Shown here piece by piece: positions 1 to 64,000 of a stretch of DNA of 64,000 nt. The stretch covers positions 1 to 64,000 of the forward strand of contig NZ_JAFBCW010000001.1 in NCBI RefSeq assembly GCF_016907915.1. Reading direction: 5' to 3'. The notes below the pieces were generated by a model. That model was not told the origin of the DNA. It did not search any database and saw only the letters and a list, made by a program, of their open reading frames with translations. Both the position numbers and the translations under genes were made by a program. This DNA comes from Desulforadius tongensis. GTDB lineage: Bacteria; Bacillota; Desulfotomaculia; Desulfotomaculales; Desulfohalotomaculaceae. Numbering within the stretch: position 1 is the first letter of the stretch; each line of letters begins with the position of its first letter.

Positions 1-424
1 GTTTGAGCTTACCGTTTCGGAAAGACGCGCCCAGACCATCGCCGAACTGGGTGAAGGTGAGGGACTTGTATCTACCCTTACCCTTGAACCTGGGGCAGCC
101 GGGAGTTTCCCCGTTTTTTACCCGGCGGAAGAAACCGGCAAAGGCTCTTTCCACCCGGAACAGCACTTCCTGGGCCACCTGGGAGTGAACTTCTTTGAAA
201 AAGTGGTTTTCCTTCTTGGCTTCTTTAAGCCAAACCTGCTGTTCTGTCCGGGTAACTGAACATTTTTCTTTTTCCCATGCTTCTTTGCGTTGAGCCAAGG
301 CAGTGTTGTATATCCGGCGGCAGGTTTCCAGCCAGCGCAGGAGTTTGTGCTCCTGTTCCTTATTGGGGTAGATACGGAACTTGTAGTTACGGATTACCTT
401 GGGATTGAACGTATCGTTTGACAT
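1..424 (-). CDS. tnpB: TnpB-family RNA-guided nuclease, N-terminal part (cut by window edge)
   Basis: The frame is open from an ATG at 422-424 to the left edge, giving about 141 residues. A GGTGAGGTG-type ribosome binding site lies some ten bases upstream. The protein starts with a short leader followed by NYKFRIYPNKEQ and then LRWLETCRRIYNTAL. This is the N-terminal helix-turn-helix pattern of IS200/IS605 OrfB/TnpB proteins, and it is followed by the family's PRFKGKGRYKSLTF segment. TnpB is the nuclease partner of single-strand transposons and is guided by an RNA from the element's right end. The RuvC residues and the guide-RNA region lie outside the window, so activity cannot be judged. No tnpA is visible on the side that is present. 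Confidence 0.85.
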   Translation of the reverse strand, partial: MSNDTFNPKVIRNYKFRIYPNKEQEHKLLRWLETCRRIYNTALAQRKEAWEKEKCSVTRTEQQVWLKEAKKENHFFKEVHSQVAQEVLFRVERAFAGFFRRVKNGETPGCPRFKGKGRYKSLTFTQFGDGLGASFRNGKLK

Positions 425-532
425 CCTCGAGTTTCACCTCACCCACGGTGGACAAAAAATAACTGGGAGATTTCATAGCTTTATTCTACAGGAAGTACTA
501 ATGCAAAACAATAGTTCTCCGGAAAAACACGG

Positions 533-605
533 CCCGCCTTTCATCCCCGCCCTTCGCTCTCTCTTCGCGAGCAAGGAAAGCTCAGGACGGGGACTTCCCG
601 GCGGG
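533..605. repeat. Branched inverted repeat next to tnpB
   Basis: An outer arm CCCGCC at 533-538 pairs with GGCGGG at 600-605. An inner arm CCCCGCCCT at 545-553 pairs with AGGACGGGG at 584-592 with one mismatch, leaving a small GCTC/GAGC hairpin in the middle. Such subterminal foldbacks are expected at ends of IS200/IS605 elements. It may be the left end of the tnpB element, or the right end and guide-RNA region of a second, lost element. The sequence alone does not decide. Confidence 0.5.
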
Positions 606-770
606 AAAGTTAAAGGTAACCTCTTTTTTGCTGTTAGATTGTTTTTTGTCTGCATGTTTAGTATAACCTAAAAAGTTTACAACATCATGACTATTATTTG
701 ACAATTTTGTAACAGAACTGACAATCAATCAGCTGTGTTAGTTAACGGCAGACATGCCGGGCAAACAACC

Positions 771-803
771 AAAAAACGCCGAACAAAGCGTCCGGCGTTT
801 TGT
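771..803 (-). terminator. Rho-independent terminator of hppA
   Basis: AACGCCG (775-781) pairs with CGGCGTT (793-799). On the minus strand the stem is followed by a T-rich run. It sits about 12 bases after the hppA stop. Confidence 0.8.
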
Positions 804-814
804 TGTTTTTGTTT

Positions 815-2929
815 TTACAGCTTGGTGAGCAGGGGACCGAGAATCAAGGAAATGGTACCTGCAACCTTGATCAGCGGGTTCATGGCAGGACCGGAAGTAT
901 CCTTGGACGGGTCACCAACAGTGTCACCGATAACAGCAGCTTTGTGCGGATCCGAGCCTTTACCACCGAGGTTACCCTGCTCGATCCACTTCTTGGCGTT
1001 GTCCCAAGCACCACCAGCATTAGCCAGGAACAGAGCCAGCAGCACACCTACTACAGTCAGACCGGCCAAGAAACCGGCCAGAGCCTTGGCACCGAGGATG
1101 AAGCCAACGAGAATCGGGCTGCCTACAGCAATAAGACCGGGGAAGATCATTTTACCGATAGCAGCACGGGTAGCGATGTCTACACAGCGAGCATAGTCAG
1201 GCTTGTTCTTGTACTCCATGATGCCAGGAATTTCGCGGAACTGGCGGCGAACTTCCTCTACCATGTCAAATGCAGCTTCACCAACGGCACGCATGGTGCG
1301 GGCAGCAACCAGGAACGGTACGGCACCACCGATGAACACACCAACCAGAACCATGGGCTCAGTGAGGTTAACTACAAATTCTTCCAAACCAAACTTGTGC
1401 TTAACACCGTCAACATAAGCGCTGAACAGAGCCAGAGCGGTTAAAGCAGCGGAACCGATGGCAAAACCTTTAGCGATAGCTGCGGTGGTGTTACCAACAG
1501 CATCCAGTTTGTCTGTTTTCTCACGCACTTCCGGCGGCAGTTCACACATCTCTGCAATACCACCGGCGTTGTCAGCAACGGGACCGAAGGAGTCCATAGC
1601 TACAACCATACCGGCGGTGGACAGCATACCCATAGCAGCCATGGCAATACCGTAGATGGACCACATAACTCCTGCTTCTGGAGTGGGAGCAAAGGATTGA
1701 ACCATAGCGAATGAGAAGTAGATAGAACCTGCAAAGAACAGCATGGGGAACATTACAGATTCCATACCAACAGCTAAACCGTGAATTACGTTGGTAGCCG
1801 GACCGGACTTGGAAGCCTCGGCGATCATCATAACAGGCTTTTTACCGGCAGCGGTGTAGTATTCGGTCAACCAACCAATAGCTACGTTAACAATTAAACC
1901 GGCAGTAACAGCCAGGAAAATACCGGTACTTACATTACCGTAGGCAATACCGTTTTCAGCAACCCCGTCAGCCGGGAAGATTTTTTGAGTTAAGAACCAG
2001 GTAAATATCGCAGTAAGAATGTTGGTTACCCAAATACCCACGTTCAAAGCAGCCTGCGGGTTGCCGTTTTCACTGGTACGCACAAAGAAGGTACCGATAA
2101 TGGCAGCAACGATACCCACAGCACCAACCAAAAGCGGGAATATGATACCGGCAAAACCAAACAAAGCGTTACCAATCAGCATACCAGCAATGGTGGTAGC
2201 TGCATAGGATTCAAACAGGTCCGCACCCATACCAGCTGTGTCACCAACGTTGTCACCAACGTTGTCAGCAATGGTAGCCGGGTTGCGGGGATCGTCCTCA
2301 GGAATACCTGCTTCTACCTTACCTACCAGGTCACCGCCAACGTCAGCAGCTTTGGTGTAGATACCGCCGCCAACCCGGGCGAAGAAAGCGATGGCAGAAG
2401 CACCAAATGCGAAACTGTTAATTACCAGGGGACTTTGGAAAATAATGTACAGTACGGAAACACCCAGCAGGCCAAGACCAGCAACGGACAGACCCATAAC
2501 GGCACCGGCCTTGAAGGATACATCTAAAGCAGCAGCTAAACCTTGGCTGCGGGCAGCTTCGGTAGTACGGGCGTTTGACTTGGTGGTACTGTTCATACCA
2601 ATGTAACCGGCAATGGCAGAACAAACGGCACCAACCAGGAATGAAATAGCGGAAGGAGCACCTACGGGCAGGTGACCACCTTCAGGAACTTCAATAACAT
2701 ATCCAACACCCCATAAAGCAGCAAAAATTACAAGTGCAAAAGGAATCAAAGTTTTGTACTGGCGGTTCATGTAAGCCATGGCACCTTCTTGTACCGCCAG
2801 GGAGATTTCACGCATTTTGGGAGTACCCATGTCCTTTTTCAGAACATTAGCCAGAGTGAAAAGTGCAAATAACAAAGCAAACGCACCGGCCCCGGCAGCA
2901 TAATACGCCAATGTCATATTTTGCTCCAC
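815..2929 (-). CDS. hppA: Membrane-bound ion-translocating pyrophosphatase, K+-dependent type
   Basis: Couples hydrolysis of pyrophosphate to H+ or Na+ export across the cytoplasmic membrane. The 704 residues and roughly 16 hydrophobic segments match the family. The catalytic motif DVGGDLVGKVE is at residues 196-206, IADNVGDNVGD at about 220-230, and the second phosphate-binding segment GDTVGDPSKDTSGP near 668-681. GNTTAA at 479-484 has Ala where K+-independent enzymes have Lys, so it belongs to the K+-requiring class, which contains both H+ and Na+ pumps. The start is a GTG about 11 bases after AAGGAGG. It follows secG by 36 bases and is the last gene of the glycolytic-region gene string. 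It would recover energy from biosynthetic pyrophosphate. Confidence 0.95.
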   Translation of the reverse strand: MEQNMTLAYYAAGAGAFALLFALFTLANVLKKDMGTPKMREISLAVQEGAMAYMNRQYKTLIPFALVIFAALWGVGYVIEVPEGGHLPVGAPSAISFLVGAVCSAIAGYIGMNSTTKSNARTTEAARSQGLAAALDVSFKAGAVMGLSVAGLGLLGVSVLYIIFQSPLVINSFAFGASAIAFFARVGGGIYTKAADVGGDLVGKVEAGIPEDDPRNPATIADNVGDNVGDTAGMGADLFESYAATTIAGMLIGNALFGFAGIIFPLLVGAVGIVAAIIGTFFVRTSENGNPQAALNVGIWVTNILTAIFTWFLTQKIFPADGVAENGIAYGNVSTGIFLAVTAGLIVNVAIGWLTEYYTAAGKKPVMMIAEASKSGPATNVIHGLAVGMESVMFPMLFFAGSIYFSFAMVQSFAPTPEAGVMWSIYGIAMAAMGMLSTAGMVVAMDSFGPVADNAGGIAEMCELPPEVREKTDKLDAVGNTTAAIAKGFAIGSAALTALALFSAYVDGVKHKFGLEEFVVNLTEPMVLVGVFIGGAVPFLVAARTMRAVGEAAFDMVEEVRRQFREIPGIMEYKNKPDYARCVDIATRAAIGKMIFPGLIAVGSPILVGFILGAKALAGFLAGLTVVGVLLALFLANAGGAWDNAKKWIEQGNLGGKGSDPHKAAVIGDTVGDPSKDTSGPAMNPLIKVAGTISLILGPLLTKL

Positions 2930-2965
2930 TTGAACATTACCCTCCTTAATCTTACAACTTTCTTT

Positions 2966-3193
2966 TTATTTCCAAGCAACCAAAATCAAAGAAAGCACCG
3001 CAAAAGCAACGCTTAGGGCAACCGTGACCCTGCTTAGCATTTCGTCCATGCCTTTTTTCTTTCCGAACAAGGTCTCCGCGCCTCCGGCAATGGCACCGGA
3101 CAAACCGGCACTTCTACCGGACTGTAATAAAATCGATGCTATAAGTCCTAGTGCAACCAGTACTTGAAGACCGATCACAATGCCCTCGAGCAA
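2966..3193 (-). CDS. secG: Preprotein translocase subunit SecG
   Basis: Small membrane subunit of the SecYEG channel. Two hydrophobic helices flank the conserved loop with LLQSGRSAGLSGAIAGG and LFGKKKGMDE, which is diagnostic for SecG. The reading frame is open to a GTG at 3202, but that GTG is part of the AAGGAGGTG ribosome binding site. A TTG at 3191-3193 has normal spacing and gives a protein of 75 residues, the usual family size. It is transcribed towards hppA and has its own promoter at 3232-3260, so secG-hppA can be expressed apart from the upstream eno operon. Confidence 0.93.
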   Translation of the reverse strand: MLEGIVIGLQVLVALGLIASILLQSGRSAGLSGAIAGGAETLFGKKKGMDEMLSRVTVALSVAFAVLSLILVAWK

Positions 3194-3231
3194 AAAATTC
3201 ACCTCCTTGTTAAGTATAATTTTCCAAAGTT

Positions 3232-3260
3232 ATTATAGCATAACGTGAAAAATGTATCAA
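3232..3260 (-). promoter_or_regulatory. Sigma-A-type promoter of secG-hppA
   Basis: On the minus strand TTGATA (3255-3260) and TATAAT (3232-3237) are separated by 17 bases. The -10 box lies about 40 bases before the secG start. Confidence 0.75.
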
Positions 3261-3332
3261 TCATATTCTGTTTGGTTATTTAGTTTTAATGTTATGCCGG
3301 AATAGTTATAATTTTAAAAAAGCGAAACGGGA

Positions 3333-3356
3333 AAGGGGCGGAAAATCTCCAGCCCC

Positions 3357-3358
<2 letters not shown>
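3333..3358 (-). terminator. Probable terminator of eno
   Basis: AAGGGGC (3333-3339) pairs with GCCCCTT (3352-3358), extended inward by GGA/TCC with one bulge. The hairpin overlaps the eno stop codon. The minus-strand T-run is interrupted (TTTCCCGTTTCGCTTTTTT), so termination may be partial. Confidence 0.5.
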
Positions 3359-4652
<1,294 letters not shown>

Positions 4653-4721
4653 TTAGCCTCCTTAAATAATAGGTTCAATTTGAGCCGTTCTTATTTCCCA
4701 TCACCCATTTTACTTCCTTTA

Positions 4722-6272
4722 CTAATACTTTTCAATAAGAGAACGCCCCGTCATTTCCGGCGGTTTGGGTATCTGCAGCAGCTCTAAAATGGTGGGAGCT
4801 ATATCCTGCAGGCTGCCCCTGCGCAGCTTGGCATGGCGCAGCCGGCCATGGCTGATTAAAAGAAATGGCACCGGTTCCGATGTATGGGCGGTTAAAGGAT
4901 TGCCCTTTTCATCCTTCATGCGCTCGGCATTGCCGTGGTCAGCGGTAATAATGGCAGTGCCCCCCCGCTCCAGGATGGCATCTACCGCCTTCCCCAGGCA
5001 TTCGTCCACCGCCTCTATGGCTTTAACCGCCGCTTCCATGTCCCCGGTGTGCCCCACCATATCGGTGTTGGCATAGTTCATAATTATTACCCGGAACCGG
5101 TCTTTTTCCAGATTTTCCAGCAGGGCAGCGGTAACTTCGTAGGCACTCATTTCCGGTTTCTGGTCATAGGTAGCCACCTTAGGTGACGGAATGAGCACCC
5201 TTTCCTCTCCGGGGTTGGGCATCTCCACCCCGCCGTTAAAGAAAAAGGTCACATGGGCATACTTTTCTGTTTCCGCCAATCGCAGCTGTTTAATATTGTT
5301 TTTGCTCAACACTTCACCCAGGGTGTTAACCAGCTTCTGGGGTTTGAAAGCCACCGGGGCAGCAATGGTTTTATCATACCGGGTCATGCAGGTAAAGTGC
5401 ACCCCGGGGTGTTCACGGGGGCGTTTAAAGCCGTTAAATTCAGAATCGGTAAAGGCCCTGGTTATCTGCCTGGCCCGGTCGGGGCGGAAGTTGTAAAAGA
5501 TGATGCTGTCACCGTCCACCACCGCGGCCAGCGGGCTGCCGCCGGGGCCAATAATAACGGTGGGGGTTACAAACTCATCGGTTTCTTCCCGCTGATAGGC
5601 TTCTTCCACCGCCTCTTCAGCACTCCCGGCCCTATACCCTTCCCCCATTACCATTGCCCGGTAGGCTTTTTCGGTGCGCTCCCAGCGCTGGTCCCGGTCC
5701 ATGGCATAGTAACGGCCCATTACGGTAACAATTTTGCCCACCCCTAACCGGGCACATTTTTCTTCCAGCGCTTTGATGTATTTCCGGGCGTTGGCCGGCG
5801 GAACATCCCTGCCGTCCAGTATGGCGTGAATATATACCTGTTTCAAGTGCTGCTGTCGAGCCAGTTCTAACAAGGCAAAGAGATGTTCTATATGGCTGTG
5901 CACCCCGCCGTCGGACAGCAGCCCCATCAGGTGCAGCGCCCCGTTATTCTCTTTGGCCGAGCCCATGGCGGCCAGCAGTTCTTCGTTGGTAAAAAAACTT
6001 CCGTCTCTAATGGAACGGGAAATGCGGGTTAATTCCTGGTACACCACCCGGCCCGCCCCAATGTTCAGGTGCCCCACCTCTGAGTTGCCCATCTGCCCGG
6101 CGGGTAAACCCACATCCTCCCCCGATGCACTGAGAACGGTGTGCGGGTACTGCTGACAGTATTTATCCATGTTGGGCTTATCGGCCAGTGCAATGGCGTT
6201 TCCTTCTTCCCGGGCACTTATTCCCCATCCGTCCAGTATAATTAAGGCCACGGGCTTAACCTGTGCAGTCAA
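4722..6272 (-). CDS. gpmI: 2,3-bisphosphoglycerate-independent phosphoglycerate mutase
   Basis: Interconverts 3- and 2-phosphoglycerate using two metal ions and a phosphoserine intermediate. It has 516 residues. ILDGWG at 12-17 supplies a metal-binding Asp and [12 protein letters not shown] around 59-70 contains the phosphorylated Ser64. GRDVPP, the Arg pair in RPDRARQ and the C-terminal [11 protein letters not shown] metal site are all present, so the enzyme should be active. It starts with TTG after GAGGAGG and begins 15 bases after the tpiA stop, which supports co-transcription. No cofactor-dependent mutase is seen in the window. Confidence 0.97.
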
Positions 6273-6287
6273 AATTTTTCCTCCTCG

Positions 6288-7043
6288 TTACACCTTTCCG
6301 GATTCCTTTATAATACCGGCAAAACTGTCCGGCTTAAGGCTGGCACCACCCACCAGCGCTCCATCAATGTCCGGCTGCGACATTAACCCGGCCGCGTTTT
6401 CCGGTTTTACGCTGCCGCCGTATTGTATTCTCACCTTGTCTGCACTGTCACCGGCCAGTTCTCTAATCACCCCGCGGATATAAGCGATAACCTGTTGGGC
6501 ATCCTCCGCCGATGCCGTTTTCCCCGTGCCAATGGCCCACACCGGCTCATAGGCAATTACCAGTCCGGCCACCTTTTCAGCATCCAATCCCTTTAATGCC
6601 GCTTCGGTTTGGGCACGCACCACCTGTTCGGTGCGGCCGGCTTCCCGTTCCGGCAGCGTTTCACCCACACAAACAACCGGTGTCATCCCGTGCTTAAACA
6701 CAGCCTTTACTTTCTTGTTCACCGTTTCGTCAGTTTCACCGAAGTACCGGCGGCGCTCAGAGTGGCCAACGATCACGTATTGGCATCCCACCTCTTTCAG
6801 CATGGGAGCGGAAATCTCACCGGTAAAGGCTCCTTCATCTTCCCAGTACACATCCTGGGCTCCCAGCGCAATGTTGGTCCCCCGGGCCGCTTCCGCCACC
6901 CCGTGCAGTGCAGTAAAGGGCGGGCACAAAACAATCTCCACACCGGCACCGGCCGCCAAAGAAGCCAGTTCTTTTGTAAAGTCCACCGCCTGCTGCACCG
7001 TTTTGTGCATCTTCCAGTTCCCCGCTATAATGAGCCTTCTCAT
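6288..7043 (-). CDS. tpiA: Triosephosphate isomerase
   Basis: Interconverts dihydroxyacetone phosphate and glyceraldehyde-3-phosphate. The 251-residue TIM barrel has all active-site residues: Asn9 and Lys11 in AGNWKMHK, His94 in VGHSERR, Glu166 in [14 protein letters not shown], plus the phosphate-gripping loop and the C-terminal YGGSVKPEN and GALVGGASL segments. The ATG follows a GGGGGGG-type ribosome binding site. It sits 21 bases after the pgk stop. Confidence 0.98.
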
Positions 7044-7064
7044 CCAACCCCCCCTTTTTCCCTG

Positions 7065-8246
7065 CTAAGCATCCTGCAGCGCTGCTACACCCGGCAGCTC
7101 CTTACCCTCCAAAAACTGCAGCGAAGCGCCGCCGCCGGTGGAAATGTGGCTGATGCGATCTGCCACCCCGGTTTTCTTAACCGCTGCCGCCGAATCACCG
7201 CCGCCCACCACGCTGACGGCATGGGATTCGGCCAGTGCTCTGGCCACTTCTTCGGTGCCCCCGGCAAAGGCCTTCTGTTCAAATACACCCATGGGCCCGT
7301 TCCAAACCACCGTACCGGCCTTCTGAACGGCAGAGGCAAACTTTTTGGCACTGTCGGGCCCTATATCCAGTATCATATAATCCTCCGGCACCTTTTCCAC
7401 CGGTACCGTTTTAATAGCGGTGGGAGATTCCAGTGAATCAGCCACCAGGGCATCGTCGGGCAGCAGCAGTTCAATTTTATTGGCCGCAGCCTTCTGCAGC
7501 AGTCCCTTGGCCAGATCAATTTTGTCTTCTTCCACCAGCGACCGGCCCACATTAAACCCTTTAGCTTTCAAAAAGGTGTTGGCCATGCCCCCACCAATAA
7601 TCAGCGTGTCAACCTTATTCAGCAGGTTTTCAATAACACCGATTTTATCCGAAACCTTGGCCCCGCCAATGATGGCCACAAAGGGATGTTTAGGATTATT
7701 TACCGCTTCCCCCAGCATCTCCAGTTCCTTCTGCATCAGAAAACCGGCCACCGCGGGCAGATACCGGGCTACCCCGGCGGTGGAGGCATGGGCCCGGTGA
7801 GCAGTACCAAAGGCATCGTTAACATATACATCGGCCAGCTCTGCCAGCTGTTCGGCAAATTGGGGATCGTTTTCCTTTTCCCCGGCATAAAACCGGACAT
7901 TTTCCAGCAGCAAAACGTCCCCCTCCCGCATTTGGGAAATCGCTTTTTTCGGTTCCTCACCGATGCATTGGTCAACCTTGGTTACCTCCCTGCCCAGCAG
8001 TTCAGAAAGGCGCCGGGCCACCGGGTCCAGGCGAAATTCTTCTTTCACCTGTCCTTTGGGGCGCCCCAGGTGGGAAACCAAAATCACCTTGGCCCCCCGA
8101 TCTATCAGATATTTAATGGTGGGCAGCGCGGCACTAATGCGGGTATCGTCGGTAATCACCCCGTCTTTTAAGGGCACGTTAAAGTCTACCCTCACCAGCA
8201 CCCTTTTCCCTTTAACATCAATATCTTTAACAGTCTTTTTAGGCAA
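7065..8246 (-). CDS. pgk: Phosphoglycerate kinase
   Basis: Transfers phosphate from 1,3-bisphosphoglycerate to ADP. Motifs include [12 protein letters not shown], the substrate arginine in [23 protein letters not shown] and the C-terminal [10 protein letters not shown] nucleotide loop. The open frame extends to 8267, but the AAGGTGA ribosome binding site lies inside that extension. A TTG at 8244-8246 starts a normal 393-residue protein ([10 protein letters not shown]). It follows gap after a 73-base gap that holds a palindromic hairpin, which may tune the gap/pgk ratio. Confidence 0.96.
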
Positions 8247-8281
8247 TAAAATCACCTTCCGAAACAATTATGTATTTTCTA

Positions 8282-8303
8282 GGGGCTCAATAAATTGAGC
8301 CCC
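8282..8303 (-). repeat. Palindromic hairpin between gap and pgk
   Basis: GGGGCTCAA (8282-8290) and TTGAGCCCC (8295-8303) form a perfect 9-bp stem with a 4-base loop that reads TTTA on the minus strand. It is one of several closely similar palindromes in this window (25952, 56671, 57623). There is no T-run, so it is more likely an RNA processing/stability element or attenuator than a full terminator. Confidence 0.6.
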
Positions 8304-8319
8304 CGTAATCAAACTTCGA

Positions 8320-9390
<1,071 letters not shown>

Positions 9391-9507
9391 TTAAATCCAA
9401 CCCCTTTCAAATGTAAGTAATAATATCTTTTTGTGTCATACTATTTATATATATAATACTGTATACTATCTCATAATTCCTTTTTTATGATTAAAAAATC
9501 ATCTTTT

Positions 9508-10914
9508 TTAATACCTTTTGCGTTTTCCTGCCGCAGGTATTCCCAGCTCATCCCTATATTTGGTAACAGTGCGCCGGGATATTTTTACCCCCTGCTGAGC
9601 CATCAGATCGGCAATTTTTTGATCGCTGAGCGGTTTTCGAGGGTCTTCGCCGGCAATAATTTCCTGCAGCAGCTTTTTAACACTTTTAGTTGATACCTGC
9701 GTTCCTCCCTTGTGCCCGATGCCGGTGGAAAAGAAAAACTTCATTTCAAACACCCCCCGGGGTGTTTGCATATATTTATTGGCGGCAGCCCTGCTCACCG
9801 TGGATTCATGCATTTTTACCTCGTCGGCAATATCCTTCAGGTTCAGCGGTTTCAAATATCTAATACCGTAATCCAAAAAATCCCTCTGCCGCTCCACCAG
9901 TTTTTGAGCCACTTTATACAGCGTCAACCTTCTCTGTTCAATGCTGCGGATCAACCACAGGGCAGAGTTCAGCTTGGACTGCACATATTTTCGCACACTG
10001 CTGTCAATTTCCGGGTTGTTTTTTTGTACTGCCTGCCGGTAAAAATTATTCACTTTAACCCGCGGGGCAGAAATATCATTCACCAATACAATGTACTCGT
10101 TTTCAATTTTTTCCACCAGCACATCGGGAACAATGTACTTGGTGTCATCGGAGTTGGAAAAATTACGACCTGGTTTGGGATCCAAAAGTTTTAATTTATC
10201 CGCCGCCTGCTGTACCTGTTTAACATCAACCCCCAGCGCGTCGGAAATTTTATCCAGACGGCCCCGGGCCAAATGGGGCAGGTAACTACGAATAATTTGT
10301 TCCAAAAGCCGGTCTTCTAATCCAAGATATTTCATCTGCAGCAGTAAACATTCTTCCAGCGTGCGGGCACCTACCCCGGCAGGTTCCAGCGACTGCAGCA
10401 CTTCAATGGCTTGAACCACTTTTTCCGGGGATATACCCAGCTGCTGCGCCGTTTCTTCTTCACCGGCCTTTAAATAGCCGTTGTGATCCAGGCTGTCAAT
10501 TAAGTAGGCCACCACAGGCTGCAGTTCTTTAGGGCAGCCGGATATAGCCAGCTGAAAATTCAAATGCTCAGATAAACTGGGAGCTTTGGCTGTAAAGGCT
10601 TCAAAACCGTATTCCCGGGAGGCGTATTCCTTCTCCCGGGCGGGATATCCCAAATCGCTGCTGTCCTGAAAGTATTCCTGCCAGTCAATATCGTACTTGT
10701 CTTCATCATCTCTTTTCCCTTCTCCGCTTGGTTCCGTCCCAGCGGTGCCCCCCTGCTCATTAAATTCCAACAGGGGATTTTGCTGCAGCTGTTCATTAAC
10801 GTACTGGGTTAATTCAACAGCAGACATCTGCAGTATTTTGATGGCTTGACGCAGCTCGGGGGTCATTACCAGCTTTTGACTCTGTTCTAAATTTAATCCG
10901 TAGTCCAAACGCAA
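9508..10914 (-). CDS. rpoN: RNA polymerase sigma-54 factor
   Basis: Alternative sigma factor that recognises -24/-12 promoters and needs AAA+ activators. It has 468 residues. The N-terminal Gln/Leu-rich activator-contacting region starts with LEQSQKLVMTPELRQAIKILQMS, a core-binding region follows, and the C-terminal RpoN box reads SRRTVTKYRDELGI. Start is TTG about nine bases after AAGGGAG. It sits between whiA and gap, 120 bases before gap. The gap start region is AT-rich with ATACTAT repeats and may carry a separate promoter. No sigma-54 activator gene is in the window. Confidence 0.97.
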   Translation of the reverse strand: MRLDYGLNLEQSQKLVMTPELRQAIKILQMSAVELTQYVNEQLQQNPLLEFNEQGGTAGTEPSGEGKRDDEDKYDIDWQEYFQDSSDLGYPAREKEYASREYGFEAFTAKAPSLSEHLNFQLAISGCPKELQPVVAYLIDSLDHNGYLKAGEEETAQQLGISPEKVVQAIEVLQSLEPAGVGARTLEECLLLQMKYLGLEDRLLEQIIRSYLPHLARGRLDKISDALGVDVKQVQQAADKLKLLDPKPGRNFSNSDDTKYIVPDVLVEKIENEYIVLVNDISAPRVKVNNFYRQAVQKNNPEIDSSVRKYVQSKLNSALWLIRSIEQRRLTLYKVAQKLVERQRDFLDYGIRYLKPLNLKDIADEVKMHESTVSRAAANKYMQTPRGVFEMKFFFSTGIGHKGGTQVSTKSVKKLLQEIIAGEDPRKPLSDQKIADLMAQQGVKISRRTVTKYRDELGIPAAGKRKRY

Positions 10915-10984
10915 GCCCTATCACTCCCTTAGTCTATCCAGCACAACAATAACCATACATTCATCGGCGGCAGCAGATAAAGTT

Positions 10985-11932
10985 TTATCTCAGGCCTTTC
11001 CTGCGCAGTTGGTTGGCAATTTTATCTATCTTGCGCATCCGGTGATTAATGCCCGATTTTCCCACCGGCGGCTGCATCAATTCTCCCAGCTCTTTTAAAC
11101 TGATATCCGGGTGAGCAATTCGCAGCTCCGCCGTCTCCCGCAGTGCGGGAGGCAGTTTATCCAAACCAATGGTGCGGGCAATATATTTAATATTCTCCTG
11201 CTGGCGCATGGCGGCATTGATGGTTTTGTTTAAGTTAGCCGTTTCACAGTTTACCAGCCGGTTCACTTTATTACGCATGCCCTTGTAAATGCGCACGTTT
11301 TCATAGTTCAAAAGTGCTGTGTGCGCCCCCATCAGGCTTAAGCACTCCACTATTTGATCGCTTTCTTTTAGGTAAACCACATGCCAGTTTTTACGGGTAC
11401 TTATTTTGGCCTCCAGGCCCATTTTTTTCATCAGCTGAACAATTTCTTGGGCATGATGGCCATCGGTGGATATAATTTCTAAATGGTACGTTCCTTCCGG
11501 GTTGCTTACCGAACCACCGCCTAAAAAAACTCCCCGCAGGTATGCCCTGCGGCAGCATTCCCTGGCCAGCATGCCGGCCTTTATTCTGGTGGTGGGCAGC
11601 CGGTCCTGTTCATTCCACATGCCCAGTTTAACCAGTATTTTTTCCACCTCCGGTTGAGGCGGTATGCGCACCAGGTAAACGTTGTTCTTCTTTAACCTTA
11701 CCTTGCGCTGCACCATCACTTCCGACTGCAGCCCGAATAATGTTTTAAACAGCGTCAGCACCTTGCGAGCCACGGCAGCATTTTCGGTAACAACGGAAAT
11801 GGCCAGCTTCTGGCCGGCAATTTGTATACTGCCATCCATTTTTATCAGTGCAGCCAGTTCAGACAGCCGGCAGCACTGCCGGGGGCCAATAATTCTGGCC
11901 AGCTCATCTTTTGTAACCACAGAGAAAGACAT
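10985..11932 (-). CDS. whiA: WhiA-family DNA-binding protein
   Basis: Homologue of sporulation/division regulator WhiA, with a LAGLIDADG-like N-terminal fold and a C-terminal helix-turn-helix around [24 protein letters not shown]. The frame is open to 11962, but ATG at 11930-11932 ([14 protein letters not shown]) with an upstream GGGG matches the family start and gives 315 residues. It follows yvcK by about 43 bases. The trio rapZ-yvcK-whiA is conserved in Firmicutes. In Bacillus WhiA affects cell division; target sites here are unknown. Confidence 0.94.
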
Positions 11933-11975
11933 GGCATCAACCCCACTTTCTGCCAGTGACAATTATAACATAATT

Positions 11976-13295
11976 TTACTTTTCATTTTTAAAGCAGTCT
12001 TTCATAAACTTCACCCGCTCGGAGGAACTTTGAGCCGCAAATATAATCTTTAAAATGGCCCGGGCCAATTTTTCCGGGTGGTGGCGCACCACGTCCGTTT
12101 CTAATACCAAATTCTCCCTAATGGGCCGCACCCCCATGCGCTCCAGCCTGCGGGTATCTGCTTTCACAGGAGCAGCCCCCTCGCTGCGGTAGCGTCTAAG
12201 CAGCCGCTCGGGGATTCTGCCGCTGTTCACAATCACATAGTCCACCAGCCTGCCGCCGTGCTTTTCAATGGCCTTCAGGTGGTCGCTGGCGGTGTAATTT
12301 TTAGTTTCTCCCGGCTGGGTCATAACATTACAGACGTAAATCTTCACAGCCTTAGACTGTCTAATGGCCCCGGGTATCCCCTTCATCAGCAGGTGGGGCA
12401 TGACACTGGTATACAAACTGCCGGGGCCGAGCACTATGGCATCGGCCTCTTTAATGGCCGTCAGCACCTCCGGCAGCGGTTCACAGTCCGCCGGTTCCAA
12501 AAAAATGCGCCTTATTTTTTTTCCGCTGCCGGAAACGGAGCTCTCTCCCCGCACCACCGTTCCGTCGGACAGCTCGGCGCCCATCACCACGTTCTGCAGG
12601 GTAGAAGGCAGCACCCGGCCGCGGATGGCCAGCACCTTAGACAGTGCCCTGATACCGCTGTAAAAACCCCCGGACAGGTCGGACAGAGCCACCAGAAACA
12701 GGTTGCCCAAACTGTGACCGGCCATTTCACCGCCGGTAAAACGGTACTGCAGCACCCGCTCCATTAAACTCTCCTTATCGGCCAGGGCCACCAGGCAGTT
12801 GCGTATATCTCCCGGGGGCAGTATACCGAGATCCCCCCGCAGCCGCCCGGAACTGCCGCCGTCGTCGGTGACGGTAACAACGGCGGTTATGTTGCTGGTG
12901 TACTCTTTTATCCCTTTGAGCATTGTTGACAGGCCGGTTCCCCCGCCCATCACCACTATCTTGGGACCATACTGCAGGTATCGCTTGGCATAAATCACAT
13001 CTACCACACTGCGCTCCCTGCTGGGGGACAGCTCTCCCACCACCAGGCCGAAGGCCTTCAGCAGTGCATAGCCGGCGGTGATTAAACCGGCTGTAAAAAT
13101 CACAAAACCAGCTAACCAATTAGCAATTCCCACCCTGGTTTCGGCCAGCATGGTGGCCGCTTTTGAAATGCTGTAAAACAGCCGGGGATAAAAAAAGCCG
13201 ATTCCCAGGGCAATTAACATCGTTCCGGCCCAACCCAAGATAATCCAGCGTTTGATACCCATACCCGGGTAAAGCCATTTCAGCATCTTCCACAC
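11976..13295 (-). CDS. yvcK: YvcK-type gluconeogenesis/envelope factor with N-terminal membrane segment
   Basis: CofD-like Rossmann protein that in Bacillus is needed for growth on gluconeogenic carbon, for PBP1 positioning, and binds UDP-sugars. The core starts at VVMGGGTGLSTML (about 114-126), followed by VTDDGGSSGRLR and PPGDIRNCLVAL. Unlike the Bacillus protein it carries an extra 110 residues at the N-terminus with two hydrophobic helices (about 18-38 and 58-80), so it should be membrane-anchored. Start is GTG after AGGAG. The gene begins 12 bases after rapZ ends. Confidence 0.93.
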   Translation of the reverse strand: MWKMLKWLYPGMGIKRWIILGWAGTMLIALGIGFFYPRLFYSISKAATMLAETRVGIANWLAGFVIFTAGLITAGYALLKAFGLVVGELSPSRERSVVDVIYAKRYLQYGPKIVVMGGGTGLSTMLKGIKEYTSNITAVVTVTDDGGSSGRLRGDLGILPPGDIRNCLVALADKESLMERVLQYRFTGGEMAGHSLGNLFLVALSDLSGGFYSGIRALSKVLAIRGRVLPSTLQNVVMGAELSDGTVVRGESSVSGSGKKIRRIFLEPADCEPLPEVLTAIKEADAIVLGPGSLYTSVMPHLLMKGIPGAIRQSKAVKIYVCNVMTQPGETKNYTASDHLKAIEKHGGRLVDYVIVNSGRIPERLLRRYRSEGAAPVKADTRRLERMGVRPIRENLVLETDVVRHHPEKLARAILKIIFAAQSSSERVKFMKDCFKNEK

Positions 13296-13307
13296 ACAAA
13301 CACACTC

Positions 13308-14162
13308 CTAAGTTTCTTTTATGTCCCGGTGCCTAACGGCTACTTTGTAGCCTTTTTTTCTCAAAAACTCTCCCAGCCAGTTGGCCAGCGTTACCGAGCG
13401 GTGCATGCCGCCGGTACAGCCAATGGCTATCATTAAGGTAGCCTTTCCCTCCTTTATGTAGTGGGGAATTAAAAATTCAATCATCCCGGCATATTTTTCT
13501 TTAAACTCGGTGGTTACTTCCGAACTGCACACATGCTGCTGCACCTTGGGATCGTTGCCGGTGAGGTGGCGCAGCTCCGGCACGTAATAAGGGTTTGGTA
13601 AAAAGCGCACATCCATAACCAAATCCGCATCCAGCGGAATGCCGTGTTTATAGCCGAAGGACATGACGGTAATAAACAGGTCGCTTTCGCTGCGGTTTTG
13701 ACCATAAATGCTGTAGATTTCTTCTTTTAGCTGTCTTGCGGTCAGTTTAGAGGTATCAATAATTTTATTGGCCATACCCCGCAGTTCTTTCAGGCGGGCC
13801 CGCTCTGCTTTGATATCCTCCAGCACTTCGCCGCCGGACAGCGGGTGACGGCGGCGGGAGGCTTTATACCGCTGTACCAGTATTTCATTGGAGGCCTCCA
13901 AAAATAGTATTTCATAAACAATATTTTTATTATCCAAATCACGCAGTACATCAAAAACGGTGTCAAAAAATTCTCCGCCCCGGATGTCCACCACCAGGGC
14001 AATTTTTTTCAGCGCCGACTGTTCACACAGTTCGGCAAATTTGGGTATTAAAGCAGGGGGCAGGTTGTCCACCACAAAGAAGCCCAGGTCTTCCAGGCTC
14101 TGCACCGCGGTGGTTTTACCGGCCCCGGATAATCCGGTAACAATTAGTAATCGTGAAGACAT
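13308..14162 (-). CDS. rapZ: RapZ/YvcJ nucleotide-binding protein
   Basis: P-loop protein of the RapZ (YvcJ) family. In enterobacteria it is an RNA adaptor controlling glucosamine-6-phosphate synthase mRNA. In Bacillus it is a nucleotide-hydrolysing protein affecting competence. The Walker A motif GLSGAGKTT is at residues 10-18, VVDNLPP follows, and the C-terminal half has the conserved SFGYKHGIP and [10 protein letters not shown] motifs. It has 284 residues and an ATG after AAGGAGAG. It lies between the ROK kinase and yvcK. Confidence 0.95.
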
Positions 14163-14185
14163 AAATGAACTCTCCTTAGGTATGT

Positions 14186-15160
14186 TTACATCTCACCCTT
14201 AACTGCCTGCAGCGCCAGTGCCACCGCACCCAGCGCCCCGGCTTTAGAACCCAGCGCCGCCGGCACCAGCTGTAAGTTCTGCAGCGGAACTTTAAATGCC
14301 CTCTCCCGCAGTTCCCTTTCCATCTCCGGCCATATCAGTTCCCTGCTTTCCATTACACCGCCGCCCAGCACCACCAGCGGCGGGTTGATAATATTGACTA
14401 TATTGGCAATACCAATGCCCAGCGCCCTGGCCGCACCGCTCATTATCATTTTCGCTTCGCCATCACCCCTTTGGGCGGCACCGGCCACCGCCCGGGCGTC
14501 AACATCTTCCACCCGGCCGCCGGCAGCCTGCAGTATCCCCTTCCCGCGGCCCTGTTCGATTAATTCCACCGCCGCCCGGGCAATGGCTGTGCCCGAGGCC
14601 AGTGATTCCAAACACCCGGTATTGCCGCAGGTACACTGCGGGCCGTCGGGCATAATGGTCATATGCCCGATTTCTCCCGCCCCGTGGGATACACCGCGGT
14701 ATATTTTTCTGTCAATGATAATGCCGCCGCCTATACCGGTGCTTACCGTTATGTAAACCATATCATCAATCCCGCTGCCCGCCCCGTAAACGTGTTCACC
14801 CAGTGCCGCGGCGTTGGCATCATTTTCCACATACACCGGCACCTGCAGTTCATTCTGCAGTATTTCTTTCAACGGTATGTCGTACCAGCCAAGGTTGTTG
14901 GAAAAGTATACAAGCCCCCGTTCCGCATCCAGTTCCGGGCCGGGTACACCCACCGCCACGGTCAGCAAACCCCGGGGATCGGCGGCACACTGCTGCCGCA
15001 CCGCCGCAGCGCTGTTAACAAGCCGTTCCATTACTTTTTCCGGCCCGGCGGCAGCACCGGTGGGCACCTTTATCTCCGCGCAGATACTGCCGTGCATATC
15101 CGCCAGTACGGTAAATATTTTGGTGCCCCCCAGATCCACACCAATCACGTAATTGGTCAA
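14186..15160 (-). CDS. ROK-family sugar kinase (probable glucokinase)
   Basis: ATP-dependent sugar kinase of the ROK family, 324 residues. The phosphate motif GVDLGGTKI is at the N-terminus, [12 protein letters not shown] carries the catalytic Asp, and [14 protein letters not shown] supplies the zinc-binding His/Cys cluster with the [11 protein letters not shown] ExGH motif. These features match Firmicutes glucokinases (GlcK), but related family members phosphorylate other hexoses, so the sugar is inferred. TTG start after AGGGGGA. Placed between the HAD phosphatase gene and rapZ, it would feed glucose-6-phosphate into the pathway encoded downstream. Confidence 0.9.
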
Positions 15161-15229
15161 GTTTCAGTCCCCCTGTCCAAGGCAGCCTTTTCCATATGGT
15201 TTTATATATTAAGCAGCTTTATTCCGTAA

Positions 15230-16033
15230 TTAAGCATTTAAAACCAATTTTTCCAGCGCTTCCGCCACGCCGTCCTCATCATTGGAGGGGGCCACATAGC
15301 CGGCCAGCGCTTTAATTTCCTCCCTGGCGTTGCCCACCACCACGCCCATTCCGGCATAACGCAGCATTTCTACATCGTTATCCCCATCGCCTATGGCCAT
15401 CACCTGGTGGCGCTGCACGCCAAAGTGCTCCGCCAGCATGGCCAGGGCATCACCTTTGGTGGCCCGGGGATGGGAAAATTCTAAAAACTGGGGCTTGGAT
15501 TTGGTAATGTGCAGCTGCTCTCCAAAAAGGGGCTTTACTTCCCGCTGCAGTTCATCTATTTCCCGCTCCGATGCCACAGCCAGCACTTTGGTGGGCGGCT
15601 GCTGTAAAAACTGCAGCAAATCCCCCACCGGGTGGGCTTTAATGCCGCTTATCCGGGCATAAATTTCCGCCTCCGGGGTGATTTTTTCTACATACAGCGT
15701 GTCATCAATGTACACGTTAATGTGATAGCGGTATTCTTTTATTTTGGCCACCACCCGTCTGGCCAGCTCCAGCGGCACCGGGCGGTGCAGCAGCACTTCC
15801 TCCGACAGGGCATTTTTTACCAGCGCCCCCTGGTAAGTAATCAAGGGCAAATTTATACCCAGCTTTTGGGCATAGGGTTTTGCAGAGCAAAACATCCGCC
15901 CGGTGGCCAGTGTGATATGAATACCTTTTTCCCGCACTTTACGCACCGCTTCTATAACCCGGGGGGAAATATTCAGGTCGCTGTCCAGCAAAGTATCATC
16001 CATGTCTACCGCAATTAGTTTATAAGTACTCAG
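15230..16033 (-). CDS. Cof-type HAD-superfamily phosphatase, probable CTG start
   Basis: Small-molecule phosphatase of the Cof/HAD type IIB class. The first ATG (16001-16003) would begin inside motif I and remove the nucleophilic Asp. The same frame extends upstream as MSTYKLIAVDMDDTLLDSD, which restores DxDxT with Asp10 and Asp12. The only start candidate with an upstream ribosome binding site (AAAGG, about ten bases away) is CTG at 16031-16033. Further motifs are TLATGRM, the cap domain, KGDALAMLAEHF and GDGDNDVEMLRYAG with the metal-binding Asps. The protein has 267 residues from this start. The substrate cannot be told from sequence. uvrC ends 26 bases upstream. Confidence 0.88.
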   Translation of the reverse strand: MSTYKLIAVDMDDTLLDSDLNISPRVIEAVRKVREKGIHITLATGRMFCSAKPYAQKLGINLPLITYQGALVKNALSEEVLLHRPVPLELARRVVAKIKEYRYHINVYIDDTLYVEKITPEAEIYARISGIKAHPVGDLLQFLQQPPTKVLAVASEREIDELQREVKPLFGEQLHITKSKPQFLEFSHPRATKGDALAMLAEHFGVQRHQVMAIGDGDNDVEMLRYAGMGVVVGNAREEIKALAGYVAPSNDEDGVAEALEKLVLNA

Positions 16034-16059
16034 ATGATCACTACCTTTCTTTAATAATG

Positions 16060-17922
16060 TTACTCCTCTCTGCCCGGTCTAAAAAATTCATATACCGCTT
16101 TGGCCGCTTTTTTATTCATGCCCGGGACCTTTTCCAGCTGGTGCAGTTCTGCCCTTTGTATTCCTTCAATGGTTTTAAACTCTTTCAATAAAGCTTTCTT
16201 GCGCGCCGGTCCCACTCCTTCTATTTCATCCAGCAAAGATTTCAAATTGCGCTTGGTTCGCAAACTGCGGTGATAGGTTACCGCAAAGCGGTGGGCCTCG
16301 TCCCGCAATCTCTGCACCAGGTATAAAGCTTGTGAATTTCTGGGCAGCACCACCGGCTCGCTGCCGTGCTCGGTAAAAAGCAGCTCCTCTTTTTTGGCCA
16401 GGCCGAAGGTGGGAATGTCCCCCACCCCCAGTGATTTCATCACCGCCCGGGCAGCGGACAGCTGTCCCTTACCCCCGTCTATAATTACCAGGTCGGGAAA
16501 GCGGTGAAACTTGGCCTCTTTGGTGGAAATTTGCCCGCTGCGCAGCAGCTTCTTCTCCTCCAGGCCCCGGGAGAAACGGCGGTGGATAACCTCCTGCATG
16601 GCGGCAAAATCGTTGGGGCCCTCCACCGTGCGAATTTTAAAGCGCCGGTACTCGCTTTTTTTCGGCTTACCCTCTTCAAACACCACCATGGAGGCCACCT
16701 GCTCCGCCCCCTGGATATTAGAAATATCGTAGCACTCCATGCGCAGCGGGGGCCCGGGCAGCCCCAGGGCGGCGGCCAGCTCGGCGGCGGCCTCATTCAG
16801 CCTGCCTTTATTCCTTCCCTCCAGTTCAATTTGCTTCAGCACCAGCAGGGCATTTTCAGCGGCCATCTCCACCAGCCGGGCCTTTTCTCCCCGTTTGGGT
16901 GTTTTCACCGTCACTTTGGAACCCCGTTTTTGAGACAACCAGCAGGCGATTAATTCCGCTTCTTCCCCCACATCTTCGGATAGTAAAATACTGCGGGGAA
17001 TAAACTCCACCCCGGCGTAATACTGCTTCAAAAAACCGGCCAGCACCTCTCCCCGGCTCAAACCGCCGGTGTTTTTCAGCAAATGGTGCTCCCGTCCTAT
17101 CAGCCTGCCGCCCCGGATAAAAAACACCATTACACACACCTCATCCAGGCCCCCGGCCATGGCCACAACATCCTGGTCCTCCAACCCGGCAGAAACCATC
17201 TTCTGCCGCTCCATCACCTTTTTCACCGCCTGCAGCTGATCTCTCAATTCTGCCGCCTTTTCAAAATCCAGGGCCGCGGCCGCCCGGTGCATCCGTTCTT
17301 CCAATCTTTTCACCAAGTCCCCGTGCCGGCCCTCTAAAAATAAAATTATTTCTTTAATGGCCTCCCGGTACTGTTCTTTATCTACATTTTTAGTACAGGG
17401 CCCCTGGCAGCGGTTAATGTGGAAGTTTAAGCAGGGCCTGCTGCGGGAGGCAAACTGCCTATTGCTGCAGGTGCGAAAAAGAAACAACTTTTTTAACAGT
17501 TTCAGCGTTTCATTCACCGCCCCCACCTGGGTGTACGGTCCAAAGTAACGGGAACCGTCCTTTACCGGCCGCCGGGTGGTGAACACCCGGGGGTAATCTT
17601 CGCCCAGCGTCACCTTGATATAAGGATAACTCTTGTCATCCTTAAGCAGCACGTTGTAACGGGGGCGGTGTTCTTTAATCAGATTGCATTCCAGTATCAA
17701 TGCTTCCACTTCTGAATCGGTGACAATATATTCTATATCAGCAATGCGCTCCACCAGGGAACGGGTTTTGGGCAGCCGGTGGGCGCTGTTCTGAAAATAG
17801 GAGCGTACCCTGTTTTTTAACACCTTTGCCTTGCCCACATATATTATTTCCCCCCCGGCATCACGGTAAATATAAACACCGGGCCGGGCGGGAATATGCT
17901 TCAATTTTTCTTCCCAATTCAA
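16060..17922 (-). CDS. uvrC: UvrABC excinuclease subunit C
   Basis: Makes the two incisions in nucleotide excision repair. It has 620 residues. The GIY-YIG nuclease domain (GVYIYRDAGGEIIYVGKAK) lies at about 15-35, a UVR motif around 205-240, the RNase H-like nuclease domain in the second half (ECYDISN, IDGGKGQL with Asp, and the HRFAVTYHR stretch), and helix-hairpin-helix motifs (EGVGPARKKALLKEF, KVPGMNKKAAKAVYEFF) at the C-terminus. TTG start after GAGGGGG. It heads the minus-strand gene string and is divergent from the TetR operon; uvrA and uvrB are 3-8 kb away. Confidence 0.97.
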   Translation of the reverse strand: MNWEEKLKHIPARPGVYIYRDAGGEIIYVGKAKVLKNRVRSYFQNSAHRLPKTRSLVERIADIEYIVTDSEVEALILECNLIKEHRPRYNVLLKDDKSYPYIKVTLGEDYPRVFTTRRPVKDGSRYFGPYTQVGAVNETLKLLKKLFLFRTCSNRQFASRSRPCLNFHINRCQGPCTKNVDKEQYREAIKEIILFLEGRHGDLVKRLEERMHRAAAALDFEKAAELRDQLQAVKKVMERQKMVSAGLEDQDVVAMAGGLDEVCVMVFFIRGGRLIGREHHLLKNTGGLSRGEVLAGFLKQYYAGVEFIPRSILLSEDVGEEAELIACWLSQKRGSKVTVKTPKRGEKARLVEMAAENALLVLKQIELEGRNKGRLNEAAAELAAALGLPGPPLRMECYDISNIQGAEQVASMVVFEEGKPKKSEYRRFKIRTVEGPNDFAAMQEVIHRRFSRGLEEKKLLRSGQISTKEAKFHRFPDLVIIDGGKGQLSAARAVMKSLGVGDIPTFGLAKKEELLFTEHGSEPVVLPRNSQALYLVQRLRDEAHRFAVTYHRSLRTKRNLKSLLDEIEGVGPARKKALLKEFKTIEGIQRAELHQLEKVPGMNKKAAKAVYEFFRPGREE

Positions 17923-17995
17923 AACCCCACCCCCTCACTATAATTTTAACCCAAAACAGCATTGAATTTGAAAACATTTAATGCCACATAACTGA

Positions 17996-18024
17996 TTGAC
18001 AACAACGAAGCAAGGCAATAAAAT
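17996..18024 (+). promoter_or_regulatory. Promoter of the TetR-HlyD-permease operon
   Basis: TTGACA (17996-18001) and TAAAAT (18019-18024) with exactly 17 bases between them, about 90 bases before the TetR start. Confidence 0.85.
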
Positions 18025-18028
18025 TAAT

Positions 18029-18048
18029 AAGTAACTGATTAGTTACTT
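18029..18048 (+). promoter_or_regulatory. Likely TetR-family operator
   Basis: AAGTAACT (18029-18036) and AGTTACTT (18041-18048) form a perfect 8-bp inverted repeat around a 4-base spacer. It sits five bases after the -10 box, over the expected transcription start. Bound repressor would block transcription of its own operon. Confidence 0.8.
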
Positions 18049-18115
18049 ACCAATTGTTGTTATTTTAATGCTGCCGGGGACAGCAGGATAACATCTTCAT
18101 GATCGGAGGGGTGAT

Positions 18116-18772
18116 ATGTCTTTTAGGGAGCGCAATCCCGAGGAATCAAAACAGCGCATTATCAAGGCCGCCGAAAAGATCTTTGCTGCCAAGGGACTGG
18201 ACGGGGCCCGGGTGGACGAAATAGCCGCCGCAGCCCAAATTAACAAACGCATGATTTACCACTATTACGGCAGCAAAGAGGGCCTGTACATGGAAATACT
18301 GCGGAAAAATTACAACAAAGTTATTAAAGTGGGCCAAAGGGCCACCAAGCTGAAGGGCTCTGCCCTGGAAAAGGTAACCCAGGTAATCCGCCAGTATTTT
18401 TATTTTTTGGCAGAAAACGAAGAATTTGTGCGGTTAATCCAGTGGGAATCGCTGCACCACAGCCGGTATGCCAGGAAAATACTGCCGGACATAGCCCAAG
18501 TTACCCTTCCCAAGCTGAAGGCCATTCTCAAAGAAGGGATACAGGAAGGTGTTTTCCGCAGCGACCTGGACATCCGCCACCTGGTAATCAGCATCAATGC
18601 CGTCACTATGATGTATTTTGCCCGGCGCGACGTGTACAGTTTTCTATGGCAGCAGGATATGATGCACCCAAAAACGCTGGAAGAACGCCTGCAGCATATC
18701 ATAGATTTTACACTGCACGGCATATTAAATCACCGTCAAGGGGAGGGAACTACATATGAAAAAAACAGCTAA
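18116..18772 (+). CDS. TetR/AcrR-family transcriptional repressor
   Basis: 218-residue regulator with an N-terminal TetR helix-turn-helix (about 14-60: IIKAAEKIFAAKGLDGARVDEIA then NKRMIYHYYGSKEGLY) and an all-helical ligand domain. ATG follows CGGAGGGGTGAT. It is the first gene of an operon with a HlyD-like adaptor and an ABC-2 permease, and the perfect palindrome at 18029-18048 is the obvious autoregulatory operator. Its inducer is probably a substrate of the exporter, but the sequence does not name it. Confidence 0.92.
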   Translation: MSFRERNPEESKQRIIKAAEKIFAAKGLDGARVDEIAAAAQINKRMIYHYYGSKEGLYMEILRKNYNKVIKVGQRATKLKGSALEKVTQVIRQYFYFLAENEEFVRLIQWESLHHSRYARKILPDIAQVTLPKLKAILKEGIQEGVFRSDLDIRHLVISINAVTMMYFARRDVYSFLWQQDMMHPKTLEERLQHIIDFTLHGILNHRQGEGTTYEKNS

Positions 18773-19733
18773 AATACTCACCATTTTCGCCCTGGCACTG
18801 TTTTTAGGCACCCTGCTCACCGGCTGCCGCTCAACAACCGGTGAAAATAATGTGCTGCACGGCACGGTAGAGGTCACCGAGGTGGATTTAAACACCAAAA
18901 TCCCGGGCCGGGTATTAAAAGTGCTGGTTGAGGAAGGAGATACCGTTAAACAGGGGCAGGTGGTGGCCAAATTAGATGACAAAGACCTGCTGGCCAAGGA
19001 AAAACAGCTCAAAGCCCAGGTCAGCGCTGCCAGGGCAGCCTGGGAACAGGCCAAACTGGCCTACCAAATAAAAAGCCAGGTAAACCAGGAAACACTGGCC
19101 AAAGCCAAGGCCCAGGCAGAGGTTATGGCCAAAACTTTAAAACGGATGGAACAGCTTTATGCCGAGGGTGCCATTCCGGAACAAAAGCTGGATGAAATCA
19201 AAGCCCAGGCCGAAGCAGCCCGGGCCAATGCCGCTTCAGCCGAAGCGGCGCTGCTGGAAGCACCGGTGGCCAAAGCTCAAGCTGAAGCAGCCCAGGCCAA
19301 ATACGAGCAGGCTAAAGCCGCCCTGGAAGAGCTGCGGGTTAATTTAGAAGAAACCGAAATTAAATCACCGGTTAAAGGCACCGTTACCGAAGTGCTGGTG
19401 GAAGAGGGAGAACTGGTTTCCACCGGGCTGCCCCTGGTAACGGTCACGGTGGACAGCGAAAACTGGGTTAACCTGAAAGTACCGGAAACAAAACTGAAGT
19501 TCTTTAAAGAAGGCCAAGAAATACCGGTAACGGTAACCGCATTTCCGGATCGAAAATTCACCGGTAAAGTTGTCAATATCAGTAAAAAACCTAACTTTGC
19601 CACTTCCCGCGCCACCAACGACCGGGGAGAAAAGGATATTATCACTTACAATGTTAAAATTGAAATTAATTCCCCCGATTTACGGCCGGGTATGAGTGTG
19701 GACATAACCCTACCCCAGGAGCAGGGGGAATAA
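18756..19733 (+). CDS. HlyD-family efflux adaptor lipoprotein
   Basis: Periplasmic-adaptor-type protein of 325 residues. The signal peptide ends in LLTGC with lipidation expected at Cys24. A biotinyl-lipoyl-like half (EVDLNTKIPGRVLKVLVEEGDTVKQGQ) comes next, then a long Ala/Lys/Glu-rich coiled coil (about 85-205), then the second lipoyl half (IKSPVKGTVTEVLVEEGELV) and a beta-barrel domain. It overlaps the TetR gene by 17 bases and is followed three bases later by the permease, so the three are co-translated. In a Gram-positive cell it would sit on the outer face of the membrane and assist the ABC-2 permease. Confidence 0.93.
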   Translation: MKKTAKILTIFALALFLGTLLTGCRSTTGENNVLHGTVEVTEVDLNTKIPGRVLKVLVEEGDTVKQGQVVAKLDDKDLLAKEKQLKAQVSAARAAWEQAKLAYQIKSQVNQETLAKAKAQAEVMAKTLKRMEQLYAEGAIPEQKLDEIKAQAEAARANAASAEAALLEAPVAKAQAEAAQAKYEQAKAALEELRVNLEETEIKSPVKGTVTEVLVEEGELVSTGLPLVTVTVDSENWVNLKVPETKLKFFKEGQEIPVTVTAFPDRKFTGKVVNISKKPNFATSRATNDRGEKDIITYNVKIEINSPDLRPGMSVDITLPQEQGE

Positions 19734-19736
19734 AAA

Positions 19737-20918
19737 ATGCTTACAAACACATTAAAAATTATCAAACGTGAATTTGCATACATTTTAAGCAACAAGCGTT
19801 TAATGCTTATTTTAATCGGGGTTCCCCTGCTGTATATAACCCTTTTTGGTATCATGTACAGCCATCATATAGTGAAAAACATTCCCACCGCCGTGCTGGA
19901 TTACAGCAATACCGGCCTTTCCCGCGCACTGGTACAAAGTTTTAAAGACTCGGAAAAATTTGCTGTGGTGGCCACAGCCAACAGTGAAGCGGAACTGCGC
20001 CGGTTGATAGAAGACAAAAAAGTAAAGGTCGGCCTGGTTATACCCCATGATTTTGCCAAAAACATTAAACGGGGCAAATCTACCAAGGCGATGATCATCG
20101 TCAACGGCACCAACATGCTGTACAGCAACGCCGTGCTGTCCAACGCCAATGAAATTATCCAAACGGTATCGGTGGGAGTATCAGCCAAATTACTGCAGGG
20201 TAAGGGGCTGCTGCCGGAAAAAGCAATGCAGACCACCCTGCCGGTGGAGTTTTCCATACGCATCTGGTACAACCCCACCTTCAACTACCTGAACTTTTTA
20301 CTGCTGGGTCTGGCCGCCACCGCCATCCAGCAGGTTGCTCTGATGTATTCCGCCATTGCCTTCACCAGGGAAAGGGATACCGGTGCCCTGCCGGAACTGC
20401 TGCAAGAGGGCTATTCACCGGCCAGCCTGGTGCTGGGCAAGGTGCTGGCTTATTTTATAATTAATATGGTTACGGTAAACACTTTGATAGCCGAATGCTA
20501 CTGGTTGTTTAAAATCCCCTTCCGGGGAGATATACTGCAGTTAATAAGTATAGAAGCCGTTTTCTTCCTGTGCATTTTAATCCTGGGAGTATTTTTATCC
20601 ATCGTCTGCCGCAGCGAACTGGAAGCCACCCAATACGCCATGCTGGTGGCAATACCCTCTTTCCTGTTCTCCGGTTTCACCTGGCCGGTGGAAGCAATGC
20701 CCCCGCTGGCCCAGGGCATCTCGGCAGTGCTGCCGCTGACGTACTTCTGCAACACTTTAAGGGATATTGCCCTGGCAGCACCCAATTGGCAGGTTGTGCT
20801 GCCAAACATAGCGGTGCTGGGAGCAGCATCACTGGTGCTGCTGCCGCTGTCAATACTGGCATTAAAATGGCAGTGCAGCAGGCTTTTAAATGCCGGCCAG
20901 CAGCAGGTTAAGGCCTAA
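19737..20918 (+). CDS. ABC-2-type export permease
   Basis: 393-residue membrane protein with one N-terminal helix (about 21-42), a large extracytoplasmic domain (to about 170) and five or six C-terminal helices, typical of the YhhJ/YbhR/YbhS class. The core has LTYFCNTLRDIAL and FLFSGFTWPVEAMP near the C-terminus, as in other ABC-2 permeases. It is the last gene of the TetR operon. No ATP-binding subunit is encoded in the operon or elsewhere nearby, so it must use an ATPase from another locus or is incomplete. Confidence 0.9.
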   Translation: MLTNTLKIIKREFAYILSNKRLMLILIGVPLLYITLFGIMYSHHIVKNIPTAVLDYSNTGLSRALVQSFKDSEKFAVVATANSEAELRRLIEDKKVKVGLVIPHDFAKNIKRGKSTKAMIIVNGTNMLYSNAVLSNANEIIQTVSVGVSAKLLQGKGLLPEKAMQTTLPVEFSIRIWYNPTFNYLNFLLLGLAATAIQQVALMYSAIAFTRERDTGALPELLQEGYSPASLVLGKVLAYFIINMVTVNTLIAECYWLFKIPFRGDILQLISIEAVFFLCILILGVFLSIVCRSELEATQYAMLVAIPSFLFSGFTWPVEAMPPLAQGISAVLPLTYFCNTLRDIALAAPNWQVVLPNIAVLGAASLVLLPLSILALKWQCSRLLNAGQQQVKA

Positions 20919-20931
20919 AAAATTACTAACG

Positions 20932-20962
20932 GGCGGGTATTCACAAAATAGGAATACCCGCC
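20932..20962 (+). terminator. Terminator between ABC-2 permease and uvrA
   Basis: GGCGGGTATTC (20932-20942) and GAATACCCGCC (20952-20962) form a perfect 11-bp stem overlapping the uvrA stop codon. T-runs occur on both sides within about ten bases, so it can serve both convergent operons. Confidence 0.75.
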
Positions 20963-23790
20963 TTACTGCGTTTTTTATCCCTTTCCAGTACCGGTTTCAA
21001 ATAGCGGCCGGTGTGTGATTCCGGCACTGCAGCCACTTCTTCCGGGGTGCCGGCGGCCACCACCCGGCCTCCCTTGTCGCCCCCCTCCGGGCCCAAATCG
21101 ATAATATAATCGGCGGTTTTTATCACTTCCAGGTTGTGTTCAATTACCACCACCGAGCTGCCGTTGTCCACCAGCCTGTGCAGCACCTTCAGCAGGCGGT
21201 GAATATCCGCGGCGTGCAGGCCGGTGGTGGGTTCATCTAAAATGTACAGTGTTTTGCCGTTGGAACGGCGGGAAAGTTCGGCGGCCAGTTTCACCCGCTG
21301 GGCCTCACCGCCGGAAAGCTCGGTGGCCGGCTGTCCCAGGCGAATATAGCCCAGGCCCACATCCTGCAGGGTCTGCAGTTTGCGGTGAATGCGGGGAATG
21401 TTCCGGAAAAACTCCACCGCCGTGTCCACCGTCATGTCCAGCACATCGGCTATGGTTTTTCCCTTGTATTTAACCTCCAGCGTCTCCCGGTTGTAACGCC
21501 GGCCCCTGCACACCTCACAGGGCACGTATACATCGGGTAAAAAGTGCATTTCAATTTTTATAATCCCATCCCCCTGGCAGGCTTCGCAGCGGCCGCCCTT
21601 AACATTAAAGCTGAAGCGTCCCGGTTTGTAACCCCTCACTTTGGCTTCGGGCATTTGGGCAAACAGTTCCCGGATATAGGTAAATACACCGGTGTAGGTG
21701 GCCGGGTTGGAGCGGGGTGTCCTGCCGATGGGGGCCTGATTAATATCAATTACCTTTTCCAGGTTTTCAATCCCTTCAATCCTTGCACACCGGCCGGGCC
21801 GGACCTTAGAGTGATGCAGCCGCTGGGCCAGCCCTTTGTACAGCACCTCGTTGATCAGGGTACTCTTGCCGGAACCGCTTACACCGGTAATACAGGTGAA
21901 TACCCCCAGCGGGATGCTGACATCAATGTTCTTCAGGTTATGCTCGCCGGCTCCCACCACCTTTATTTCTCTGCCGCCGGGCTGCCGGCGGGCGTGGGGC
22001 ACCGGAATAAACTTTCGGCCGCTCAAATACTGCCCGGTAATGGAGTTTTCACTGCCGGTGATTTCTTCCGGTGTACCCTCGGCCACCACCCGGCCGCCAT
22101 TTTCACCGGCCCCGGGGCCGATGTCAATTATATGATCCGCCGCCCGGATGGTGTCTTCATCATGCTCCACCACAATCAGCGTGTTGCCCACATCTCTCAG
22201 CCGCTCCAGTGTTTTAATCAGGCGCGCGTTATCCCGCTGGTGCAGGCCGATGCTGGGTTCGTCCAGTATATACAGCACGCCGGTCAACCCGGAGCCTATC
22301 TGGGTGGCCAGCCGGATACGCTGGGCCTCACCGCCGGATAACGTTCCCGCCGGCCTGTCCAATGTCAAATAATCCAAACCCACATTAACCAAAAAGCCCA
22401 GCCGCTCGTTAATTTCCTTCAGTATCTGCCGGGCAATGATCATCTCCCGCTGGCTGAGCTGGAGGGTTTGAAAAAAACGCTGCAGCTGCAGCACCGTCAT
22501 GGCCGTTATTTCCGTGATGTTTTTGCCGTTAATCAGTACAGACAGCGCCTCCGGCTTCAACCGGGCCCCGCTGCATTCCGGGCAGGGCCTGGTGGTAACG
22601 TACTGCTCCAGTTCCCGCCGGCGGTACTCGGAAGCGGTTTCTTTATACAGCCGGTTAAGGTTGTTTATCACCCCTTCAAAGGGCGCGTTATACCTGTGCA
22701 CATTGCCAAAACTGTCCCGGTGTTTAAACTGGATTACCTCCCCGCCGGTACCGTACAGAATGCGGTTTAAATCCTGCTGCTTCATTTCTGCCACCGGCAC
22801 ATCCAGACTGAAGCCGTAATGTTTTGCCACCCCTTCCAGGTAGTTATAAGCATTGGTGCTTCTAATCCAGCCTTCTATGGCTCCTTCTTTAATGGATTTA
22901 CTTTTATCCGGTATTACCAGGTCGGGGTCAATTTCTTTGTGAATACCCAAACCGGTGCACACCGGGCAGGCACCAAAGGGGCTGTTAAAGGAAAACAGCC
23001 GGGGAGCAATCTCCGTTATACCGATGCCGCAGTCCACGCAGGCAAAGTTTTCACTGAACACCCGGGGTGAATCACCGATGACATCCACCAGCACCACCCC
23101 TTCGCCGGCCTGCAGTGCCGTTTCCAGGGAATCCGCCAGGCGCTTTTCCACACCCGGGCGAATAATTAAACGGTCTATTACCACTTCAATGGTGTGCTTT
23201 TTATTCTTTTCCAGCTTAATATCTTCGCTAATTTCCCGCACTTCACCGTCAACGCGCACCCGCACGTAACCGTCTTTTCTGATTTGCTCCAGTATTTTAA
23301 CGTGTTCACCCTTTTTACCCCGTACCACCGGGGCAAGCAGCTGTATCCTGCTTCTTTCCGGCAGTTCCATCAACTGGTCAACCATCTGCTGTACCGTCTG
23401 CCGGGTAATGGGTTTCCCGCACTTGGGACAGTGCGGTTTCCCCACCCGGGCAAACAGCAGGCGCAGGTAATCGTAAATTTCCGTCACCGTCCCCACCGTA
23501 CTGCGCGGGTTATGGCTGGTGGTTTTTTGATCGATGGAGATAGCCGGGGACAGCCCTTCTATATAGTCCACATCCGGCTTGTTCATCTGACCCAAAAACT
23601 GCCGGGCATAGGCGGAAAGGGATTCCACATAGCGCCTCTGGCCCTCGGCATAGATGGTATCAAAGGCCAGTGAGCTCTTGCCGGATCCGGAAAGGCCGGT
23701 AAGCACCACCAGTTTGTTGCGCGGTATCTCCACGTCAATGTTCTTCAAGTTATGAACGCGGGCACCTTTAATCACAATTTTATCCAGCAT
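20941..23790 (-). CDS. uvrA: UvrABC excinuclease subunit A
   Basis: Damage-recognition ATPase of nucleotide excision repair, 949 residues. There are two ABC modules: Walker [11 protein letters not shown] at about 32-41 and [10 protein letters not shown] near 640, each with an LSGGEAQR signature and an ILDEP Walker B. Zinc-binding cysteine sets occur at [15 protein letters not shown] with CPVC, and CEACQGDG with CEVCRG. It lies 74 bases downstream of uvrB and is probably co-transcribed with it. No LexA-type operator was found upstream of the pair. Confidence 0.98.
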
Positions 23791-23864
23791 ACATTAAATC
23801 CCCCGTTATTTCAGTATTAGGTACATTATAACCAACCAGGTATTAAGTAAAGCAGCATTAGCAT

Positions 23865-25856
23865 CTATCCTGTAGTATATCCCCTAACCTTCAAGCGCAG
23901 CTCAATAATGGTATCCCTAAGCTGGGCGGCCTTCTCAAATTCCAGTTCTTTGGCCGCCCGTTTCATTTCTTTTTCCAGGTGGGCTATCAGTTTCTTCATC
24001 TCTTTCCTGCTCATTTTATTCACTTTTTCACTGGTTACATACTTGGCCGGAGTTTCGGCCGCCCTGGTGGCTTCAATAATTTCCCGCACCGCCTTGCGCA
24101 CCGTCTGTGGGGTGATATGGTGTTCTTTATTAAATTCAATTTGCTTTTGACGGCGCCGGTCCGTTTCATCTATGGCTCTGCGCATGGATTTGGTAATTTT
24201 GTCCGCGTACATAATCACCTTACCTTCGGCGTTGCGGGCCGCCCGGCCGATGGTCTGGATCAGCGAGCGCTCACTGCGCAGGTAACCTTCTTTATCCGCA
24301 TCCAAAATGGCCACCAGGCTCACCTCCGGCAGGTCTAAACCCTCCCGCAGCAGGTTAATGCCCACCAGCACGTCAAATTCACCCAGGCGCAGGTCCCGCA
24401 GTATTTCCATCCGCTCGATGGTATCTATGTCGGCGTGCATGTATCTCACCCGGACGCCCATTTCTTTAAAGTAATCGGTGAGGTCTTCGGCCATTTTTTT
24501 GGTCAGCGTGGTAATCAGCACCCGCTCGTCCTTTTCCACCCGCCGGCGAATTTCATTCAGCAGATCGTCAATCTGCCCCCTGGTGGGCCGCACAAATATC
24601 TCCGGATCCACCAGGCCGGTGGGACGGATGATTTGTTCCACCACCTGCTGGCTGCGCTTTAATTCATAAGCACCGGGGGTGGCAGAAACGTATATGCACT
24701 GGTTGACCCGCTGTTCAAATTCTTTAAAGGTCAGCGGGCGGTTATCCAGGGCCGACGGCAGGCGAAAGCCGTGTTCCACCAGGGTGGTTTTGCGGGAACG
24801 GTCTCCCTCATACATTCCGCCCACCTGGGGTACCGCCACGTGGGACTCATCTATAATCATTAAAAAATCATCCGGAAAAAAGTCCAGCAGTGTGTAGGGC
24901 GGTTCACCGGGTGCCCTGCCGGTTAAATGCCGGCTGTAGTTTTCAATACCGGTGCAGTAGCCCACTTCCCGCATCATTTCTATGTCGTATTTGGTGCGCT
25001 GTTCCAACCGCTGGGCCTCCAGCAGCTTGCCCTGGTCCCGCAGTTCCTTTAATCTTTGCTCCAGTTCTTCTTCAATGGAGGCAATGGCCCGCTCCATCTT
25101 TTCGTCGGAGGTGGCAAAGTGACTGGCGGGAAATACCGAAATGTGACTGCGCTCGCCAATAATCTCCCCGGTGAGCACGTCAAATTCCACCATTCTTTCT
25201 ATTTCATCGCCAAACATCTCCACCCGCAGCGCCTGCCCGGTGGCAGAGGCAGGAAAGATTTCTATTACATCCCCCCGTACCCGGAAGGTGCCCCGGGTAA
25301 AATTGACATCGTTGCGATTGTATTGAATATCCACCAGCTTGCGTAAAATTTCATCCCGGTCGTAAAAACCGCCGGTGCGCAAAGACAGCACCAGTTCCCG
25401 GTATTCGTTGGGGTTACCCAAACCGTATATACAGGACACGCTGGCCACCACAATTACATCCCGCCTTTCCAGCAGGGCACAGGTGGCGGAGTGGCGCAGC
25501 TTGTCTATCTCATCGTTAATACTGCTGTCCTTTTCTATGTAGGTATCGGTTTGGGGAATATATGCCTCCGGCTGGTAGTAATCAAAGTAGCTGACAAAAT
25601 ACTCCACCGCGTTGTGGGGAAAGAATTCTTTAAATTCACTGCACAGCTGGGCAGCCAGTGTTTTATTGGGTGCCAGCACCAGGGTGGGCCGGTTTACCCG
25701 GGCAATGACATTGGCCATGGTATATGTTTTACCGGAACCGGTAACACCCAGCAGGGTCTGGTGTTTTAGCCCCCGGTTAATCCCCTCCACCAGCTGGGAA
25801 ATCGCTTTCGGCTGATCCCCCCTGGGGCTGTATTCCGATACCAGTTGAAAGGTCAT
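23865..25856 (-). CDS. uvrB: UvrABC excinuclease subunit B
   Basis: Helicase-like subunit that verifies the lesion and recruits UvrC. It has 663 residues. Walker A GVTGSGKT is at 37-44, the beta-hairpin with [16 protein letters not shown] at about 93-110, DESH in the Walker B, and helicase motifs [18 protein letters not shown] and QTIGRAARN follow. The C-terminal UVR motif ([22 protein letters not shown]) interacts with UvrC. ATG after AGGTGGTG. It precedes uvrA on the same strand. Confidence 0.98.
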
Positions 25857-25895
25857 ACTTTCACCACCTAAATATTAAAAAGTAATTTTATTAAA

Positions 25896-25925
25896 ATTAT
25901 ACCATATTAGTCTATTTTTTAAAAA
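25896..25925 (-). promoter_or_regulatory. Possible promoter of uvrBA
   Basis: TATAAT on the minus strand (25896-25901), about 40 bases before the uvrB start. The -35 region is only T-rich (about 25919-25925) and does not match well. Confidence 0.35.
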
Positions 25926-25951
25926 CAAAACCTACTCTTATTATTAAAGTA

Positions 25952-25973
25952 AGGGCTTGACAAATCAAGCCCT
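25952..25973. repeat. Palindromic hairpin between xre and uvrB
   Basis: AGGGCTTG (25952-25959) pairs with CAAGCCCT (25966-25973) around ACAAAT. It is the same family as the palindromes at 8282, 56671 and 57623, and a half-copy at 26693-26710. It has no T-run. Confidence 0.6.
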
Positions 25974-26016
25974 CTACACTACCAACATAATTGAAGGTTA
26001 TCACCGTCAGAACCCC

Positions 26017-26100
26017 GTCCGAGCGCTCGGACTGCTCTCTGCAGAGCTCTATCATCCCAGAGGGTAAGAGCTATTTTATACGGTTAAATACGGTTAACCG
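26017..26100. repeat. Cluster of palindromes and a direct repeat
   Basis: A perfect 16-bp palindrome GTCCGAGCGCTCGGAC (26017-26032) is followed by CTCTGCAGAG (26037-26046) and the overlapping AGAGCTCT (26043-26050). Two abutting copies of ATACGGTTAA (26078-26087, 26088-26097) come next, the last running into palindrome CGGTTAACCG (26091-26100). No gene overlaps it. It could be a binding site for the adjacent XRE regulator or an old recombination site; neither is shown. Confidence 0.5.
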
Positions 26101-26135
26101 TTATTCGATGGAATTACCCATTTACACAAAATAAT

Positions 26136-26531
26136 TTACACTCCCAGAGAAGTTCTGTTTTCAATTAATTTCTCCATTACTTGTAGAGTGATTTTTAATT
26201 CTTGTTTGTCCAGTAGCTTTGCCAAATGAATAATCCTATTATATTCTGGATGTTTTTTTGTATCAAAATTATTTGGCAGTTTCTCAATTTCTAATGTGTT
26301 ATAAAATTCATCAAGACGCATGCTTAGAGCTGTACATATATCAATAAGTCTTTTTACCGAAATGCTTTTTTGCCCTCTTTCAACTTCACTGATATAAGGC
26401 TGTGAAACGCCGGAGATTTTTTCTAAGCGTTTCATTGATAACCCCTGTGCTGTTCTTAATAACCTTATATGCTTTCCTATGGCTTGATCTATATCGCTTA
26501 TCTTTTTCTTCATGTTATTAAATGCCCCCAT
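26136..26531 (-). CDS. XRE-family helix-turn-helix regulator
   Basis: 131-residue protein with a single HTH_3 domain at about 18-75 (IGKHIRLLRTAQGLSMKRLEKISGVSQPYISEVERGQ), followed by a short helical tail. It is clearly more AT-rich than its neighbours and stands alone, which suggests recent acquisition. Two ATGs, at 26531 and six codons later, are both plausible since no strong ribosome binding site is seen. The palindrome/direct-repeat cluster at 26017-26100 lies just downstream. Targets are unknown. Confidence 0.85.
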   Translation of the reverse strand: MGAFNNMKKKISDIDQAIGKHIRLLRTAQGLSMKRLEKISGVSQPYISEVERGQKSISVKRLIDICTALSMRLDEFYNTLEIEKLPNNFDTKKHPEYNRIIHLAKLLDKQELKITLQVMEKLIENRTSLGV

Positions 26532-26659
26532 TCTTTTTCTTATAATTTGTAGTTTTTACACTAAAATTATTGAATATCGCTTTTGAGATTCGCTAAATGC
26601 CTCTTTAGCAGTTATAATTTTGTCAGGCGATGCTACATATGGAAAAACTCATCATTTTA

Positions 26660-26689
26660 CTAAAAAATAGAGCACTCACTGAGTGCTCT
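26660..26689 (-). terminator. Terminator of the lipoprotein gene
   Basis: AGAGCACTC (26669-26677) pairs with GAGTGCTCT (26681-26689). On the minus strand it is followed by ATTTTTTA, about 20 bases after the stop of the gene at 26711. Confidence 0.85.
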
Positions 26690-26710
26690 CAGACTGACAA
26701 ATCAAGCCCT

Positions 26711-28108
26711 TTACTGTCCCTGCTGCTGTTTACTCTGCTGTCCTTGTCCCTGCTGCCCGCCGGTTTGGCTTTGAATGGACTGTACTTCCCCGTCTATCTG
26801 CACTTCCACCACCCTGCCTTCACTGGTGGTGATGCGCAGGGTGGTTTTTTGCTGTCCCTGCTGCTGTCCCTGGGACTGCCCCTGTCCCTGCTGCTGGGAC
26901 TGCCCTTGGGATTGTCCCTGGGATTGGCCCTGCCCCTGCTGCTGGGACTGGCTTTGCTGTCCACCTTCTCCCTGCTGTTTCTTTTTCTTTTCCACCCGTT
27001 CCTGCAGCAGGTAAACATTATCCTGTTTTACCAACCGCGGGGGCACTATTTTGGCCGGCACTGTATAATCACCGTTGTTTATCCTGGTATCATATTGAAA
27101 GACCCTGCCCTCCGCCAAATCTTTGGCTGCATCATAGGCCAACCTGGCCAGCATGTCCGGCCGGTTATCCACTTCGGCATCGTGTTCCCCGCTCATTAAG
27201 GCTTCAGCGGCTTGGGGCGCGCCCCCAACCCCCACCGTTATCACCCTTCGTTCCATACCAAACTGCTTTAACACTTCCACCGCTGCCATGGCCAGGCTGC
27301 TGTCATTGGCCAGCACCGCGTCTATCTTTTTACCACCGGCCAGCAGCTGCTGCATGGTGGCTTTGGCCAGGTTGGCATCCCAACGGGGATGGGGCTGGGA
27401 CAGTACCACCTCTATATTTTTCATATTTTTTAAAACGCCGTTTACTGCCGCGGTAATTTCCCTGGCCATTTGATCGCTGCTGTCACCCTGCAGCACCACC
27501 ACTTTCACCGGCCCGCCCTCCTGCAGCCCCATCGCCGCCTGCTGGTGGTCGGGTATAACCATCTGCCGGTTCTGCTGCCCGGACTGAGCGGGCACCTGCG
27601 GGTTCAACACCACCGGGCCCTGGTTAAGCTGCTGCAGGCCTTTTTGCAGAACAGCCTGCAGGTAATTAACCTGCAGCTCACCGGTACGGCGGTGGTCAGA
27701 AGTTATGTAACCATCCACCGGCGTGTTAACGGGCAGCGTTTCCAGGGCAATCACTTTAATATTGTTCTGAGCCAGCTGCCGCACCAAATCCGGGGCTATA
27801 GAAGGATCCGTTACCTGCAAAATCACCACTTTAACTTTCTTTTCGATTAACTTTTGAATGTCCTTCTGCTGCTGAGCCGGGTCACCCCCGGCATCCATCC
27901 AGATTATCTGAACTTTATCTTTCTTTTTCGCTTTATCAAATATCTTTTTCATTACTTTATTGCCGTCACGCTGCATGTCCGCCAGGCTGACGCCAATTTT
28001 AGGTCCCTGCATGGGAAGGGGCTTTTTTTCTCCCCCACCGCCGGGGCACCCGGTGCAAAGAGGCAGAAAAAGCAGCAGTACCAGTATACAGGCCAATCGG
28101 CGAAACAT
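26711..28108 (-). CDS. Sugar-binding-type lipoprotein with Q/G/S-rich C-terminal tail
   Basis: 465 residues. The signal peptide has lipobox LCTGC (Cys21). Residues about 35-340 match the type-1 periplasmic binding protein fold (RbsB-like: KIGVSLADMQRDGNKVMKKIFDKA, VTDPSIAPDLVRQL, DAVLANDSSLAMAAVEVLKQFG). A Lys-rich segment is followed by roughly 50 residues built almost only of Q, G and S (about 375-430). A short beta-rich segment (TLRITTSEGRVVEVQIDGEV) and a second Q/G tail follow. No permease or ATPase gene is nearby, so it may act as a sensor or surface-binding protein rather than a transporter part. The ligand is unknown. Confidence 0.88.
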   Translation of the reverse strand: MFRRLACILVLLLFLPLCTGCPGGGGEKKPLPMQGPKIGVSLADMQRDGNKVMKKIFDKAKKKDKVQIIWMDAGGDPAQQQKDIQKLIEKKVKVVILQVTDPSIAPDLVRQLAQNNIKVIALETLPVNTPVDGYITSDHRRTGELQVNYLQAVLQKGLQQLNQGPVVLNPQVPAQSGQQNRQMVIPDHQQAAMGLQEGGPVKVVVLQGDSSDQMAREITAAVNGVLKNMKNIEVVLSQPHPRWDANLAKATMQQLLAGGKKIDAVLANDSSLAMAAVEVLKQFGMERRVITVGVGGAPQAAEALMSGEHDAEVDNRPDMLARLAYDAAKDLAEGRVFQYDTRINNGDYTVPAKIVPPRLVKQDNVYLLQERVEKKKKQQGEGGQQSQSQQQGQGQSQGQSQGQSQQQGQGQSQGQQQGQQKTTLRITTSEGRVVEVQIDGEVQSIQSQTGGQQGQGQQSKQQQGQ

Positions 28109-28237
28109 AACCTCACCCTCTCAAACATCTGTTACTGGTATTATGCTTATTTTAGCTTTTTTTATCGTAGCCAATTTTTTTCTTCATAAAACTTGTCCCC
28201 GGGCATATATAGTAGTAACTGTTTGAGGAGGGTGGTT

Positions 28238-28513
28238 ATGAGAAGCAGTTTATCAGAACAGCTGTGGGAAGTGAGAAATTATATTTACCAACTGATCGGA
28301 AAGAAAGACCGGCAAAGGCCCAAATTAATGGAAATGATCGAAAAAGCCCGTACAGACTGGATACATGCCGCGGAACAGCTGAACTTCTGCGACCGGGATA
28401 TGGTGGAATACGTTATCCATGAAATCCACGCCAAGGAAAGGCGCTACATGGCCCTGTTAATGCAGGCCAAAAAGGACGGGTTAACAGCGTGGAATGAAAA
28501 TGAACTGAGTTAA
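28238..28513 (+). CDS. DUF2508 (YaaL-like) protein
   Basis: 91-residue soluble helical protein. The segment ARTDWIHAAEQLNFCDRDMVEYVIHEIHAKERRYMALLMQAKK follows the DUF2508/YaaL pattern (DxW-x2-A-x3-F, LIxYxI, RRYxxLLxQAK). The frame is open to 28193, but ATG at 28238 has GAGGAGGGTGG directly upstream. Its stop overlaps the stop of the convergent uracil-DNA glycosylase gene by four bases. The family is common in spore-forming Firmicutes and has no assigned function. Confidence 0.85.
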   Translation: MRSSLSEQLWEVRNYIYQLIGKKDRQRPKLMEMIEKARTDWIHAAEQLNFCDRDMVEYVIHEIHAKERRYMALLMQAKKDGLTAWNENELS

Positions 28514-29070
28514 TTATTCATTATCTTTTTATACTCATCCCTAATTTTTTGAAAATCTTCCCATACCGGCTTCTTTTTGCTGGGATCCCGCAGTAATGCC
28601 GCCGGGTGATAGGTGGGCATTATTTTTATGCCGCTTTTGCTCTCCAGCCACTGGCCGCGCATTTTGGTAATCCTGGCATCCGGCTTAATTAAGTTCTGCA
28701 GCGCCGTGCTGCCCAGCAGAACCACAATCCGGGGCGAAATGGTTTCTATCTGCTGCCACAACCACGGCAGGCAGGCCCTTGCTTCTTTACGGTTGGGCAC
28801 CCGGTTGCCCGGCGGGCGGCATTTGACAATATTGGCTATATAAACATCCTCCCGCTTTATTTCCGCCGCTTCCAATATTTTATTCAACAGCTGTCCGGCG
28901 GCGCCCACAAAGGGTTTACCCTGCAGATCCTCATCCCTGCCGGGGCCTTCCCCTATCAGCATTAATTTAGCCTTCGGGTTGCCGTCTCCAAAGACAATAT
29001 TTGTCCTGCCGTCGGCCAGGCCGCAGCGCCGGCACCCCTGAATTTCTTTTTCAATTTGTTTTAAACTCAT
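28510..29070 (-). CDS. Type-4 uracil-DNA glycosylase (Fe-S)
   Basis: Removes uracil from DNA to start base excision repair. It has 186 residues. Four cysteines expected to hold a [4Fe-4S] cluster are at 13, 16 (CRRC), 84 (VKCRPPGNR) and 100 (ARACLPWL). Family motifs GEGPGRDEDLQGKPFVG (about 40-56) and the C-terminal PTYHPAALLR are present. The ATG follows AGGAGAGGGG. It is convergent with the DUF2508 gene. Confidence 0.95.
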   Translation of the reverse strand: MSLKQIEKEIQGCRRCGLADGRTNIVFGDGNPKAKLMLIGEGPGRDEDLQGKPFVGAAGQLLNKILEAAEIKREDVYIANIVKCRPPGNRVPNRKEARACLPWLWQQIETISPRIVVLLGSTALQNLIKPDARITKMRGQWLESKSGIKIMPTYHPAALLRDPSKKKPVWEDFQKIRDEYKKIMNN

Positions 29071-29433
29071 GCTACCCCTCTCCTGCTAAGGAAGTTCGAA
29101 AAGTCCGCGCGAAATCCACTTCGAATTTCTGCGTTGGCTCGGCTTTTGCGGTGCTCACGTATCAATATACGCTCCGCTCCTCAAAGCCTTCGCCGCCTTG
29201 AACCTCTCGTGTCTATCGTGCTCCTTTTCAAACAACACCTTTAATGCTGTATTCGTTTAATTATTTTAACACCGGCATTGTTAATTCCTGCAAAAGCCGC
29301 TCAAAGTTTGACCGGCTTAATTTTTTTGCATAATAATCGTTAAATATTAGAAAAATATATTACAAGTAATCCTCTACAAATTAATCACCGTACCTAATCA
29401 ACAGGGTAAAAATATATTTAAGGAGGAAACGTT
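29071..29433. other. Intergenic stretch with repeat-like sequence
   Basis: No gene is seen. Bases about 29090-29235 look like a dispersed intergenic element: GC-rich, with a CGTAT/ATACG hairpin near 29158-29171 (loop CAAT), and with the style of repeats I recall from related Clostridia. There is no second copy in this window. Bases 29236-29420 are AT-rich upstream DNA of the DUF3243 gene. Confidence 0.4.
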
Positions 29434-29706
29434 ATGGGATTCAGCTTCGATCTAAAGCAGGCCAACACCAGTTGGGACAACTGGAAAAGCTACCTGGGAC
29501 AGGCGGTGGAGTTTGCCGAAGAGCTGGGCATATCTGAAGACCGCATTGTCAGTTTGGCCACCCAGGCGGGGGCAGTGCTGGCAGAAAACGTGCCGCCGGC
29601 AAACCCGGAGCAGCGAACCATGAAAGAATTGTGGGAAGTGGCAGACAGCGAAGAGCGGCAGGTAATCGGCCGCTTGATGACTAAAATTGCCAAGAAAAAC
29701 AGGTAA
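29434..29706 (+). CDS. DUF3243 (YmfJ-like) protein
   Basis: 90-residue soluble protein matching the DUF3243/YmfJ pattern: WDNWKSYLGQAVEFAEELGISEDRIVSLATQAGAVLAENVPPANPEQRTMKELWEVADSEE. ATG lies seven bases after AAGGAGG. It is a single gene with AT-rich upstream DNA, followed by a long perfect hairpin that embeds its stop codon. Members are typical of endospore formers; no biochemical role is established. Confidence 0.88.
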   Translation: MGFSFDLKQANTSWDNWKSYLGQAVEFAEELGISEDRIVSLATQAGAVLAENVPPANPEQRTMKELWEVADSEERQVIGRLMTKIAKKNR

Positions 29707-29739
29707 TTTTAAGGGCGTGCATACGCCCTTAAAATTACC
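29702..29739. terminator. Bidirectional terminator, 17-bp perfect stem
   Basis: Bases 29702-29718 and 29723-29739 are perfect inverted repeats around GCAT. The A/T outer part gives T-tracts in both directions. It includes the TAA stop of the DUF3243 gene and lies between convergent genes. Confidence 0.8.
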
Positions 29740-29763
29740 GTCCCCCACCGCAGCCCGCGGTTC

Positions 29764-31020
29764 TCAATTATTTATCTTCTCCAACAGCTTTCTTTTTAAT
29801 TTTCTAAACCACCTTTTTAACAAAAAGCCCGCCCCGGTAAACTCCATATAAGATCTTTCGCCCCCCTCCGGCACCGGTAAAATACCGAAGGGAGTTCCCG
29901 GCGTTAAATTTACCAGCTCCCGGCGGTACAGCTGCCTTTGGCCGCTGGTAAAGGATATTTCCGCCAGCCCAAGATTCTGCTGCAGCATGTATTCCAGGTA
30001 GGCCTTGTTGTAAACGGGGATACCGTTAAAAGTCAAAATCACGTCTCCGGAACGCAGCCCCGCTGCCCAGGCGGCGGTGCCGGGAACCACATCCAGCACC
30101 CGCACTCCCTGCTCCGCCGGTACATAAATGGGTTTGTTGGCCAGTTCCAGTTTTTTATTTAGGTATATTACCGCTTCGTGACCCAGCGGCGAAAACAGCG
30201 CTGCCGCCAGGGCAACAGCGGTGTACCGGTCTGACAGCACCGCCAAAATCAACAGCACCACGCTGTAGAGGGCCAGGTATTTGGCAGAAAGGCGGGATTT
30301 CTCCCGGGGCTTCCTGGCCGCCGCTATATCACCGTAGCCCAAACCGGCCACCACCGGAAACAGGCTGTAAATCAATGTGTCCCGATGGGCGGTTATTTCC
30401 GGCTTAATCAGCGGCCACCATTCCGGCATTTCTATGCCGGTTTGTACTAAATCCCCCTGCCCCACCACCACCAGTGCCACCACCGGGATGGGCCAGAAAC
30501 GCTGCAGGGCAAATCCCCCCACCAGGCGGTTGGCGCCAACTTTTATGTAAGCGGGCACCGCCCCCAGGTGGCCGCTAAAATATATCAGCACGCTTTCCAC
30601 CATGTGCAAAATGGCCACTAAACCCAGCACCTGGGGAACGCTAACCGCCGGCCAGCCAAAAATTATTTTTGAAAGGGCTAAAATACCCCCGGCATAGGCA
30701 AAACAAAGAAACCGGGCATCTATAAGCATCAGCAGCACCGCCAGCGGCCAAATATACTGCAGCCCGGAACCGGATAAAGTTAAGCCCACAAAGAGCATTA
30801 AAAAACTGCCCAACAGCCCCCCTAACAGCCCAAACCCGGTGGCCTGCAGGGCATCGGGCCACCACCGGCCGTGTTCAAAACCAAAGAATTTCTGCCTCAG
30901 TTTCAGCATGCGCCGGTACTGCAGGGCCACCAGGGCCACCACCAGGTAAAACAGCGGGTTAACAATAAATGAAAGCATTTGTTTCAGCACTAGGGGGAAA
31001 ATTTCCAACAGGGGAAACAA
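29764..31020 (-). CDS. minJ: MinJ-like membrane protein with PDZ domain
   Basis: Polytopic protein with about eight hydrophobic helices in the first 290 residues and a C-terminal PDZ domain (about 310-380: GVRVLDVVPGTAAWAAGLRSGDVILTFNG). This layout and the position next to ctp and ftsEX match Bacillus MinJ (YvjD), which links DivIVA to the division-site selection system. The frame is open to 31041, but the GAGGTG ribosome binding site lies inside, so TTG at 31018-31020 is the likely start (418 residues). A generic PDZ membrane protein cannot be excluded. The ctp terminator lies immediately upstream, so it likely has its own promoter. Confidence 0.8.
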   Translation of the reverse strand: MFPLLEIFPLVLKQMLSFIVNPLFYLVVALVALQYRRMLKLRQKFFGFEHGRWWPDALQATGFGLLGGLLGSFLMLFVGLTLSGSGLQYIWPLAVLLMLIDARFLCFAYAGGILALSKIIFGWPAVSVPQVLGLVAILHMVESVLIYFSGHLGAVPAYIKVGANRLVGGFALQRFWPIPVVALVVVGQGDLVQTGIEMPEWWPLIKPEITAHRDTLIYSLFPVVAGLGYGDIAAARKPREKSRLSAKYLALYSVVLLILAVLSDRYTAVALAAALFSPLGHEAVIYLNKKLELANKPIYVPAEQGVRVLDVVPGTAAWAAGLRSGDVILTFNGIPVYNKAYLEYMLQQNLGLAEISFTSGQRQLYRRELVNLTPGTPFGILPVPEGGERSYMEFTGAGFLLKRWFRKLKRKLLEKINN

Positions 31021-31063
31021 ATATTTCACCTCAACAAACAAATTTTGTGCCGGTTGACATTTT

Positions 31064-31094
31064 AAAAAAGAGCCGCGGAGAAAAATTCCGCGGC
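31064..31094 (-). terminator. Terminator of ctp
   Basis: GCCGCGGA (31072-31079) pairs with TCCGCGGC (31087-31094), followed on the minus strand by TCTTTTTTAAAA. It sits about 19 bases after the ctp stop. Confidence 0.85.
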
Positions 31095-31112
31095 CCTGCT
31101 TTTAGCGGTAAC

Positions 31113-32249
31113 TCAGCCTGCCAGCTGTTCTTTCATTAAATCCAGCGCCTTTTGCAGCTGCAGGTCTTTAGCGGCACCCCGGGGCTGTTCCACCGTTATA
31201 TCCGGTTCAATGCCTTTTTTATTGATGTCATGTTTATCCGGTGTTAAATAGCGGGCGGTGGTTAACTTTATGCCCGCCCCGTTATCCAGCGGGAAAACCG
31301 TCTGCACCACCCCTTTGCCGAAACTGGTGGTGCCCACCAGCGTGCCCAGGTGGTGATCTTTAATCGCCCCGGCCAGTATTTCCGCGGCACTGGCGGTATG
31401 CTGGTTCTGCAGCACCACCAGCGGCAGGTTCAGCCCCGGTTTATGGGCTTCAAAGGTATAATCTTCCCCGGCTTTATAGTCTATATGTACTATCGGCCCC
31501 TGGAAAAGAAACTGGTCGGCCACTTTCACCGCCGATCTCAATTCACCGCCGGGATTGTTGCGCAGGTCTAAAATCAGCGCTTTAATGTTTTTACTTTTTA
31601 ATTCCTGCAGTGTATCGCTCAACTCGTTAGGAGTATTATCGTTAAAACTGCTTAACACTATGTAGCCAATTTCTGTCCCTGCCAATACTTTTCCTTCCAC
31701 CGTGGGCACCCGGATTTCTTCCCTGATTAAGTTATTAAATTCCTTCTGTTCACCATTTCTTAACACCGTCAGGGAAACTGCCGTACCCACCGGCCCCCGC
31801 ATCAGGTCAATGGCGGTGTCCAGGTCGATGCCCTTGGCATCCTTTTGGTCAATTTCGATAATTTTGTCCCCCGCCTTGATGCCCGCTTTATAGGCGGGAG
31901 TCCCCTCGTAGGGGCGCACCACCGTAAGATAATCACCTTCAATTCCCACCAAAATACCCAAACCGCCAAAGGAACCGTGAATTTGTTCATTCAGCTTTTT
32001 AAAAGTTTCCGGATCGAGATATGTAGAATAGGGATCATCCAGGGATTCCACCACCCCCCGAATGGCTCCCTCCACCATCTGCTCGGTGGTTACCGTTTCT
32101 AAATACTGGGTACGGATCAGCGATATTACCCTTACCAGATTGCCTAAATCTTTGTAATTGGAAAGCACTGTGTAGCCGGCTGCCGCCACCAGCAGGCAAG
32201 TTACCAATCCAACGGCAATTAATATTCTGCCCAGTGTCCCGGACCTCAA
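31113..32249 (-). CDS. ctpB: Carboxy-terminal processing protease (S41)
   Basis: Secreted or membrane-anchored serine protease. One N-terminal helix is followed by the family N-domain (VVESLDDPYSTYLDPE), a PDZ domain (GSFGGLGILVGIEGDYLTVVRPYEGTPAYKAGIKAGD) and the S41 catalytic core with Ser in TASAAEIL and Lys in GTTSFGKGVVQT. Bacillus CtpB cleaves SpoIVFA during sporulation; this orthologue is placed by context next to minJ and ftsEX. The open frame runs to 32264, but GAGGAG lies so close to the ATG there that TTG at 32247-32249 is preferred. Start choice is uncertain by five codons. Confidence 0.92.
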   Translation of the reverse strand: MRSGTLGRILIAVGLVTCLLVAAAGYTVLSNYKDLGNLVRVISLIRTQYLETVTTEQMVEGAIRGVVESLDDPYSTYLDPETFKKLNEQIHGSFGGLGILVGIEGDYLTVVRPYEGTPAYKAGIKAGDKIIEIDQKDAKGIDLDTAIDLMRGPVGTAVSLTVLRNGEQKEFNNLIREEIRVPTVEGKVLAGTEIGYIVLSSFNDNTPNELSDTLQELKSKNIKALILDLRNNPGGELRSAVKVADQFLFQGPIVHIDYKAGEDYTFEAHKPGLNLPLVVLQNQHTASAAEILAGAIKDHHLGTLVGTTSFGKGVVQTVFPLDNGAGIKLTTARYLTPDKHDINKKGIEPDITVEQPRGAAKDLQLQKALDLMKEQLAG

Positions 32250-32347
32250 CCCCATTCTCCTCAATTAAGTACGTCACCTGCCCAATTTTTTTACGCTTAT
32301 TATACTACACCACATAACCATAAATTACAACTGCGGCAGTTCTTCAT

Positions 32348-33475
32348 CTATTTTAAATATTTCATCGGGTTAACCGGGGTGCCGTGCTCGCGCACCGAAA
32401 AGTCCAGGTGCGGGCCGGTGGACATGCCGGTGCTGCCCACTTTGCCGATTACCTGGCCTTTATTTACCCACTGGCCGGTGCTCACCAGCTGCTGGGAAAG
32501 GTGGGAATAAAGCGTGGTTACTCCCCCGCCGTGGTCCAGCATCACAACCTTACCGTAACCGCGCATGGTTTTAACGGCAATAACCCGGCCTCCCTGGGCA
32601 GCCACCACATTGGCCCCGGTGGGGGCGGCGATATCAATGCCGTTGTGCATGCGGTTCTTTTTCAATATGGGGTGATAACGCATGCCAAAGTAAGAGGTTA
32701 TGGTGGTATAGCCGGGTACCGGCCAGGTGAACTCCCCGCCCACATATTCCCGGCCGCCGTTTTGTTCGGCAATCCGGCGCAGTATTTCCTGTTCCTGCTG
32801 CTCCAATCTATTTAGTTCTTCTTCAAATTGTTTTAAATTCTGCTGCACTTCCTTTAACAGTTTAACCCTTTCACCCTGCCGGGAGGCCAGCTCCCTCCGG
32901 GTCCGTTCCTGCTGCTGGCGCATGGCGGCCAATTCTTTAATTTTAACTTCTAAATCGCTTTTCTTAACCGCTATCCGCTCCCTTTCCGCCGCCACCCTGT
33001 CCATAATTTCCTTGTCCTGCTCCACAATTCTCCGCATCAGTTCCATTCTGTTAACTAAATCGGAAAAACTCTGCGCCTCCAGCAGTACCTCCAGGTAGCT
33101 GACATCCCCGGCCTGGTACATTCCCTTTAGGCGTTTCATCAACAGGTCGGTGCTTTCCTGCAGTTCCTTTTCCGCTTTCTTCAACTGAGCTTCGGTTCTT
33201 TCCAGTTTATCCTGGGCCAGCGCTATGCGGTAGTTGAGATCGGCAATTTCATTTTCCTTTTGGTTAATGGAAGCATTAAGCGCCGCCACCTGCCGGGTTA
33301 TACTCCAAACCTCGCTTTTTTTCTGTTCCACCATTTGTTTCGTCTGCTGCTGTTTTTGCTGCAGCTCCTTTAGTTTTTCCTGCAGGCCGGTTTCGGAGGC
33401 AGAAGCCAGAGTGCTGAATGCCAGGCAGGCAGCTAAACCAAAGGCTGCAATTTTCTTTCCCATGCCGAAACTCAC
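32348..33475 (-). CDS. M23-family (LytM) wall factor with coiled coil
   Basis: 375 residues. A signal peptide (about 1-26) precedes a long heptad-rich coiled coil (about 28-245) and a C-terminal LytM domain (about 265-372). This is the EnvC/CwlO-like layout, and the gene follows ftsX by 17 bases, so it is probably the wall hydrolase or activator controlled by FtsEX. Zinc ligands His277 and Asp281 (HNGID) are present, but the usual HxH is HLD (His356, Asp358), so one zinc-ligand His is replaced by Asp. It may be an altered-metal enzyme or a non-catalytic activator. GTG start after GGGGAGG. Confidence 0.9.
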
Positions 33476-33492
33476 AGCTTATCCTCCCCTGC

Positions 33493-34386
33493 TTACGCTT
33501 TTTTATCAGATAAAAACCGATGAATAGATATCAAACTGCCAAAGATACCGATTAAAATTCCCAGCCCCAGCAGCGCCCCCGGCACCACGGTGAACACCTC
33601 TTCACCGGGCACCAGATTGATAAAGGGCAGAGATACTTTTATCTTGTCCACCAGAGCAATATAACCCAGGTAAACAACGGCCACCGCCAGCAGCGCGCCG
33701 GCCAGTCCCATTATTAAACCTTCCATCAAAAACGGCGCCCGGATGTACCAGTTGGTGGCTCCCAAAAGTTTCATGATGCTTATTTCCCGCCGGCGGGCAA
33801 ACACCGACATGCGGATGGAGGTGGAAATTAAAAATAACGCCGAAACACCTAAAATGCCCATCAATGTCCAGCTGGCCACCCGCAGCCACTGGGTCACCGA
33901 CAGCAGTTTTTCCACCACCCCTTTACCGTAACGCACCATTTCCACCCCGTCCAGCTGTTCAAAGCTGCCGGCCAGCGCCGGTACCTGGTTGGCATCTTCA
34001 GCTTTAACGCGGTAAGCATCGGGCAGCGGGTTTTTTTCCAGGTCTTCCAGCACCTGGGCCCGGCTGCCCAGGCTTTTTTTCATTTCCTGCAGTGCTTTTT
34101 CTTTGGGTATAAACTTTACCTCCGCCACCCCGGCGGTGGATTTGATTTTTTCTCCTATTTCCTTAACATCGGCAGCTGCCAATTCTTCCTCCAAAAACAC
34201 ACTGATTTCCACCTTGGATTCCAGGCGCTGGGTCAGGTAACCGGTATTCATCACCAGCAGCACCGAGCCGCCCAAAATAACCAGCGAAACTGCCACAATG
34301 GATATGGAAGCTACAGTCATCCAACCATTGCGCAGTATTGATACCAGTGCCTCGCGGATGCAGTACAGTATGGTACTAATTCGCAA
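33493..34386 (-). CDS. ftsX: Cell-division ABC permease FtsX
   Basis: Membrane subunit of the FtsEX complex that passes ATPase cycles to wall hydrolases outside. It has 297 residues with four helices: one near 21-46, a large extracellular domain (about 55-165), then helices near 170-190, 220-245 and 265-287. [26 protein letters not shown] is the conserved cytoplasmic coupling region. TTG start, overlapping ftsE by 11 bases with GGGGTG inside ftsE as ribosome binding site. Confidence 0.95.
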
Positions 34387-35062
34387 AGCTGTACACCCCG
34401 CTCTCTTCGTCGCTGACTATTCTGCCGCCGGAAATCTTTACCACCCGGCGCTTCATGTCGTCCACAATGTCCCGGGCGTGGGTGGCCATTATTATCGTGG
34501 TGCCGTTCCTGTTGATGACGTTAAACAGTTCCATTATCTCCTTAGCGGTATCGGGATCCAAATTGCCGGTGGGCTCATCGGCCAAAATCAGCACCGGGTT
34601 GTTGACAATGGCCCGGGCTATGCCCACCCGCTGCTGCTCGCCGCCGGAAATTTGAGCGGGATAACAGTTGGCCTTTTCCAGCATACCCACCCGCTGCAGA
34701 ACCAGCGGCACCGCCTTGCGGATATATTTCCGGGAGGCCCCCGTTACCTCCAGGGCAAAACTGACATTTTCTGCCACCGTCTTTTGGGGCAGCAGCCGGA
34801 AATCCTGAAAAACCATCCCTATTTTTCTTCTTAAGAGGGGAATTTCCCGGGACCGCAGGCGCACAACATTGCGGCCGTTAAACATCACCTGGCCCCTGGT
34901 GGGCAGTTCTTCACGGTAAATCATTTTCATCAGTGTGGATTTACCCGCCCCGCTGGGACCCACTAAAAAAACAAACTCACCCTTGCGAATGCGCAAAGTG
35001 ATGTCGGATAATGCCTTTACTCCATTGTCGTAGGTTTTGGTCACGTTGTAAAAATGTATCAA
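34376..35062 (-). CDS. ftsE: Cell-division ABC ATPase FtsE
   Basis: ATPase of FtsEX. Walker [11 protein letters not shown]-loop [10 protein letters not shown], signature SGGEQQR, Walker [14 protein letters not shown] and the H-loop MATHA are all present. The frame is open to 35101, but AAGGTGG lies inside and a TTG at 35060-35062 begins the standard [12 protein letters not shown]-terminus (228 residues). It is the first gene of ftsE-ftsX-M23. Upstream DNA holds a 10-bp inverted repeat (35121-35130 and 35176-35185) around an inner hairpin. Confidence 0.96.
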
Positions 35063-35120
35063 ATGCTGCACCACCTTGACATTACTGTCATTATATTCCA
35101 AAACAAAAACCTGTCCTGTT

Positions 35121-35185
35121 TTATATGCTTTCGACGGTAATAATCATTTTCCTTTTGGAAAAAGGTAAATATTGCAAGCATATAA
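35121..35185. repeat. Long-spaced inverted repeat upstream of ftsE
   Basis: TTATATGCTT (35121-35130) and AAGCATATAA (35176-35185) are perfect inverted repeats 45 bases apart. Between them a TTTTCC/GGAAAA hairpin occurs near 35148-35160. It sits in the ftsE promoter region and could be a looped operator or leader structure. Confidence 0.45.
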
Positions 35186-35203
35186 TGGAAAAGGTGAAAA
35201 AAG

Positions 35204-35233
35204 GTCAAAAAAAGGTCGCCTGCGGCGACCTTT
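35204..35233 (-). terminator. Terminator of the transketolase pair
   Basis: AAAGGTCGCC (35211-35220) pairs with GGCGACCTTT (35224-35233); the minus strand continues with a T-run. It is 18 bases after the stop at 35251. Confidence 0.9.
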
Positions 35234-35250
35234 GGGGTGTTATACAGCTG

Positions 35251-36195
35251 CTATTTCATCTTTTTTTCTATTACCCTGCTGACGGCATCTATGATGCTTT
35301 GGGCCGTCAATCCGTAATGGGCCATCAATTCTGCCGGTTTGCCCGATTGGCCAAACACATCTCTTATCCCTACCCGCTTCAGCGGCACCGGGCAGTGCTC
35401 GCTCAACGTTTCTGCCACCGCACTGCCCAGGCCGCCGATGATGCTGTGCTCTTCGGCGGTTACAACGGCCCCGGTTTCCCTGGCCGCTTCCACCACCGCC
35501 GCGATGTCCAGCGGTTTAATGGTGTGTACGTCCAGCACCCGGGCGCTGATGCCCTCCCTGGCCAGGAGATCGGCAGCTTCCAGCGCTGCAGACACCATAA
35601 TGCCGGTGGCAATGATGGTTACATGGCTGCCTTCCCGCAGTTTAACCGCTTCTCCCGGGTTGAATTTGAAGTTTTTATCGTGAATTACCGGCACGCCGGA
35701 ACGTCCCAGGCGGATGTATACCGGCCCGTCAATTTCTGCCGCTGCCCGGATGGCCCCGTCGGTTTCAACGGCGTCGGCGGGAACAAACACTGTAAAGCCC
35801 GGCAGGGCCCGCATGATGGCGATGTCTTCCACCGACTGGTGGGAACCGCCGTCCTCCCCCACCGTGATACCGGCGTGGGTGGCAGCAATTTTAACGTTTA
35901 ACCGGGGATAGGCTATGCTGTTGCGCAGCTGGTCGTAAGCCCTGCCGGTGGCAAATACCGCAAAGGTGCTGCAGAAAGGTATTTTGCCCGCTGCAGCCAA
36001 ACCGGCGGCAGTGGCCATCATGTTGGCCTCGGCAATGCCCATATTGAAAAACCGTTCCGGGTAGTGTTTGCTGAAATCATGGGTTTTGGTGGATTTGGAC
36101 AGGTCAGCATCCAGCACCACAATGTTGGGGTTTTCTTTACCTAAAGCCAAAAGGGTTTCGCCGTAGGCTTCCCTGGTAGCTATTTTTTTACTCAA
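35251..36195 (-). CDS. Transketolase, C-terminal subunit
   Basis: Pyrimidine-binding and C-terminal domains of a split transketolase, 314 residues. Motifs include TREAYGETLLAL, MGIAEANMMATAAGLA with the catalytic Glu that activates thiamine diphosphate, THAGITVGEDGGSHQSVEDIA and RLGRSGVPVI. It is encoded 49 bases downstream of the N-terminal subunit. It would transfer two-carbon units in the non-oxidative pentose phosphate pathway as a two-subunit enzyme. TTG start about nine bases after GGAGG. Confidence 0.95.
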   Translation of the reverse strand: MSKKIATREAYGETLLALGKENPNIVVLDADLSKSTKTHDFSKHYPERFFNMGIAEANMMATAAGLAAAGKIPFCSTFAVFATGRAYDQLRNSIAYPRLNVKIAATHAGITVGEDGGSHQSVEDIAIMRALPGFTVFVPADAVETDGAIRAAAEIDGPVYIRLGRSGVPVIHDKNFKFNPGEAVKLREGSHVTIIATGIMVSAALEAADLLAREGISARVLDVHTIKPLDIAAVVEAARETGAVVTAEEHSIIGGLGSAVAETLSEHCPVPLKRVGIRDVFGQSGKPAELMAHYGLTAQSIIDAVSRVIEKKMK

Positions 36196-36244
36196 CTGTA
36201 CAAACCTCCAGTCTTCATTTTCATTCCCTGCCAGTGTTACACTG

Positions 36245-37063
36245 CTAAGCCAGTTCTTTCAGCGCTTCTTCCACCTGCTCGGCACTGGGGGCTTTGCCGT
36301 GCCAGCCCACCTGGTTTTCCATAAAGGATACCCCTTTGCCCTTTACTGTTTGGGCCACAATGATGGTGGGCTTGCCGGTGGTGCCCTTTGCTTCATCAAC
36401 GGCCTTTAATATTTGCTCCATGTTGTGACCGTCAATTTCAATTACGTGCCAGCCAAAGGCCCGCCACTTGTCAGCCACCGGTTCCGGAGACATCACTTCT
36501 TCTATGCGGCCGTCTATCTGCATTTTGTTGTAATCCAAAAAGGCGGTCAGGTTGTCCAGCTTGTAGTGGGCCGCCGCCATGGCCGCCTCCCATACCTGGC
36601 CTTCCTGAATTTCACCGTCACCAAGCAGCACATAGACCCGGTAATCTTTTTTATCCAGTTTACCGGCCATGGCCATGCCGTTGGCCGCTGACAAACCCTG
36701 TCCCAGCGAACCGGTGGACATTTCTACCCCCGGCAGCTTTTTCATATCCGGGTGCCCCTGCAGCCTGCTGCCCAGCCGGCGCAGGCTTTTCAGTTCTTCC
36801 TTTTCAAAGTAACCCCTTTCGGCCAGGGCAGCGTAAAGCACCGGGGCAGCGTGTCCCTTGCTCAGCACAAACCTGTCCCTATCCGGCCAGTTTGGCTCCC
36901 GGGGATTAATGTTCATCACTTCGAAATACAGGGCGGTAACAATGTCCGCCGCAGACAGCGAACCACCGGGATGACCTGATCCGGCTTCACCTAACATGGT
37001 GACAATGTCCCGGCGAATGATTTTGGCTTTGGCCTGCAGTTCTTCCAGCCGGTTCTGATTCAT
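36245..37063 (-). CDS. Transketolase, N-terminal subunit
   Basis: Thiamine-diphosphate-binding half of the split transketolase. It shows [38 protein letters not shown], and the metal/cofactor motif [13 protein letters not shown] followed by [17 protein letters not shown]. The frame is open to 37078, but GGAGG lies inside and ATG at 37061-37063 (MNQNRLEEL) is the proper start, giving 272 residues. The gene lies directly after the YitT protein gene and before its partner. Confidence 0.95.
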
Positions 37064-37084
37064 TACTGTTCCCTCCAAAAATAT

Positions 37085-37936
37085 TTATTTTTGTTGTACA
37101 GTTATCTGCTTAAAGCCCTCTCCAATCACTTCATGCACGTCGGCGGTGATGACAAAGGCCCTGGGGTCGGCCCGGTAAATTATATCCTTTAACTTTGTCA
37201 CTTCGCTGCGGTGCACCACCGAAAGCAGAACATACCTGTCGGCACCGGTGTACATGCCTTGGGCATTCCAAACGGTGGCCCCCCGGTCCAGCTGTTTCAT
37301 TATTTCTTCCCCCACCGCCTGGGGATTATTGGTTATAATTATAAATCCTTTGGCGTAGGTAAATCCCTCCTGCACCACGTCAATCACTTTGGATATTATA
37401 AAAATGGTAATCATGGCGTACATGGCCAGTTCCCAGGATTTAAACACCAGGCCGGCGGCCGCCACCACCACGGCATCCACCATAAATAAAAGCTGCCCGA
37501 TGTTAAGCCCGGTGTAAGAGCGCAGTATGGCAGCGGCCAGGGCGGTTCCGCCGGTGGTGCTTTTGTTGCGGAAAACAATCCCCAAACCGATACCGTTTAA
37601 CACCCCGCCGTAAATGCTGGCCAGCAGCAGGTTATCTGTGGGCACCGGCAGGTGCGGGGCCGTCAGGTCAACCGCCAGCGATAGGGCAATGGTGCCGAAC
37701 AGCGAGTTGAGGGCAAAGGAAAATCCCAGCCGCCAAATGCCGATTATGTACAGCGGCACGTTCATTGCCAGCATGACAATGCCCACCGGCACATTAAACA
37801 CATAATAAATAATGGTGGCGGCACCGCTGACACCGCCGGCGGCAATTTTATTGGGTACTAAAAACAGGTTCATACCCACAGCCACCAGTATTACTCCCAC
37901 CAGTATCCCGGTATATTGTTTTATCCAGTTATACAT
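37085..37936 (-). CDS. YitT-family membrane protein (DUF161 + DUF2179)
   Basis: 283 residues: about five or six hydrophobic helices in the first 180 residues (TGILVGVILVAVGMNLFLVP, GGVSGAATIIYYVFNVPVG, FRNKSTTGGTALAAAIL) and a soluble C-terminal DUF2179 domain (GATVWNAQGMYTGADRYVLLSVVHRSEVTKLKDIIYRADPRAFV). Members are widespread in Firmicutes with several paralogues per genome; transport of a small solute is suspected but unproven. ATG after GGGG. It precedes the transketolase genes by about 20 bases and may be co-transcribed. Confidence 0.9.
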   Translation of the reverse strand: MYNWIKQYTGILVGVILVAVGMNLFLVPNKIAAGGVSGAATIIYYVFNVPVGIVMLAMNVPLYIIGIWRLGFSFALNSLFGTIALSLAVDLTAPHLPVPTDNLLLASIYGGVLNGIGLGIVFRNKSTTGGTALAAAILRSYTGLNIGQLLFMVDAVVVAAAGLVFKSWELAMYAMITIFIISKVIDVVQEGFTYAKGFIIITNNPQAVGEEIMKQLDRGATVWNAQGMYTGADRYVLLSVVHRSEVTKLKDIIYRADPRAFVITADVHEVIGEGFKQITVQQK

Positions 37937-38016
37937 CGCATCAACCCCATATACACCATAAAATGTATAGGGTTATAGTTCCCCATTTCTTTTTTCAAAT
38001 TACAAATTCCTGCATT

Positions 38017-38056
38017 AAGCCGAAAAAGCCGGGATTCATCCCGGTTTTTTCGGCTT
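38017..38056 (-). terminator. Terminator of prfB
   Basis: Bases 38017-38034 pair with 38039-38056, an 18-bp stem with one mismatch and a 4-base loop. It overlaps the last base of the prfB stop codon. Confidence 0.85.
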
Positions 38057-39172
38057 TATCCCTCCACATTCCTTTGGGCCATTTCTCTTAAATAGGCCCG
38101 AATAAAGGGGTCTATATACCCGTCCATTACCTGTTCCACATTACCTATTTCCACACCGGTGCGGTGGTCTTTTACCAGCTTGTAGGGATGAAAGATGTAC
38201 GATCTTATTTGGCTGCCCCAGGCAATTTCCTGCTGCTCGCCCCGCAGCGCCGCCAGTTCCTGCTCTCTTTTCTGCAGTTCCAGGTCTAAAAGCTTTGCTT
38301 TCAGCATTTTCATGGCGGCGCTGCGGTTGGTTATCTGCGAGCGCTCGCTCTGGCAGGACACCACTATGCCGGTGGGAAGGTGGGTAATGCGCACCGCAGA
38401 GTCCGTCTTGTTCACGTGCTGACCGCCGGCTCCCCCGGCCCGGAAGGTGTCAATTTTTAAATCTTCATCTTTAATTTCTACTTCCACGTTTTCCTCCGCC
38501 TCAGGCATTACATCCACCGAGGCAAAGGAAGTATGCCGGCGGCCGGCGGTATCAAAGGGGGAAATGCGCACCAGCCGGTGCACCCCTTTTTCCACCCGCA
38601 GGTAGCCAAAGGCGTTGGGACCGCTGATTTCCAGCGTGACACTTTTTACCCCGGCTTCATCGCCGGGCAGCATGTCCAGTACCGAAACCCGGTAGCCGTT
38701 GTTTTCCGCCCACCGGGTGTACATGCGCAGCAGCATTTCCACCCAGTCCTGGGCTTCGGTTCCCCCGGCCCCGGCGTGCAGTGTAACGATGGCACTGCCC
38801 CGGTCGTACTTGCCGCACAGCAGCACCTCCAGTTCCATATTTTCCACCCGCCCGGCCAGGTGGGTGTAGTTCCGGCGGGCCTCTTTAAAGGCCTCTTCGT
38901 CCTTTTCTTCTTCACTTAACTGCACCAGCACCGCCAAATCCTCCACCTCCTGCTGCAGCCGGTTAAAGGCTTTAACCCGGTCTTTGAGGTGGGAAAGTTT
39001 TTGGTTTATTTTTTGCGCCCTGTTTTGATCATCCCAAAATCCCGGGGCCAGCATCTGCTGTTCCAACTGTTCTATTTTCTCAATCTTGCCGGCAATGTCA
39101 AAGAGAAACCCTCAAATCTGCCAGGCGCTTTTCCAGCACCTTTATATCCCGCTTTAATTCCGAATAGTCCAT
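38056..39172 (-). CDS. prfB: Peptide chain release factor 2, programmed +1 frameshift
   Basis: Releases peptides at UGA and UAA codons. The first 24 codons run from ATG at 39170-39172 to an in-frame TGA at 39098-39100. There the sequence AGGGTTTCTCTTTGAC gives the classic CTT-TGA-C slippery site with an upstream AGGG that can pair with the ribosome. A +1 shift resumes as LDIAGKIEKIEQLEQQMLAPGFWDD. The full product is about 371 residues. The stop-recognition tripeptide SPF (RISPFDTAGRRHTS) and catalytic GGQ (GGAGGQHVNKTD) are present. The frameshift autoregulates RF2 level. It follows secA by 40 bases. Confidence 0.96.
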
Positions 39173-39212
39173 GGCTGAAATCCTCCGTTCACTGTATTTT
39201 TGCTCATTTTCT

Positions 39213-41858
39213 TTATACATTTCTGCCGCAGCACTTTTTGTACTTCTTACCGCTGCCGCAGGGGCACGGTTGGTTGCGGCCCACCGTTTCCTTTCGGCGA
39301 ATGGGCTGCTTGGGTTTGTCTTCATCCTGATACCTGTTTTCCACAACGTTGCGCTTTTGTTCCGGCTGGACTTCCCGCACCACGCTGACCCGGAAAATGT
39401 AGCGCACCACGTCATCCTGAATGCTGTCAATCATGTTTTGGAACATTTCATAGCCTTCAAATTTGTACTCTGTCACCGGGTCCTTCTGGCCGTAGCCCCT
39501 CAGACCGATCCCTTCCCGCAGCTGATCCATGGCATCCAGGTGGTCCATCCACTTGGCATCCACCGTGCGCAGTATAATCATGCGCTCTATCTCCCGCATG
39601 GTTTCGGTTCCCAGCTCTTCTTCCCGTTTTTCATAAGCCTGAAGAGCCTTTTTCAGCAGCAGGTCCACCAGTTCCTGGCGTTCCATTTCCACGTCGTCAA
39701 TGTCGCTCAACCGGATGTCGTGGTTGGGTAAGAAAAGCTGCTCTGCCTGGCGCAGCAGCCCTTCCCTGTCCCATTCCTCGGGGTAAACCCCCTCCGGACA
39801 GTAGGTATCCACCGTGCGCTGCACCACCTGGGCAATCATATCCTGGACGTGTTTTTTCATATCTTCCCCGGTGAGCACCCGGCGGCGCTGTTCATATATC
39901 AGTTCCCGCTGCTGGTTCAGCACATCGTCCAGCTGCAGCACGTGCTTGCGGATGCTGAAGTTGCGGCTTTCCACCCTTTTTTGGGCCGTTTCAATGGATT
40001 TGCTGACCAATTTAGCTTCAATGGGCGTGTCTTCCTCCAGCCCCAAGCGTTCCATCAAACCGGCTATGTTGTCTGAACCGAACAGCCGCATCAAATCGTC
40101 TTCCAGCGAGATAAAGAACTGGCTGGAGCCCGGGTCTCCCTGGCGGCCGGCACGGCCCCGCAGCTGGTTGTCAATGCGGCGGCTTTCGTGGCGCTCGGTA
40201 CCTATAATGTGCAGCCCGCCAACTTCAACCACCTTCCGGTGCTCCTGATCCGTTTCTTTTTTGTATTTCTGCACCAGCTGTTGATAGGTGCTGTCTTTTT
40301 CCAACTGCTCCAAATCCAAATCTACGCCCCGGCGGCGCATCTCTGCCTGGGCCAGGAATTCCGGGTTGCCGCCCAAAAGGATGTCGGTACCGCGGCCGGC
40401 CATGTTGGTGGCAATGGTTACCGCACCCAGGCGGCCGGCCTGGGCCACAATTTCCGCCTCTTTTTCGTGGTGCTTGGCGTTGAGCACCTGGTGCGGAATG
40501 CCCCGCTTTTTGAGCATTTTTGACAGCAGTTCAGATTTTTCAATGGTTACGGTGCCCACCAGCACCGGCTGGCCTTTTTTATGCCGGGCCGCGATTTCCT
40601 CTACCACCGCGTTAAATTTGGCCCTTTCGGTTTTATAAACCACATCGGGCAGATCTTCCCTAATCATCGGTTTGTTGGTGGGAATGGGCACCACGTCCAG
40701 GCCGTAAATGCTGCGGAATTCTTCTTCTTCCGTCAATGCCGTACCGGTCATGCCGGCCAGTTTTTTGTACATGCGGAAGTAGTTTTGGAATGTAATGGTG
40801 GCCAGGGTTTGCGATTCCCGCTCGATTTTAACCCCTTCCTTGGCTTCAATGGCCTGGTGCAGGCCGTCACTGTAGCGGCGGCCAAACATCAAGCGGCCGG
40901 TAAACTGGTCCACTATCACCACCTGGCCGTCTTTTACCACGTAGTCCCGGTCCCGCTTCATCAGCCCGTGGGCTTTTAAAGCCTGCTGCAGGTAGTGGTT
41001 GATTTCGGTGTTTTGATCGTCATATAAATTCTCTATGCCCAGCAGTTTTTCCGCCTTTTCTATTCCTTCTTCGGTAAGGAGCACGGTGTGGGCCTTTTCG
41101 TCCACCGTGTAATCAACATCCTTCTGCAGCTTGGGCACCACCCTGGCCATGGTGTAATAGAGGTGGGTGGGTTTATCCGCCTGGCCGGATATAATCAGCG
41201 GGGTGCGGGCTTCGTCAATTAAAATGCTGTCCACTTCGTCCACAATGGCATAGTGCAGATCCCTCTGCACCATCTGCTCGGGCCGCAGCGCCATGTTGTC
41301 CCGCAGGTAATCAAAACCGAATTCATTGTTCGTACCGTAGGTAATGTCGCACCGGTACGCCTGCTGACGTTCTTCCCATTCCAAACCGTGCACAATCAGG
41401 CCCACGGACAGCCCCAGGAAGCGGTACAGCTGGCCCATCCACTCGCTGTCACGGCGGGCCAGGTAGTCGTTCACCGTTACCACGTGTACCCCTTTGCCGC
41501 TGAGGGCGTTAAGGTACACCGGCAGGGTGGCCACCAGTGTTTTACCTTCACCGGTTTTCATTTCCGCAATACGGCCCTGGTGCAGCACGATACCGCCAAT
41601 TAACTGTACATCATAGTGCCTCATGTCCAGCACCCGGCGGGAGGCCTCCCGCACCACGGCAAAGGCCTCGGGCAGAATATCTTCCAGCGTGCTGCCGGCC
41701 TCCAGCCGGCTTTTAAACTCTGCCGTTTTGGCCTGCAGTTCACCGTCCGGCAGCGCCTTCAGCTCCGGTTCCAAATCATTAATCTTATCCACCAGCGGCT
41801 GTATTTTTTTTATTTCCCTGGCATTTTGGTCAAACAGCCCTTTAAGAAATTTCAACAT
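39213..41858 (-). CDS. secA: Preprotein translocase ATPase SecA
   Basis: Motor that drives proteins through SecYEG. It has 881 residues. Visible are the nucleotide site [11 protein letters not shown] near 100-115, [19 protein letters not shown], the preprotein cross-linking region, helicase motif [15 protein letters not shown] and the [10 protein letters not shown] motif, with C-terminal zinc finger [13 protein letters not shown] (about 865-877). ATG follows GTGAGGTG. It lies between hpf and prfB; a hairpin at 41885-41908 precedes it. Confidence 0.98.
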
Positions 41859-41884
41859 CGGAGAACAATCACCTCACGTTAAAG

Positions 41885-41908
41885 AGAGGAACCTAATAAG
41901 GTTCCTCT
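41885..41908 (-). terminator. Hairpin between hpf and secA
   Basis: AGAGGAACCT (41885-41894) pairs with AGGTTCCTCT (41899-41908) around AATA. On the minus strand only a short CTTTAA follows, so it may be a weak terminator of hpf or a secA leader structure. Confidence 0.5.
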
Positions 41909-41971
41909 TCCTTGTTAGAGTATATCAATTTATTTTATCACTAAAAGCGCGCTGCTTCAAGATTCAGGAAA

Positions 41972-42508
41972 TTAAATGAAATCCGGTTCAATCAGGCCGT
42001 AGTGGCCGTCTTTACGCCTGTACAGCACGTTTACCTGTTCCGAGTCCGCATTGGAAAACACGAAAAAGCTGTGTCCCAGCAGGTTCATCTGCAGGATGGC
42101 TTCATCCACCGACATGGGTTTAACCGCAAAACGCTTGGTTTTTACCACCCGGGGCTCATTCTCCCGCTCTGCCGGGGCAGTTTTCGGCACCGCTTTGCCG
42201 TTGCCGCCGCGCTGTCTTCTTTCAAATAATTTACCCTTATATTTTTCTATCTGTTTTTCTAACTTATCCACCACCAGGTCAATGGAGGTATACATGTCCC
42301 CGGTGGATTCTTCACCTCTTAAGATCAGGCCGTTTACTTTTATAGGGATGGTAACTTCTACTTTTTGTTTATCTCCTTCCACCAGCAGAGTTACCTGGGC
42401 GTCACCCAGATCATCAAAAAACTTTTCCAGCTTGTTAATGCGCTTTTCTACATAGTCCTTCAGTGCCGGTGTTAATTCAATGTTCTTACCCCTAGTGTTA
42501 ATCTTCAT
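41972..42508 (-). CDS. hpf: Ribosome hibernation-promoting factor, long form
   Basis: 178 residues. The N-terminal S30AE/YfiA domain (about 1-105: MKINTRGKNIELTPALKDYVEKRINKLEKFF in its first part) binds the decoding centre. After a linker, the C-terminal domain (about 120-178: RFAVKPMSVDEAILQMNLLGHSFFVFSNADSEQVNVLYRRKDGHYGLIEP) drives ribosome dimerisation, so this is the long 100S-forming type. ATG after AAGGGAG. The hpf-secA-prfB order is common in Firmicutes. Confidence 0.96.
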   Translation of the reverse strand: MKINTRGKNIELTPALKDYVEKRINKLEKFFDDLGDAQVTLLVEGDKQKVEVTIPIKVNGLILRGEESTGDMYTSIDLVVDKLEKQIEKYKGKLFERRQRGGNGKAVPKTAPAERENEPRVVKTKRFAVKPMSVDEAILQMNLLGHSFFVFSNADSEQVNVLYRRKDGHYGLIEPDFI

Positions 42509-42649
42509 ACTTTACCAACTCCCTTCGGCAGAGTTTAAGGATAGTATTCCCAAAACAGCCTTCCGGCTTCCCGGGCCGGAGAAATTATTTCTTATATCTT
42601 ATCACAAATAAACTGCGGGGTAAATCAAACCCTTAAGACTCCGTAAATA

Positions 42650-42677
42650 TTTAAAGGGTACGGTTAAACCGTACCCT
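42650..42677 (-). terminator. Terminator of csp
   Basis: AGGGTACGG (42655-42663) pairs with CCGTACCCT (42669-42677) around TTAAA, with TTTAAATATTT following on the minus strand. Confidence 0.75.
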
Positions 42678-42689
42678 GTTGTTCTCAAA

Positions 42690-42887
42690 TTACAGCTTCA
42701 CTACGTTGGCCGCCTGTGGACCGCGGTCTCCTTCCACTATATCGAACTCAACCTGTTCCCCGTCTTCCAGGGTTTTGTAACCATCCTGCTGAATTGCTGT
42801 GAAGTGAACGAATACGTCGTTTCCTTCCTCACTTTCAATGAAACCATAACCTTTCTTCGCGTTGAACCACTTAACTTTTCCTAACAC
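42690..42887 (-). CDS. Cold-shock-domain RNA chaperone
   Basis: 65-residue single cold-shock domain. RNP1 (KGYGFIE) at about 12-18 and RNP2 (VFVHFTAI) at about 25-32 carry the aromatic nucleic-acid-binding residues. It binds single-stranded RNA/DNA and melts structure. Start is GTG (42885-42887) eight bases after AGGAGG. A strong promoter lies 56 bases upstream and the leader begins with a CACCTG/CAGGTG hairpin. DnaA-box-like 9-mers lie farther upstream (43034-43108). Confidence 0.95.
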
Positions 42888-42942
42888 AAAACATTCCTCC
42901 TAAAAAAATAAAAATAAACCACCTGTTATAAGCAGGTGTCTA

Positions 42943-42971
42943 ATTCTATCATACCCAAGTGGTGCTGTCAA
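42943..42971 (-). promoter_or_regulatory. Sigma-A-type promoter of csp
   Basis: TTGACA (42966-42971) and TAGAAT (42943-42948) on the minus strand with 17 bases between. The transcript would start near 42936 and open with a CACCTG/CAGGTG hairpin. Confidence 0.85.
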
Positions 42972-43033
42972 CAGCATTCGGCGGTATTTATTGCCCGGGG
43001 CTTTGTCGAAAAAAATTTTTTATAAACAAGGGC

Positions 43034-43108
43034 TGTGGGTATAATTCTGTGGATAATGTGGATAAGTCTGTTAATAACCTCTAAAATCAGCACTTTTAAT
43101 GTGGGTAA
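43034..43108 (-). promoter_or_regulatory. Cluster of DnaA-box-like 9-mers
   Basis: Two perfect DnaA boxes, TTATCCACA on the minus strand, abut at 43048-43056 and 43057-43065. Near matches lie at 43034-43042 (ATACCCACA) and 43100-43108 (TTACCCACA). All have the same orientation and lie in AT-rich DNA between comF and csp. It is probably a DnaA-binding cluster outside the origin. Confidence 0.65.
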
Positions 43109-43164
43109 CTTTATTAATACGATCATATTTTGTCATTTTCTGGTTTTCACCGGCCTGCTTTTTG

Positions 43165-43887
43165 TCACCTGCCGCCGGCTTTTGGCGTTGCAGCCAGCGT
43201 CAGCGCCAGCACCGCACCGGCCCCGCCCTGTCGCAAAACATCAGCAGCTGCTGATATTGTACTGCCGCTGGTGATAACGTCGTCAATAATCAGCACCGTC
43301 TTTTGGTAAATATTTACATTATGTGCTAAATAAAATGCCCCCCGCAGGTTCTCTTCCCGCTGCCGGCGGTTTAAATTAATCTGGGGTACAGTGTCCCCGC
43401 GCTTCTTTAACCCGGTGCACAGCGGCTTATTTAAACCGGCGGCCACCACCTGGGCCAGCAGGTGGGCCTGGTTAAAACCCCGGCGCCTTAATTTTGCCTC
43501 CGCCATGGGAACAGGCACCACCACATCCACCTGCCGGTAAACCGGTTCGGCGCTGATTTTTTCTACCATCAGTTTTCCCAGCGGTTGGGCCAGCTGCTGC
43601 CGGCCCCGGTATTTAAAGCGCTGTACCGCTTCCCTGAGGGGACCGCTGTAGGGGCCCACCGACCGGACCATTGTAAAGGGGCAGCTCCGCCCGATACAGT
43701 CAGCACAAACCGGATCACCGGCAGTGGGCCGGCCGCAGCGGCAGCAGTGGGGTTCCTTCTGCCTGGCCCTAAGCCAGCCGGCACATTCCGGGCACAGGGC
43801 ACCCCCCGGGAAGCGGCGGCCGCACAGCGGGCATTGTTCCCGGGGTGGAAAAATCAGGTTCAGCAGTGCTGCTAATAAAGGCCCCAC
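43165..43887 (-). CDS. comF: ComF-family phosphoribosyltransferase-like protein
   Basis: Competence-associated protein of the ComF/GntX family. An N-terminal zinc ribbon (CPLCGRRFPGGALCPEC and CCRCGRP with CADC) precedes a type-I phosphoribosyltransferase fold with the PRPP-binding loop VLIIDDVITSGST. In competent bacteria ComF works with ComFA during single-strand DNA uptake; no comFA is seen here. The frame is open to 43935, but AAGGAG lies inside and GTG at 43885-43887 gives the better start (240 residues). It ends about 57 bases from the DnaA-box cluster. Confidence 0.93.
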   Translation of the reverse strand: MGPLLAALLNLIFPPREQCPLCGRRFPGGALCPECAGWLRARQKEPHCCRCGRPTAGDPVCADCIGRSCPFTMVRSVGPYSGPLREAVQRFKYRGRQQLAQPLGKLMVEKISAEPVYRQVDVVVPVPMAEAKLRRRGFNQAHLLAQVVAAGLNKPLCTGLKKRGDTVPQINLNRRQREENLRGAFYLAHNVNIYQKTVLIIDDVITSGSTISAAADVLRQGGAGAVLALTLAATPKAGGR

Positions 43888-43973
43888 GCCGATCATCTCC
43901 TTACTAAAGCAGCTTAAAACCCCACAATATTCCATGATTTAATTATATAACACTTTACAGCATCCTTGGTAAA

Positions 43974-44381
43974 TCACTTCCTGCCTCTTTTTATGTCATA
44001 CACGTGGGCTTCCACCCTTTGGGCCAGCAGGCGGTCCAAATCGTTATACACCATGCCCAGTATTTTTCTGGCTTCACGGTTCAGCTGCATTTTCACCCTG
44101 GCCACGGCCTCCCGTTTAAACGCCCCGGCCTGTTCCGGCGTCAGTTTGCCGCCGCGGTTCAGGGCCTTGGCTTCTTCCACCAGCGGCATCAGCGATTTAA
44201 CGGCACCGTCCACAGCGGTTTCAACGGCCCGCAAATAGGTTTCCAGCCAGGGCACCCGGCGCCGGTATCTCAAGTAATTGGCGGACTGGTGGATCAGGTA
44301 CACCAGCCAGCCGCCCAGCACCGGAATAAGGGCTAACAGCAGGTCGATTAACATCTCCCGCGGAAACAACTCCAAAAACAT
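43974..44381 (-). CDS. Small single-span membrane protein next to DUF2922/DUF1659 genes
   Basis: 135 residues with one N-terminal hydrophobic helix (about 10-32: MLIDLLLALIPVLGGWLVYLI) and a charged helical cytoplasmic or surface domain (WLETYLRAVETAVDGAVKSLMPLVEEAKAL, then a Lys/Arg-rich region). This recalls phage LL-H-type holins in layout, but no lysin is nearby and similarity is weak. It is the third gene of a minus-strand set DUF1659-DUF2922-this gene, where other Firmicutes often have a small YvrJ membrane protein. A start at TTG 44375 is also possible. Function unknown. Confidence 0.7.
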   Translation of the reverse strand: MFLELFPREMLIDLLLALIPVLGGWLVYLIHQSANYLRYRRRVPWLETYLRAVETAVDGAVKSLMPLVEEAKALNRGGKLTPEQAGAFKREAVARVKMQLNREARKILGMVYNDLDRLLAQRVEAHVYDIKRGRK

Positions 44382-44434
44382 CCCCCCTTTTTATTTCCGG
44401 GCAGGTCAAAAAGACCCGCCCGGCGTTAAGCAGC

Positions 44435-44653
44435 CTAATTTACGCTTAATTCTGTAACTTCACGGTTGACAATTCTGGCGCTGTCAACGGCCACCAGGTC
44501 ACCGCCCTGGGAAGTAAATACATTTTTAGCAATGATGCTTTCCATGGCGGTTTTTACTTCCCCGGCGGTAAGGCCCTCCTTGGGCTCGGGAACACTGATG
44601 GTTACTCTTTTACCGGAAGCATTGATAAACCTCATTTCTAAAGTGGCAGACAC
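44435..44653 (-). CDS. DUF2922 protein
   Basis: 72-residue protein with the DUF2922 pattern: LEMRFINASGKRVTISVPEPKEGLTAGEVKTAMESIIAKNVF and DLVAVDSARIVNREVTEL. GTG start after AAAGGAG. It lies 29 bases after the DUF1659 gene on the same strand. The two small proteins nearly always occur together in Firmicutes; no function is known. Both are beta-rich and lack signal peptides. Confidence 0.88.
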   Translation of the reverse strand: MSATLEMRFINASGKRVTISVPEPKEGLTAGEVKTAMESIIAKNVFTSQGGDLVAVDSARIVNREVTELSVN

Positions 44654-44682
44654 CGCTCATCACTCCTTTGGAAATTATTTTT

Positions 44683-44907
44683 TTACTCGTTATCCAGGGC
44701 GTTCTTATTGATGCGAAAGATGCCGTTCAGTGCGTACTTCTGCAGCCCCGCCAGTATGGTGCCCGCGTCATACACGTCCTGGTCGGCGGCATTAACTTTA
44801 ATGTTGTTAAAGGATTTTCTGCCGAACACCGGGTCACCATTTTCATTGACTCCCTTTTCCAGGTACAGCTGCAGAGTAGATTGAACCATGTTTTTAACCA
44901 CTGCCAT
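44683..44907 (-). CDS. DUF1659 protein
   Basis: 74-residue protein matching DUF1659: STLQLYLEKGVNENGDPVFGRKSFNNIKVNAADQDVYDAGTILAGLQKYALNGIFRINKNAL. ATG after AAAGGGGG with a slightly long spacer. It is the first gene of the DUF1659-DUF2922-membrane protein set. The residues just after the start lack a secretion signal. Function unknown. Confidence 0.88.
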   Translation of the reverse strand: MAVVKNMVQSTLQLYLEKGVNENGDPVFGRKSFNNIKVNAADQDVYDAGTILAGLQKYALNGIFRINKNALDNE

Positions 44908-44995
44908 CTTCAGTAATTCCCCCTTTCAGTTTAGCTGCGGGCCGGCCCGCTGTTTTCATCGATCGATGGTTTAAGTTTACGGTATAAAAGGGGAA

Positions 44996-45025
44996 AAATA
45001 AAAAACCGGCTAACAGCTAGCCGGT
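44996..45025 (-). terminator. Terminator of the membrane GAF gene
   Basis: ACCGGCTA (45005-45012) pairs with TAGCCGGT (45018-45025); the minus strand follows with TTTTTTATTTTT. It is about 40 bases after the stop at 45065. Confidence 0.9.
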
Positions 45026-45064
45026 AGGCAGGTAACAGCTATTTGATTGCAGGTAACCGTTATT

Positions 45065-46273
45065 TTAACCCTTGGGGTCAAAAAACAACGGCAGACGGTT
45101 GGATAGTATGGCATTGGTAACAGCCACCGAGGCCTGTCCTCCCATAATGGTCAGGGTGTGCAGGTGGTGCCGGTCAAAACTGCGCGGGCGCCTGCTGCCC
45201 AGCACAATTACCCCCACCACACCGCCGGTTGACACCAGCGGCACCGCCATCAGCGAGCGCATCACCCGGGGCAGGCCGGGCTTTTCCCTCAGCTCCGGCC
45301 GCCTGCGGGTATCCGCCACCAGCACCGGCTGCCGGTTTTCCGCCACCATGCCCACAAAGCCTTCTCCGGGATAAACGGGCATAAGCCGCAGTTTGCCGGC
45401 CCAGGGGCTGTCCACTATCACCGGGTCAAAATATCCCTTTTCCTCCCGCCACAGGTAAAATACCCCCGTATGGTAACCGGCCACCCGCTTGAATTCTTTT
45501 AATATCAGCTTCATCAATTCATCCAAACCGGTTACCGCCAGCCTGCTGGACACGTTATAAAGGGCGGTTAAATCCCGGTTGACCAGTTCCAGGTTCACAT
45601 ACAGCCGTAAAATGTACTGGCCGGCAATTACCGGTATAAACAGCAGCACCACACCGGCAATGCCGTTTTTCCCGTACATCATGGCCATCAGTATGCCCAC
45701 CGGGGCGGTGAAGAAATAGGTTAAAGCATCCCATTTCAGTGTATCTATCCATGTTACAGAAGGGTAAATATCCCGCCGGGGCAGGTAGTAGTAATACATT
45801 AACAGCTGGTTGATGAGATAGTACCCGGCCACAAAGGCCAGCAGCGGCAGCATGTTGGCCGCCGTTATTTTATTGTCCCCGGCACCGCCCAGGTAATTAT
45901 ACAGGTAAAAGGCACCGTAAGCCGCCAGCACGTACTGGGCGGCGTTAAACAGTGTGGTGCGCAGCGGATTGCCCCGGTTGACAATCCCCCCGGCAATAAG
46001 GGAAGATATCCCCACCACGTAAACGGATTCGGTGCCGCCGTATATCAGGAAGGTGGCCAAAACCACGGCAAAACCACCGGAAACCAGTACCTGGGGAAAG
46101 GTAACGGCAAACCAGTCGGCCAGAATTATTAACGCCGCCATAAACACCAGTTCCCGCCCCAGGTCGATATTTAAATCCGGAAATAACAGTACCAGAATGT
46201 AAACACCGGCACCAATCACCAGCCAGGTGTACAGCACATGCAGCAGTCGCAGCAATTTTAAAACCCCCGCCAA
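45065..46273 (-). CDS. Membrane protein with C-terminal GAF domain
   Basis: 402 residues. About seven hydrophobic helices occupy residues 8-230, then a GAF domain runs from about 250 to 395 (LYNVSSRLAVTGLDELMKLILKEFKRVAGYHTGVFYL, PGEGFVGMVAENRQPVLVAD, SLMAVPLVSTGGVVGVIVLGSRRPRSF). No kinase, GGDEF, phosphatase or DNA-binding output domain follows, so signalling must go through a partner or the membrane part. It is flanked by its own terminator and a gene-free region. Ligand and partner cannot be read from sequence. Confidence 0.85.
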   Translation of the reverse strand: MAGVLKLLRLLHVLYTWLVIGAGVYILVLLFPDLNIDLGRELVFMAALIILADWFAVTFPQVLVSGGFAVVLATFLIYGGTESVYVVGISSLIAGGIVNRGNPLRTTLFNAAQYVLAAYGAFYLYNYLGGAGDNKITAANMLPLLAFVAGYYLINQLLMYYYYLPRRDIYPSVTWIDTLKWDALTYFFTAPVGILMAMMYGKNGIAGVVLLFIPVIAGQYILRLYVNLELVNRDLTALYNVSSRLAVTGLDELMKLILKEFKRVAGYHTGVFYLWREEKGYFDPVIVDSPWAGKLRLMPVYPGEGFVGMVAENRQPVLVADTRRRPELREKPGLPRVMRSLMAVPLVSTGGVVGVIVLGSRRPRSFDRHHLHTLTIMGGQASVAVTNAILSNRLPLFFDPKG

Positions 46274-46581
46274 ATAAGGTTTAGTGAATTAATTCGACAC
46301 CAAAACATTGTTACCTTTATTTACAGACATAAAATGACCGAAACTGTATACTATTGCCTTTATATACCGCAAGATTAGTTAAATTTGCAAAAATAAAAGG
46401 GTTTAAGTAAATACATGTAAAATTTATAAAATTCATAACAATTGCAATGGGCTATAAATGTTAAGAATTGTAGGGGTGGTATTGATTTTGGGATTTATCA
46501 TATGAAGAAGGAATTATTTCCTCAAAACAAGAATGAAGTAAATCAAGAAACTGAAAAAAATAAAAAAATTTTTATAATCAG
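46274..46581. other. AT-rich intergenic DNA upstream of the small RNA
   Basis: No supported gene. A 27-codon Lys/Asn-rich frame (plus 46502-46585) has only a weak ribosome binding site and runs into the small RNA promoter. It probably contains the promoter of the membrane GAF gene. Confidence 0.5.
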
Positions 46582-46610
46582 TTGACAATGGGCATACTGA
46601 TTAATAATAT
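46582..46610 (+). promoter_or_regulatory. Promoter of the candidate small RNA
   Basis: TTGACA (46582-46587), 17-base spacer, TAATAT (46605-46610). A better-matching TATAAT at 46608-46613 has a 20-base spacer. Initiation is expected near 46617. Confidence 0.75.
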
Positions 46611-46616
46611 AATAAT

Positions 46617-46714
46617 GCAGGGCTTTTCAGGCACTGCTTAACTTAGGAGTAGGGCTTTTCAGGCACTACTCATGAAATTAAAACCACTCTAGTTCTTAAT
46701 AGAGTGGTTTTTTT
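46617..46714 (+). ncRNA. Candidate small RNA with twin hairpins and terminator
   Basis: About 98 nt between a promoter and a strong terminator, with no gene downstream on this strand. Hairpin 1 closes with GCAG (46617-46620)/CTGC (46634-46637) and hairpin 2 with GAGTAG (46647-46652)/CTACTC (46666-46671). Both present the same sequence: AGGGCTTTTCAGGCACT occurs at 46619-46635 and 46651-46667, 32 bases apart. The outer stems differ but stay paired, which indicates an RNA-level constraint. Hairpin 3 is the terminator. The apical sequence does not match CsrA (GGA), ANTAR hexaloop or guanidine-II (ACGR) motifs. It may bind a protein or another RNA; this is inference. Confidence 0.75.
46681..46714 (+). 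terminator. Terminator of the candidate small RNA
   Basis: AAACCACTCT (46681-46690) pairs with AGAGTGGTTT (46701-46710), running into seven Ts on the plus strand. Confidence 0.9.
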
Positions 46715-46775
46715 ATTGCTTAAAATCAACCAGCACAGACAAAATAAACCGGTTCTGGAGGGGGTGGGCGGCAGC

Positions 46776-47054
46776 CTAATTTTGTTTTGGCCCACCGAGA
46801 TTATATTTAACACGCAGTCTTTTTAAAATTTCCGGCGTATCGTCACCGCTGCCGGTATCCACCACTATTAACTGCCGGTGGGGATACTTTTTAACCAGCT
46901 GGCTGATAAAATACTCCACCCAGTCTTCCTGATTGCAGAACCATATTTCCAGCTGCCCGTCCGGCTGTTTTTGGGGTAAATAAAAATACTTCACCGCAGT
47001 CCACAGCAGCCACAGGGCAAAGGCGGCCGCAAATAATAAAAACTGTCCCGGCAT
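46776..47054 (-). CDS. Small membrane-anchored glycosyltransferase-like protein
   Basis: 92 residues: one N-terminal hydrophobic helix (about 4-27) and then a beta-alpha-beta segment ending in LIVVDTGSGDDTPEILKRL, which is the nucleotide-binding start of GT-A (family 2) glycosyltransferases. The rest of such an enzyme (DxD and acceptor parts) is missing. The downstream DNA does not continue it, so it is either an intact small protein or a remnant. ATG after GGGGGTGATGG. It is encoded 73 bases after metK and may be read from the same promoter. Function unknown. Confidence 0.7.
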   Translation of the reverse strand: MPGQFLLFAAAFALWLLWTAVKYFYLPQKQPDGQLEIWFCNQEDWVEYFISQLVKKYPHRQLIVVDTGSGDDTPEILKRLRVKYNLGGPKQN

Positions 47055-47127
47055 TCCATCACCCCCATACTTCAGAATATGTACGGGAGCAGCGGCCGGT
47101 GCCGGGACAGTTTTTGGAAAAAGTTGA

Positions 47128-48315
47128 TTATAATGCGTCTGCTCTCAGTGCTTCCGCCTTGTCAGTACGCTCCCAGGGCAGGTTCAGGTCGGGGCGGCCG
47201 AAGTGGCCGTATGCTGCCACCTGGCGGTAGATGGGCCGGCGCAGGTTCAAGTCCCTGATGATGGCGGCCGGGCGCAGGTCAAAGTGTTTTTTCACCAGTT
47301 CCACCAGTTTATCCTCCGCCACCCTGCCGGTGCCAAAGGTATCCACCATTACCGATACCGGGCGGGCCACACCGATGGCATAGGCCAGCTGGATTTCGCA
47401 GCGCTGGGCCAGGCCGGCGGCCACAATGTTTTTAGCCACATAACGGGCAGCATAGGCCGCAGAACGGTCTACCTTGGTGGGATCTTTGCCGGAAAAAGCG
47501 CCGCCGCCGTGGCGGGCATAGCCGCCGTATGTATCCACAATTATTTTTCTGCCGGTAAGGCCGGCATCTCCATGGGGACCGCCGATAACAAATTTGCCCG
47601 AGGGGTTGATAAAGTACCGAACCCTGTCATCCAGCAGTTCTTTGGGCAGTACCGGCAGTATCACCCTGTTGATAATATCTTCCCTGATGGTTTCCTGGGA
47701 AACATCCGGGTGATGCTGGGTAGAAACCACCACGGTGCCCACCCGCACCGGTTTTCCGTTCTCGTACTCAACGGTAACCTGGGTTTTGCCGTCCGGGCGC
47801 AGGTAATCCAGCTCCCCGCTTTTACGCACTTCGGAAAGTCTTCTGGCCAGTTTATGGGCCAGGGCTATGGGCATGGGCATCAGTTCATCGGTTTCATTGG
47901 TGGCATAGCCAAACATCATCCCCTGGTCACCGGCGCCGATTGAATCCAGCTCTTCTTCTTCCACCTGTCCTTCCCGGTATTCCAGCGCCCTGTTTACACC
48001 CTGGGCAATGTCCGGGGATTGTTCATCAATAGATGTAATCACAGCACAGGTGCTGCCGTCAAAGCCAAATTTAGCCCTGGTGTAGCCAATATCCAGTACG
48101 GTATCTCTTACCACTTTGGGGATGTCCACATAGCAGTCGGTGGTAATTTCCCCTCCCACCATCACCAGCCCGGTGGTAACAAAGGTTTCACAGGCCACCC
48201 TGGCCAGCGGGTCTTTGGCCAGAATTTCATCCAGTATGGCGTCGGAAATTTGGTCGGCAATTTTATCGGGGTGTCCTTCGGTTACTGATTCTGAGGTAAA
48301 CAGTGTTTTTGCCAA
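47128..48315 (-). CDS. metK: S-adenosylmethionine synthetase
   Basis: Makes S-adenosylmethionine from methionine and ATP. It has 395 residues. Signatures are [20 protein letters not shown] near the N-terminus, [12 protein letters not shown] around 120, [21 protein letters not shown] with the P-loop-like Asp/Lys residues, and [19 protein letters not shown]. Start is TTG seven bases after AAAGGAGG. A SAM-I riboswitch and terminator precede it, so excess product shuts off its own synthesis. Confidence 0.98.
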
Positions 48316-48417
48316 TTGAAAACCTCCTTTGTCTTACCCTGAAAAGGTTATCTTACTAAGCCGGCAGCTGCGGCTCATCCATAAACACTCACTTATCTTA
48401 AAATGAAGCAGCTTAAA

Positions 48418-48443
48418 AAAACCTCTCCACAAGGAGAGGTTTT
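48418..48443 (-). terminator. Riboswitch-controlled terminator in the metK leader
   Basis: AAAACCTCTCC (48418-48428) pairs with GGAGAGGTTTT (48433-48443) and is followed by more Ts on the minus strand. It is the expression platform of the SAM riboswitch. Confidence 0.92.
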
Positions 48444-48469
48444 TATGCACACAGGCATAATAAAACTAA

Positions 48470-48582
48470 CTCCTCATCTTCCGCAGGCATCACACAGCCG
48501 GCGCAGGAATTGGCACCTTGCTCACCAGGTTGCCGGGTTTCATCGGGCCAGTCCCTCCACCTCTCTGGATGAGATAAGTTCC
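48470..48582 (-). ncRNA. SAM-I (S-box) riboswitch aptamer of metK
   Basis: On the minus strand the S-box core reads AGAGAGGTGGAGGGACTGG, then CCCGATGAAACCCGGCAACC, followed by GGTGAGCAAGGTGCCAATTCC and the later stems. P1 closes with CTCATC (48568-48573) against GATGAG (48473-48478). The strictly conserved kink-turn and pseudoknot sequences are recognisable. Together with the terminator at 48418-48443 it should switch metK off when S-adenosylmethionine is abundant. Confidence 0.96.
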
Positions 48583-48605
48583 GTTAATTTGTAAAATTCG
48601 TATAT

Positions 48606-48634
48606 ATATTAACAGACATTATCAATAATGTCAA
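48606..48634 (-). promoter_or_regulatory. Promoter of metK with embedded palindrome
   Basis: TTGACA (48629-48634), 17-base spacer, TAATAT (48606-48611) on the minus strand. A palindrome GACATTAT-CA-ATAATGTC (48615-48632) fills the spacer and most of the -35 box. Confidence 0.8.
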
Positions 48635-48636
48635 TT

Positions 48637-48879
48637 TTATCTCGGTATAGCTTCAATTTCCACCAGTATGGCATCAACACCAAATTTAACCACCCGCTCC
48701 CAGGGTATTACCACTTCACGGCCGGCGCGGAAAACGCCCATTTTCCGGGAGGGCGAAACCACTATGGCCGTTACTTTACCGGTGTTGAGGTCAAAGTGCA
48801 TGTCTGTTACCGCCCCCAGTTTAGACCCGTCCGTTACATTTATAATATCCCTTTTGGCCAGCTCGGTAGCTTTATACAC
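48637..48879 (-). CDS. YlmC/YmxH-family PRC-barrel protein
   Basis: 80-residue single PRC-barrel protein: ELAKRDIINVTDGSKLGAVTDMHFDLNTGKVTAIVVSP and WERVVKFGVDAILVEI. YlmC/YmxH proteins are typical of spore-forming Firmicutes and sporulation-associated, without a defined mechanism. It lies 55 bases downstream of murJ. Its stop is only three bases from the metK -35 box, so readthrough into the metK leader is likely and makes the riboswitch the main control point. Confidence 0.88.
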   Translation of the reverse strand: MYKATELAKRDIINVTDGSKLGAVTDMHFDLNTGKVTAIVVSPSRKMGVFRAGREVVIPWERVVKFGVDAILVEIEAIPR

Positions 48880-48934
48880 ACTGCCACCCCCTTTATTCCC
48901 AGCATATGCCGGGAACGGGCAAAGGGTTACAGTG

Positions 48935-50500
48935 TTACCTGGTGCGGGAGGCTAGGAAACGTTTACCATAACTGAAAATCAAAAATGCTTCTTCAATGCG
49001 CAGCACAACGGCCGCCAGCACGAAGACCCCGGCCCCGGCCAATACCGAAACGGTCACCTGGGCAGCCAAACCCAAAGTCCCATAGCCGGCAAGGGCAGTA
49101 TGGGCATAAATGTTAACAAAGCGGACGGCCAGTGCCATAATGCCGGAAGCCAGCAGCACCTGCAGTGTAAAGCGCACCATTTTCCAGTTCCACAAATTTT
49201 TCACCCTGCGGGATAAAAACCAGGACAGCATGGCGGTGTTGGCCAGCGCGGCAATGGAGTTGGCCAGCGCCAAACCGCCGTGCTGCAGCGGCCCGATTAA
49301 AATTAGGCTGAGAACCAGGTTGATAATAATCGTTACCACCGTCAGCCTAACCGGGGTTCTGGTATCCTGCAGGGCATAAAATCCCCTGGTTAAAATGACG
49401 TTGGCCGCCTGTCCCACCAGGCCGATGCTGAAAAACAGCAAAGCATAGGCGGTCATCTCGGTGGCCCGGGCATCAAATTCTCCCCGCTCAAACAGCAGTT
49501 TAATGATCGGGTAGCGCAGCACCATCAAACCCACCGCCGAGGGAACGGACATCATCACCACTATCCGGAAGGCCCGGCGCAGCGTGGCAGCCATATCCCC
49601 GCTGGAAGGGTCCACCGCCTGGCGGGTCAAAGTGGGATAAAAGGCGGTGCCGATGGCCATAACAAACAGGCCGATGGGCAGCAGTATCAACCGGTTGGAA
49701 AAGTTGAGGGCGGAAATGCTGCCCGCCGCCAGCCCCGATGCCAGAATGCGGTCAACAATTATATACGCCTGGTTAACCGAAACTCCCAGTGCCACCGGCA
49801 GCATCAGCGACATCACTTTTCTTACATCGGGATGACTCCAATCAAGACTGAAGCGAAATCTAAAGCCGGAACGGTACAGCGCCGGCAGCTGGATTAAAGC
49901 AGCCACCACCATGCCTAAAACGGTACCGATGGCCAGGCCGTACACCCCCATTATCTCCCCCAGCGTCAGGGTGGAAATAATGACCACAATATTAGAAGCC
50001 ACCACGCTGAAGGAAGGAACAGCAAAGATATTGTTGGCATTCAACAGGCCGTTAAACAGGGTGGACAGCCCCATAAACACCAGTATAGGGAACATAAGAC
50101 GGGTTAATTCCTGGGCCAGCAGCACCGTTTCCCGGTCTTTTATACCGGGGGCCAGCAGCTTTACCAGCAGCGGGGTGCTGAATATACCGATAATTGTAAT
50201 AATGATAAAGATCAGCGCGGTGAGGTTGGTTACCGTGCCGAACAGCTGCCAGGCTTCCTTCCTCTGCCCCCGGGATTCATATTCACTAAAAATGGGCACC
50301 ACCACAGTGGCCAGCGCCATCCCCAACACAGACATCAGCACGTAAGGAATGGTGTAGGCCACCAGGTAGGCATCGGTAACGCCGGTGGCCCCGAACTGCT
50401 CGGCAATTACCATTTCCCGCACAAAACCCAGCAGGCGGGACACCAGGTTTATAACCGCAATAACCACCGTCGCCCGGGCAATAACTTTTCCAGCGGACAT
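48935..50500 (-). CDS. murJ: Lipid II flippase MurJ
   Basis: Moves the peptidoglycan precursor lipid II across the membrane. It has 521 residues and about 14 helices of the MOP fold, with VSRLLGFVREMVIAEQFGATGVTDAYLVAYTIPYVL near the N-terminus and the charged central-cavity region (FNGLLNANNIFAVPSF). The frame is open to 50515, but ATG at 50498-50500 (MSAGKVIAR) has GGAGAG at good distance. It stands between the SLH protease gene and ylmC, in the envelope part of the window. Confidence 0.94.
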   Translation of the reverse strand: MSAGKVIARATVVIAVINLVSRLLGFVREMVIAEQFGATGVTDAYLVAYTIPYVLMSVLGMALATVVVPIFSEYESRGQRKEAWQLFGTVTNLTALIFIIITIIGIFSTPLLVKLLAPGIKDRETVLLAQELTRLMFPILVFMGLSTLFNGLLNANNIFAVPSFSVVASNIVVIISTLTLGEIMGVYGLAIGTVLGMVVAALIQLPALYRSGFRFRFSLDWSHPDVRKVMSLMLPVALGVSVNQAYIIVDRILASGLAAGSISALNFSNRLILLPIGLFVMAIGTAFYPTLTRQAVDPSSGDMAATLRRAFRIVVMMSVPSAVGLMVLRYPIIKLLFERGEFDARATEMTAYALLFFSIGLVGQAANVILTRGFYALQDTRTPVRLTVVTIIINLVLSLILIGPLQHGGLALANSIAALANTAMLSWFLSRRVKNLWNWKMVRFTLQVLLASGIMALAVRFVNIYAHTALAGYGTLGLAAQVTVSVLAGAGVFVLAAVVLRIEEAFLIFSYGKRFLASRTR

Positions 50501-50554
50501 AGCAACACTCTCCATACCTGTTATTTATATCATGCCATTACAACCGGTCTTTTA

Positions 50555-50590
50555 CACAAAAAAGAAGGGTAACCATAATCAAGTTACCCT
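50555..50590 (-). terminator. Terminator of the SLH subtilase gene
   Basis: AGGGTAAC (50566-50573) pairs with GTTACCCT (50583-50590), followed by TCTTTTTTGTG on the minus strand. It lies about 76 bases after the stop at 50666. Confidence 0.8.
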
Positions 50591-50665
50591 CGGATGTGGC
50601 AACAGCATATAATTCTGCATAGTTGAAATTATTCCTGCCGGGTAATAAAAAATAAACGGGCAAAA

Positions 50666-52921
50666 TTACAACCATCCCATCATGCGGGATAAAACTGCCG
50701 CCGCTTCCGCCCTGGTGGTGGTTCCCTGGGGAACAAACCTGTCCCCGGCGCGCCCGGTGAGAATTTCGTATTTCACCATCATCGATACCGATGGGCGGGC
50801 CCACAGGCTGATCTGCTCCAGGTCACTGTACCGTTCCAGGGTTTTGTCCTCCGCTTGGTAGGGCACCATTCCCCCGCTGACAGCCCTGGTTATCATCACC
50901 GCCATCTGCTCCCTGGTAATGGGGTCGTCAGGCCCAAAGGTGTGCTCTGAATAACCCACCACCAGGCCCGCTGCCACGGCGGAACCCACCGCCCCCCTGT
51001 ACCAGGCGTTTGGGGGCAGATCATTAAATTGTTCGGCATCAGCGGGAGATTCCACCAGCTTCAGCGCCCGCACCAGCATGGTGGCAAACTGGGCCCTGGT
51101 TAACCGGTCATCGGGACGAAAGGTGCCGTCGGGATACCCTCCCAGCACTTTAAGCCGGGACATGCGGGATATTACCCCCTCCGCCCAGTGGTTTTTGGTG
51201 TCGCTGTACGCCGGCACTTTTTCAGCGGGCAGGTGGCTTTTCAAAGCGGCATAGGCTAAGTCATACACCGCCTCCAGTTTGGGGGCGGGCCGTTTTTCTC
51301 CCCGGGGCAGGTAGTATATATTGGTTCCCACAGGCAGATCCTTTAACGGTACACTGCCGTCATACCTGCTGTTATTCACTAACTTAACCTGGATTTCCCC
51401 GTCCAGTTCCAAAATTCTTCCGGTGATGGTTTTAATATACCGGCCGCCGGAGCCGCTGCTTTTAACCTCACCCCGCAGCGGCAGCTGCCCGTAAATAAGG
51501 CTGAACGGTTGGGGCCCCTGCACTATCCTGCTGCCCATCACCTCAATGCTGTACACACCGTTTTGGACATTGTCTATGGTAATAACCTCAACATTGTTTT
51601 TCTTATCCCCGCCGATACTATTGTTGCCCCACAATTCGCGCCCATCGGGGGTAACAATTCTTAAATCCAGGTCATTTACCAGGGCACTGTCTGCCCCCGG
51701 CCGCTGGGGATAATCATTCCACACCAGCGTTACCCGCAGCGGCACCCCTTCCTGTCCCTGGTACCGAAACTGGTATCTTTGACCGTTACTGACCTTAAAA
51801 CCATCATAATAGGCGGTGGCATCATCCTCCAGCGCCATCAGGGATGCCTGCAGGTCAATCATACCGAAGCCCTGGGCGTTCCTCGGCTCACCAGGCAGTT
51901 CCCTGGCCCCGTGAATCAGCGCTGCCTTTAACAGCGCCGCCGACGGTTTAATGCGTTTCACATCTGTAAAATACTGCCTAACCAGCGCTGCCGCGCCGGT
52001 GGCCAGGGCGGTGGACATGCTGGTACCGGATAAATAGGAATAACCGCCCTTGCCGCTGTTTTTATCCCGGGATGCCGACAGTATCCAGGTGCCCGGGGCC
52101 ACCAGGTCCGGCTTAATCCTGCCGTCGGTGGTGCCCCGGTTGCTGAAAGAAGCCACTTGATAGGGATTGTCCGAGTCTTCATCAATACCCCGGATGCTTT
52201 CGGTGGCCCCCACCGTAATGGCGTTCTTGGCCGCCCCGGGAGAAGTAACATACCTGGATACGCCCTCTTCAAAATTGCCCGCAGATTTCAGCACCAGCAT
52301 ATCCGGGTGCTCCCAGACAAACCTGTCCAGCGAACGGGCATGTTCATCGTAAACGCCGTTGTTTTCATTGAATCCCCAGCTGTTGGAGTGAATGCGGGCC
52401 CCGGCGCTGTCATAAGCGTCCTGCAGCAGGTCATATACCTCCGGCAGCTGCAGGGTGCCGCTGGCCCGGTTGTAGGCGGCCTGGAAATACAGCCCCGCCT
52501 CCGGTGCTATCCCCTTCAGCCGCCGGCCGGATTCTATACCGCTGCCGGCAATGGAGGCCGCAATGTGGGTGCCGTGGCCGAAGGGATCATCCCACCCGTC
52601 GCCGCTGTAGTCTTTAATGCTTATAATGCGGTTTCTCAAATCGGGGTGCAGCGTGTCCAGCACGCCGGTGCCGAGGCCGGTATCGGCCACCCCGATAACC
52701 TGCCCGGCGCCGCTGAGCCCCAGGCCGTTTCTGATAAAGTCGGGGTTATTCCATACTAAAGGCACGCCCATCGCCACAGCGGAAACGTCATTTTCAGGCC
52801 GGGCCGGGCTGCTGCTTATACCGGCCCAGGCGGTATTGACCATTAAAAAAATACAGAGCACAGAAAAAAAAGAACGTCCCCATCTATTTTTAATCAGCAC
52901 GCGCGCTACCCACTTTCTCAA
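50666..52921 (-). CDS. S-layer-anchored subtilisin-like protease
   Basis: 751 residues. A signal peptide (about 1-33, ending near AWA) precedes an S8 catalytic domain with Asp80 (GVADTGLG), His116 (FGHGTH), oxyanion-side Asn (SAGN, 215) and Ser301 (SGTSMSTA). A beta-rich P-domain-like region (about 370-480, VTLVWNDYP) follows, then a linker and three SLH domains at the C-terminus (about 565-751: DTKNHWAEGVISRMSRLKVLGGYPDGTF, LPPNAWYRGAV, LEQISLWARPSV). SLH domains bind pyruvylated wall polymer, and csaB is encoded 7 kb away. TTG start without a strong ribosome binding site. Confidence 0.94.
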   Translation of the reverse strand: MRKWVARVLIKNRWGRSFFSVLCIFLMVNTAWAGISSSPARPENDVSAVAMGVPLVWNNPDFIRNGLGLSGAGQVIGVADTGLGTGVLDTLHPDLRNRIISIKDYSGDGWDDPFGHGTHIAASIAGSGIESGRRLKGIAPEAGLYFQAAYNRASGTLQLPEVYDLLQDAYDSAGARIHSNSWGFNENNGVYDEHARSLDRFVWEHPDMLVLKSAGNFEEGVSRYVTSPGAAKNAITVGATESIRGIDEDSDNPYQVASFSNRGTTDGRIKPDLVAPGTWILSASRDKNSGKGGYSYLSGTSMSTALATGAAALVRQYFTDVKRIKPSAALLKAALIHGARELPGEPRNAQGFGMIDLQASLMALEDDATAYYDGFKVSNGQRYQFRYQGQEGVPLRVTLVWNDYPQRPGADSALVNDLDLRIVTPDGRELWGNNSIGGDKKNNVEVITIDNVQNGVYSIEVMGSRIVQGPQPFSLIYGQLPLRGEVKSSGSGGRYIKTITGRILELDGEIQVKLVNNSRYDGSVPLKDLPVGTNIYYLPRGEKRPAPKLEAVYDLAYAALKSHLPAEKVPAYSDTKNHWAEGVISRMSRLKVLGGYPDGTFRPDDRLTRAQFATMLVRALKLVESPADAEQFNDLPPNAWYRGAVGSAVAAGLVVGYSEHTFGPDDPITREQMAVMITRAVSGGMVPYQAEDKTLERYSDLEQISLWARPSVSMMVKYEILTGRAGDRFVPQGTTTRAEAAAVLSRMMGWL

Positions 52922-52981
52922 CTTTAGTCACACATGCTAGGTTTTCGACACCCAAACTGCAAATCCTTTTAAATAGGGCAA

Positions 52982-53018
52982 AAAGAAAAAGGCACCAAAA
53001 ATGCCTTCTGGTGCCTTT
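52982..53018 (-). terminator. Terminator of the phosphohexomutase gene
   Basis: AAAGGCACCA (52988-52997) pairs with TGGTGCCTTT (53009-53018), followed by TTCTTTTTGCCC on the minus strand. Confidence 0.9.
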
Positions 53019-53030
53019 ACCGGCTTTCCT

Positions 53031-54488
53031 TTAAAGCCCCAACCTTTCCTTCATCTCCTGCTGTATTTCCTCCACCCTGTCCATGCTTTCCGCCTCGGCG
53101 TAAATGCGGAACAGCGGCTCCGTGCCCGATGGACGAATCAGCGTCCAGGAACCGTCCGCCAGCAGCAGCTTGGTGCCGTCTACAGTGACGCGGCCGGTCA
53201 CCTTTTGGCCCGCCACCGTACGCGGTTTAAACTCTTTTAACTGTTCCAGTACCCGGTCCTTTTCTGCAGCAGTGGTGCGCAGGTCCAAACGCCTGCTGCA
53301 CACCCGGCCGAATTGATCGTTCAACTGCTCCGTCAGCTCGGTCAGGCTCTTGCCGTGATAGGACATTATTTCCACCGCCAGCAGACCGGCCAAAATGCCG
53401 TCTTTCTCCGGAATGTGACCTTTTATAGACAGGCCGCCGCTTTCTTCCCCCCCCATCACCGCTCCCTTTTCATGCAGGCACTGGCCGATGTATTTAAAGC
53501 CCACCGGGGTTTCTTCCACACTCTGGCCGTATTTTTCCGCTATCCTGTCCAGCAGGTGAGTAGTGGCCACCGTTCTGGCCGCCGGCCCCCTCAGCCCCCT
53601 GACCTCCATTAAATGGTAGTACAGCAGGGGCAGAAACTGATTGGGAGTGATGTACCGGCCGCTGCTGTCAATAATGCCGAACCGGTCCGCATCGCCGTCC
53701 AACGCCAACCCTATATCCGCCCCGGTTTCTTTCATTTTTTGCCGCAGTCCACCCAGCGAATGACCGGTGGGTTCAGGCATCCCGCCGCCAAACAGCGGGT
53801 CCCGGTAGTTGTTTATCGCTTCCACATCGGCCCCGGCCTTCTGCAGCAGGGTATCCAAATAGCCGATGCCGGCACCGTACATGGGATCAATAACAACTTT
53901 CACTTTCGCCCGGCCGATAACTTCAAGGTCCACCAGTTTAGAAATGTGTTTTATGTATTCATCAAAGGGATCCGTTTCCTGGCGGGAACAGTACTCGGGC
54001 CAGTGCTCCCTTTCCACCATCCGCCCGTAACGTCCCTCCGCCTCTTCCAGCACGCCCTGGCAGCGAAAACCATGCTGTTTTTTAATATTTTCCTCAATTT
54101 GCTTGGTTATATGGGGCAGGGCCGGCCCGGCATATTCCGGTATAAACTTGTACCCGTTGTACTCCGGCGGGTTGTGGCTGGCGGTGAGCATCACCGCCCC
54201 GGCGGCGTTATGTATTTTTATGGCATAGGCGGTAACCGGGGTGGGGGCCGGTTTTTTAATTAAATACACAGGCACACCCTTTTTGTTCATCTCCTCCGCC
54301 ACTTCTTCGGCAAAGCGGTCGGAAAGAAACCGGTTGTCATAACCGATTACCACTCCCCGTTCCCGCATGCCGCTATCAATTATGTAATCGGCCACCGCCC
54401 TGGTAACCAGGCGCACATTGTCAAATATAAAGTCCTCGGCAATAATTCCCCGCCATCCATCGGTTCCAAAGGCAATTTGCAAGGGCAT
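53031..54488 (-). CDS. Phosphoglucomutase/phosphomannomutase family protein
   Basis: Alpha-D-phosphohexomutase, 485 residues. FGTDGWRGIIAEDF is at the N-terminus, the phosphoserine loop TASHNPPEYNGYKF near 100, the metal loop DGDADRFGIID near 235, the sugar-specificity loop GGEESGGLSIKGHIPEKDG near 330 and the phosphate-binding RPSGTEPLFRIYAE near the C-terminus. All four active-site parts are intact. GEESGG suits glucose or glucosamine/mannose substrates, so the exact sugar is open. The frame is open to 54503, but ATG 54486-54488 follows GGAGG. With galU nearby it probably supplies glucose-1-phosphate. Confidence 0.92.
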   Translation of the reverse strand: MPLQIAFGTDGWRGIIAEDFIFDNVRLVTRAVADYIIDSGMRERGVVIGYDNRFLSDRFAEEVAEEMNKKGVPVYLIKKPAPTPVTAYAIKIHNAAGAVMLTASHNPPEYNGYKFIPEYAGPALPHITKQIEENIKKQHGFRCQGVLEEAEGRYGRMVEREHWPEYCSRQETDPFDEYIKHISKLVDLEVIGRAKVKVVIDPMYGAGIGYLDTLLQKAGADVEAINNYRDPLFGGGMPEPTGHSLGGLRQKMKETGADIGLALDGDADRFGIIDSSGRYITPNQFLPLLYYHLMEVRGLRGPAARTVATTHLLDRIAEKYGQSVEETPVGFKYIGQCLHEKGAVMGGEESGGLSIKGHIPEKDGILAGLLAVEIMSYHGKSLTELTEQLNDQFGRVCSRRLDLRTTAAEKDRVLEQLKEFKPRTVAGQKVTGRVTVDGTKLLLADGSWTLIRPSGTEPLFRIYAEAESMDRVEEIQQEMKERLGL

Positions 54489-54667
54489 TTTTAATTCCTC
54501 CAATCAATTTTATTATTATACATAAATGTTCCTGCTAAAAATACATTTAAATACAAACGATATTTTTCCTGCCTCACAACCGGTTTATGCACCGGTTTCC
54601 AAATACAAGTTTAATTTTGTAATTAACTGGTAATAATAGCGTTAGAAAACCATAAGGAGGCACAGCA

Positions 54668-54769
54668 ATGGGCAAAACAACGGTTGTCAAGCTGGACGGC
54701 CGCCAGAAAATGTACCGGGATTATTTGAAGTGGCTGCGGTCTAAAAAAGATAAAAACAGTAAGAAATAA
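54668..54769 (+). CDS. Very small basic protein (33 aa)
   Basis: A 33-codon frame starts at ATG 54668 seven bases after AAGGAGG and ends TAA at 54767-54769, directly before a terminator. The product begins MGKTTVVKLDGRQKMYRDYL and ends in a Lys-rich tail. It has no membrane segment and is strongly basic. It is the only plus-strand gene between the mutase and the epimerase. The ribosome binding site plus terminator support real expression; function unknown. Confidence 0.65.
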   Translation: MGKTTVVKLDGRQKMYRDYLKWLRSKKDKNSKK

Positions 54770-54774
54770 AAGAC

Positions 54775-54802
54775 AACCGGCATACCAGGCCGGTTATCTT
54801 TT
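54775..54802. terminator. Terminator between the 33-aa gene and the epimerase gene
   Basis: AACCGGC (54775-54781) pairs with GCCGGTT (54789-54795), with AAAGA/TCTTT extending the stem after one mismatch. T-rich ends on both strands let it serve both convergent genes. Confidence 0.8.
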
Positions 54803-55708
54803 GGAGGCCGCCTCATATGTTTCCTTTAACCCCTGTTCCAGGTTCCACCGGGGCTGCCAGCTCAAGTGCCGTTTTATGCGCTGGTTGGCCAGGCAGCTGT
54901 GTACTATCTCCCCCCGGCGGCGGGGGGCATACTCCACTTTCCCCCGGCAGCCGGCAATGTCTTTCAGCAGTTCAGCCAACTTGTTAATGCCGGTTGGTTC
55001 CCCGGTACCGACATTCAGTACCTGGTCGTCACCCTGCGACAGCGCTGCCAGGTTGGCACCGGCCACATCCCTTACATAAACAAAATCCCTGGTCTGCCGC
55101 CCGTCACCAAATACCAGCGGCGGCTTTCCCTTTTGCAGGCGATCTATAAATTTAGCCACCACACCGCCTTCCCCCCGGGCATCCTGCCTGGGCCCGTAAA
55201 CGTTGGCATAGCGCAGCACAGTGTACCGCAGCCCGTACATTTGACGGTACAGTTCCAGGTAACGCTCCCCGGTATATTTGGACAACCCATAACCGCTCAA
55301 GGGCCGCAGGCGGTGTTTTTCATCCACCGGCAGGTATTCCGGTTCACCGTAAACAGCCGCCGAGGAGGCATATATCATTTTCCGCACCCCAGCCAGCCGG
55401 CAGGCCTCCAGCAGGTTTACCGTGCCCAGTATGTTTACCCGGGCATCATTAAAGGGACTTTCCACCGACCGGGGTACGCTCACCTGAGCCGCCTGGTGAA
55501 TTACTGCTTCCGGCTTAAATTTATTAACCAGCGGGATTATTCTCCTGCTGCATACATCCAAATCGCTGAATTCCGCCCCGGGATTAAGGTTATCCTCCCG
55601 GCCCGCGGACAGGTTATCAACCACCAGCACCCGGCAGCCCCGCTCCACCAGCAGATCAACAATATGGGAGCCGATAAACCCCGCTCCCCCCGTAACCATC
55701 ACTCGCAC
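54794..55708 (-). CDS. NAD-dependent epimerase/dehydratase (UDP-glucose 4-epimerase-like)
   Basis: Extended short-chain dehydrogenase acting on nucleotide sugars. TGGAGFIGSHIVDLL is the NAD-binding loop, YASSAAVYGEPEYLPV and SGYGLSKYTGE carry the catalytic Ser/Thr and YxxxK, and YANVYGPRQDARGEGGVVAKFIDRLQKG is the substrate region. It is about 304 residues. Length and motifs fit GalE-like or UDP-GlcNAc/UDP-glucuronate epimerases; specificity is not decidable. The frame opens at 55714, but GGAGG spacing favours GTG at 55706-55708. It lies in a region of sugar-nucleotide genes. Confidence 0.9.
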   Translation of the reverse strand: MRVMVTGGAGFIGSHIVDLLVERGCRVLVVDNLSAGREDNLNPGAEFSDLDVCSRRIIPLVNKFKPEAVIHQAAQVSVPRSVESPFNDARVNILGTVNLLEACRLAGVRKMIYASSAAVYGEPEYLPVDEKHRLRPLSGYGLSKYTGERYLELYRQMYGLRYTVLRYANVYGPRQDARGEGGVVAKFIDRLQKGKPPLVFGDGRQTRDFVYVRDVAGANLAALSQGDDQVLNVGTGEPTGINKLAELLKDIAGCRGKVEYAPRRRGEIVHSCLANQRIKRHLSWQPRWNLEQGLKETYEAASKR

Positions 55709-55770
55709 CAGCACCCGCCTCCGTTTCCGGCTCTACCAAATGGATATGCACCACCGGGGCTGCAAATGCA

Positions 55771-55802
55771 TTAAAAAACCCGGGGCTTTACCTTACCCCG
55801 GG
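55771..55802 (-). terminator. Terminator of hepT
   Basis: CCCGGGG (55779-55785) pairs with CCCCGGG (55796-55802), followed by TTTTTTAA on the minus strand. It overlaps the hepT stop region. Confidence 0.8.
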
Positions 55803-56203
55803 ATCAATTCCAGTATCTTTCGGGCGAAGTTCTTAAAATCATCCAAATGCTCTTCTATAATCCTCTCCACTATTTTCATGTTCAGTTTTTGATAATCATG
55901 AACCGCAATATTGCGAAAACCCACCATTGCCTTTAACCGGTCCGTCAGGCTTTTATCAATAATGTTATTTTGATAAAGCAGTTCAAAGGCTTCACCGCTG
56001 GTCTGCGGAATTCCCAAACCCTTTTCAGAGATTATATGCATGGCCAGGTCAATACATGCCTCACAGGCCCTCTGAATATTTAAAATTATTGAATCCTGCT
56101 TGGTAAAGTTATTAAGGTTTTGCGGGTTATCATCATATTCCTCATGAATTCTTTTTATACAGCGTTCAATAACCTGCACTTTATTTAAAATAACATCATT
56201 CAT
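55793..56203 (-). CDS. hepT: HepT-family HEPN ribonuclease toxin
   Basis: 136-residue all-helical DUF86/HEPN protein. The catalytic and modification motif RX4HXY is at Arg97, His102 and Tyr104 (GFRNIAVHDY). HepT cleaves RNA as a dimer and is silenced when the partner MntA adds AMP groups to the motif tyrosine. It overlaps mntA by eight bases, the usual arrangement of this toxin-antitoxin pair. It is somewhat more AT-rich than its neighbours and has its own terminator, consistent with transfer. Confidence 0.9.
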   Translation of the reverse strand: MNDVILNKVQVIERCIKRIHEEYDDNPQNLNNFTKQDSIILNIQRACEACIDLAMHIISEKGLGIPQTSGEAFELLYQNNIIDKSLTDRLKAMVGFRNIAVHDYQKLNMKIVERIIEEHLDDFKNFARKILELIPG

Positions 56204-56603
56204 AAACAGAACCTCGCATGGTTATTTTTTCTATTACCCGCCGGCGCTCCTCATTTAACCGGGCATACTTTTTCAAAGCCAGCATTTGAAAAGCAATTCT
56301 TTTTTTCTCATCGGTACAGTAAATTATCCTTCCATTACCCAGCACCTGGACCTGAAAAACCGTTGATACTTCTTCCAGGTCCACCAGGTCAACATCTCTG
56401 CCCAACAGCCCGGCAAGACCCTGCCCAATCATAAATAAATCATAAGCACTAAATTTTTTATCACTTAAAAAAGCAATATCAACATCGCTTTCATCTCTCA
56501 TATTTCCCTTTACCGCAGAACCAAACAAAATAATCAAATACGGCGCAACCCTTTCTACAAGGTAACGCTTTATCAGCTCAACTTCCTTTTCACTAATATT
56601 CAC
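56196..56603 (-). CDS. mntA: MntA-family minimal nucleotidyltransferase antitoxin
   Basis: About 135 residues. The nucleotidyltransferase motif GSAVKGNMRDESDVD (about 28-42) gives the GS...DxD metal site, with a further Asp in DVDLVDLEEV. Acting on HepT, MntA-type enzymes transfer AMP to the toxin's tyrosine. The frame is open to 56612, but GAGGTG lies too close to that TTG; GTG at 56601-56603 (MNISEKEVELIKRYL) has normal spacing. A TATAAT lies on the minus strand at about 56624-56629. Confidence 0.9.
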   Translation of the reverse strand: MNISEKEVELIKRYLVERVAPYLIILFGSAVKGNMRDESDVDIAFLSDKKFSAYDLFMIGQGLAGLLGRDVDLVDLEEVSTVFQVQVLGNGRIIYCTDEKKRIAFQMLALKKYARLNEERRRVIEKITMRGSVYE

Positions 56604-56670
56604 CGGCAACACCTCTACATACCATTATACACAGTATCAACACCCAAAAAAACACCCGCCTAAAATGCAA

Positions 56671-56694
56671 AAGGGCCTGATAAATCAAGCCCTT
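56671..56694 (-). terminator. Palindromic hairpin/terminator after galU
   Basis: On the minus strand AAGGGCTTGA-TTTA-TCAGGCCCTT forms a 10-bp stem with one G-U pair, followed by TTGCATTTTA, eight bases after the galU stop. It belongs to the palindrome family also seen at 8282, 25952 and 57623. Confidence 0.65.
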
Positions 56695-56701
56695 AAGCGT
56701 A

Positions 56702-57577
56702 TTAAGCCATCAATTCTTCCAAGTATTTGCGGAACTCCGCCGCCAGGTCTTCCCTTTCCAGCGCGAATTCCACCGTGGCCTTTAAATAGCCCAGCTTGTC
56801 ACCCACATCGTAGCGTTTGCCTTCAAAAGCCAGGCCGTAAATGGCCTCCCTTTGAGCCAGCGCCTTTAAGGCGTCGGTGAGCTGAATTTCCCCGCCGGAA
56901 CCCGGTTTCGTCTTTTCCAGAAACTCAAAAATCCTCGGGCTGATGATATAGCGGCCCATTACCGCCAGGTTTGACGGCGCCTCTTCCACTTTTGGTTTTT
57001 CCACCAAATCATGCACCCGGTAAAGGTTGTTTTCCACCACCGAGGCCTCTATTATCCCGTACTTGCCGGTGTCCTGCTGCGGTACTTCCTGTACCGCCAC
57101 CACACTATAGCGGTAATCATCATACACGTCAATCAACTGCTTCAGACAGGGTTTCCGGCTGCGCACCACGTCATCCCCCAGCAGCACCGCAAAGGGTTCG
57201 TCGCCGATGAACTTGCGGGCGCAGTAAATGGCGTGACCCAGCCCCAGGGGTTCCTTTTGCCGCACATAGTGCATATCCACCATGTTCCCTATTTCGTTAA
57301 CCATTTTTAAAAGATCGTTTTTCCCCTTATTGGCCAGCTGCAGTTCCAACTCCAGCGACCGGTCGAAATGGTCTTCAATGGCCCGCTTGTTGCGGCCGGT
57401 AATAATCAGAATATCTTCAATACCCGAGGCTATGGCCTCTTCTATTATGTATTGTATGGTCGGCTTGTCAACTATGGGCAGCATCTCTTTGGGCTGGGCC
57501 TTGGTGGCGGGCAGAAATCTCACTCCCAGGCCGGCAGCGGGAATAATGGCCTTGCGAATTCTCTTCCGTACACGCAT
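56702..57577 (-). CDS. galU: UTP-glucose-1-phosphate uridylyltransferase
   Basis: Makes UDP-glucose for wall and exopolysaccharide synthesis. About 291 residues. IIPAAGLGVRFLPATKAQPKEMLPI is the nucleotide loop, EKPKVEEAPSNLAVMGRYI binds sugar, LLGDD holds the metal Asp, and GKRYDVGDKLGYLKATVEFAL is the C-terminal signature. The frame opens at 57583, but ATG 57575-57577 (MRVRKRIRKAI) follows GGAGG correctly. It lies 83 bases after the wecA-like gene, with a palindromic hairpin between. Confidence 0.95.
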   Translation of the reverse strand: MRVRKRIRKAIIPAAGLGVRFLPATKAQPKEMLPIVDKPTIQYIIEEAIASGIEDILIITGRNKRAIEDHFDRSLELELQLANKGKNDLLKMVNEIGNMVDMHYVRQKEPLGLGHAIYCARKFIGDEPFAVLLGDDVVRSRKPCLKQLIDVYDDYRYSVVAVQEVPQQDTGKYGIIEASVVENNLYRVHDLVEKPKVEEAPSNLAVMGRYIISPRIFEFLEKTKPGSGGEIQLTDALKALAQREAIYGLAFEGKRYDVGDKLGYLKATVEFALEREDLAAEFRKYLEELMA

Positions 57578-57622
57578 ATGCAAACCTCCGCACTTTATTT
57601 ACTTAACCCCTAGATGGTCAAA

Positions 57623-57646
57623 CAGGGCTCGATTTATCGAGCCCTG
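57623..57646 (-). repeat. Palindromic hairpin between the wecA-like gene and galU
   Basis: CAGGGCTCGA (57623-57632) and TCGAGCCCTG (57637-57646) form a perfect 10-bp stem with a 4-base loop, the strongest member of the family. It lies 14 bases after the wecA-like stop. There is no long T-run. Confidence 0.65.
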
Positions 57647-57659
57647 GCACTAAACCGCC

Positions 57660-58739
57660 TTACAGTTCCAAATTGCGCTGTGCATTTGCACCCGGCACCT
57701 TTTTGGTTCCCGTTACACCTATTTTGTTCGCTCCCACAATAACGATTAAAGACAATGCCGCCAGCACAAAAACCGCCTGGTCAGTGGTAACCACGTTTAA
57801 TAAATAGGCACTGCCGCCCATAAAGGCACTAATGCAGTAAATAACCAGCACCGCCTGGCGGTGGGAAAAACCCAAAGCCATCAGCCTGTGGTGCAGGTGT
57901 TCCTTATCCGGTTTAAAAATAGGCTGATGCTTGCAGCAGCGGCGTACGATGGCAAAGAAAGTATCCAACAGCGGGATACCTAAAATAACGATGGGAATAA
58001 ACACCGAAATGGCCGCCGCGCTCTTAGTCAGGCCCATAACGGCCAGCACGGAGAGGCAGTAGCCCAAAAACATGGACCCGGTATCGCCCAAAAATATTTT
58101 AGCCGGGTAGAAGTTATAGCGCAGAAAGCCCAGAATGGCGCCGGCCAAAATCACCGCCAGCACGGCCACTTCAAAATGAACGCCGGAACCGCCGTAAATA
58201 ACGCCCTGTTTCCAGGCCACGGCGGCCACCGTCAGCGCGGCAATCATGGAAGTACCGCCGGCCAAACCGTCCAGGCCGTCTATCAAGTTTACCGCATTGG
58301 TAACGGATATAATCCAGAACACCGTCAACGGCACGGCAAAAATACCCAGGGTAATTATGCCGCCGGTTAACGGGTTAGTTATAAAATCCACCTGAATGCC
58401 AAAGGGTACCACCGCCAGGGCAGCAAGTATCTGCCCCCCCAGTTTCACCTTGGCCGGCAGGCCTTTAATGTCGTCCAGTATGCCCAGCAGCACTATCAGC
58501 AGACCGCCCACCAGCAGGCCGGCTAAAGGCAGGCTGAAAGGACGCAGCAAAATCACCGTCAGGGCAAAGCTGAGAAAAACCGCCAGGCCGCCCATGCGGG
58601 GCATGGGGCTTTTATGCACTTTGCGTTCGTCGGGTCTGTCTATAGCCTTAACTTTAAACGCCAGGCGCCGTACCCATGGGGTTAACAGCAGCGAAAACAC
58701 CACAGCCAGCACCGCGGCGACAAGTACCTTCGTCAGCAT
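57660..58739 (-). CDS. Undecaprenyl-phosphate sugar-1-phosphate transferase (WecA/TagO-like)
   Basis: Membrane enzyme that puts the first sugar phosphate on the lipid carrier. 359 residues, about ten or eleven helices. Family motifs are KVHKSPMPRMGG, the metal pair Asp89-Asp90 in LGILDDIKGLPAK, NLIDGLDGLAGG with Asp154/Asp157, FLGDTGSMFLG and the HIHH-type DKEHLHHRL. These fit WecA/TagO/RgpG rather than MraY. It likely starts a wall teichoic acid or secondary wall polymer. ATG after TTAGGAGGGG, with a good promoter upstream. Confidence 0.93.
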   Translation of the reverse strand: MLTKVLVAAVLAVVFSLLLTPWVRRLAFKVKAIDRPDERKVHKSPMPRMGGLAVFLSFALTVILLRPFSLPLAGLLVGGLLIVLLGILDDIKGLPAKVKLGGQILAALAVVPFGIQVDFITNPLTGGIITLGIFAVPLTVFWIISVTNAVNLIDGLDGLAGGTSMIAALTVAAVAWKQGVIYGGSGVHFEVAVLAVILAGAILGFLRYNFYPAKIFLGDTGSMFLGYCLSVLAVMGLTKSAAAISVFIPIVILGIPLLDTFFAIVRRCCKHQPIFKPDKEHLHHRLMALGFSHRQAVLVIYCISAFMGGSAYLLNVVTTDQAVFVLAALSLIVIVGANKIGVTGTKKVPGANAQRNLEL

Positions 58740-58755
58740 TTTCTACCCCTCCTAA

Positions 58756-58789
58756 CTGTACAACTGGCACAATCATACTAATTGTACAG
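58756..58789. promoter_or_regulatory. Paired TGTACA palindromes at the wecA-like promoter
   Basis: CTGTACAA (58756-58763) and TTGTACAG (58782-58789) are inverted, each holding the palindrome TGTACA, 26 bases apart. The second overlaps the -10 box. They may be an operator. Confidence 0.45.
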
Positions 58790-58809
58790 CATGTTCAGCT
58801 CTATGACAA
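58781..58809 (-). promoter_or_regulatory. Promoter of the wecA-like gene
   Basis: TTGTCA (58804-58809), 17-base spacer, TACAAT (58781-58786) on the minus strand, about 40 bases before the start codon. Confidence 0.75.
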
Positions 58810-58911
58810 AGGTAAATTTTTGACATTAACCGATTGGTTAGTACAAGACAAGCCCTTGTATAACCGGTAGCTTCAAATAACTGCCATTAACGACATTTGG
58901 GAAACCGGTTT

Positions 58912-59340
58912 CTACTTCTCCCCAATACCGAACATCAGCTCTGCTTCGGCCGCCAAGTGATCATCCACATAAGCCTTGGCTTTGCTCTTGCCTATCCTGC
59001 CCCGCAGTTTGGTTACCTCCACCTCTATTTTCAACTGGTCGCCCGGTACCACCTGGCGGCGGAAGCGGGCACCGTCTATGCCGGCAAACAGTGCCAGCTT
59101 GCCTGCGTATTCCGGCATGCTTAAAAGGGCCACCGCCCCCACCTGGGCCATAGCTTCAATGATCAGCACCCCCGGCATCACCGGGTGGCCGGGAAAATGC
59201 CCCTGGAAGAAAGGCTCATTAATGGATACATTTTTAATGCCCACCGCACGCTTACCTTCCTCCACTTCGATAATTCTATCCACCAGTAAAAAAGGATACC
59301 TGTGGGGCAGTATCTGCTGAATTTTTTGAACATCAAACAA
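58912..59340 (-). CDS. fabZ: 3-hydroxyacyl-ACP dehydratase FabZ
   Basis: Dehydrates 3-hydroxyacyl-ACP in fatty acid synthesis. 142 residues, hot-dog fold. Catalytic His48 is in [13 protein letters not shown] and Glu62 in IEAMAQ. The [13 protein letters not shown] motif is at the N-terminus. TTG start after AGGAGG. It lies five bases downstream of csaB and is presumably in its operon, away from the other fatty acid genes. Confidence 0.95.
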
Positions 59341-59345
59341 GATAA

Positions 59346-60446
59346 TTACCTCCTAACTTTTATAAAGTCAACCACCAGTTCCGCGGTATGTAAAGCATCG
59401 TTTCTTAAACTCCGCACTATTTTATCCAACCGCTCCCGCTCCCCCGGCAGGTTTGACGATATTCTCTCCAAATGGGGCAGCAGATCAAAGTGCCGATCCG
59501 TTACACAGCAGGCCGGGGTCAAGTTTAAGCGCTGCAAAAAACGGTCAATTTTGGGATCGTAAGAAATGCCAACCGGCGGCACTCCCGCGGCGGCGGCTAT
59601 GATTATGGAATGCAGCCGCATGCCCACCAGCATTGTGCAGGCGCTGATAATGCCGGTAAAATCCATCACTGTATAATTGCCCTTCAGTATGGACGCCGGT
59701 TTTTCCATCAGAGCGGCAATTTTTTTGCAGGCAGCCACGTCACCGGGAAAATGGAGCGGTAAAAACAGCACCTGCCAGCCCTTACCGGCATAAATATCAC
59801 AGCAGCGGGCCAGTTCCCTTTGAAAGGCCTCCACGGGGCCTTTCCAATCCCGCACCGACACAGCCAGCACCGGCCTGTCAGCATCCATCCCCAGTTCCCA
59901 CAGTATTTCTCTACCCCGCTGCCGTTCTTCCCCGGATACCTTAACCCCCAGCACCGGGTCAGCGGTAACGGTAATGGGCGGCTTGTTAACCCCCATTGCC
60001 AGCAGGTCCTCCTTTGACTGCTCATCCCGGACGGTAATTACCTGCACCCGGTTAACCACCATCCTCATCATCGCCCGGCCCGCCCTGCTGGTAACCGGGC
60101 CGATGCCCTGGGCGTAAAAGAATACCGGCTTGCCCAGGCCGCGGGCCAGCGTTATAACGCCCAGGTAATAGCCCAGGCTTTTTAAACCCGTTACATCCTG
60201 CAGCAGGCTGCCGCCGCCGCTAATAAACAGGTGGCAGTCTTTAACAGCCGCCGCCACTTCACCCGGCCGCCAGCGGTTAACCGCTTTCACCCGGTACAGG
60301 CACTCCGTCCGGGCCGGATTGTTTGACAGCACCGTTATTTCCAGCCCCGGCTCCTTATCCCTTAAAGCCTGGATAATGCTGAACAATATAGCTTCGTCAC
60401 CGGTGTTGTCAAAACCATAATAGCCGGACAGCACAACTTTAGCCAT
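59346..60446 (-). CDS. csaB: Polysaccharide pyruvyl transferase CsaB
   Basis: Adds pyruvyl ketal groups to the secondary cell wall polymer, creating the site that SLH domains bind. 366 residues. [14 protein letters not shown] at the N-terminus, [21 protein letters not shown] and the C-terminal [26 protein letters not shown] motif all match the CsaB family. It overlaps the DUF5693 gene by eight bases, with GGAGG inside it. Its presence fits the two SLH-domain proteins encoded in this region. Confidence 0.95.
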
Positions 60447-62370
60447 GCAGATACCTCCGAGCGCCGCCCCGGGCGGCTTTATAAATTAATACAGCCAGTA
60501 CTCCTAATAGAATGCCCAACCACAGGCCGTGGCCAAACCTGATTATTGATATTACCAGCGGCGTGTGGATATGAGCAAAGGTGTTCACCAGTGAAATCTG
60601 GCCGATAACACCCAGTATCAACAGCGGCAGGAACCTGTTATCCCGGTAGCCGAAATACAATAGCGCCAGCATGGCCGGGTGGCCCAGTAAAAACTCCTTG
60701 GTGCGGGGTCTGACCCCCAGCAGGTTGTCCAGCATAGATCTAAACTGCAGCTCCAGCGGGGAAACCGCCACCCCATCGTTGCCCGTTCTAACAACATATA
60801 CGGCCACCGCCAATAACAGCAGCCCGGCCACCGCTGCGTAACCCCACGAAACAGGCCGGTTCAGCAGGTTGGAAATTCTTTCCCGGGGACTTTCCCCCGT
60901 TGTTCCCAGGTAGCCGAAATAAAGGGCAGCAATGGCCAGCGGCACCACGTGAGCCAGTTTAACACCGGCAAACTGGTCCAGTTTTAACATGAAGCTGGTG
61001 TCGGCCAAAAGCCCCACCATCAGCAGTGCCCCCACCAGCGATAAAAAGGACATGGCTGCCAGGCTCATTACCGCCCGGCCCAGCGGCCGCTCCTTTCTAT
61101 CGATGAAAATCAGTACCGACAGCGTGGGGAACACCATCACCGCTGCCAGTGCCATCAGCTTTCTGGCCAAAACAGGCTGCAGGTACAAAAGCCCGGCCCA
61201 TATAACCAGTGCGGCTGCAAATAAAGGCATGGTTCCTTTTTTAAAGCCCAGCCGGCGATACAGCAGCAGCCCGCCGCCTATCACACCCAGGCCCACTAAA
61301 AATATTACCGGCTTGGATACCGGAACGGCGGGAAACCGGCTGGCTTCCCCCAGCTCCAGACCTTCCTGCTGCAATGCCGCCGTCAACCGGTCCAGAAACC
61401 GCTCCTGGGAGGCCAGGTTAACCGGTATAAACGGTCTCACCAGCAGCGCCCGGTGGTTTCTCTCCGCCGCCGCCAGCACAAACCGGTCTATGGCAGTCTC
61501 CGGGGTGTATTTTCCCATTTCCTTCTCAGCAATGGAATGAAGCCTGATTATCTTTTTATCCAGCAGCTTTCCTAAACTGGTCAGCCCCTTTTGGGGTAAA
61601 AATTCCACCACCGCCACGGTGGCCCGGGGTGTTTGTTTTATCTGCTCGGCCACCACCGGCAGCAGATGCTCGGAATAACCGGGCACGCTTTCATCGTTAA
61701 ACAGCACCGCCGAAATACGGGGAATATTTTTGATCGGCTCAAAAACCGTTTTCAAATCTTCCACCGTGGCCGCCGAAACCTTGGACCAGGAACGAATCTG
61801 CACCATGACGTACAGGCCCGCCTGATCCACCAGCTGTATTTTATCCGCCGGAAAACCCAGGCCGATGTTTTTATCCTTTAAGATATTATACGCCATGGGT
61901 ATTTCAATTAAGTAGGTACCGGCACCGGTATAGGTATTGATGCTTAAACTTTTCAGCTTGGCGACAAGCTGCTTTTTCACCCTGTCAAAGGCCGCCCGGT
62001 TATCAAAAATAAGATATGTATGATCCGCCCGGATATTGTTGGCCTTAACCAGGCCTTGAATTAAAGGATTATCAAGCCATTTTAATTCGGCCCCGGGCAG
62101 CGCTTCCCCTTTACTGCGCAGGTTTTCCACGGTGGGTTCCTTAAACAGCACGGTGGTTAAGCCGTGCTGTTTAAGCCTTTTAAGCGTTTCCGCTTCGGGC
62201 AGGCCGGCCCAGCTGCTGATCTCTTCTATATCTCGATATGTGATAACAATTTCTGTGCGGGTAAAATTCTTTTCATGCTGGTAGCGGTTCCAAAAAGCCA
62301 GGTGCCCCGCCGCCAGCACCCCTGTGATTACCGCGGCAATGAGCACGATAATTACCGTCTTTCTAGCCAC
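60439..62370 (-). CDS. DUF5693 membrane protein
   Basis: 643 residues. One N-terminal helix (about 5-27) precedes a soluble domain of about 310 residues (YRDIEEISSWAGLPEAETLKRLKQHGLTTVLFKEPTVE, VMVQIRSWSKV, AVLFNDESVPGYSEHLLPVVAE) that looks like a TIM-barrel-type fold. The C-terminal half holds roughly ten to eleven hydrophobic helices. DUF5693 proteins are encoded beside csaB in many Firmicutes, which suggests a role in making or exporting the wall polymer; no activity is known. GTG start after GAGGGGG. Confidence 0.85.
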   Translation of the reverse strand: MARKTVIIVLIAAVITGVLAAGHLAFWNRYQHEKNFTRTEIVITYRDIEEISSWAGLPEAETLKRLKQHGLTTVLFKEPTVENLRSKGEALPGAELKWLDNPLIQGLVKANNIRADHTYLIFDNRAAFDRVKKQLVAKLKSLSINTYTGAGTYLIEIPMAYNILKDKNIGLGFPADKIQLVDQAGLYVMVQIRSWSKVSAATVEDLKTVFEPIKNIPRISAVLFNDESVPGYSEHLLPVVAEQIKQTPRATVAVVEFLPQKGLTSLGKLLDKKIIRLHSIAEKEMGKYTPETAIDRFVLAAAERNHRALLVRPFIPVNLASQERFLDRLTAALQQEGLELGEASRFPAVPVSKPVIFLVGLGVIGGGLLLYRRLGFKKGTMPLFAAALVIWAGLLYLQPVLARKLMALAAVMVFPTLSVLIFIDRKERPLGRAVMSLAAMSFLSLVGALLMVGLLADTSFMLKLDQFAGVKLAHVVPLAIAALYFGYLGTTGESPRERISNLLNRPVSWGYAAVAGLLLLAVAVYVVRTGNDGVAVSPLELQFRSMLDNLLGVRPRTKEFLLGHPAMLALLYFGYRDNRFLPLLILGVIGQISLVNTFAHIHTPLVISIIRFGHGLWLGILLGVLAVLIYKAARGGARRYLHG

Positions 62371-62393
62371 AATTATTTAGCCCCCTCTTTAAT

Positions 62394-64000
62394 CTACCTG
62401 CCGGCCTGCTGAACGTAGTTCTTCAGCAGTACAAAGGCAGCCCCCCGGGTTATACCTTCATCATTTTCTACAATCTTTTCCCATACCGGCTGCTTCTTAA
62501 TCCATTTTTCAGAGAAAATATCTTCTAAATCGTCAACGGTTAACTCTTTATCCACACCGGCATACCGCTCTATTTTTTCCGGCAGGTCAAAGTTATAAAT
62601 TTCCCCCAGCTTGAGCAGTATTTCTGCAAATTCCGCCGCGGTTACAGGCTCATCCAGGCGGTAATCATTAAAGTATTCTCCGCTGGCCAAACCGTGCCGG
62701 CGCACAAATTTCAGCCCCTCATAGGCCCAGTGCTCCCGCAGCGGGGTTTTAACTGCAAAGGGTTTAATATCCATTCCCTGTTTATTTAATATATCCTGCA
62801 GATCAGACATGATATATTTTTTCTGGGCCATTTTTCTAAAGGATATGTCTTTATCAATACTGATGGCAGCAGCAGCCCCGGCGGCCTGGCCGGTGGCCAT
62901 GCCCACCGGAATAACCCGGGCACTGCCGTGGGCCAAAGAGTCAAAGCCGGCTGACCTGCCCACCACCAGCATGTTGTCTACTTTCTTGGGAACCAGGCAG
63001 CGGAAGGGAACGGCATACTGCTTGGGATTGCCCACTACAAAACCGGTGTTTTCCCGGTCTGTGGCCTGCACGTCCACCGGGTAAGAGCCAAAGGCCACCC
63101 GGTCATAAAAATCCCTGTTTTCCAGCACGTCGTCCACCGTCAGGCGGTATTCGGCATAAATATGCCTCGACTCCCGCACATACAGTTCCGGCGCCACCTC
63201 CGCCAGGTAGGCATTTTCAAATCCCGGCACATTTTCTTTTATATATTCCACCAGGGCGGGCAGCTCTTTCAAAGCTATAAGCCTGGCCTCTTTACGGGCT
63301 TCGGGGTCCAGCGGGTCTACATGGTAGATGTGCAGCGCGTTTATCAGCACGCTGCCGTCATTCTGCCGGCCGATGTTTAACCCCCGCACCCCCAGGCGGG
63401 GATTTTTAAATTGATATTTTTCCATTATTTCTTTAAATCCCCAGGCGCTGACGCTGTTGGCCCCGGTGTGTATGTCGTCATCGGTATTTAAGACCCGGCG
63501 TATTTTCAACCAGTCCCGGTCGGTAATTCCCGCCAGCTTAAATACCAGCGTCACGGCCATGGTTTTACTTTTATAACCCATATCCTCCTGGCCGAAGCTG
63601 AAGGGAACCCCTGCCCGGGCCGCAATGTCGGCATCCTGGGTGGCATCAATCAGCCTTTTACAGTAATACCTCTCGGTTTCGCCCTCTGCGTTCACCACTT
63701 TAATCCCTTCAACCTTCGCCCGGCGGTATTTTTTAGTAACTATCGGCTCAATCTGCCGCGCGTTCAGCAGCAGCCGGAGATTATCTTCCCGGGCTATCAT
63801 GCGGTTAAAAACCCGCCGGGCGGTGTTAACGTCAAAGGAATCCCCCTCTACCTGCTTATAAAACTCCAGAAAGATACCTTTGTTCAGTATTTCATACTTG
63901 GGGCCATAGGGGTTGGGGGCGTAGTTCATATCGATGGTATTCAGCCAGCCCCTGGTCATCAGCCCCCCCACTTCCGGGCGGGTATCCACCAGCAGGGTGT
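62394..64000 (-). CDS. FAD-dependent oxidoreductase with SLH-type C-terminus (cut by window edge)
   Basis: The frame is open through the right edge, so the N-terminal Rossmann GxGxxG is off the window. Visible parts are TLLVDTRPEVGGLMTRG (end of the second strand), RLIDATQDADIAARAGVPF, and the C-terminal FAD segment NMLVVGRSAGFDSLAHGSARVIPVGMATGQAAGAAAA. All match the FAD_oxidored family. The last 110 residues contain SLH-like repeats (FNDYRLDEPVTAAEFAEILLKLGEIY and DLEDIFSEKWIKKQPVWEKI) with family-like LR/TR motifs. A wall-attached flavoprotein is likely; its substrate is unknown. Confidence 0.85.
   Translation of the reverse strand, partial: TLLVDTRPEVGGLMTRGWLNTIDMNYAPNPYGPKYEILNKGIFLEFYKQVEGDSFDVNTARRVFNRMIAREDNLRLLLNARQIEPIVTKKYRRAKVEGIKVVNAEGETERYYCKRLIDATQDADIAARAGVPFSFGQEDMGYKSKTMAVTLVFKLAGITDRDWLKIRRVLNTDDDIHTGANSVSAWGFKEIMEKYQFKNPRLGVRGLNIGRQNDGSVLINALHIYHVDPLDPEARKEARLIALKELPALVEYIKENVPGFENAYLAEVAPELYVRESRHIYAEYRLTVDDVLENRDFYDRVAFGSYPVDVQATDRENTGFVVGNPKQYAVPFRCLVPKKVDNMLVVGRSAGFDSLAHGSARVIPVGMATGQAAGAAAAISIDKDISFRKMAQKKYIMSDLQDILNKQGMDIKPFAVKTPLREHWAYEGLKFVRRHGLASGEYFNDYRLDEPVTAAEFAEILLKLGEIYNFDLPEKIERYAGVDKELTVDDLEDIFSEKWIKKQPVWEKIVENDEGITRGAAFVLLKNYVQQAGR

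Follow-up and report, generated by a model that had tools for sequence, protein, structure and literature searches.

DUF3800 proteins have been described as a family of RNase H fold nucleases linked to putative noncoding RNAs, and they accompany some CRISPR loci, namely Cas12a2-like and type VI-F systems (PMC10910872; PMC12669027). They are widespread, several RNA motifs that are unrelated to each other are linked to them, and in the literature searched no function was found for DUF3800-linked RNAs. DUF3800 genes were present in 44 of 299 genomes sampled in the phylum, and four of 20 DUF3800 loci in the phylum carried Rfam DUF3800 RNAs (I, VII, VIII, and XI). Here, we describe an RNA element in a 64-kb stretch of Desulforadius tongensis DNA (the window), which is very probably a small RNA associated with DUF3800, belonging to a class that Rfam lacks and orphaned by decay of its DUF3800 gene.

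Among the known DUF3800 RNAs, DUF3800-VII (RF02967) is likewise a small RNA adjoining a DUF3800 gene, with a closing stem around two hairpins, but its loops are different and its closing stem is much longer. DUF3800-I (RF02969) also adjoins DUF3800 and consists of several hairpins followed by a terminator; its hairpins, however, differ from each other. DUF3800-VIII (RF03075) and DUF3800-XI (RF02975) share the DUF3800 linkage and the phylum, but are single extended hairpins. None of these models, nor DUF3800-IX or the other Rfam DUF3800 models, matched the window element at E values up to 10 or the four relatives of the element, introduced below, at E values up to 1. The features that broadly define DUF3800-associated RNAs, an RNA gene beside a DUF3800 gene (5/5 loci) and a covarying structure, were both found. 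Since the RNA fails all Rfam DUF3800 models, it is alike in kind to these RNAs but a member of no described family. The "undescribed class" of the original prediction is thus too strong in that DUF3800-associated RNAs are already known (RF02967, RF02969, RF03075, and RF02975), and the class is undescribed as measured by Rfam. A scan at the curated gathering scores returned no family for the RNA element, and a permissive scan (301 bases, E up to 10) yielded matches far below the gathering scores and no DUF3800 family; the Rfam check that the prediction had proposed thus found no known family explaining the RNA.

The type III toxin-antitoxin RNAs ToxI, CptI, and TenpI consist of repeated elements, have their own promoter and terminator, and act with a nuclease partner. 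The window element is similar in its repeated RNA elements, its own promoter and terminator, and its predicted nuclease partner. However, the type III RNAs lie ahead of the ToxN, CptN, or TenpN toxin gene, whereas here the RNA lies behind the gene, and the partner is a DUF3800 protein (RNase H fold) rather than a ToxN-like one. We rejected membership in this group, as no gene follows the RNA on its strand and the partner is DUF3800. Guanidine-II riboswitches, CsrB, and ANTAR targets likewise present two or more hairpins whose apices are alike, an arrangement that the window element has in common with them. The prediction had set these systems aside, rightly so: the loop motif differs, Rfam shows no match, and a downstream gene is absent.

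The element is read from the forward strand. Its promoter (46582-46610) combines the -35 box TTGACA (46582-46587), a spacer of 17 nucleotides, and the -10 box TAATAT (46605-46610). Hairpin 1 (46617-46637) is formed by GCAG-G-GC and GC-A-CUGC around the loop UUUUCAG (46624-46630), and hairpin 2 (46647-46671) by GAGUAG-G-GC and GC-A-CUACUC around the same loop (46656-46662). An intrinsic terminator follows at 46680-46717, with a 12-pair stem (46680-46711) and then a T-run, and no gene lies downstream of the RNA on the forward strand. The 17-base apex AGGGCTTTTCAGGCACT starts at 46619 and again at 46651, 32 bases apart; extended, the repeat comprises 20 nucleotides at 95% identity. Promoter, terminator, lack of a downstream gene, and the two identical apices had all been correctly read in the original prediction. 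That the two stems differ and pair also held true, but they are not "fully paired": in each, a G-A mismatch separates the outer stem (GCAG/CTGC; GAGTAG/CTACTC) from the inner pairs. Exact 17-nucleotide direct repeats spaced at most 60 nucleotides apart were found three times in the 64 kb, the twin-hairpin pair and two elsewhere, which is far beyond the chance expectation of ~0.0004 per 64 kb, an estimate obtained by extrapolating the frequency of 11-mer repeats in 60 dinucleotide-shuffled sequences. No second copy of the apex was found elsewhere in the whole source genome. The fold of the whole element including the terminator has a free energy of -36.0 kcal/mol (z = -4.6), but once the terminator is left out, the twin hairpins are only modestly unusual (z = -1.9).

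Within the -35 box lies the stop codon (TGA, 46583-46585) of a reading frame at 46439-46585 on the same strand, which had been overlooked. This frame includes the 3' end of a DUF3800 gene, ~30 codons in length, with ~26 residues matched (approximately 46448-46525). Against a profile of four DUF3800 C-termini it ranked first of 2554 window frames (E = 0.00024), 12 bits above the next-best frame. The same arrangement recurred in other genomes. A sequence search of 60 relatives gave one credible match, in G015, where the promoter of the RNA begins identically (TTGACATGGG), both hairpins carry UUUUCAG loops, and the terminator differs in sequence; this RNA sits between a putative DAHP-synthase-like gene (named by sequence reading) and tRNA-Ser. 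In both the window and G015, an AT-rich stretch ends with the element, and a reading frame directly ahead of the element terminates at its -35 box; these truncated frames have similar C-terminal ends (GIDFGIYHMKKELF and GTDYGIYLMSKEKF, respectively). A search with the 76-amino-acid piece from G015 led to two intact relatives, one of 240 amino acids in G042 and one of 246 in G080, which match Pfam DUF3800 at 2.8e-12 and 4.7e-12; each of their genes is followed by a twin hairpin, with CUUCCAA in both loops, and a terminator. The G042 protein, used to search the phylum, led to a truncated DUF3800 C-terminus in G426, behind which lie a TTGACA promoter, two hairpins (UUUUCCG is the loop of the second), and a terminator. 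TTGACA(A)TGGG and a -10 box occupy the same position in G015 and G426 as in the window, and all four relatives have a terminator at the equivalent place, its sequence different from that in the window.

Sequence comparison thus shows that at each of the five known loci a covarying twin-hairpin RNA gene immediately follows a DUF3800 gene or what is left of one; the DUF3800 gene is intact in two loci (240 to 246 amino acids) and truncated in three, the window included. The truncation points differ among the window, G015, and G426, and the sequences ahead of the three truncated frames share no similarity, which identifies the frames as remnants; a conserved short gene in place of a truncated DUF3800 gene was rejected on this ground. 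The comparison supports the predicted existence of a separate small-RNA gene in which a hairpin is duplicated. The RNA is not "stand-alone," as had been claimed: given the profile match of the window frame and the relatives, each of which directly follows a DUF3800 gene or remnant, it is what remains of a gene-RNA pair. In the UUUUCAG subtype, the partner gene is broken in all three copies, so that an intact partner for this loop was not seen. Neither plasmids nor viral contigs yielded DUF3800 relatives, and no solved structure related by sequence to the DUF3800 proteins found here was detected. Two other protein relatives (L239 and L241) have different RNAs behind the DUF3800 gene, which start with a GGCUG closing stem (AGGCUGGUC / GAGGCUGAU) around one or two hairpins; these RNAs had no match in Rfam at E values up to 1.

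Comparative covariation is the strongest evidence for the predicted structure of the twin hairpins. Eight distinct hairpins from the five loci were aligned without gaps, leaving out the first hairpin of G426, which has a different length. They follow a common plan of four pairs, one pair or mismatch, two pairs, and a 7-nucleotide loop; 94.6% of the cells are paired, and five of the seven pairs have changed on both sides. The covariation score was 0.73, compared to 0.28 in shuffles, none of 500 reaching it, and at most 0.21 when the alignment was slid; as the aligned rows are related copies, the shuffle count is not a probability. The 7-nucleotide loop is conserved (UUUUCAG in the window, CUUCCAA in two relatives) while the stems covary across the relatives, in line with the prediction that the apex is kept as the stems vary. 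An outer stem closing both hairpins appeared in the lowest-energy folds of G042 and G426 and, when a shorter stretch was folded, in that of G015; for G080, such a stem can be drawn. The window copy has largely lost this outer stem that its relatives can form: a few A-U pairs are left at best, and the stem is unformed in the fold.

The two like loops are probably duplicate copies of a putative site at which the DUF3800 protein, a predicted nuclease with an RNase H fold, would bind. On what the RNA does there, our reading is tentative: transcribed from its own promoter, it may bind the DUF3800 protein and hold it in check in an antitoxin-like manner. The promoter would produce an RNA with two like loops, each a candidate site read by the protein, and the bound RNA would restrain the predicted nuclease. 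We favor this antitoxin-like role because the RNA and its promoter outlive the gene in three loci. Antitoxins can persist after toxin loss, and following loss of the DUF3800 gene from this locus in the source genome, the RNA may be a relic or may have been retained like an antitoxin outliving its toxin. The data do not separate the inhibitory role from a guide role or simple decay. The RNA is small, its duplicated loop is sharply defined, the partners are compact (240 amino acids), and orphans occur naturally, features by which the use that DUF3800 proteins make of their RNAs becomes directly testable.

Only somewhat less plausible than the antitoxin-like role is that in the source genome the element no longer functions and is decaying as a relic, a reading compatible with its identity as an orphan DUF3800 RNA. 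Truncation of the DUF3800 gene, which in G015 and G426 lies at other points than in the window, and the extensive loss of the outer stem in the window copy speak for decay, but the promoter, both hairpins, the loops, and the terminator are all intact. Moreover, hairpin 2 is identical to that of G015, across families, and nearly identical in G426; neutral decay of the hairpins at homologous loci, named in the original prediction as a refutation, is thus disfavored.

An inhibitor is also not the only role conceivable for the same gene-RNA pair. The RNA might instead be the guide or scaffold of a DUF3800 ribonucleoprotein belonging to a defence or mobile-element system, a possibility we regard as rather unlikely. 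It agrees with the company that DUF3800 proteins keep in Cas12a2-like and type VI-F systems (PMC10910872; PMC12669027), with the patchy spread, with the AT-rich accessory islets, and with the position of four of the five loci ~1 kb or less from a tRNA gene. However, the apex is conserved and the remainder structured, so that a variable guide is not obvious, PADLOC models matched none of the proteins, and the module borders are without repeats or integrase.

The loops themselves suggested a third, improbable explanation, in which DUF3800 is an RNase H fold anticodon nuclease cutting loops of the tRNA-Gly(UCC) or tRNA-Glu(UUC) type and the hairpins mimic a tRNA anticodon arm: the RNA, an orphan antitoxin after gene loss, would be a decoy that neutralizes the nuclease by offering it two copies of the target loop. 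CUUCCAA, present in both hairpins of G042 and G080, is the exact anticodon loop of tRNA-Gly(UCC), and UUUUCAG has positions 33 to 37 (UUUCA) in common with tRNA-Glu(UUC), but it deviates at positions 32 and 38, and the G-A mismatch after two pairs is unlike anticodon stem geometry. Such a core is present in only two of the four distinct loops here and also in ~5% of unrelated 7-nucleotide loops (42/782), and we therefore keep this idea, which arose after the loops had been seen, as a speculative lead. Least probable of all is a free-standing regulatory RNA, a protein titrator or base-pairing sRNA, located behind the remnant by coincidence: it would account for a promoter and terminator retained after gene loss, but the DUF3800 linkage holds in 5/5 loci, with intact genes in two, and absence at the same place in close relatives and rarity in the order are unlike a housekeeping regulator.

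The distribution of the RNA was surveyed with a covariance model (R2) built on four loci with trimmed linkers; the models and the loci retrieved with them have sequences in common. In 113 genomes of the order, R2 detected exactly four that carry the RNA, one in each of four families; the fifth locus is in another order, and the known set of five loci is small. R2 found no new convincing member in the phylum sample, where marginal matches lacked the loop pair, and near matches in G058 and G110 were rejected as apparent coding sequence resembling the RNA by chance. Matches to the exact twin-apex pattern comprised at least 120 stretches in GTDB contigs, and the stem test gave no convincing relative among the matches listed; the pattern also occurred in 71 stretches in IMG/VR, and hairpin-specific patterns had no matches in viral contigs. 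In the window, the module lies in an AT-rich accessory insert between a GAF gene and a 92-amino-acid ORF (46325-46765, borders approximate), with ~30% G+C versus 52% for the window. The flanks of the insert align with the same-genus genome G002, but the insert itself does not; the RNA is absent from same-genus genomes, G002 having unrelated sequence at this spot. The patchy distribution and the low G+C content point to horizontal spread of the gene-RNA module. A tRNA gene lies within ~1 kb of four of the five modules (Ser, Ala, Arg, and Gly; L225, L278, L279, and L280); the window has none. No integrase or repeats, including a direct repeat of a tRNA end, were found at the module borders.

The source genome contains a further broken DUF3800 gene (L277, G000:C52:1878-2546) on a small contig that also carries a serine recombinase, and no twin hairpin was found at that gene. 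Positions 46274-46775, which separate the MASE9/GAF gene from the 92-amino-acid ORF, resemble a hot spot; in G002, this interval is occupied by unrelated sequence that includes a short ORF and an inverted repeat. The 92-amino-acid protein (46776-47054, reverse strand) has a membrane segment and a partial match to family 2 glycosyltransferases, and its ORF stays beside metK in relatives. The SAM riboswitch preceding metK (48471-48575, reverse strand) is ordinary.
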